A stretch of 26,168 nt of DNA from a virus. The stretch lies in the IMG/VR virus record IMGVR_UViG_3300020184_000301, positions 1 to 26,168 of that record; one strand, given 5' to 3'. The notes below the pieces were generated by a model. The model worked only from the letters and a program-made list of their open reading frames with translations, was not told the DNA's origin and made no database searches. Both the position numbers and the translations under genes were made by a program. Below are positions 1 through 26,168 of the stretch, piece by piece (position 1 is the stretch's first letter; each line of letters opens with the position of its first letter).

Positions 1-2
1 TA

Positions 3-410
3 TTTCCTTTAGGATCAGCAAGTGAGTGGTACGAAGGATTGAATCATCCTTGGTTCCGTCCTCCTAATTGGTTATTTGGACCTGTATGGACCACTCTCTA
101 TCTTTTGATTGCTACTTCAGCGTCTAAACTTCTTCTTACATTAAAGATAGAAGTGCACAAGTATCTTCCTCTTGCTATTGCTCTTTGGGCATTGCAAATG
201 GTTCTAAATACTATTTGGACTCCTGTATTCTCGGGTGCAGAAAATCTAGAAGCAGCATTCTATTACATTGCTCCATTGTGGCTAACAATCATATCTTACA
301 TTGCCGTCACATGGAACATTAGTCGTTTGGCAAGTATACTGTTCGTGCCATACGCAGCTTGGGTAAGTTTTGCCTCCTTACTCAATTATACATATTGGCA
401 ACTAAACTAA
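3..410 (+). CDS. tspO: TspO/MBR family membrane protein, 5' end outside window
   Basis: The reading frame is open from base 3, so the gene enters from outside the window. A TTG at 39 is in frame, but residues encoded upstream of it (SEWYEGL) already fit the family, so it is not the start. TspO proteins are five-helix membrane proteins that bind porphyrins and influence tetrapyrrole and stress responses. Visible here are the Trp/Pro-rich segment WFRPPNWLFGPVWTTLY, typical of the end of loop 1 and helix 2, then three or four more hydrophobic, Trp-rich helices, including NTIWTPVFSG. Helix 1 is missing because of the window edge. tspO copies are known in some marine T4-like phages as auxiliary metabolic genes. 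The next gene follows after 26 bp. Confidence 0.88.
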   Translation, partial: FPLGSASEWYEGLNHPWFRPPNWLFGPVWTTLYLLIATSASKLLLTLKIEVHKYLPLAIALWALQMVLNTIWTPVFSGAENLEAAFYYIAPLWLTIISYIAVTWNISRLASILFVPYAAWVSFASLLNYTYWQLN

Positions 411-436
411 ACACACACAACACAAAGGAGAATGTC

Positions 437-643
437 ATGAATGATTATATGACAAACATCTGGATCGATGCGGTCCAAAACGCTAAAAAAGCCTGGGTTG
501 ATACTTGGGTAAAAGATGAAACAATGAGCAAGCCTCTATACGACTTCATCAAGGTTCAAACCGAATTCACTAAAGACGCTATGAAACACACCAATACATT
601 TGCGAATGCAGCTGGTGAAGCAATGGCAAAGGTGATGAAATGA
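437..643 (+). CDS. Small helical hypothetical protein (68 aa)
   Basis: The start is ATG 437, preceded by AAAGGAG at the right distance. An in-frame upstream extension to 359 would overlap tspO and has no ribosome binding site. The product is amphipathic, mostly helical and rich in Lys, Ala and Met, with no membrane segment or signal peptide. I do not recognise a family; the pattern loosely resembles small phasin-like helices, which is weak evidence. It overlaps the next gene by 4 bp (ATGA), so the pair is probably translationally coupled. Confidence 0.7.
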   Translation: MNDYMTNIWIDAVQNAKKAWVDTWVKDETMSKPLYDFIKVQTEFTKDAMKHTNTFANAAGEAMAKVMK

Positions 644-858
644 ACAAGAATCCATTTGAAATCCGTGCCGAGATGCTAGCTCTTGCCAAATCCTATATGG
701 ACCAGCAGTATCACATGAATGTTGATTTTGCTCGTAATATGTTTGAGCAAGGTAAACTTCAGTTTGAAGAATATCAAAATGCCATGAATATGTATTCCAT
801 GGAAGATCTTATGGCAAAGGCCAGAGAGATGTATACCTTCGTTTCTCATAGAGATTAA
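640..858 (+). CDS. Small conserved-looking phage protein (72 aa)
   Basis: ATG 640 overlaps the TGA of the previous gene. The protein is acidic, helical and Met/Gln/Tyr-rich, starting MNKNPFEIRAEM. It looks like one of the small proteins commonly encoded beside gp43 in marine T4-like phages, but no function is visible. It is the last gene before the terminator at 874-904. Confidence 0.72.
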   Translation: MNKNPFEIRAEMLALAKSYMDQQYHMNVDFARNMFEQGKLQFEEYQNAMNMYSMEDLMAKAREMYTFVSHRD

Positions 859-873
859 TCTTAATAAAACAAA

Positions 874-904
874 AAAGGGGGGTTTACGAATCCCCCTTTA
901 TTTT
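874..904 (+). terminator. Rho-independent terminator after the 640-858 gene
   Basis: AAAGGGGG (874-881) pairs with CCCCCTTT (892-899) around a 10-nt loop and is followed by ATTTT. The loop holds the -35 box of the next promoter (see 883-911). Confidence 0.8.
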
Positions 905-911
905 ATATAAT
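883..911 (+). promoter_or_regulatory. Early-type sigma70 promoter for DNA polymerase, nested in a terminator
   Basis: TTTACG (883-888), a 17-bp spacer and TATAAT (906-911), preceded by GG as in the other GTTTAC promoters of the window. Predicted transcription start is about 918, leaving a short leader with AGGAGG at 924-929. The -35 box is in the loop of the upstream terminator and the spacer contains its 3' arm. Confidence 0.72.
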
Positions 912-937
912 GACTCCATCTATAGGAGGTATTGCAT

Positions 938-3397
938 TTGTCATTTTATACATCAGTCGACGTTCTCGGTAATCGTGTAGTTTACCGTGGCTATACTGAC
1001 AACGGCACTCCAGTGTCTCATCGTTATAAATTCGAACCCACACTTTTTCTCCCATCTAAGAATGAAACTGGCTGGCATACTCTTGAGGGTTATAACGTCG
1101 AACCTCTTACGTTCCAATCCCCGTCGGATATGCGTAACTGGATCAAAGATAAAGAAGGTCTAGACGGCTTTAAGTACTACGGCTGTGATCGTGCAGTCAT
1201 GCAGTTTATCCAAGAGAAGTTTCCTAGTGAAATATCCTTTAACCAGAAACATATTAATGTGGTGAATCTTGATATTGAGGTTTACTCAGATGACGGATTC
1301 CCTCACGCAGAAGAAGCACTACACCCAATCACAGCTATCACCTGTAAGTCATCTCGTTCACAGGTGTACCACGTTTGGGGTACTAAAGAATATGACGTAA
1401 AAAAGTCTCCACATAAACATTTAATCATTCAATATCATCATTGCAAGGATGAGGTAGAACTTCTTGCTAAGTTTATGACTTGGTGGCGTAAAGACTATCC
1501 CGATATTATCACTGGCTGGAACATTCGATTCTTCGATATGCCCTATATTATCAATCGTATCACCCGATTGGCTGGAGAAGAAGTATCAAGTAAGCTTTCC
1601 CCGTGGAACACAGTACGACAAAAACAGGTTCAGTTCAAGAATAAGAACATGGATTCGTTTATGATCGTTGGTGTTAACCAGATGGATTACTACGATCTAT
1701 TTCAAAAGTTTGGTTACAGCTACGGGCCACAGGAATCCTATAAACTCGATCACATTTCCCATGTTGTTCTCGGTGAAAAGAAACTTTCCTATGAAGAATA
1801 CGGCAGTCTTCGCAATCTTTACCTTGAAAATCACCAGCTTTATATCGACTATAACATCAAAGATGTTGAACTTGTTGAACGTATAGATGAAAAAATGGAT
1901 CTTATCGGTCTTGCCTGTACCCTTGCATACAAAGCCGGTGTGAACTTCACCGATGTGTTTGGTACAACCTCTATCTGGGATTCCATTGTTTACCGAGATC
2001 TAACGGCCAAACGTATCGCGGTTCCACCCATGAAACCCCGTGATCGACTGGCGAATATGCACGTCGGCTTTGCTGGTGGATATGTGAAAGATGTAAAGCC
2101 TGATATGTACGAATGGGTAGTTAGTTTTGACCTTGCATCGCTATATCCGAATATCATTGCTCAGTGGAATATGTCCCCTGAGACCCTTATCCAGACTACT
2201 AAGGTTCCGGATAACGTTTCTCGTGCAGCTAACGAGTCTAAGTACGACAACAGCTTCGAGGGCACATTCCCTAGGATTGTTAAGGCTTACTATTCTGAAC
2301 GGAAAGAAGTAAAAAAGCAAATGCTCGATGCCATGAAGCGCCAGCAATCGAGTAACAGTAAAGAGATCGAGCGTGAGATATCCACCGCTCAGAATAAGCA
2401 AATGGCGATTAAAATTCTTATGAACTCTTTGTTTGGTGCTATTGGTAACAAATGGTATCGGTACTTCGATCTTCGTGTAGCCGAAGGTATTACCCTTACC
2501 GGTCAGCACGTCATTAAATGGTGTGAAAAGGCTGTTAACGACGAGTTGAACAAACTTCTAGACACCGACGAAGACTACGTTATTGCAATCGATACAGATT
2601 CGGTCTATGTTAACTTTAAACCGTTCGTTGACAAGTTCCAGCCAGCAGATCCGGTTCAATTCCTTGATAAGGTTTGCCAGGAACACTTCGAGCCTATGTT
2701 CGAGCGTTCTATGCAGCAACTGTTTGATGATATGAACTGCTTCGAAAACCGCATGGTTATGGAGCGTGAGGTCATTGCTGACCGTGGCATATGGCAGGCA
2801 AAGAAACGTTATATCCTTAACGTGCATAACTCCGAAGGTGTTCAATACGAAAAGCCTAAGCTTAAGATCATGGGCATCGAAGCGATTAAGTCTTCCACGC
2901 CCGAGGTCGCACGCGGGTGGATGCGAGAACTGTTCCCCGTTCTTATGTCAGGTACTGAAGAAGAAACCCAAGCGTACATTCGTAAGTGTAAAGATGAGTT
3001 CCGTAAGCTCCGCCCCGACCAGGTTGCAGCACCTCGTGGGGTTACTGATATTGATAAGTGGGTAGACCGACAGAGCGTGTATAAGAGAGGCTGCCCTATT
3101 CACGTCCGTGGATCTATCCTTTATAACAACGCCTTAAAGAGCAAAGGTCTGGACAAAAGGTATGAGCTTATTCGGAACGGTAATAAGATGAAGTATACAT
3201 ATCTACGGCTCCCGAATCCTTTAAAGGAGAATGTCATATCTTTTATTGACTATCTCCCGCCCGAGCTTGGACTGGAAAGATATATCGACTACGATTTACA
3301 GTTCGATAAAGCATTCCTCGATCCCGTACAGTCTATACTTGATGCTATAGGATGGAAAAGTGAGCCAACCGCCACATTAGAGGATTTCTTTGTATAG
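938..3397 (+). CDS. 43: T4-type family B DNA polymerase
   Basis: Replicative polymerase with 3'-5' exonuclease. The start is chosen as TTG 938: AGGAGG (924-929) is 8 nt upstream, whereas TTG 932 would be only 2 nt from it. The resulting N-terminus (M-S-FYTSVDVLGN) lines up with T4 gp43. Exo I is NLDIEVYSDDG, with Asp112 and Glu114 at the same numbers as in T4. Exo II is ITGWNIRFFDMPYI and Exo III is YNIKDVELVE. Polymerase motif A is FDLASLYPN, motif B is KILMNSLFGAIGN and motif C is IAIDTDSVYV near residue 550. All catalytic positions appear intact. At 819 aa it is somewhat shorter than T4 gp43 (898). It has its own promoter and is followed by the mazG-like gene. Confidence 0.97.
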   Translation: MSFYTSVDVLGNRVVYRGYTDNGTPVSHRYKFEPTLFLPSKNETGWHTLEGYNVEPLTFQSPSDMRNWIKDKEGLDGFKYYGCDRAVMQFIQEKFPSEISFNQKHINVVNLDIEVYSDDGFPHAEEALHPITAITCKSSRSQVYHVWGTKEYDVKKSPHKHLIIQYHHCKDEVELLAKFMTWWRKDYPDIITGWNIRFFDMPYIINRITRLAGEEVSSKLSPWNTVRQKQVQFKNKNMDSFMIVGVNQMDYYDLFQKFGYSYGPQESYKLDHISHVVLGEKKLSYEEYGSLRNLYLENHQLYIDYNIKDVELVERIDEKMDLIGLACTLAYKAGVNFTDVFGTTSIWDSIVYRDLTAKRIAVPPMKPRDRLANMHVGFAGGYVKDVKPDMYEWVVSFDLASLYPNIIAQWNMSPETLIQTTKVPDNVSRAANESKYDNSFEGTFPRIVKAYYSERKEVKKQMLDAMKRQQSSNSKEIEREISTAQNKQMAIKILMNSLFGAIGNKWYRYFDLRVAEGITLTGQHVIKWCEKAVNDELNKLLDTDEDYVIAIDTDSVYVNFKPFVDKFQPADPVQFLDKVCQEHFEPMFERSMQQLFDDMNCFENRMVMEREVIADRGIWQAKKRYILNVHNSEGVQYEKPKLKIMGIEAIKSSTPEVARGWMRELFPVLMSGTEEETQAYIRKCKDEFRKLRPDQVAAPRGVTDIDKWVDRQSVYKRGCPIHVRGSILYNNALKSKGLDKRYELIRNGNKMKYTYLRLPNPLKENVISFIDYLPPELGLERYIDYDLQFDKAFLDPVQSILDAIGWKSEPTATLEDFFV

Positions 3398-3413
3398 AAA
3401 AGTATGGTATAAT
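3385..3413 (+). promoter_or_regulatory. Possible promoter inside the 3' end of the polymerase gene
   Basis: TATAAT at 3408-3413 is preceded by TGG (extended -10). The -35 position (TTTCTT, 17 bp upstream) is poor. It would start transcripts near 3420, just before the mazG-like gene. Confidence 0.4.
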
Positions 3414-3438
3414 ATGAATATTAACAATGGAGTATTTT

Positions 3439-3852
3439 ATGGCTGATTGGGCTTTTGACATTCATCAGATGCATCACAAGTTTGGTGTAAAAAAATGGTT
3501 TGAAGAAAACAAACATGATAAAGAACTTATGGCGAAGTATCTACGCTTTCGCCTTAAGATGTGTATGGAAGAAATGAATGAAACGATTGACGCTGCAATC
3601 TTCGATCGTGATCCTGAAGAAGTTGTCGACGGTCTTATCGATCTATGTGTATTCTCAATCGGTACACTTGACGTATTTGGCGTTGATGCGAATGAAGCGT
3701 GGAATCGGGTTTATCAGGCGAATATGTCGAAAGAATCTGGTGTTAAACCTGGTCGACCGAATCCCTTCGGTCTACCTGATCTTGTAAAGCCGAGTGGGTG
3801 GCTCGCTCCTAATCACGAGGGTAACCATGGCGATCTTCCTGACGTCGTTTAA
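3439..3852 (+). CDS. MazG-like nucleoside triphosphate pyrophosphohydrolase
   Basis: All-alpha NTP pyrophosphohydrolases cleave NTPs or dNTPs to the monophosphate and PPi, and phages use them to adjust nucleotide or alarmone pools. The metal-binding pattern EEMNE (residues 44-48) followed by EEVVD (60-64) fits the EExxE...ExxD signature. The segment AWNRVYQANMSK is typical of MazG-like helix 4. The start is ATG 3439, with GGAG 6 nt upstream; ATG 3427 lies within that region and has no ribosome binding site. The product is 137 aa. The C-terminal tail (PSGWLAPNHEG) resembles phosphoribosyl-ATP-pyrophosphatase-like phage proteins. It overlaps the next gene by 26 bp. Confidence 0.8.
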   Translation: MADWAFDIHQMHHKFGVKKWFEENKHDKELMAKYLRFRLKMCMEEMNETIDAAIFDRDPEEVVDGLIDLCVFSIGTLDVFGVDANEAWNRVYQANMSKESGVKPGRPNPFGLPDLVKPSGWLAPNHEGNHGDLPDVV

Positions 3853-4753
3853 AAGTCAATATGATAATAAGCCTAAGGAGATCCAATTAAAGGATTGGGA
3901 TTCCTTTGTAGATTTCCTTAGGCTTTTAAGTCAACGTAAGCTGAAAGGTAAGAAAGATGCAGAACTTATTTCTCCGGCTGTATACAAACCTGGGACTACT
4001 AGACGAAACGCAAATGTATTGGGTTGGGCAGGTTGGGCAGCTCTCGACATTGATGATCATGAATTTACCGGAAATGTAAAAGATGCTATACTCGATAGCT
4101 ATGGGCACTGGTCTTTTGTTTGTTATAGTACTGCTAGCAGTAGCCGCGATCATCCAAAGTTCAGACTCGTATTCCCGCTTACAAATTTCGTACCGCAAGA
4201 AAGCATTAGACATTTCTGGTTTGCACTGAATTCCGAGTTCGGATCATTGGGAGATAAACAGGTTAAGGATTTCAGTAGAATGTATTACATCCCTGCTAGT
4301 TATGCTAATGCTTACAACTTTTTCTTTGTTAATAGTGGTAATCCTATCGATGTGGATGCTCTTCAGCGAAAATGGCCGTACGATGATAGAAAACATGCAA
4401 AGTCATTCCTTGACCGACTTGACCCAAAAGTAGCAGAGCAGGTATTACAGTACCGCAAAGATAAGTTGCAGAATACTTCTATAGTATGGAATAGTTATCA
4501 TGACTGCCCATTCTGGCCAAAGAAACTTGCAGCTGAATACATTTCAATTACCAGTACCGGTTGGTACAGACAGATGTATCTTATCATGGTAGCTGTAGCT
4601 GCCCGAGCGCTTGAAAAGGAATACCCGATCACTGCAAGTCAAATTGCAGAGCTATGCAAACAGTTTGATATTGAAAATGGTAATTGGTATGAGAATCGTC
4701 CGCTGGAAGTTGAAGCGGATCGCGCACTTGAATATGCTTATAGGAATGTATAA
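3827..4753 (+). CDS. Primase-like protein, archaeo-eukaryotic primase (AEP) type
   Basis: A 308-aa protein with AEP/replication-initiator hallmarks. AALDIDDHE (residues 71-79) could be the metal-binding DxD. STAS (101-104) followed by DHPKFRLVFPLT (108-119) is the usual Ser/Arg strand of this fold, and FSRMYYIPASY follows. The C-terminal third is helical, like a PriCT-type module. The start is ATG 3827, with GAGG 6 nt upstream, inside the end of the mazG-like gene. T4 itself uses a DnaG-type primase (gp61), so an AEP-like gene next to gp43 could be an alternative primase or a replication accessory. Family membership is by motif only and activity is not proven. Confidence 0.55.
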   Translation: MAIFLTSFKSQYDNKPKEIQLKDWDSFVDFLRLLSQRKLKGKKDAELISPAVYKPGTTRRNANVLGWAGWAALDIDDHEFTGNVKDAILDSYGHWSFVCYSTASSSRDHPKFRLVFPLTNFVPQESIRHFWFALNSEFGSLGDKQVKDFSRMYYIPASYANAYNFFFVNSGNPIDVDALQRKWPYDDRKHAKSFLDRLDPKVAEQVLQYRKDKLQNTSIVWNSYHDCPFWPKKLAAEYISITSTGWYRQMYLIMVAVAARALEKEYPITASQIAELCKQFDIENGNWYENRPLEVEADRALEYAYRNV

Positions 4754-5241
4754 TGTATGATTTCCATATGAAAGATCTGGATATAGCAAGGGTTCACGCC
4801 CGCGCGCTCGAAGAAGCTAAAAAGATCTATGCTAAGGAAACTACCCGAAGAAACCGTTCGATGGATGAAGTCCTTAGGACTACTATGTTAGGCCATTTTG
4901 CAGAATGTCATTTGATCGACAACTGTGGATGGCACGATGATTCTAGACCTTTTCGTGATGTAATATCACCTCGTGGCGAACCGGTAGACTGTAAAGTTGC
5001 TACTAAGGAAAGCAACGTATGGCATCTATTAAACCGCTTAGCCATGGAGAATGGTTGGAAAAAAGTCCAATACGTTGCTATGTGGGTCAATGATGGACCA
5101 AAATACAAATTTTACGGATTTTACTCTTGGAATGGTATGGAGTTTATTCCCTTTGAATGGGATACCCAAGCAGACCAAGACCGTATTAAAGAACTAAAAG
5201 ATGAACAAGAATATTTGGAGAATAACTCAAAAACCTTTTGA
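4753..5241 (+). CDS. PD-(D/E)XK nuclease-like hypothetical protein
   Basis: ATG overlaps the stop of the primase-like gene (TAATG), suggesting coupling. The 162-aa product has a helical N-terminus and then a pattern resembling restriction-like nucleases: Glu51 in GHFAECHLI, Asp69 in FRDVISPRGE, and a PVDCK strand (77-81) giving D-x-K. The rest is a Trp/Tyr-rich beta region (FYGFYSWNGMEF) and a charged C-terminal helix. This would fit a repair or recombination nuclease with the adjoining polymerase and primase-like genes. I infer the fold from the motif spacing only. Confidence 0.45.
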   Translation: MYDFHMKDLDIARVHARALEEAKKIYAKETTRRNRSMDEVLRTTMLGHFAECHLIDNCGWHDDSRPFRDVISPRGEPVDCKVATKESNVWHLLNRLAMENGWKKVQYVAMWVNDGPKYKFYGFYSWNGMEFIPFEWDTQADQDRIKELKDEQEYLENNSKTF

Positions 5242-5264
5242 CTATAGAGTGGTAAAAATTACTA

Positions 5265-6050
5265 ATGAGAATTATTGCAGGACCGTGTCAACACGAATCG
5301 TTAGAACAATCGCTACACATTGCAAAGAAATGCAAATGGGTATGTGATCAGTATGGCTTTGAATACATCTTCAAGGCTAGCTATGATAAAGCTAATCGCA
5401 CTCATATTGATGGCGAACGAGGTTTAGGCCTCTATCAAACTCTATACGACTTTAAAGAAATGAAAGAGGAAATTCCTGACCTAAAGATTCTTACAGATGT
5501 TCATAGTTGTGATGAAGTATATACTATTGCTGATCACTGGGAGTTTGAAGACGTAGTGGATGTTGTTCAAATTCCAGCTTTCTTGTGTCGTCAGACTGAT
5601 CTTATTCAAGCTGCTGCGAGTCGTTTTAAAATTGTTAATATCAAGAAAGGTCAGTTCCTTGCACCGTGGGATGTGGAAGGCATTTTAAGTAAGACTAAGG
5701 AATTCCGGATTGAGACTTGGATTACAGAGAGAGGTACTAGTTTTGGATATAACAGACTTGTTAATGACTTTGTGGGGATGGCAGGTCTGCTTGATTCCCT
5801 TGGGTCTAATTTTGTTTATGACGTTACCCACTCAGTACAGGAACCTGGGGCCAATGGTAACAGTAGTGGGGGTAATAGGGACGTGGTGCCTGCCCTATCT
5901 CGTGCAGGTGCCGCTCTCGGGGTAAGCAGTTTCTTCCTAGAAGTACATCCAGATCCAGACAACGCACCGTCTGATGGGCCAAACATGGTTTATCTTAACA
6001 AATTTCAAGAGGTAATTGATGACATCGACCGCTATTCTTATCCCCGCTAG
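5265..6050 (+). CDS. kdsA: 3-deoxy-D-manno-octulosonate-8-phosphate synthase
   Basis: KdsA condenses arabinose 5-phosphate and phosphoenolpyruvate to KDO-8-phosphate for the inner core of lipopolysaccharide. Signature segments are AGPCQHES, FKASYDKANR, ILTDVH, VQIPAFLCRQTDL, ERGTSFGYNRLV, YDVTHSVQ and FLEVHPDPDNAPSDGPN. The Cys at residue 8 replaces the Asn of E. coli KdsA, which marks the metal-dependent class; the His, Glu and Asp metal ligands also appear present. It is 261 aa, lacking about 20 N-terminal residues of the E. coli enzyme, as in other short bacterial forms. Its ribosome binding site is weak. Its end overlaps kdsB by 32 bp, so the two form a unit. Confidence 0.93.
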   Translation: MRIIAGPCQHESLEQSLHIAKKCKWVCDQYGFEYIFKASYDKANRTHIDGERGLGLYQTLYDFKEMKEEIPDLKILTDVHSCDEVYTIADHWEFEDVVDVVQIPAFLCRQTDLIQAAASRFKIVNIKKGQFLAPWDVEGILSKTKEFRIETWITERGTSFGYNRLVNDFVGMAGLLDSLGSNFVYDVTHSVQEPGANGNSSGGNRDVVPALSRAGAALGVSSFFLEVHPDPDNAPSDGPNMVYLNKFQEVIDDIDRYSYPR

Positions 6051-6702
6051 ATACGGGTCAACTCGCTTCCCTGGTAAACCACTTACTATGCTAGGTGGCA
6101 AGACTATGATTCAACGAGTAACAGAAACTTGTGTAAGCACTGGTATTGATACCTTTGTATTGACTGATAATAAAACAATTGCTCAAGCAGCAAAAGCTGC
6201 AGGTGCAAAATCTTTTATTGAATCTGTTAGTTACCGAAATGGAACTGAACGTTGTAATGGCGCATTAAAAAGTGAAATGTTTGATGAATATACACATTTT
6301 ATTAATGTACAAGGTGACATGCCTGATGTAACTCCAGAAATGATTCAGCACATCCGTGGACTATTACATGTTTCCTCTGTTTGTACACTATATACTAAAA
6401 TGGATCCAAAATTAAAACTAGATCCGAATACTGTTAAAATGATTCATAATGGAAACAAAGCTCACTGGTTCGGCCGCGGGTTTACTTATGGTGATCATCA
6501 TCTTGGAATCTATGGGTATACCCGTCAGGCTCTACTTGGATATATGAGAACTGAACCTGATGAATATGAACAAATCGAGCAATTAGAACAACTTCGATGG
6601 TATAAAGGGGGTTTACATATCAGCATACATGGTGTAGAATGGAACGGTATCGAAATTAACACACCAGAAGACGTGGAGAAGTGGAATGAAGCACACTTAT
6701 AA
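6019..6702 (+). CDS. kdsB: CMP-KDO synthetase (3-deoxy-manno-octulosonate cytidylyltransferase)
   Basis: KdsB activates KDO with CTP to CMP-KDO, the donor for KDO transferases. The N-terminus has the nucleotidyltransferase signature ILIPARYGSTRFPGKPL. Further family motifs are RNGTERCNGAL, NVQGDMPD (usually QGDEP, so Glu is replaced by Met while the metal-binding Asp is kept), LGIYGYTRQAL, YEQIEQLEQLR and GIEINTPEDVE. The start is ATG 6019, with GAGG 6 nt upstream; TTG 6016 is less likely. At 227 aa it is slightly shorter than the usual 245-250. No KDO transferase or KdsD is seen in the window. Confidence 0.9.
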   Translation: MTSTAILIPARYGSTRFPGKPLTMLGGKTMIQRVTETCVSTGIDTFVLTDNKTIAQAAKAAGAKSFIESVSYRNGTERCNGALKSEMFDEYTHFINVQGDMPDVTPEMIQHIRGLLHVSSVCTLYTKMDPKLKLDPNTVKMIHNGNKAHWFGRGFTYGDHHLGIYGYTRQALLGYMRTEPDEYEQIEQLEQLRWYKGGLHISIHGVEWNGIEINTPEDVEKWNEAHL

Positions 6703-6841
6703 TGTTGAATCGTTGTCCACTATACAAGTTGTAGAAGCAACTAGTTGTAAGTTTATCGATGGCGCTTTAGTTCTATATTTAAATGAACAAGTAGTTCAAG
6801 CATGGGCTCCTGGACAATGGAAAGCTGTATGGAGAATATAA
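6686..6841 (+). CDS. Small hypothetical protein (51 aa)
   Basis: This short ORF starts at ATG 6686, with GGAG 7 nt upstream, overlaps the end of kdsB by 17 bp, and ends in a TAATG overlap with the next start. The product (MKHTYNVESLST...) has a likely beta-hairpin region and a Trp-rich C-terminus, with no membrane segment. Good ribosome binding site, exact fit between neighbours and continuous overlap argue that it is real. Function unknown. Confidence 0.6.
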   Translation: MKHTYNVESLSTIQVVEATSCKFIDGALVLYLNEQVVQAWAPGQWKAVWRI

Positions 6842-7029
6842 TGAAAGTAACAATGTGTGACCCACCTAGTGGTTGGAAGTATGGTTTTCCAAAGCCTATT
6901 CCAGAAGAAGTTGATGGAGATATCCGACCATGGCTATTGAGTGAAGGTTATCCACAGTCAGAAATTGATGCATGTGGTGAACACTTTTATGTTCGTTATT
7001 GGGAGCAAGATGATGCAATTAGCGATTGA
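6841..7029 (+). CDS. Small hypothetical protein (62 aa)
   Basis: ATG 6841 follows GGAGA and overlaps the preceding stop. The acidic product contains PPSGWKYGFPKPIPEE and ends in EQDDAISD, with Trp and Pro scattered through it. It looks like a conserved small protein of T4-like phages but I cannot name it. It overlaps the next gene by 17 bp. Confidence 0.65.
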   Translation: MKVTMCDPPSGWKYGFPKPIPEEVDGDIRPWLLSEGYPQSEIDACGEHFYVRYWEQDDAISD

Positions 7030-7327
7030 GATGCAACAGACAATAGATGATCTAACTCGTCGTCATGAACATGCTCTGCATAAGATTGATGTTCTTGAGG
7101 ATGAGATTGATAAACTCAAGAAAGCACTTGATGTTTACCAACGAGAACGTGAACGGTTTCGCCATGCCAAACCAGAAATCACTGGGGAATATTTCTTAGC
7201 AGGTGGTCATGGAGATGTTGACTCTAACATGCTTCCAGAGTATGTTCGTATTGTTCCAGCAGATGGGTGCGCGTGGGAACAGGTCTATGCGAAGATTGAT
7301 AAGACTATTAGCTATGAGGGATCATAA
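7013..7327 (+). CDS. Coiled-coil hypothetical protein (104 aa)
   Basis: The start is ATG 7013 (or the adjacent ATG 7010), with GGGAG about 7 nt upstream; both starts give nearly the same protein. Residues 7-45 form a charged heptad-like helix (DDLTRRHEHALHKIDVLEDE and on), followed by a compact domain with ITGEYFLAGGHGDVD and CAWEQVYAK. The arrangement resembles small proteins of marine T4-like phages. No enzyme motif is seen. Confidence 0.7.
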   Translation: MQLAIEMQQTIDDLTRRHEHALHKIDVLEDEIDKLKKALDVYQRERERFRHAKPEITGEYFLAGGHGDVDSNMLPEYVRIVPADGCAWEQVYAKIDKTISYEGS

Positions 7328-7329
7328 TA

Positions 7330-7656
7330 ATGAACGAATACAAACCTGACAACTGGGTCGTTATCAAAGTCAAAGGAGACGACCCTCACTACCGTGTTCT
7401 TGCTGGTTGGTCTGGTGGATATACGACTGGCGACAATTGGCGCATGAATAGTGGTATTACAAAGGTAGAAGAAGATGACAGGGCTTATTATTTCTCTGGT
7501 TCTAGTGGTAGCATATATCATTGTGGTAAGGAGTCTTACACGCTGAGAACGAACAACGCTTGGGTGTGGGACGTACTACAAGAACGTCATGGCGACGAAG
7601 TTGAACTGATGCCAGAAGATACTGACTGGTCGAATATGGATTGGATTATCGAATGA
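7330..7656 (+). CDS. Conserved-type phage hypothetical protein (108 aa)
   Basis: It begins 2 bp after the previous stop. The sequence MNEYKPDNWVVIKVKGDDPH, then YRVLAGWSGGYTTGDNWRM, is beta-strand and Trp-rich, similar to small proteins I associate with cyanophage-like T4 relatives. It is soluble with no signal peptide. Its TGA overlaps the ATG of the 53-aa gene that follows. Confidence 0.72.
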   Translation: MNEYKPDNWVVIKVKGDDPHYRVLAGWSGGYTTGDNWRMNSGITKVEEDDRAYYFSGSSGSIYHCGKESYTLRTNNAWVWDVLQERHGDEVELMPEDTDWSNMDWIIE

Positions 7657-7814
7657 AGTTTAGCAGGTGGAATGAACACGGAACTAAGGTTGAGATAGAA
7701 GTCCACGATGATAGCACACTTGATGAAGTGCTTCAAGAGTTTCAGAACTTTCTTCGTGCCTGTGGTTATACGATTGAATACAACAAAGTTCTTGATATAG
7801 TGGATATGGAGTAA
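7653..7814 (+). CDS. Small hypothetical protein (53 aa)
   Basis: ATGA overlap with the preceding stop at 7653-7656, and the frame stays open to TAA 7812-7814. The product starts MKFSRWNEHGTKVEIEVHDD and continues as an acidic alpha/beta protein with TLDEVLQEFQNFLRACGY. It fills an otherwise empty 160-bp gap, and gene packing supports it. Function unknown. Confidence 0.65.
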   Translation: MKFSRWNEHGTKVEIEVHDDSTLDEVLQEFQNFLRACGYTIEYNKVLDIVDME

Positions 7815-7817
7815 CCG

Positions 7818-7991
7818 ATGTTTGAAGAAGGTAAGACATACAAAGATCGTGCTGGAAATGTATATGAGTATCTTTATAAGTCTGGTGGCGTTTTAATCTT
7901 CTCTTCGAATGGTGTAAAGACCTGCCGTCATGTATCCGGAAAATATCGCTGGGACGATAAAGAAACTGAAATGGATGTAGCAAATGTTTGA
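7818..7991 (+). CDS. Small hypothetical protein (57 aa)
   Basis: ATG 7818 is 3 bp after the previous stop, and TGA 7989-7991 overlaps the next start by 8 bp. The product MFEEGKTYKDRAGNVYEYLY, then KSGGVLIFSSNGVKTCRHVS, is a predicted small beta-barrel-like domain. Function unknown; the start context and tiling between neighbours support it. Confidence 0.62.
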   Translation: MFEEGKTYKDRAGNVYEYLYKSGGVLIFSSNGVKTCRHVSGKYRWDDKETEMDVANV

Positions 7992-8331
7992 TAATGATTA
8001 TATTGTAGTAACATGCATTTCAACACACCGTATGCGTTATGTGATGCATAAGGATGATTTGCGTAAGCTGAACACAGATGTTACACCAACTGATAAAGAT
8101 CTAGTTGACTGGGCACTTGACACAGTGACACTGGAAGAATGCGAAGAGTTTTCACAATTACATCTTGGTGAACAGATTGTGGATCACTACGAATGCACTG
8201 AAGAAGAAATGCTCGGATTCTTTGATCGTGATAACGACTATCTAAAAGGTTGGAGTACCGATTACAAAATCGAGCATGTCCGCGGGCATATTCGTAGATA
8301 TTTGAAAGGGAATAAAGATGAAAGCAGGTAA
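7984..8331 (+). CDS. Conserved-type phage hypothetical protein (115 aa)
   Basis: Acidic soluble protein. The segment RMRYVMHKDDLRKLNTDVTP and the motif DNDYLKGWSTDYKIEHVRGH look like a conserved small-protein family of marine T4-like phages. No catalytic motif is visible. It overlaps the neighbours on both sides (8 and 14 bp), within a continuous operon. Confidence 0.72.
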   Translation: MFDNDYIVVTCISTHRMRYVMHKDDLRKLNTDVTPTDKDLVDWALDTVTLEECEEFSQLHLGEQIVDHYECTEEEMLGFFDRDNDYLKGWSTDYKIEHVRGHIRRYLKGNKDESR

Positions 8332-8665
8332 AGTTTGGGGTATGACTGAAATGATTGAAGCGAATGGTGCTTTAGAGTTTCATCGTATTCAAATGAATAA
8401 AGGAGGTGTTTGCTCTAAACATCTCCACGAATTCAAATGGAATGGGTTCTATGTTGAAAAAGGTGTAATGTTAGTTCGTGTCTGGCAGAAAGATTATGAT
8501 CTAGTGGATGAGACTATTCTATATGAGGGAGATTATACAAAAGTCAAACCAGGACTTTATCATCAGTTTGAATGTCTAGAGTCTGGTGTTGCTTACGAAT
8601 TATATTGGGCAGAGTTTAATCATAATGACATTAAGCGTGAGACCGTGGGATTTAAAGGTGATTAA
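8318..8665 (+). CDS. Cupin-domain protein, sugar-isomerase-like
   Basis: A 115-aa single-domain cupin. Motif 1 is CSKHLHEFKWNGFYVEKG (G-x-x-S-x-H-x-H with Glu) and motif 2 is GDYTKVKPGLYHQFE. These give a two-His/Glu plus His metal site. The spacing resembles the cupin half of mannose-6-phosphate isomerase/GDP-mannose pyrophosphorylase proteins. It lies directly before the phosphomannomutase-like HAD gene, which suggests a role in mannose-type sugar metabolism, but the substrate cannot be read from the sequence. Confidence 0.7.
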   Translation: MKAGKVWGMTEMIEANGALEFHRIQMNKGGVCSKHLHEFKWNGFYVEKGVMLVRVWQKDYDLVDETILYEGDYTKVKPGLYHQFECLESGVAYELYWAEFNHNDIKRETVGFKGD

Positions 8666-9353
8666 ATATCTTTTTGACGTAGACGGAACACTTACACCGA
8701 GTCGTCAGAAAATAGATAAAGATTTTAGAAACTGGCTAAAAGCATTTCTAAAGACAAATTTGGCTTATCTGGTGACAGGATCGGATAAGTCAAAAACTTA
8801 TGAGCAGATCGGGGACTTATATCATCTCTTCCAACGCGCATATCAATGTAGTGGAAATGATGTATGGGAGCAGGGAAAAAATATTCATACGAATGAAATC
8901 CATTTACCCCAGTCTTTGCTTTCAGATTTAGACGAAGTTTTAGAGTCAAGTAAATTTAATAGAAAAACTGGTCATCATATCGATTATAGACCCGGTTCAA
9001 TTAATTTTTCTATTGTGGGTCGTAATGCTAACCTTGAGGATAGGTTCTTATATCGTCAATGGGACGAACATAAGGATGAGAGAAAATCTATTGCTATCAA
9101 ACTCAGTCGTAAATATCCTGCATACAATTTTCAGGTAGCAGGCGAGACTGGTATTGATATTACGGAAATTGGACACGGTAAAGAACAGATTCTAACTGAC
9201 TTCCCCCAACTGGATGAGGTTATTTTCTTCGGTGACATGACAGCCCCGGGCGGAAATGATTATGACATATCGAAAAAAATTACCGAAAACGGCGGTACGG
9301 TTTATACAGTTAGATCGTGGGAAGAAACGTGGAGTATTCTAAAAAGCTTGTAG
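8658..9353 (+). CDS. HAD-superfamily protein, phosphomannomutase-like
   Basis: Motif 1 is FDVDGTLTPSRQK, with the nucleophile and acid Asp pair near the N-terminus. Motif INFSIVGRNA, then FQVAGETGIDIT and FFGDMTAPGGNDYDI, match eukaryotic-type phosphomannomutase (HAD-IIB, C2b cap), which interconverts mannose 6- and 1-phosphate. GTG 8658 is taken as start, giving 231 aa and an 8-bp overlap with the cupin gene; ATG 8625 is possible and would add 11 residues. Alternatively it could act as a sugar phosphatase, for example on KDO-8-phosphate, as no KdsC is seen. It ends just before the 9369-9397 promoter. Confidence 0.75.
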   Translation: MIKYLFDVDGTLTPSRQKIDKDFRNWLKAFLKTNLAYLVTGSDKSKTYEQIGDLYHLFQRAYQCSGNDVWEQGKNIHTNEIHLPQSLLSDLDEVLESSKFNRKTGHHIDYRPGSINFSIVGRNANLEDRFLYRQWDEHKDERKSIAIKLSRKYPAYNFQVAGETGIDITEIGHGKEQILTDFPQLDEVIFFGDMTAPGGNDYDISKKITENGGTVYTVRSWEETWSILKSL

Positions 9354-9368
9354 ACCCCATTTTTAGGG

Positions 9369-9397
9369 TTTACATTTCAAACGGAATGTGTTATATT
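9369..9397 (+). promoter_or_regulatory. Early-type sigma70 promoter for the nucleotide/replication operon
   Basis: GGGTTTACA with TTTACA at 9369-9374, 17-bp spacer, TATATT at 9392-9397. Spacer start TTTCAAACG is identical to that of the 24198 promoter. Predicted start is about 9404, with GAGGAG (9417-9422) 7 nt before the GTG start at 9430. Confidence 0.78.
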
Positions 9398-9429
9398 AGC
9401 AAATATAAAAACATCTGAGGAGTAGCACA

Positions 9430-10209
9430 GTGAATAGAGTAAGTGGCAGAAATCTAGGTGAAGGTCTGAAAAATCTTAGGTCCCTATTATACAAACAGGG
9501 GTATACCATCCAAACTGGTAGTTGGCAAGGCACCAAAGAACCCCCAACGTTTCTCGAGGTTCTTCACGCCGATCTTGTGGCACCTATGTATAGTGATGTG
9601 AAAAAAGCTTCTGATGAATTAAAAGCGACCCAACCTTGGGCAGACGTACACTTTGACGAACGTACTGGTGGCGAACCACTTAATCCACCCCCATCTCATA
9701 CGATGTGGCTAAAAGATACTGACAAGTATATGTCTGAAGGTCAACAAGCATTTTCTCATTCGTATCCTGAACGTATGTGGGCACCAACTATGGATGGTAT
9801 TCGCTTTAAGACGGGCAATCTTGGTGATGCTGTTGAACTTCTTAAAAGTGATAGTACCACCCGCCAATGCTATGTTCCTATGTGGTTTCCCGAGGATATT
9901 ATAGCTGCGAATCAAGGTGAACGTGTACCATGTTCATTCGGTTGGCACTTCATGGAACGTGGTGGTCAACTACATTGTTCTTATCACATGCGCTCGTGCG
10001 ACGTCGTGCGACACTTGCATAACGATCTTTACTTTGCTAATCGTCTAACTATGTGGATGATTGAAAAAAGTGGCATTAATGCCAAACCAGGGTATTTACA
10101 TTTCAGCTCAACTAGTTTACATTGCTTTGTCAACGACAAGTTTGCTCTTAAGCAGCTTGCGGGTATTAATGACTATGATTGGTCTAACTTTGAAGGAGCT
10201 GCCGTTTAA
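9430..10209 (+). CDS. Thymidylate-synthase-family protein, probable dCMP hydroxymethylase
   Basis: GTG start 9430 with GAGGAG 7 nt upstream; 259 aa. The core of the ThyA fold is visible: catalytic Cys168 in RVPCSFGWHFM, and MRSCDVVRHLHND, which aligns without gaps to QRSCDVFLGLPFN of E. coli ThyA. The residue equivalent to ThyA Asn177 is Asp199. That Asn selects dUMP, while Asp at this place is the hallmark of dCMP hydroxymethylase (T4 gp42). The window also has ThyX, so a second dTMP enzyme would be redundant. I infer synthesis of 5-hydroxymethyl-dCMP and thus modified DNA. His147 of ThyA is Ser here, so activity needs testing. It overlaps asnB (TAATG). Confidence 0.7.
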   Translation: MNRVSGRNLGEGLKNLRSLLYKQGYTIQTGSWQGTKEPPTFLEVLHADLVAPMYSDVKKASDELKATQPWADVHFDERTGGEPLNPPPSHTMWLKDTDKYMSEGQQAFSHSYPERMWAPTMDGIRFKTGNLGDAVELLKSDSTTRQCYVPMWFPEDIIAANQGERVPCSFGWHFMERGGQLHCSYHMRSCDVVRHLHNDLYFANRLTMWMIEKSGINAKPGYLHFSSTSLHCFVNDKFALKQLAGINDYDWSNFEGAAV

Positions 10210-11522
10210 TGTGTGGATTTGTTGCCTGTTCTAATTCAAATGTGGATCTAGAACAGATCATAGAAAAGATATCTTATCGTGGATTACCAGGGTATAAAGG
10301 TTATAAGTTATACGATACCCTTTGGCCAAAAGGTGTGAAAATGGCACATTACAGTTTGCCGTTTGTAAATCTCGACCCTGATATCGCTATTCAACCTAGT
10401 GAAAACTCGACCTCGTTGTTTGTTGGAGAGATCTTCAATTATAAAGAACTTGGCTTCCAAAATGATATCGAGTGTGCTTGGAAAACGTTTTGGTTCGGTG
10501 AAGGTATTCGTGGCTTTCGAAAGTTCGATGGGTTCTTTACCTTTGTCACTATCTTAAAAGGTAAACTATTCGGCGTCACAGATCATCTCGGAATCAAACC
10601 CCTTTACTATCGAACTGATGTTGATGCAATGGCATCTGAGCCTGATGTTCTGAAAGAGTTTGGTGAGGTTACCCGTAATGAACTCTTTCATTCAAACGTT
10701 ATGAAGTGGGGTTATGATCCAACCGGTGGTACTCCGTGGAATGAGATTAAACAGCTACCCCCAGGATGCACTGTTAGTGATGGTATCGTGAGAAAGTACT
10801 GGGATTGGAGTATGACTCCGACTAGTGACCTACGCACAGACCTAATCGAATCTGTCCGACGTAGGCTTGGCGGTCAGCGTGACCTTTCAATCCTATTATC
10901 CGGTGGGCTCGATTCAACCATTGTATATAAGATCATTACAGAAATACTCGGTCGCGAAGTGACGGCTATTCACGTTGACAACGGAGAAGAAGACTATGCG
11001 AAATTGGTTGCGGAAGATATGGTTGAGGTTAAACTGGAAGGAGTTACTGACGTGGACAGTGTGCGTATTCATCAGTCTCCTGTGGATCTGGGTAGCACGA
11101 AACCCCAGATAGCAATGGCCCGTAAGCTCAAAGAGCTTGGCTTCCATGCAGTACTAACTGGTGACGGTGCAGATGAACTCTTTGGTGGTTATCGTCGGGC
11201 AAAGGAGTATGATAGTCAAGCATCTGACGTTTGGTGTGAGTTACCATACTATCACCTTCCAAAGCTGGATCGTACAATGATGTATAGCACTATTGAGCTT
11301 AGATCTCCATTCCTATCACCTAGCATCGTCAGGCACGCTCTTTCCACGCCCTACGATCAACGTAATGGAGAAAAAAAGGTTCTAAAAGAAGCTTTCAAAG
11401 ATGTTGTCCCACAAAAGATTTTAATGAGAGACAAGCATCCCTTAAAGACCGAAACTATTCGTACCGATCCTATGCAGCAGCGGATCATTAACGAAAACAT
11501 CTGGAGAGAGCTATATGGATAA
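10209..11522 (+). CDS. asnB: Glutamine-dependent asparagine synthetase homologue
   Basis: N-terminal class II glutamine amidotransferase domain starting MCGFVA, which gives the catalytic Cys after Met removal. The C-terminal ATP-pyrophosphatase domain has the PP-loop LLSGGLDSTIV, then TGDGADELFGGYRRA and STIELRSPFL. At 437 aa it is shorter than E. coli AsnB (554). By eye alignment the glutamine pocket is altered: AHYSLPF stands for AHERLSI (Arg49 to Ser) and VGEIFNY for NGEIYNH (Asn74 to Val), while the Asp98 equivalent (ND-IE) is kept. It could be ammonia-using or act on another carboxyl acceptor. It is coupled to the ThyA-like gene and overlaps the deaminase by 8 bp. Confidence 0.85.
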   Translation: MCGFVACSNSNVDLEQIIEKISYRGLPGYKGYKLYDTLWPKGVKMAHYSLPFVNLDPDIAIQPSENSTSLFVGEIFNYKELGFQNDIECAWKTFWFGEGIRGFRKFDGFFTFVTILKGKLFGVTDHLGIKPLYYRTDVDAMASEPDVLKEFGEVTRNELFHSNVMKWGYDPTGGTPWNEIKQLPPGCTVSDGIVRKYWDWSMTPTSDLRTDLIESVRRRLGGQRDLSILLSGGLDSTIVYKIITEILGREVTAIHVDNGEEDYAKLVAEDMVEVKLEGVTDVDSVRIHQSPVDLGSTKPQIAMARKLKELGFHAVLTGDGADELFGGYRRAKEYDSQASDVWCELPYYHLPKLDRTMMYSTIELRSPFLSPSIVRHALSTPYDQRNGEKKVLKEAFKDVVPQKILMRDKHPLKTETIRTDPMQQRIINENIWRELYG

Positions 11523-11952
11523 GTGGGATAAACGATATATAGAGCTGGCCCAACTAGTTTCTACCTGGTCGAAAGATCCTTCGAGTAAGATCGGCGCAGT
11601 AGCAGTTGGAGGAAAGGGTGAGGTTCTTTCCACCGGGTATAACGGATTTCCAAGAGGTATTCTTGATCGGAAGCGGAGGCTAGACGATCGAGAGGTTAAG
11701 TATGATCTGATTGTTCATGCAGAAATGAATGCTATATTTAATGCAACATATAACGGCGTATCCCTTAATGGATCTACTGTATATGTTGCGGGTTTGCCTT
11801 GTTGCCATAAGTGTGCACTCGGACTTATACAGGTTGGGGTAAAACGAGTGGTTATGGATGGAGATCCGAATTCCGATCGATGGAAAGAATCGTGGAATAA
11901 ATCCGCCGCGCTTTTTAAAGAAGCCGGTATAGAATGGGAATTTACTGAATGA
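11515..11952 (+). CDS. dCMP deaminase
   Basis: Converts dCMP to dUMP, feeding ThyX. The zinc site is clear: HAEMNAI (His68, Glu70) and LPCCHKCA (Cys97, Cys100). The N-terminal part WDKRYIELAQLVSTWSKDPS, then SKIGAV, is typical of phage and ComEB-type dCMP deaminases. It is 145 aa, somewhat shorter than T4 Cd (193). It overlaps asnB by 8 bp and ugd by 4 bp (ATGA), so it is in the same operon. Confidence 0.93.
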   Translation: MDKWDKRYIELAQLVSTWSKDPSSKIGAVAVGGKGEVLSTGYNGFPRGILDRKRRLDDREVKYDLIVHAEMNAIFNATYNGVSLNGSTVYVAGLPCCHKCALGLIQVGVKRVVMDGDPNSDRWKESWNKSAALFKEAGIEWEFTE

Positions 11953-12779
11953 AAAGAATCGCAATTATTGGTCATGGCTTTGTCGGTAAAGCTGTTGACT
12001 ATGGATTTACGAACGATCAAGTCGAAAAGGTTATTATTGATCCAATCTACGGTACAACTATTGAAAAAGATTTGGGGGATCCAAATTCTTATAATTTCAT
12101 TTTCGTGTGCGTGCCTACGCCTATGAAAGATGATGGCGCAATTGATCGAGGTATCATTGATTCTGTTATGAAGTTTGTAACACGAGGTATTTTATTTACA
12201 ACAACAAATATCGTTATTAAGTCCACTATTACTCCTGACATTGCCGAAGATTACGAAAATGATCTCGTAGTATATAATCCGGAATTTTTAACTGAAGCAT
12301 CTGCAAAACAGGACTTTGTACATCCTGAATTTCATGTCTTTGGCGGACACCCAGAAATGTGTTATCGATTAAAAAGCTTTTATGATGAATATAGCCTATG
12401 TGATGATGTGCCGGTGTACGTAATGAGTATGGCCGAGGCTTCATTCGTTAAGTATGCTATTAATTCGTTTCTATCTACAAAGATCACATTTTTCAATCAA
12501 TTGTATGATGCAGTAAAGGATACGTCTGCAAACTATACTAAGATTATGAAGGCGGTTAGTGCTGATCCTCGTATCGGTTCTTCTCATACGAAGGTACCAG
12601 GATTTGACGGCAAACAAGGATATGGGGGAGCATGTTTCCCAAAGGACACAAATGCTCTAATTAATTACAGTAAAAGATTTACATTGGTGGAAGAATGTGT
12701 TAGAATTAACAGTGCATACCGGAGCCAATATGAATTAGACGAAAGGGAAAAGGAACAAAATGTCAAGTATAATGGATAA
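11949..12779 (+). CDS. UDP-glucose/GDP-mannose dehydrogenase family protein, C-terminal domain missing
   Basis: Oxidises a nucleotide sugar to its uronic acid with NAD. The Rossmann motif is IAIIGHGFVGKAVDYG. Further family motifs are FVCVPTP, VVYNPEFLTEASA, Lys168 and Asn172 in VKYAINSFLS, and the catalytic Cys229 in GYGGACFPKD. Normal members are 390-450 aa with a second nucleotide-binding domain after this point; this one stops at 276 aa. No remnant of the missing domain is seen downstream because uvsX starts inside its 3' end. It probably is a naturally short form. The sugar substrate is unknown. Confidence 0.85.
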   Translation: MKRIAIIGHGFVGKAVDYGFTNDQVEKVIIDPIYGTTIEKDLGDPNSYNFIFVCVPTPMKDDGAIDRGIIDSVMKFVTRGILFTTTNIVIKSTITPDIAEDYENDLVVYNPEFLTEASAKQDFVHPEFHVFGGHPEMCYRLKSFYDEYSLCDDVPVYVMSMAEASFVKYAINSFLSTKITFFNQLYDAVKDTSANYTKIMKAVSADPRIGSSHTKVPGFDGKQGYGGACFPKDTNALINYSKRFTLVEECVRINSAYRSQYELDEREKEQNVKYNG

Positions 12780-13818
12780 ACTCAAAAAGAACTCGAAGGT
12801 CAAGCAGACCTCTGTTCTTTCTGAATCTAAATTTTTCAATGATAAGGAAATGATTCCTACCGACGTACCAATGGTGAATGTTGCCCTTTCTGGCGATATC
12901 GACGGAGGACTGAGTCCAGGACTTACGGTTCTTGCCGGACCGTCAAAGCACTTTAAGACTTCATTTGCGCTTCTTATGGCATCCGCATATCTTAAGAAGT
13001 ATAAGGATTCCGTCATTCTTTTCTATGATTCGGAGTTCGGTTCTCCACAGTCGTACTTCCAGCAATTTGGTATCGACACTTCACGTGTGTTGCACACACC
13101 TGTCACAAACGTAGAAGAGCTTAAGTTCGATCTAATCAATCAACTTGAAGAGATTAGTCGGGAAGATAAAGTCATTGTTGTAATCGACTCCATCGGTAAC
13201 GTTGCATCGAAGAAAGAAATGGAAGATGCACTGAACGAAAAGTCAGTTGCCGATATGTCACGTGCAAAGGCACTAAAAGGTCTATTCCGCATGGCAACAC
13301 CATATCTTGCCATGAAGAATATTCCAATGCTTGCTATCAATCATACCTACCAGGAGATGGGATTGTTTCCAAAAGCAATTGTCTCTGGCGGTACTGGCAT
13401 CTATTATTCTGCTGATAACATCTGGATTCTTGGACGTCAGCAGGACAAGAAGAATAATGAAATCAAAGGTTATCATTTTGTAATCAATGTGGAGAAATCG
13501 CGTTATGTTAAAGAAAAATCTAAGATCCCTATTTCTGTTTCTTGGGAGGGTGGAGTTCAGAATTGGTCTGGCCTTCTTGAAGTTGCTCTTGCGGGTCAAT
13601 ACGTCGTCAAGCCTTCTGCAGGATGGTATCAACGCTATGATACTGATACTGGACAAATTCTTGGAAACAAATATCGAGAGAAGGACACGCTTAGCGAGGA
13701 GTTTTGGAAGCCAATCCTAGAAGAGACGGACTTTAAAGAGTTCATCCGCAAACAGTATCAGATCGGTAAAACCTCACTTGTAGACTTTGATGATATTGTC
13801 GTAGAGGATACCGACTAA
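12760..13818 (+). CDS. uvsX: UvsX, RecA-like recombinase
   Basis: T4-type RecA homologue for strand exchange and recombination-dependent replication. Walker A is GPSKHFKTS (residues 60-68), close to GPSKSFKS of T4 UvsX, and Walker B is VIVVIDSIG with Asp143. NHTYQEMG and SGGTGIYYSAD correspond to the L2/oligomerisation region. The product is 352 aa with an acidic C-terminal tail (DDIVVEDTD), as in RecA-type proteins. It overlaps the dehydrogenase gene by 20 bp and is coupled to the next ORF by TAATG. Confidence 0.96.
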   Translation: MSSIMDKLKKNSKVKQTSVLSESKFFNDKEMIPTDVPMVNVALSGDIDGGLSPGLTVLAGPSKHFKTSFALLMASAYLKKYKDSVILFYDSEFGSPQSYFQQFGIDTSRVLHTPVTNVEELKFDLINQLEEISREDKVIVVIDSIGNVASKKEMEDALNEKSVADMSRAKALKGLFRMATPYLAMKNIPMLAINHTYQEMGLFPKAIVSGGTGIYYSADNIWILGRQQDKKNNEIKGYHFVINVEKSRYVKEKSKIPISVSWEGGVQNWSGLLEVALAGQYVVKPSAGWYQRYDTDTGQILGNKYREKDTLSEEFWKPILEETDFKEFIRKQYQIGKTSLVDFDDIVVEDTD

Positions 13819-14078
13819 TGATCGAGAATCGGGATTATGAATTAATACCAAACTCTGTTGACGAGAATGAGTTCTGGGGGGTTCGTATCTTATCAGGAGA
13901 CTTCGTCGAAACCGTTATTCAATATGGAACTCTTCGGGTAGAAAACGATCATCTTAAATTCAATTTTAATATTGTCAATTCTCCAGATCAGGATCTTACT
14001 ACAGAAAATAGGGATTTACAATCTGTAGCAAAAGAGATATTATTCAGCATATTAGAGGAAGCAGCGGAAAAGAAATGA
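13818..14078 (+). CDS. Hypothetical protein between uvsX and gp41 (86 aa)
   Basis: ATG overlaps the uvsX stop. Acidic protein (MIENRDYELIPNS...) with predicted beta-strands (WGVRILSGDFVETVIQYGTL) and a C-terminal helix. A small ORF at this spot is common in marine T4-like phages. No motif identifies it; a role with UvsX or gp41 would be inference from position. Confidence 0.75.
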   Translation: MIENRDYELIPNSVDENEFWGVRILSGDFVETVIQYGTLRVENDHLKFNFNIVNSPDQDLTTENRDLQSVAKEILFSILEEAAEKK

Positions 14079-14263
14079 CCCACCATTGTGCACAGTGTAA
14101 AGAACCCTTAAATGAAGATGACAGCTATCGTGAGTTTCGATACTCGTACGAATCGGTAGAAAATCCTCAGGTCACAAATATAGGGCTTCTTTACATCTGT
14201 GACGATTGTTATGAAGATATAGCTGATTTTATTTACGAGGATGAGCAATTTGATGAATATTAA
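14075..14263 (+). CDS. Small zinc-ribbon-like protein (62 aa)
   Basis: Overlaps the previous gene by 4 bp. Two Cys pairs, CAQC (residues 5-8) and CDDC (about 42-45), form a probable four-Cys zinc site. The tail is very acidic (DFIYEDEQFDEY). Such ribbons often bind nucleic acid or protein partners. It ends 11 bp inside the helicase gene. Confidence 0.72.
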   Translation: MTHHCAQCKEPLNEDDSYREFRYSYESVENPQVTNIGLLYICDDCYEDIADFIYEDEQFDEY

Positions 14264-15620
14264 TCTCGAGCAGACTATTCTCCGTAATCTGCTAGTAAAC
14301 GAGAATTTCACCCGTAAGGTCTTACCTTATATCAAACCGGAGTACTTTGAAGGAACTTATCGCAAGTTGTTTCAAGAAGTAGGAAAGTTTGTAGCCAAGT
14401 ATAACAATCTTCCTACTCTTGAATCCTTTAAGATACAGGTCGAAGAATCGAATATGTCTGACGACCAGTACCAAGAAGCTATGGAGGTGCTTCCGAATCT
14501 TTTTAGCAAGGAAAAGGTTGATAATGATTGGCTTATTGACACAACTGAAAGGTGGTGTCAAGATCGTGCAGTTCACAATGCAATCATGGAATCCATTACG
14601 ATCATCGACGGAAAGCATCAATCGCTAACAAAGAATGCTCTTCCAGATATACTTACAAAAGCTTTGGCAGTTTCTTTCGATGCGAACGTAGGTCACGACT
14701 ATATTGAGAACTGGGTACAGCGCTATGAATTCTATCATACTGAAGAATCGCGTATTCCCTTTGATCTTGAGATGTTGAATAAGATTACAAAAGGAGGTCT
14801 ACCAAATAAGACGTTAAATGTTATATTGGCAGGTACTGGTGTCGGTAAGTCTTTGGCTATGTGTCATATGGCAGCGGCGGCACTTTCCGATGGGTACAAT
14901 GTTCTCTATATCACAATGGAGATGGCAGAAGAACGTATTGCTGAACGTATCGATGCTAACTTGATGGATGTTCCGATTGATCAGTTAGATAATATGCCGA
15001 AGGATATGTTCTCACAGAAAGTTTCCCGTATTGCCAAACAGACTACCGGTAAACTGATTGTAAAGGAGTATCCGACTGGACAGGCTAACAGTGCACACTT
15101 CCGAGCACTTTTGAATGAACTTAAGCTAAAGAAAACGTTTAAACCTGATATCATATTCATTGACTATTTGAATATTTGTGCATCATCACGGATGAAAGCG
15201 ATGGGGGGATCGATCAATTCTTATACGTACATTAAAGCGATTGCAGAAGAGCTTCGAGGTTTGGCCGTGGAGTTTAACGTTCCGCTCGTATCTGCAACTC
15301 AAACGACGCGTTCAGGTTATGGTAACTCGGATGTTGGGCTTGAAGATACGTCCGAGTCTTTTGGACTACCCGCTACCGCAGACCTCATGTTTGCAATTGT
15401 ATCGAGCGAAGAACTCGAGCAACAAGGACAGATCGCTGTAAAGCAATTAAAGAACCGATACAATGATCCGACTGCTCATAAACGATTCGTCCTCGGTATA
15501 GATAGGAGCAGAATGAAGCTATTCGATATTAGCTTCGATGAACAGAATTTAGTTGATGATACCCCAGCATTTGATAAAGGTGAAGTCAACGAACGTTTTA
15601 AAGACTTTAAATTAGACTAG
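14253..15620 (+). CDS. 41: Replicative DNA helicase, DnaB/T4 gp41 type
   Basis: The start is taken as ATG 14253 rather than 14241, because the GAGG upstream abuts the latter; the N-terminus MNINLEQTILRNLLV then matches T4 gp41 in place. Walker A is AGTGVGKS (193-200), VLYITMEMAEERIA is motif H1a, FIDYLNI near residue 286 is Walker B, and SATQTTRSG is motif H3. SFDANVGHDYIENW and LIVKEYPTG are T4-gp41-like. The 455-aa product, close to T4 gp41 (475), unwinds DNA ahead of the lagging-strand primase. Confidence 0.96.
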   Translation: MNINLEQTILRNLLVNENFTRKVLPYIKPEYFEGTYRKLFQEVGKFVAKYNNLPTLESFKIQVEESNMSDDQYQEAMEVLPNLFSKEKVDNDWLIDTTERWCQDRAVHNAIMESITIIDGKHQSLTKNALPDILTKALAVSFDANVGHDYIENWVQRYEFYHTEESRIPFDLEMLNKITKGGLPNKTLNVILAGTGVGKSLAMCHMAAAALSDGYNVLYITMEMAEERIAERIDANLMDVPIDQLDNMPKDMFSQKVSRIAKQTTGKLIVKEYPTGQANSAHFRALLNELKLKKTFKPDIIFIDYLNICASSRMKAMGGSINSYTYIKAIAEELRGLAVEFNVPLVSATQTTRSGYGNSDVGLEDTSESFGLPATADLMFAIVSSEELEQQGQIAVKQLKNRYNDPTAHKRFVLGIDRSRMKLFDISFDEQNLVDDTPAFDKGEVNERFKDFKLD

Positions 15621-15631
15621 GAGAAGATATA

Positions 15632-15928
15632 ATGACTCGAGCTAAGAATGGACGTAAAGGTGAATTGAGTGCGGGTGTACACAGTACAGTGTCTACATCT
15701 ACTAAACGAGCAATGAGATCTGCCTATATGGCTTCTCCTGATCGTATGTTGAACCAACGTAAGGCTTTCGATAAAGGTAAGCGTACAATGGTTACGATTC
15801 CGAATCCTAATAAGGAAGAGACCAATAAACCATTTATTCGAGTAAATGGAAAAGATTGGTTTAAACCGAAAGAGGTTCCTCGTAAGAAGGAGAAGAAATC
15901 GCAGTTTGCTTGGGAGAATGAAGATTAA
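15632..15928 (+). CDS. Basic hypothetical protein (98 aa)
   Basis: Starts 11 bp after gp41, with AGGAGAAG upstream. Highly basic and mostly disordered (KRAMRSAYMASPDRML, then PRKKEKKSQFAWENED), consistent with nucleic-acid binding. The pattern seems conserved in T4-like marine phages next to gp41. It is coupled to thyX by TAATG. Confidence 0.72.
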   Translation: MTRAKNGRKGELSAGVHSTVSTSTKRAMRSAYMASPDRMLNQRKAFDKGKRTMVTIPNPNKEETNKPFIRVNGKDWFKPKEVPRKKEKKSQFAWENED

Positions 15929-16620
15929 TGGAGTACAGTTATCTGAAACCAAAGGCTTATATGGTAGTTGAGCCTACACCTGCACCTGAGTTTAAAGGAC
16001 AGTTTAATGACGCAATGGAACTCATCGGATACTGTGCCCGAGTATCTAACCCAGCTAACCAGTTCAACTCAGAAACAGCAGAAAAGCTCATTCGATACCT
16101 TATCAAGCACAAACACTGGTCACCGCTCGAAATGTGCTCAGTCACAATCGGCATCTCCACGACCCGAGACATTGCAAGGCAAATCTTACGACACCGAAGC
16201 TTCTCCTTCCAGGAGTTTTCACAGCGATACGCCGACCCAGATAGCCTTGATGATACCTCTGTTCTAAGAGAAGCACGTCTACAGGATCAAAAGAATCGTC
16301 AGAATAGCGTAGAGTGTAATGACGACGATCTAAAGAAAGCCTGGGCGATGAAACAGGTCCAGATCATTCATGAAGCTCAACTTGCATATAAGTGGGCAAT
16401 TGACAAGGGTATTGCAAAGGAACAGGCACGTGCGGTTCTTCCTGAAGGTCTTACCATGAGTCATATCTACATGAATGGCACACTACGTTCCTGGGTACAT
16501 TTTATTGAGCTTCGTTCCGGTAATGGCACTCAAAAAGAGCATATGGAAGTAGCACGTTGTGTTGCACATGCTATCTCCCGAATATTTCCAATGGCAGAGG
16601 AGTTTATTCAATATGGGTAA
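15928..16620 (+). CDS. thyX: Flavin-dependent thymidylate synthase
   Basis: Methylates dUMP to dTMP using FAD, NADPH and methylene-tetrahydrofolate. The ThyX motif RHRSFSFQEFSQRY starts at residue 88 and fits RHRxxSxxExSxRY exactly. HKHWSPLEMCSVT and ARAVLPEGLTMSHIYMNGTLRSW are further family segments. It is 230 aa, normal length. With the dCMP deaminase it forms a dCMP-dUMP-dTMP route. Its presence suggests that the ThyA-like gene at 9430 does something else. Confidence 0.96.
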   Translation: MEYSYLKPKAYMVVEPTPAPEFKGQFNDAMELIGYCARVSNPANQFNSETAEKLIRYLIKHKHWSPLEMCSVTIGISTTRDIARQILRHRSFSFQEFSQRYADPDSLDDTSVLREARLQDQKNRQNSVECNDDDLKKAWAMKQVQIIHEAQLAYKWAIDKGIAKEQARAVLPEGLTMSHIYMNGTLRSWVHFIELRSGNGTQKEHMEVARCVAHAISRIFPMAEEFIQYG

Positions 16621-16825
16621 AAAACTATCTACACATTTGTCCTCGGACAAAGGACACTGTGAAATCCACGTAGACTATAGGGAAGAAATGTTCTACATCA
16701 GATATTTTGATGATCAAGGCCGGCTATTCTTCACTGAAGACTTCCCGAATAAATCTATGAGATATGTAGAAGATGCAGCAGAGAATTGGGCACTGGGGAT
16801 AAAAAAATTAGAAGAAATTGAATAA
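16613..16825 (+). CDS. Hypothetical protein (70 aa)
   Basis: ATG 16613 overlaps the thyX stop. GGAG lies about 10 nt upstream. Small alpha/beta protein with FYIRYFDDQGRLFFTEDF and a C-terminal helix. Function unknown. It is the last gene of the operon that begins at 9430, and a GTTTACA element follows. Confidence 0.68.
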   Translation: MGKKLSTHLSSDKGHCEIHVDYREEMFYIRYFDDQGRLFFTEDFPNKSMRYVEDAAENWALGIKKLEEIE

Positions 16826-16831
16826 AGGGGG

Positions 16832-16867
16832 TTTACATTCGTTTGTCCTTTTGATAAGGTATATAAT
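16832..16867 (+). promoter_or_regulatory. Atypical GTTTACA promoter before the SleB hydrolase gene
   Basis: GGGGGTTTACA with TTTACA at 16832-16837. A good TATAAT (16862-16867) is 24 bp away instead of 17. At 17 bp the hexamer is TAAGGT, a poor -10. Either the start lies near 16867 with a weak -10, or an activator tolerates the longer spacing. Confidence 0.45.
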
Positions 16868-16884
16868 CAACAATGAGGCAGACT

Positions 16885-17364
16885 ATGAAACTGAAAAATG
16901 TAGCATCCGGTTTTCTTACCACCTGTGTACTAGCTGGTGTGGGCTTTGTGTCATACACCGAAGTACAGGCTCGCGAAAAAGAGCTTGAGTGTCTTGCTCT
17001 GAACATCTATCATGAGTCTCGTGGAGAACCAGTTATCGGTCAAATTGCAGTTGCTCAAGTCACTATGAACCGTGTCAATCATGAGTATTTCCCTGATACG
17101 GTATGTGGCGTAGTTTGGCAAGATCGCCAGTTCTCTTGGACTCACGATGGATACAGTGATACTCCTGGTGACAAAGATCTCTACGAGAGAGCTTTGAATA
17201 TCGCCGGTACTGTTATCTCCGGTCAGGAAGATGATCCGACTGCCGGAGCACTCTTTTATCATGCCGATCGGGTGAATCCTTCTTGGAATCGTAAGATGGA
17301 TTTCTACACTCAGATCAGTGTACATAAATTTTATCATTGGGACGGTGACTGGAACAATGATTGA
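16885..17364 (+). CDS. Exported SleB-type cell wall hydrolase
   Basis: Start ATG 16885 is preferred, with GAGG 6 nt upstream; ATG 16873 sits almost on the predicted transcription start. The N-terminus (MKLKNVASGFLTTCVLAGVG, ending SYTEVQA) is a signal peptide, so the enzyme is Sec-exported. The mature part has the Hydrolase_2/SleB domain: CLALNIYHESRGEP with the probable catalytic Glu44, QIAVAQVTMNRV, FSWTHDG and GALFYHADRVNPSW. Such enzymes cleave peptidoglycan glycan strands. The 159-aa product is a candidate endolysin or host-wall remodelling enzyme. No holin is adjacent; the two-TM protein at 19078-19401 is the closest candidate. Confidence 0.88.
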   Translation: MKLKNVASGFLTTCVLAGVGFVSYTEVQAREKELECLALNIYHESRGEPVIGQIAVAQVTMNRVNHEYFPDTVCGVVWQDRQFSWTHDGYSDTPGDKDLYERALNIAGTVISGQEDDPTAGALFYHADRVNPSWNRKMDFYTQISVHKFYHWDGDWNND

Positions 17365-17393
17365 TTTACAATATCATATGAATAAGGTACAAT
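17365..17393 (+). promoter_or_regulatory. Early-type promoter giving a possibly leaderless dNMP kinase mRNA
   Basis: TTTACA (17365-17370), 17-bp spacer, TACAAT (17388-17393). The start point expected 7 bp after the -10 is base 17400, the A of the ATG. Confidence 0.7.
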
Positions 17394-17399
17394 ATTACT

Positions 17400-18026
17400 A
17401 TGGATAATATTAAGTTTGAAATTACTGATGATCAACCACCGGGTAGCATTCCTCGTTTACCTTTACCTAAGATTGTTCTCGTTGGGCATAGTCGTCATGG
17501 TAAAGACACTGTAGCTGAGATCCTTTCTACTTTCTACGGCATGTCTTTTAAATCTTCGAGTGAATTCCTTGCGGAACGATTATGCTTCAATGCATTGAAG
17601 GACAAGTACGGTTATAAAGATTCGAAAGAGTGTTTCGATGATCGACACAATCATCGTAAAGAATGGTATGATTTGATCGCTAACTATTGCGCTGATGATC
17701 CTACCCGTCTCGGTAAAGAGATCTTTAAGGAGTCTGATATATACTGCGGTCTTCGCAATAAGCGCGAATTTACATGGATGCGTAATACCGGTATCTTTGA
17801 CCTTTCAATCTGGGTAGATCGTTCTCGCCACCTTCCTCCTGAGGATAAAGAAAGTAATGATATTGAACCCTGGATGGCAGACTTCATTATTGATAATAAT
17901 GGTAGTCGCGACGACCTAGTCATCGGTACCCGTGCTCTTATGGATCGCTTAATTGGTCCAGAACATATGATGGAGATGCAAGGAAATCCGGATGCAGATC
18001 TTATTAAACTGGACTTCAACCTTTAA
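17400..18026 (+). CDS. 1: Deoxynucleoside monophosphate kinase, T4 gp1-like
   Basis: Phosphorylates dNMPs, including modified ones in T4 (hydroxymethyl-dCMP). P-loop VGHSRHGKDTVAE lies at residues 28-40, with GxxxxGKDT as in phage dNMP kinases. FMRNTGIFDLSIWVDRSRHL-type Arg-rich lid (IWVDRSRHLPPED) and FIIDNNGS follow. The product is 208 aa versus 241 in T4. The ATG has no Shine-Dalgarno sequence and lies at the predicted transcription start. With the Asp-type ThyA homologue this would complete a route to hm-dCDP, an inference from both families. Confidence 0.82.
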   Translation: MDNIKFEITDDQPPGSIPRLPLPKIVLVGHSRHGKDTVAEILSTFYGMSFKSSSEFLAERLCFNALKDKYGYKDSKECFDDRHNHRKEWYDLIANYCADDPTRLGKEIFKESDIYCGLRNKREFTWMRNTGIFDLSIWVDRSRHLPPEDKESNDIEPWMADFIIDNNGSRDDLVIGTRALMDRLIGPEHMMEMQGNPDADLIKLDFNL

Positions 18027-18044
18027 TCAATGATTTTCGTTTTT

Positions 18045-18097
18045 TCCGGCCCTATAGCTAGTATCTCCTCCTCGTACTTTATGCTGGATCGGCCGGA
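18045..18097 (+). repeat. Inverted repeat closing a 39-nt loop
   Basis: TCCGGCC (18045-18051) and GGCCGGA (18091-18097) are perfect complements. The loop holds no ORF and no tRNA features. A T6 tract precedes the left arm. Could be a structured RNA or an attenuator after the kinase gene. Confidence 0.45.
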
Positions 18098-18102
18098 TCT
18101 TT

Positions 18103-18140
18103 ATTCGGGAAAGAGACTCTTGGAAACCTCTTTCCCGAAT
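18103..18140 (+). repeat. 13-bp perfect inverted repeat
   Basis: ATTCGGGAAAGAG (18103-18115) pairs fully with CTCTTTCCCGAAT (18128-18140) across a 12-nt loop. It is followed by AT-rich DNA but no T run, so not a standard terminator. The strength of the stem suggests an RNA structure or processing site. Confidence 0.6.
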
Positions 18141-18155
18141 ATCTAATAATATTAC

Positions 18156-18181
18156 AGGTATACTATTTGGTGTACCTTTTA
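18156..18181 (+). terminator. Possible terminator before the tmRNA promoter
   Basis: AGGTATAC (18156-18163), 6-nt loop, GTGTACCT (18170-18177) with one G-U pair, then TTTAT. It would separate the kinase transcript from the tmRNA transcript. Confidence 0.5.
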
Positions 18182-18212
18182 TGTCACATCAAAAAGAAAC
18201 TAAAGTAAAGAG

Positions 18213-18241
18213 TTTACAAATATTGAATAATATGATATAAG
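18213..18241 (+). promoter_or_regulatory. Promoter of the permuted tmRNA gene
   Basis: AGTTTACA with TTTACA at 18213-18218, 17-bp spacer, TATAAG (18236-18241). Transcription is expected near 18248, which coincides with the presumed 5' end of the acceptor piece. Confidence 0.75.
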
Positions 18242-18247
18242 TAGCTT

Positions 18248-18309
18248 GTTAACGTTGAAACGGCGTGGACACATTCTGGACCTGGGGGCGGTACCCAGCG
18301 ACTCCACCA
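18248..18309 (+). ncRNA. tmRNA acceptor piece (tRNA-like 3' half)
   Basis: About 62 nt, ending CGACTCC-A-CCA. T stem CTGGG/CCCAG encloses the loop GGCGGTA, which is not the usual TTCGA-type loop; I recall such loops from alphaproteobacterial tmRNAs. ACAC-ATT-CTG (about 18269-18278) can pair with CAG-GTGT of the coding piece (about 18458-18464) as part of helix P2, with ATT bulged. Confidence 0.85.
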
Positions 18310-18327
18310 AAAGAGAAAAATGAAACT

Positions 18328-18438
18328 ATGAACGACTTTGAACAGTTTCCACCAATCGAAGGCAATAACACAAGTATTGCATGGCCTATGATTATTATTG
18401 GAATGATAGTCGTTTCTGTATTAATTTTCCTTTTTTGA
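18328..18438 (+). CDS. 36-aa predicted membrane peptide in the tmRNA spacer
   Basis: ATG 18328 to TGA 18436-18438 lies wholly between the acceptor piece (ends 18309) and coding piece (starts 18440). The peptide has a short polar N-terminus (MNDFEQFPPIEGNNTSIAWP) and one strong transmembrane helix (MIIIGMIVVSVLIFLF) that reaches the C-terminus. An earlier ATG (18320) stops at once. The ribosome binding site is weak (AAAGAGAAAA). No homologue comes to mind. The spacer is normally removed during tmRNA maturation, so translation would have to use precursor RNA. Small size leaves a real chance that it is fortuitous. Confidence 0.5.
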   Translation: MNDFEQFPPIEGNNTSIAWPMIIIGMIVVSVLIFLF

Positions 18439-18439
18439 T

Positions 18440-18606
18440 GGGGTCGAAATAGGATCGACAGGTGTGAAGATAAAGTGGAGTTAACCGGCTGATCGCGTAT
18501 AGATCAATTCAACTAAATGCAAACGATAACTTTGCTCCTAAGGGTTACGCTCTAGCAGCCTAACTACTGTGGGTATGGGTTCCACCTAGAAACAGAACGG
18601 ACCCAA
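18440..18606 (+). ncRNA. tmRNA coding piece
   Basis: Begins with GGGGTCG (acceptor-stem 5' strand). It is about 165 nt, short for a coding piece. GTTAAC (18480-18485) is complementary to GTTAAC at the 5' end of the acceptor piece (18248-18253), a possible contact. Downstream of the tag stop, GTTCCAC and CAGAAC form hairpin candidates. The 3' end is not defined by a clear signal. Confidence 0.8.
18519..18563 (+). other. tmRNA tag reading frame
   Basis: GCA resume codon at 18519, then 14 codons encoding ANDNFAPKGYALAA, and TAA at 18561-18563. The ending ALAA is the proteolysis signal read by ClpXP-type proteases in bacteria, and AND is a common tag beginning. Confidence 0.92.
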
Positions 18607-18635
18607 CTATTGTAAACATAAAAGGAAATCTAATA

Positions 18636-18995
18636 ATGAAAACTCTTGCTCTCGCTACTGCTTTCGTCGCTGCTGCTGGTGCAGCTTCTGCTTTTGAACT
18701 AGGCACAACTGGTGTTGCTATCGGCGCAACCATGGATGCCAACTACACTACTGGTGCGAATGAATTCGCAATTGACTTTACTCCTGCTGCTACTTTCAGC
18801 AACTGGGGTATCGACTTTTCGGCTTCAACCACATTTGATGTGATGGGTCTAAACAACGGTGACATCTTCCAAGGTCTAGACCTTGACGCAGGTTACACCA
18901 TTGGTAATACCGGACTACGTGCATACGGTACTGTTGGTACTGACGCCGACTTTAACTTCGGCGATTTTAAAATGGGTGTTACATTCTCATTCTAA
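18636..18995 (+). CDS. Small exported beta-barrel-like outer membrane protein
   Basis: 119 aa. The N-terminus MKTLALATAFVAAAGAASA is a clear signal peptide, cleaved before FELG. The mature part alternates polar and nonpolar residues in repeated strands (ATFSNWGIDFSASTTFDV, YTIGNTGLRAYGTVG) and ends FKMGVTFSF, a C-terminal aromatic beta-signal typical of outer membrane proteins. About 100 residues could form a small 8-stranded barrel. AAGGAAAT precedes ATG 18636. It lies 30 bp after the tmRNA and may be cotranscribed. A surface change that blocks superinfection is one possible role, an inference. Confidence 0.75.
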   Translation: MKTLALATAFVAAAGAASAFELGTTGVAIGATMDANYTTGANEFAIDFTPAATFSNWGIDFSASTTFDVMGLNNGDIFQGLDLDAGYTIGNTGLRAYGTVGTDADFNFGDFKMGVTFSF

Positions 18996-19011
18996 TGAGA
19001 ACCCCCATTTT
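18969..19011 (+). terminator. Bidirectional terminator between convergent genes
   Basis: AAAATGGGTGTT (18969-18980) pairs with AACCCCCATTTT (19000-19011) with one mismatch. T tracts follow on both strands. It can end the outer-membrane gene on + and the EF-hand gene on -. The left arm is inside the coding sequence. Confidence 0.6.
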
Positions 19012-19052
19012 ATATTATATAGTATTAGGTTGGTCGCTAGAAATAGACCCGT

Positions 19053-19079
19053 GGGAGTCAACGGTTAGCTCCCTTTTTT
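19053..19079 (+). terminator. Second + strand terminator
   Basis: GGGAG (19053-19057), 11-nt loop, CTCCC (19069-19073), then TTTTTT. Ends at the 3' end of the minus-strand gene. Confidence 0.65.
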
Positions 19080-19401
19080 ATTTTCTACTTGTAAGTGCTT
19101 GACCGCCATAGAATGCTGCCACGATAGCTGCAACCGAAACGAAGTATGTTGCTGCCATATCACCAAGGATTGTAGCTGCTTGTGGTAGACCGATAGCCAT
19201 TGCAAGAACGACGGCAAACGGATAAAGTAGCATTCCCGCAAGTGCGAACCATGCCATTCCTCTTTGTGCATCCTGCTTCTTATCATCGTTCTCGATTTGA
19301 AGCATCCGCTCATGCTTAGCAAGTTCCTCGTCAGTAACAATACCGTCACCGTCCAGATCGGCATCATTAAGTATGCTGTTATCTTGTAGTTTTTTTGCCA
19401 T
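19078..19401 (-). CDS. EF-hand protein with two transmembrane helices, holin-like
   Basis: The only minus-strand gene. The start is taken as the second ATG (complement of 19399-19401; product MAKKLQDNS..., 107 aa) because AAGAG lies upstream; the ATG at 19425 has no ribosome binding site. A canonical EF-hand loop is present: Asp15, Asp17, Asp19, Gly20, Val22, Thr23, Glu26 (DLDGDGIVTDEE). A charged linker precedes two hydrophobic helices, about residues 49-72 (WFALAGMLLYPFAVVLAMAI) and 76-103. A calcium-responsive membrane protein or holin would fit the architecture. I do not know a proven function for this family. Confidence 0.72.
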   Translation of the reverse strand: MAKKLQDNSILNDADLDGDGIVTDEELAKHERMLQIENDDKKQDAQRGMAWFALAGMLLYPFAVVLAMAIGLPQAATILGDMAATYFVSVAAIVAAFYGGQALTSRK

Positions 19402-19450
19402 ATTCTTATTCTCTTTATTATTCATATGAACTACTAATATTTATTATTTC

Positions 19451-19474
19451 GGGCGGTTTTGACCGCCTTTTTTT
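19451..19474 (+). terminator. Strong rho-independent terminator on the + strand
   Basis: GGCGGT (19452-19457), TTTG loop, ACCGCC (19462-19467), then seven T. It lies upstream of the minus-strand gene and would stop + transcripts that run antisense through it. Confidence 0.85.
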
Positions 19475-19481
19475 ATAAATA
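19474..19481 (+). promoter_or_regulatory. T4-type late promoter
   Basis: TATAAATA, an exact match to the T4 late consensus recognised by phage-modified polymerase (gp55). It follows the T run of a terminator and precedes the exported-protein cluster. Confidence 0.5.
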
Positions 19482-19513
19482 AAAACAAGATAATTGATTT
19501 AGAGGAATCATGA

Positions 19514-19600
19514 CCCGCCCGTGCGGGATCTTTCTTTATATATACTAATACGACTATAATATAAACCTGGTTTGTATTGACTACCGTTCAGTAATGAACG
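19514..19600 (+). other. Leader region with two hairpins and a -10-like box
   Basis: CCCGC-CCGT-GCGGG (19514-19527), then TATAAT (19555-19560) with no good -35, then CGTTCA-GTAA-TGAACG (19585-19600). No gene is seen between the minus-strand start and 19645. The elements may control the exported-protein cluster. Confidence 0.4.
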
Positions 19601-19644
19601 CCTCATTATTTTTCATCATCTATAGTAAAACCATGAGGTGTATC

Positions 19645-20217
19645 ATGCTAAACAAAATTTACTTTTGGTTATTTCTTTTGCTGTGGGCAAATACGGCCGC
19701 CGCTCAAGATGCTAACCCACCAATTATCACAGAGAATTATAACCAAAGCGTTGTCGATTCTACTAGTGATTCTACCACCACTGTTATTTCCCCACCCCCA
19801 TCTGCTATATCTCCTTCGATTAACTCGTCGAACTCTGACCTTTGTACGGTTGGAGTTGCAGGTGCTGTACAGACTCAGATACTTGGTATTTCAGCTGGCA
19901 CAACATTCACAGAGGACAATTGTATCAGATTGAAGAACGCAAAAACTTTATATGATATGGGTATGAAGGTAGCTGCGGTCTCTGTCATGTGTGAAGATCC
20001 AAATGTATTTCAGGCAATGATGAATGCTGGAACACCATGTCCATTTGATGGACTGATTGGTCAGCAAGCTAGAGATGCATGGAATAGTCCAGAGAACGAA
20101 TCGCTACGACCTGATAGCGATTCAAACAGAAAGGGTTTAGGGATAAGCAATGATAATAAGTCGACTCTTATTGGCGGCGGCATCGTTGGTGGTCTTCTCC
20201 TCTTATTGTTACTCTGA
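19645..20217 (+). CDS. Exported protein with C-terminal membrane anchor
   Basis: Start ATG 19645, with GAGGTG just upstream; the frame is open further up but lacks a ribosome binding site. The 190-aa product has a signal peptide (MLNKIYFWLFLLLWANTAAA|Q), a Ser/Thr/Pro-rich linker (TTTVISPPPSAISPSIN) and a Cys-containing domain (LCTVGVAG, DNCIRLKNAKTLYDMGMKVA, VMCEDPNVFQAM, AGTPCPFDG). The end is a hydrophobic run (STLIGGGIVGGLLLLLLL). Four Cys suggest disulfides in the periplasm. I recall similar proteins in marine myoviruses without a known role. Its last 68 bp overlap the next gene. Confidence 0.75.
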   Translation: MLNKIYFWLFLLLWANTAAAQDANPPIITENYNQSVVDSTSDSTTTVISPPPSAISPSINSSNSDLCTVGVAGAVQTQILGISAGTTFTEDNCIRLKNAKTLYDMGMKVAAVSVMCEDPNVFQAMMNAGTPCPFDGLIGQQARDAWNSPENESLRPDSDSNRKGLGISNDNKSTLIGGGIVGGLLLLLLL

Positions 20218-21043
20218 CACAATATACGGTTCCACTAACAACGCTGCAATAACTGGTCCAACATGGGCCATGACTGATGTGCTGCCTGATTATTCAGCGC
20301 CACACATCACAGTCGTCGTTAATGGATTAATTTATCAGTACACAGCCAACAAAGATCCAGAAGCTGATATGTTGGTGCATGTGTACAACGAAGACGCTAT
20401 CAACGGCGGGTATATCTTTTCTGAGACAGACAATTGGTCTGGGGTACCAGGTAACACGATCAGAAAAGTATTTACGTTTCCCAACATTAATGCAGAAGTG
20501 TGGGGACCAGGAGGAATGACTGTAGAGGGAGATGGTTCTATTAGCGATCCTTCTATGGTATACACTTACAGAATGGATATAGGCGAAGCACCAATTCAGT
20601 GCCGAATACCACTAGCAGATCCAAGCTGCCCAGGCTTCTTGGAAGCGCTACTACAGTATTTAAAGGACAATGAATTGTTGGAATTAAGTCCGGATGATCC
20701 ATATTATGATGAATGGGTCCAAGCTGAGCTTGAAAAGGAGGCGGAGCTTGAAGAAGAAGACTCAAAAGCGGAGGAGAAGGACGAGGAACAGCTGGAGGCC
20801 CAGTTAAGCGTCAGAGGAGGCGACATGGAGGGTTTGGTTGATGCAAGTCAACAGAACGCGATCATGGCTGAGCTTGCAGCTGTTCCAACCTTTGATTCAT
20901 ACTATGAAACAACAATACCAGGAGGGATGTACGAAGACTCTCTTGTACTTGTTGATAGTGAATTACCAGACAATAGACGAGCTATGAGAAGTCTAGCATC
21001 AGATGCTGCGCATAGACAAATGGTTCGTTCACAGTACGAATAG
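20150..21043 (+). CDS. Exported phage protein with acidic coiled-coil region
   Basis: ATG 20150 lies in the end of the previous gene, with AGGG upstream. Signal peptide is MIISRLLLAAASLVVFSSYC with cleavage near CYS|D. The mature N-terminal domain (DTIYGSTNNAAITGPTWAMT, YIFSETDNWSGVPGNTI, VYTYRMD) resembles a domain I associate with marine T4-like phages. A pair of Cys (QCRIPLADPSCPGF) follows, then a Glu-rich helix (ELEKEAELEEEDSKAEEKDE) and a C-terminal segment. Total 297 aa. A surface or virion-associated role is inferred from export and the cluster. Confidence 0.72.
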   Translation: MIISRLLLAAASLVVFSSYCYSDTIYGSTNNAAITGPTWAMTDVLPDYSAPHITVVVNGLIYQYTANKDPEADMLVHVYNEDAINGGYIFSETDNWSGVPGNTIRKVFTFPNINAEVWGPGGMTVEGDGSISDPSMVYTYRMDIGEAPIQCRIPLADPSCPGFLEALLQYLKDNELLELSPDDPYYDEWVQAELEKEAELEEEDSKAEEKDEEQLEAQLSVRGGDMEGLVDASQQNAIMAELAAVPTFDSYYETTIPGGMYEDSLVLVDSELPDNRRAMRSLASDAAHRQMVRSQYE

Positions 21044-21063
21044 ACAAGAACGAGGAGGAATGC

Positions 21064-21561
21064 ATGTTTAGGTCTATAACAACTATTGCTGCACTTACTG
21101 TGGCGTCTACTGCATATGCTGCAGAGACACCTATCGTAGGTAACGTGGCAGCAAAGTGTTCAATTTATACTGATGTTGCAGGTGTCTACGGAAACCCAAC
21201 ACCAGATGCATTGAGCACCACACCAGCGAACGGTGGTGTTGAACCAATCGTTCGATATGATGTAGCAATTGCTGATTACTACATTGCAAAAATCTCATGG
21301 CCAAATCAATTCTCGTCAAGCCCTTCACTGCCAGATGCAGTCGCATGGGATGGTGAAATAAGTGTATCAAACACATCAGATGCGGCGATGGCAGGATATG
21401 AAGCAGCAAAGGTGGAGTACGATAATGTTACAGAATATGATCTTACTTCTGCTGGTTCTACTTGGTTTAGTGTTTCTTCATCAGTATCTTATGGAGTGGG
21501 TAAATCTCTCCCCGGTGGTGAATATAAAGCCATGGTAACTGCTGAGTGCATTGCAAAGTAA
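21064..21561 (+). CDS. Exported beta-rich protein (165 aa)
   Basis: Signal peptide MFRSITTIAALTVASTAYAA, cleaved before ETPIV. The mature protein is beta-rich, with a Cys near each end (AAKCSIYTD and TAECIAK) that could form a disulfide. The layout of signal, early Cys, strands and final Cys recalls pilin or spore-coat-like beta-sandwich domains, without specific similarity. AGGAGGAATGC leads into the ATG. It is followed within 12 bp by a gene of similar export type. Confidence 0.72.
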   Translation: MFRSITTIAALTVASTAYAAETPIVGNVAAKCSIYTDVAGVYGNPTPDALSTTPANGGVEPIVRYDVAIADYYIAKISWPNQFSSSPSLPDAVAWDGEISVSNTSDAAMAGYEAAKVEYDNVTEYDLTSAGSTWFSVSSSVSYGVGKSLPGGEYKAMVTAECIAK

Positions 21562-21573
21562 TGGAGTAATTTC

Positions 21574-21954
21574 ATGATGGTAAGAACACTAGCTGCAGCG
21601 TTTGCTGTGTTTGCGACAACCGCTGCAGCACATGAATGGACACCAACATATCCTAAACTCAAGAAGTCAATATATGACGCCGTTTGCGTGACAACCATGA
21701 CATTATTTAATAGAAGAAATGATGCATCGTTTTACGAGATTGACGTTTATAATGCTGATTGGGAACCAATTCCTTTTGCTACACCAGAAAAAGTATTTAG
21801 AGTTGACTACTTAGAAAGAAAAACAGTCGAAGTGTATGTTCGCGAGAACGATGCACCTTCTGCTGCTTATATCTGTAGCACCTCTAAACTATTAAGTGAA
21901 GATGTGCAATCAACAGGAATATCTTCAAGGATATGTTCTAAGATTAAACATTGA
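21574..21954 (+). CDS. Exported Ig-like or chaperone-like protein (126 aa)
   Basis: ATG 21574 has GGAG 7 nt upstream. Signal peptide (MMVRTLAAAFAVFATTAAAH). The mature part has strands CVTTMTLFNRRNDASFYEID, WEPIPFAT, KTVEVYVREND and AYICSTSKL, with four Cys after the signal. The pattern of strands resembles the single Ig-like domain of pilus-chaperone-type proteins, but the evidence is weak. Arg is mostly AGA, unlike the early genes. Confidence 0.7.
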   Translation: MMVRTLAAAFAVFATTAAAHEWTPTYPKLKKSIYDAVCVTTMTLFNRRNDASFYEIDVYNADWEPIPFATPEKVFRVDYLERKTVEVYVRENDAPSAAYICSTSKLLSEDVQSTGISSRICSKIKH

Positions 21955-21965
21955 GGGGAAGTATA

Positions 21966-22418
21966 ATGAAAAATGGATGGATCCCACATGTAACTATGTT
22001 ATATGGATTGGTATTAATTCTTTTTATATTATTAATGTTATCGCCTAGTAAAGCTGGCGCTGACTCTTCATCATTAAACTTGGCGATCCCAAGCGCACCG
22101 GGTAGTTATCAATCGGATAAGTTTAGAGCTGGTGAGCTGGATTGTCAGAATGCTATAGGATCTGCAACCACACTAGAGTTTGGCGTGATGGGTATGTTAG
22201 ACAATGGATACTATGATTCATTGAACAATTATTTCAATAGCACCAGAACTGGCGATGTTGGGGTATACGCAAGAATTGTTATTCCATTAGGTGCAAAACC
22301 TAAGCAAAGAATTGATTGTAATAGATTGTATGAAATTGAACTAAGAACAAAAGAATTAGAACTAATGAAGCTGGAAAGAGAACTACAACAGCTTCGTGAA
22401 TTGGCATTTGAGGAGTAA
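21966..22418 (+). CDS. Membrane-anchored protein with C-terminal coiled coil (150 aa)
   Basis: Start ATG 21966 with AGGGGA upstream; the in-frame TTG 21951 lacks one. The N-terminus has a hydrophobic helix (MLYGLVLILFILLMLSPS) ending in a possible cleavage site KAGA. The middle contains NLAIPSAPGSYQ, FRAGELDCQNAIGSATTLEF and VGVYARIVIPLG, and the C-terminus is a charged helix with heptads (ELRTKELELMKLERELQQL). Two Cys may pair. Role unknown; it is part of the exported cluster. Confidence 0.72.
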   Translation: MKNGWIPHVTMLYGLVLILFILLMLSPSKAGADSSSLNLAIPSAPGSYQSDKFRAGELDCQNAIGSATTLEFGVMGMLDNGYYDSLNNYFNSTRTGDVGVYARIVIPLGAKPKQRIDCNRLYEIELRTKELELMKLERELQQLRELAFEE

Positions 22419-22422
22419 TGCT

Positions 22423-22584
22423 ATGGACGATAAACAAATAGAAATTTTACTGCACGATCTAGGTAGAAAATATCAAGATGATAGTTTTAGGAAAGCGGGC
22501 GACCGTGTTTCAGAGTTATTGAAGTTAGAAAAAAACCTTATAAATACCGATAGAGATTTATACTATAAACTATTGAAAAATTAA
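22423..22584 (+). CDS. Small helical protein (53 aa)
   Basis: ATG 22423 is 4 bp after the previous stop with TGAGGAG upstream; an in-frame extension back to 22396 would overlap the preceding gene. The product MDDKQIEILLHDLGRKYQDD and on is a charged, all-helical soluble protein. A TATAAATA late-promoter box lies in its 3' end. Function unknown. Confidence 0.65.
   Translation: MDDKQIEILLHDLGRKYQDDSFRKAGDRVSELLKLEKNLINTDRDLYYKLLKN
22539..22546 (+). promoter_or_regulatory. T4-type late promoter
   Basis: TATAAATA inside the 3' end of the 53-aa gene, about 84 bp before ATG 22630. Exact consensus match, but only eight bases, so chance is possible. Confidence 0.4.
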
Positions 22585-22629
22585 CAGATAACGTAGGAGC
22601 AGTTGTAGGAATAGATTGGAGATTCTAAA

Positions 22630-23184
22630 ATGGCAGAATTTGAATTCGGAGGGGTGACCTTCAAAGGTGGCAAGATGTTTGCCATTCTAACTGCTTTATC
22701 TACGCTTGGTGGTGCAGCATGGGGAGCATTCGAGTTCTATGCTGACTACATGGATATGAAAGAAATTATCCAAAACATAGATACTGGTGCGATCGCAGCA
22801 AGAGCAGATGTGATAGAAACCCAACTACAAGAGGCTATAGACTATACACGAGATATCAAAGACGGACTCCGTGATGATATCATTAAGCTAGAAGGTTCAA
22901 TCGATCGAATTGAAGATAAAGTCGATGAATCAGAAACAAGAATAAAGAACGCGCAGGACTCCATTGAATCTACACTTGAAACCGTCAGAAATGAAATGAA
23001 TCAAGTTGAAAAGGATGTGACTGCAAGCATTCGTGAAGTAGAAGACACTACCCGTGAATCAGAAAAAGATGTACGGGATACAATGAGACAAACAGAGACG
23101 CGGATAGATGTCGAAATGGATCTTCTCGAGAAAAGACTAAACGAGAAATTACAAGAAGCATTAGATAACCCATTGTCAAATTAA
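22630..23184 (+). CDS. Membrane-anchored long coiled-coil protein (184 aa)
   Basis: Residues 15-35 form a single hydrophobic helix (MFAILTALSTLGGAAWGAF). From about residue 40 the chain is almost continuous charged coiled coil (IKLEGSIDRIEDKVDES, RNEMNQVEKDVTASI). There is no Cys. The N-in, short TM and long helix layout fits phage membrane or virion-associated proteins, and spanin-like roles cannot be excluded. Last gene of the exported cluster; a promoter follows directly. Confidence 0.75.
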   Translation: MAEFEFGGVTFKGGKMFAILTALSTLGGAAWGAFEFYADYMDMKEIIQNIDTGAIAARADVIETQLQEAIDYTRDIKDGLRDDIIKLEGSIDRIEDKVDESETRIKNAQDSIESTLETVRNEMNQVEKDVTASIREVEDTTRESEKDVRDTMRQTETRIDVEMDLLEKRLNEKLQEALDNPLSN

Positions 23185-23187
23185 AAG

Positions 23188-23217
23188 GTTACATTTATCC
23201 GGTTTTTGTGGTACTAT
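23188..23217 (+). promoter_or_regulatory. Early-type promoter of the DUF458 gene
   Basis: GTTACA (23188-23193), 18-bp spacer, TACTAT (23212-23217). The -10 is part of a 16-bp palindrome. Confidence 0.55.
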
Positions 23218-23227
23218 ACGTATAGTA
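23212..23227. promoter_or_regulatory. 16-bp perfect palindrome, possible operator
   Basis: TACTATACGTATAGTA reads the same on both strands. It covers the -10 region and start of the promoter at 23188-23217, where a dimeric repressor could block transcription. Confidence 0.5.
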
Positions 23228-23246
23228 TTACAGAAAAGAGGATAAA

Positions 23247-23738
23247 ATGTTTACCCGATCACAAATTGAAGAACTAGTAGAGCTTTTAATCGAATTGGAC
23301 CCAGAAACCAAAGTGTATCTGGGGTGTGACTCAGTGCGCTATATGGACAATTCTGGAAAGCAGATGGCTCGATTTGCTACTGTTGCAATCGTACACATGA
23401 ATGGTAAAAACGGCTGTCGTATCTTCTCGAACGTCAGTCGTGAGTCTGACTATGATATGAAGCCAAGTCGACCGAAGATGCGTATGATGAAGGAAGTTCA
23501 GAAAGTTTGTGAACTGTACAACCAAATCGGTCCATTCATCGATGAGTTCAATGTTGAGATCCACCTTGACATTAACCTTGATCCAAAGCACGGTTCAAGT
23601 TGTGCCGCCACCGAAGCTGCTGGTTATGTTCTAGGTATGACGGGTATTGAACCAAAACTGAAGCCGGAGAGTTGGGCAGCAAGCTTTGGTGCAGATGGTG
23701 TTGCACACGGTAAGGCAATCATCACAGAGGAAATGTAA
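23247..23738 (+). CDS. DUF458/YkuK-type RNase H-like protein
   Basis: 163 aa. YLGCDSVR with Asp28 is the first strand acid of an RNase H-like fold. VEIHLDINLDPKHGSSCAA and ATEAAGYVLGMTG, then SWAASFGADGVAHG, match the DUF458 (YkuK) family signature as I know it. Members are thought to be nuclease-like with unproven substrate. AAGAGGATAA gives the ribosome binding site for ATG 23247. It has its own promoter with a palindromic operator-like site. Confidence 0.8.
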   Translation: MFTRSQIEELVELLIELDPETKVYLGCDSVRYMDNSGKQMARFATVAIVHMNGKNGCRIFSNVSRESDYDMKPSRPKMRMMKEVQKVCELYNQIGPFIDEFNVEIHLDINLDPKHGSSCAATEAAGYVLGMTGIEPKLKPESWAASFGADGVAHGKAIITEEM

Positions 23739-23750
23739 TTTTTTTGAAAA

Positions 23751-23821
23751 AAATGCACATAGGGGGGTTTACTTTGTTGAAAAAATGATTATATTACTAC
23801 TATCAACAACGGAGATACTGA
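23751..23821 (+). repeat. Promoter/leader cassette, copy A
   Basis: Shares AAATGCACATAGGGGGGTTTAC with copy B (24181), and ATATTACTACTATCAACAA plus GGAGATACT downstream. The spacer between -35 and -10 differs. Copy C (25262) is a more diverged relative. Confidence 0.85.
23768..23795 (+). promoter_or_regulatory. Early-type promoter, cassette A
   Basis: TTTACT (23768-23773), 16-bp spacer, TATATT (23790-23795); preceded by six G. Start near 23803, GGAG before ATG 23823. Confidence 0.7.
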
Positions 23822-23822
23822 T

Positions 23823-24182
23823 ATGATCATCATCCACCAGATCAACCTCACCAACGAACAAATCGATACCATCAACCGTACTGGTAGCCACGATTCGGTT
23901 CCAGCACAACGTGTTCGTCTCAAGACCCAATTCGGTGGTTCTGAAGGCTTTGATCACTCCGACTTCAAATTCTACAAAGAAGCAATCAAGGTCGATACTG
24001 ACGATCTTGAAGAAGCTTTTACGCTTACCAATCTTTATAATGATCATTCCCGCGTATTCGCTCTTGGCGATCATCACTCCACTTCGGTTGGGGATATCCT
24101 TCAAAAGGGGGATCGTTACTTCATGGTCGAGGCTTTCGGTTTCAAAGAAATTTACTTCTTTCAAGATGAATTGGAGGCATAA
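23823..24182 (+). CDS. Early-type hypothetical protein (119 aa)
   Basis: ATG 23823 is preceded by ACGGAGATACTGAT. MIIIHQINLTNEQIDTINRT, then GSHDSVPAQRVRL and TDDLEEAFTLTNL, FALGDHHSTSVGD and EAFGFKEIYFF, look like a conserved soluble protein of marine T4-like phages. No catalytic motif. The promoter cassette suggests strong early expression, as for host-takeover proteins. Confidence 0.75.
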   Translation: MIIIHQINLTNEQIDTINRTGSHDSVPAQRVRLKTQFGGSEGFDHSDFKFYKEAIKVDTDDLEEAFTLTNLYNDHSRVFALGDHHSTSVGDILQKGDRYFMVEAFGFKEIYFFQDELEA

Positions 24183-24253
24183 ATGCACATAGGGGGGTTT
24201 ACATTTCAAACGAAATACCTTATATTACTACTATCAACAATGGAGATACTATC
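24181..24253 (+). repeat. Promoter/leader cassette, copy B
   Basis: 22-bp match to copy A upstream of the -35, and nearly the same leader after the -10. It overlaps the stop codon of the 23823 gene. Confidence 0.85.
24198..24226 (+). promoter_or_regulatory. Early-type promoter, cassette B
   Basis: TTTACA (24198-24203), 17-bp spacer beginning TTTCAAACG, TATATT (24221-24226). The strongest consensus match of the set together with 9369. Confidence 0.8.
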
Positions 24254-24493
24254 ATGATGAAGTTTGATGAAGCCCTCGCTGAAATCGGTGTTTGGAATGC
24301 TACTAATGCTCTTAAGCCTGTAAGCATCCAACGAACTTTTCGTGGTACATATAACCTTAGCATGCCCCATGGCGATCTTGAAAGGGTTCGACCTATCTGT
24401 GTGACAGGTCTTTCTACCTTTGACCGAGCCAAGCGTTATGCTGAGACGTACGTTGGCTTTTCGTTCGATCTTGATGAATACATAGCGGCTTAA
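24254..24493 (+). CDS. Early-type hypothetical protein (79 aa)
   Basis: ATGATG at 24254/24257 after ATGGAGATACTATC. Small soluble protein (MKFDEALAEIGVWNATNALK, then TFRGTYNLSMPHGDL) with no known motif. It is directly followed (TAAATG) by the metalloprotease-like gene, so the two share the cassette B promoter. Confidence 0.7.
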   Translation: MMKFDEALAEIGVWNATNALKPVSIQRTFRGTYNLSMPHGDLERVRPICVTGLSTFDRAKRYAETYVGFSFDLDEYIAA

Positions 24494-24925
24494 ATGGCTA
24501 ATAATATTTACGTTGAAGGTGGGACTTATAGACAAAAGAAGTATGTCTTGAGTCTCACCAATTTTTGTTTGCAAAAGCTTCTACCACGACATAAGACTCT
24601 TACTGTTCAAATCCAATTGAAAAGACTCTCGGATGGGTCTGTTGGTAATTGTATGGTCACAGATGGATTTCCTAAGAACCCGAGAGAGTTTGAGATTGAG
24701 ATTGACTCTCGTATGAAACAGAGAGATCTGCTTACAACTCTTGCGCATGAGATGGTTCACGTAAAGCAATATATTCGTGGTGAGATACCATACGTTTTCC
24801 CGAAGGATGGCAACTATTATGAATGGTCATGGGAAATTGAAGCCTTTGGTCGTGAGTGGAGTTTGTTTCGTCAATGGACTGTTCAAGAAAGGTTAGATCA
24901 AAAGAGATGGGCAAGGTTGGTTTAA
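24494..24925 (+). CDS. Zinc metalloprotease-like (SprT-like) protein
   Basis: 143 aa. LLTTLAHEMVHVKQY holds the HExxH zinc motif (His85, Glu86, His89), and SWEIEAFGREWSLF downstream could supply the third ligand Glu, as in gluzincins and SprT-like proteins. The N-terminal half predicts a beta-sheet region (LTVQIQLKRLSDG). No signal peptide, so intracellular. The substrate is unknown; a protein-cleaving role in host takeover or DNA-protein crosslink repair is inference. It overlaps the next gene by 19 bp. Confidence 0.72.
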   Translation: MANNIYVEGGTYRQKKYVLSLTNFCLQKLLPRHKTLTVQIQLKRLSDGSVGNCMVTDGFPKNPREFEIEIDSRMKQRDLLTTLAHEMVHVKQYIRGEIPYVFPKDGNYYEWSWEIEAFGREWSLFRQWTVQERLDQKRWARLV

Positions 24926-25263
24926 TCGTGGGTATAAACCCCACAAAGGCACAGTACCGCAAGGGATGTGCTTGGTATCGTTTACAAGACTGGATCGACG
25001 AGCTCAATGTCGGTATAGTAGCGTTTACGAATCTTTCCCATGATCCATACTGGGATAAGCGTACGCTCGACCGCGAGTACGTGCTCTCGTGCGTACGCGG
25101 GCACGAGAAGGTAATAGCATTAGGTGGATTAGTATCTCAGACCTTAACAAAACTTGGTGTAGACCACTTCACCCTTCCCCACCCTTCTCCTCTGAATCGG
25201 CAGATCAATGATCCAGAATTTATCTCAAAAAAGTTGGAAAAATGTCGTAATTATTTGAATTAG
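24907..25263 (+). CDS. Uracil-DNA-glycosylase-superfamily-like protein (118 aa)
   Basis: Start ATG 24907 with AAAAGAG upstream, inside the end of the metalloprotease gene; the in-frame 24856 start would overlap by 70 bp. IVGINPTKAQYRKGCAWYR corresponds to the first catalytic loop of UDG-fold proteins, and ALGGLVSQTLTKLGVDHFTL, then PHPSPLNRQ (His92 to Asn97), is close to the HPS-type motif 2. At 118 aa it is shorter than known UDGs (190-230), so it may be a minimal relative or a base-modification-related protein. Activity is not established. Confidence 0.6.
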   Translation: MGKVGLIVGINPTKAQYRKGCAWYRLQDWIDELNVGIVAFTNLSHDPYWDKRTLDREYVLSCVRGHEKVIALGGLVSQTLTKLGVDHFTLPHPSPLNRQINDPEFISKKLEKCRNYLN

Positions 25264-25321
25264 GGGGTTCACAAACGATTCGAAAAGCCTTATATTAGTA
25301 GTATCAACAAGGAGATACCTA
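25262..25321 (+). repeat. Promoter/leader cassette, copy C
   Basis: AGGGGGTTCACA, TATATTAGTAGTATCAACAA and GGAGATACC resemble copies A and B with several substitutions. Confidence 0.75.
25268..25296 (+). promoter_or_regulatory. Early-type promoter, cassette C
   Basis: TTCACA (25268-25273), 17-bp spacer, TATATT (25291-25296). Start near 25303; AAGGAG before ATG 25322. Confidence 0.75.
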
Positions 25322-25708
25322 ATGTTCGATATCATCAGTGACCTTCACAAAGATGCCCGCGGTTTCCGTCCTACTGAAGACTGGATGATCATGTTCGAGA
25401 ACCAGTCTGAAGAAATGCAGCAAGAGATCTTTGACGGTCTTGTCGAAGAGCTGGAAGAAGCTAACGAAGAAGAAGCTCGTCTAGAAGCTCTGGCTCTTGA
25501 GCAGTTTAACCAACTGCTTGCCAAGTGCATGAGCTACGGTGCTCAGAGCCGCGAAGATGCTCTTCGTTGGATGATTCAAGATACCAAGTTCTACAATGAA
25601 CAATGCGTTGAGCATTGGGTCTGGAACCAAGGCATCTTGTTTACCGACGAAGGTCGTGCTCTAGTCAAAGAGCTGATGGAAATCGTTAAGTTTGAGGAGT
25701 ATGCATAA
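25322..25708 (+). CDS. Acidic early-type hypothetical protein (128 aa)
   Basis: Starts MFDIISDLHKDARGFRPTED and continues with a Glu/Ala-rich helix (FDGLVEELEEANEEEARLEA) and Trp-containing helices. Very acidic and soluble; could be a DNA mimic or host-binding protein, but that is a guess from composition. TAATG overlap with the next gene. Confidence 0.75.
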   Translation: MFDIISDLHKDARGFRPTEDWMIMFENQSEEMQQEIFDGLVEELEEANEEEARLEALALEQFNQLLAKCMSYGAQSREDALRWMIQDTKFYNEQCVEHWVWNQGILFTDEGRALVKELMEIVKFEEYA

Positions 25709-25956
25709 TGGACAACGATGAACCTATTAACCTTCATAAAGGTATTGTCTTAATCTCTTCTGGTAAACTTCCTGAACACGGTTCCCCTCAGGATCGTGGT
25801 GCAGCAGATGCTTACTATGGTCGAAAGTTTAGTCCACACTGGTATCCGAATGGCACTGGTAGGAACCCGAGAATCGAAATGGCTGAAATGACTCAAGATC
25901 AGATTGATCAATATTCTTACGGATTTAACAATGAAGAAGATCGAAAGGACTGGTGA
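25708..25956 (+). CDS. Small conserved-type phage protein (82 aa)
   Basis: ATG overlaps the stop of the previous gene. The segment LPEHGSPQDRGAADAYYGRK, then PHWYPNGTGRNPRI, looks like a conserved small family in T4-like phages and resembles short proteins of other phage groups. No function known. Confidence 0.75.
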   Translation: MDNDEPINLHKGIVLISSGKLPEHGSPQDRGAADAYYGRKFSPHWYPNGTGRNPRIEMAEMTQDQIDQYSYGFNNEEDRKDW

Positions 25957-25961
25957 TAATA

Positions 25962-26168
25962 ATGGAAATTCATGGTGTAGAAAATATGACCTTAGCTGAA
26001 GCTCAAGCTTTTGCCTTAGAATACATTAAGACTCTTCGAGTTAAAGCTTCTAAACAGTGGCGACTAAAACAAGATATTATTGAAGCCCCTACTTCTACAG
26101 AAGTATCACGTATTTTATGGCAACTTGAGCTAGCTGGCCAAGGTCTAGGTACTGTTGGATCTGCATGG
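25962..26168 (+). CDS. Hypothetical protein, 3' end outside window
   Basis: ATG 25962 is 5 bp after the previous stop, and the frame is open for 69 codons to the window edge. The product MEIHGVENMTLAEAQAFALE and on is helical and soluble, with ASKQWRLKQDIIEAPTSTEV. Not recognised. Confidence 0.6.
   Translation, partial: MEIHGVENMTLAEAQAFALEYIKTLRVKASKQWRLKQDIIEAPTSTEVSRILWQLELAGQGLGTVGSAW

Follow-up and report, generated by a model that had tools for sequence, protein, structure and literature searches.

A 26,168-nucleotide stretch of viral DNA, analyzed here at its full length and referred to below as the window (IMG/VR record IMGVR_UViG_3300020184_000301), had been predicted from its sequence to encode a circularly permuted tmRNA at positions 18248 to 18606. 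The locus raises the question of whether this RNA is complete and what occupies the 130 nt between its two pieces. In two-piece tmRNA, such an intervening segment (IVS) has hitherto been regarded as a spacer that is thrown away; the phage segments instead resemble a cargo site that harbors hidden genes.

A two-piece tmRNA of the alphaproteobacterial type

Both halves of the tmRNA are present. The alpha_tmRNA covariance model (RF01849), proposed as a check in the original prediction, matched positions 18209 to 18608 over its full model length (116 bits against a gathering threshold of 50; E = 2.5e-31), and the tmRNA_permuted model (RF04321) matched positions 18248 to 18563 (111.9 bits against a threshold of 47). 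RF01849 gave the top score within its clan at this locus, where one overlapping, weaker match from the same clan was omitted, and ARAGORN independently reported a permuted tmRNA with the tag ANDNFAPKGYALAA. The acceptor stem, G-U pair, encoded CCA, T arm, and tag followed by TAA that had been read from the letters could all be located, as follows.

18213..18241, + strand: predicted sigma70-like promoter, TTTACA, 17 nt, TATAAG (sequence; counterpart in relatives)
18248..18309, + strand: acceptor piece (RF01849, RF04321; 5' end approximate)
18282-18298, + strand: T arm, within the acceptor piece (sequence)
18299-18305, + strand: 3' strand of the acceptor stem, CGACTCC (sequence)
18306, + strand: discriminator A (sequence)
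18307-18309, + strand: encoded CCA (sequence)
18310..18439, + strand: IVS, 130 nt, apparently an exchangeable cassette (ends pair, 11-bp extension of the acceptor helix)
18328..18438, + strand: predicted small protein gene in the IVS, MNDFEQFPPIEGNNTSIAWPMIIIGMIVVSVLIFLF (conserved ORF, free-standing copies)
18440..18606, + strand: coding piece, comprising the acceptor 5' strand, the mRNA-like part, and the 3' part (RF01849 to 18608; 3' end approximate)
18440-18446, + strand: 5' strand of the acceptor stem, GGGGTCG (sequence)
18519..18563, + strand: tag reading frame, ANDNFAPKGYALAA plus TAA (codons 18519-18560, TAA 18561-18563; Rfam, ARAGORN)
18636..18995, + strand: next gene, encoding a 119-aa protein judged by eye to be secreted and outer-membrane-like (ORF listing)

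With the acceptor piece upstream of the coding piece, an acceptor stem of 7 pairs (GGGGTCG with CGACTCC, including G3:U70), the CCA, and a tag frame with its own stop codon, and with the alpha model as the best-scoring clade model, the locus is confirmed as a circularly permuted two-piece tmRNA of the alphaproteobacterial type. No other credible Rfam match was found in the whole window; a match to snR76 at 16765 (24 bits against a gathering threshold of 55) was dismissed as chance. A group I intron-containing tmRNA was likewise rejected, as no intron family matched anywhere in the window up to E = 1 and the interruption sits at the CCA/GGGG junction, not in the T-loop.

The claim that the tmRNA gene has its own promoter agrees with the putative boxes TTTACA (18213-18218) and TATAAG (18236-18241), which would place the transcription start near 18248, at the acceptor piece. 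They were passed over by a strict automatic promoter scan, which requires T as the last -10 base; TTGACA-17-TATAAA stands at the equivalent place in locus L198 and in other diverged relatives. No terminator was called between 18563 and the next gene at 18636.

The intervening segment contains a conserved small gene

An ORF of 36 codons (18328 to 18438), overlooked in the original prediction, nearly fills the 130-nt segment between CCA18309 and G18440, and its TGA stop codon ends 1 nt upstream of the mature 5' end (G18440). The description of the tmRNA as compact thus applies to the RNA pieces but not to the IVS, which is long and gene bearing. The predicted product, MNDFEQFPPIEGNNTSIAWPMIIIGMIVVSVLIFLF, has an acidic N terminus and, toward the C terminus, a single transmembrane-like stretch. 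By its length alone the ORF is weakly supported, since such a length was reached by 2.9% of shuffled segments when only ATG starts were allowed and by 6.2% with any start, and its ribosome-binding site is weak, consisting of a GAG far upstream of the ATG.

Stronger evidence came from a search of viral contigs with a degenerate FPPIEGN pattern, which revealed a free-standing gene in L486 and L487 that encodes the same protein, with Trp19 replaced by Cys, outside any tmRNA and with a purine-rich GGGGG preceding the start. More diverged free-standing homologues, all outside tmRNA, were found in L497, L494, and L485/L488-490; those of L497, L494, and L485 retain the QFPPIEGN motif and the hydrophobic tail, with pN/pS values relative to the window of 0.28, 0.32, and 0.47, respectively. 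Among five near copies (the window, L346, L198, L486, and L487), all six variable sites fall at third codon positions, for which the chance is (1/3)^6 = 0.0014, and five of the six changes are synonymous. Purifying selection at the codon level and independent occurrence mark this ORF as protein coding and argue strongly for a real gene; an accidental ORF was rejected on the basis of the conservation and the free-standing copies. The protein matched no described family in PHROGs at E ≤ 0.05 (best, 0.068), and tblastn of the ORF against phage records gave a chance-level match only (E = 5). As a guess, it might be a small membrane protein that acts on the host envelope.

The free-standing copy in L487 (14036-14210) lies between 39-nt direct repeats of 92% identity, one of which forms the end of the upstream gene. 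These repeats are possibly the scar of an insertion or duplication; no relative with an empty site was found in phage records.

Viral intervening segments are long, and some contain genes

Permuted tmRNA loci were located with one acceptor/D-loop pattern, and among the matches listed the IVS was resolved in 311 viral and 106 bacterial loci, with the left end (CCA) defined by requiring acceptor and T-arm pairing; further scans enlarged the viral set, and two of these demanded TGAT ahead of GGGG. Among the matches listed, which for viruses are metagenomic fragments from pattern sampling, distinct viral IVSs had a median length of 92.5 nt, and 117 of 248 reached at least 95 nt, compared with a median of 29 nt in bacteria and 2 of 106 at or above 95 nt. 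The viral median was 85.5 nt in the first, less selected sample. As a bacterial control independent of the pattern, RF04321 was run against 142 alphaproteobacterial genomes; 131 scored above the cutoff, and 6 of 130 full-length spans measured at least 290 nt. The resolved IVSs of these six long spans held repeats or hairpins instead of a convincing ORF.

In viral IVSs of at least 150 nt, one ORF covers 75% of the segment, against 40% in dinucleotide shuffles, and 62% are individually significant (p ≤ 0.05). Viral IVSs of 60 to 95 nt showed no excess of ORFs over shuffles, and many have none; the cargo would therefore be optional. Several mutually unrelated IVS gene families are under purifying selection: six family alignments gave pN/pS values of 0.20, 0.18, 0.26, 0.14, 0.10, and 0.24, which are sums over pairs and phylogenetically nonindependent, several smaller families being uninformative. 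A transmembrane-like stretch is present in 33 of the 74 IVS ORFs of at least 30 aa, and 43 of the 74 show a Shine-Dalgarno-like motif within 16 nt. In the cultured phage Melnitz, the annotated gene that directly precedes ssrA is 69% identical to IVS family F2 (62 aa). Among 80 F2 loci fetched, 31 are located inside a tmRNA and 23 lie upstream of one, 13 of these nearby and the other 10 at a distance of about 450 to 550 nt; the rest are free or at contig ends.

Melnitz itself has a 142-nt IVS holding an ORF that is missing from its annotation (MFKWLSKTRL...IPKYLSGT; MZ577095.1, L477 567-708), and relatives bearing a comparable YLSG/YLG motif occur in L066, L105, L431, L433, L023, and L422. No convincing gene was found in the 98- to 106-nt IVSs of the cultured roseophages MD18, DSS3_MAL1, and DSS3P8. 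Sinorhizobium phage Phosso (L478) has an unannotated permuted tmRNA with a 410-nt IVS and no convincing ORF, possibly a structured RNA or decayed cargo. In Rhodobacter phage RcRudolph (L482 529-864), an annotated hypothetical protein overlaps an apparent tmRNA acceptor piece and is possibly a misannotation.

Intervening segments are exchanged as units

Judging from sequence comparisons, the IVS is exchanged between phages as a unit, leaving the mature RNA untouched. L172 is 99.5% identical to the window over 3,952 nt up to position 18312 and 99.9% identical over 701 nt from 18433, and between these stretches it has an unrelated, gene-free IVS of 72 nt. Conversely, L198 carries the window IVS (96%) within a tmRNA that has another tag and other flanks. 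Overall, 52 pairs of loci had similar flanks without detectable IVS similarity and 78 had similar IVSs without a similar upstream flank; these pairs overlap and are not independent, and IVSs of about 11 nt are too short for alignment. The sharpest case is the L028/L184 pair, in which the IVSs are identical at 264 of 266 bases (99%), the mature sides are both 56% alike, and identity switches no more than 8 nt from the left mature end and no more than 4 nt from the right. Because the acceptor stems of this pair differ by a compensatory change (G-C versus T-A), selection to maintain pairing could by itself hold the breakpoints at the ends.

Gene-free cassettes appear to travel as well: L129, L178, L188, L199, L209, and L216, which differ in tags and flanks, share an identical IVS of 105 nt that holds no convincing gene. 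The occurrence of 99 to 100% identical IVSs in tmRNAs with different tags and flanks is the mark of recent transfer expected of a mobile element; the terminal arms of the IVSs are inverted but variable among cassettes. While chimeric metagenomic assembly could mimic one swap, it could hardly produce the repeated pattern across samples.

Terminal helix and reading frames beyond the cleavage site

The ends of the window IVS form 11 pairs that continue the 7-pair acceptor stem. Among the matches listed, at least six such pairs were found in 97 to 99% of viral IVSs of at least 60 nt; since IVS ends extend the acceptor helix in 85% of bacterial IVSs as well, the helix is not phage specific. Among the matches listed, 81% of viral IVSs have TGAT as their last four bases, as do 21% of bacterial ones, the viral figure being inflated by the two scans that required TGAT, although a scan without this demand returned at least 120 loci, most of which were recovered again with it. 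The terminal UGAU is able to pair with ACCA and contains a stop codon in one frame. According to PMC9433436, RNase P binding is inhibited when the leader pairs with the 3' RCCA, so tmRNA processing may be slow enough for the precursor to be translated.

In 28 of the 74 IVS ORFs, including the conserved family F5 (pN/pS, 0.24), the frame runs past the 5' cleavage site of the tmRNA, such that processing would create a nonstop message, itself a substrate for tmRNA. Conserved ORF families lacking a stop codon before the cleavage site include L019, L095, L099, L100, L102, L415, and L451, as well as L018/L101, L105/L431, and Melnitz (L477); such frames terminate inside the mature RNA, often in ...MGAK*. 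We tentatively entertain the doubtful possibility that split tmRNA genes serve as a dedicated landing site for mobile mini-gene cassettes and that the precursor is a dual RNA, with tRNA-type processing freeing a small-protein mRNA; in stop-less families, the resulting nonstop messages would be tagged by the phage tmRNA, coupling the product to tmRNA maturation.

Proposed function and alternative explanations

Together, these observations probably describe a phage two-piece tmRNA of the working type, with a precursor that also serves as an mRNA and an IVS that is an exchangeable cargo site. A single transcript starting near 18248 would fold by pairing of the two pieces at the acceptor stem, a helix that the ends of the IVS would lengthen. 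Cleavage by RNase P at U18439|G18440, together with maturation of the 3' end behind CCA18309, would then yield two pieces that could act with host SmpB and alanyl-tRNA synthetase to free stalled ribosomes and mark proteins for degradation. The small membrane protein might be translated either from the precursor or, once it has been excised, from the IVS RNA. Cassettes, consisting of a helix alone or a helix plus a small gene, would be replaced whole; the most likely route is homologous recombination through the conserved tmRNA blocks that adjoin the IVS on both sides.

It is very improbable that the IVS is a mere spacer with an accidental frame in an ordinary permuted tmRNA. Many viral IVSs, including the 72-nt segment of L172, indeed lack an ORF, and the window ORF is matched in length by 3 to 6% of shuffled IVSs, but a spacer would not account for a free-standing gene elsewhere that encodes the same protein, for the confinement of all substitutions to third codon positions, or for purifying selection on several other IVS gene families. 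Even less credible is a recently captured, nonfunctional fragment of host ssrA. Although ssrA is often an integration site and fragments of it are found in prophages (PMC9004378), here both pieces are complete and have their own predicted promoter, the RNA is conserved in relatives of diverged sequence and tag, and the surrounding gene set is that of a lytic, T4-like phage.

The manner of exchange and the purpose of the RNA leave more room for alternatives. The cassettes might be true mobile elements, with homing, a site-specific enzyme, or another dedicated mechanism inserting them at the CCA/GGGG junction in place of ordinary recombination. The sharp change in identity at the mature ends of L028/L184 (flanks just 56% alike), the identical 105-nt IVS in diverged tmRNAs, the 39-nt direct repeat (92%) around a free-standing copy, and the frequent TAA... 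and ...TGAT ends with inverted arms of about 10 bp (4 in shuffles) could all be read in this way. We nevertheless consider such elements unlikely, as the arms vary by cassette and are explained as the acceptor-helix extension common to bacteria, and the conserved tmRNA blocks suffice for homologous exchange, with selection on the mature RNA keeping the breakpoints at its ends. It is also distinctly unlikely that host protein degradation or competition with host tmRNA, and not ribosome rescue for the phage, is the main role of the phage tmRNA. Degradation of host proteins has been proposed for Melnitz (PMC9004378), and the tmRNA of phage DS6A, which has only the tRNA-like domain, resembles tmRNA-inhibiting molecules (PMC4131195, PMC11915505). 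However, the window tmRNA has a complete tag ending in ALAA, as many host tags do, and mature parts conserved as in a working rescue RNA; moreover, this alternative concerns purpose and leaves the anatomy unaffected. As originally suggested, the RNA may give the phage control of ribosome rescue or proteolysis.

Relation to known systems

Phage-encoded two-piece tmRNA has already been published, so the RNA itself is known: PMC9004378 counts 53 such structures in phages, with marine or aquatic ones accounting for 50, and suggests that phage tmRNA acts early and serves in rescue and amino acid recycling. Together with at least 120 viral permuted tmRNA loci in IMG/VR in each of four pattern scans, this makes the original description of the RNA as unusual in a T4-like phage an overstatement. 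The new part of the finding is the gene-carrying, cassette-swapping IVS. In open PMC full text, we found no reports of IVS protein genes, and the available part of PMC9004378, which covers tmRNA and a riboswitch, contained no IVS gene or cassette exchange.

The nearest counterparts are the methylophage Melnitz, a T4-like marine phage with a two-piece tmRNA behind an early promoter, and other marine myophages (PMC9004378), which share with the window an alpha-type permuted tmRNA, the early promoter, and the lack of SmpB. Melnitz also has an ORF in its 142-nt IVS, although the IVS gene family differs. The permuted tmRNA of alphaproteobacteria (RF01849; Caulobacter) corresponds in anatomy, Rfam models, encoded CCA, G3:U70, tag type, and IVS-end helix but has an IVS of about 29 nt and no genes. 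Group I intron tmRNAs, some with a homing endonuclease gene, similarly have a protein gene inside the tmRNA gene, but there the interruption is a self-splicing intron in the T-loop region, whereas that of the window is a removable segment of the permuted form without a match to an intron model (PMC11915505). A permuted tmRNA with a tRNA-Ala in its IVS likewise has functional IVS content, but this is a tRNA in a single, nominally archaeal genome and not a protein gene in a phage (PMC11915505).

IVS genes are skipped by annotation because the whole span is labeled tmRNA, as in cultured Melnitz. IVS ORFs thus offer a ready set of unannotated small phage proteins and a new place to seek host takeover genes. 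They would also present a natural case of a noncoding RNA gene and a protein gene on one transcript, in which processing could regulate both.

Phage and host

The record, a virus fragment of 26,168 bp, carries T4-type replication genes. The window encodes a T4-type DNA polymerase (48% to Phage C48C1, Kyanoviridae) as well as UvsX, a DnaB-type helicase, and ThyX (Pfam), consistent with the assignment to a T4-like phage. As noted originally, smpB is absent from the window; neither a 157-kb relative nor Melnitz was found to encode SmpB. The 25 commonest tags among the resolved bacterial loci do not include that of the window. The proposed alphaproteobacterial host is likely, but an alpha-type tmRNA is insufficient to establish it, since Melnitz, whose laboratory host is OM43 strain H5P1, has one and yet infects a gammaproteobacterium. 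Elsewhere in the window (5265-6702 and 10209-12779), Pfam matches identified kdsA-like (DAHP/KDO8P synthase family) and kdsB-like (cytidylyltransferase) genes for sugar-acid activation, with asparagine synthase and UDP-glucose dehydrogenase-like genes nearby.
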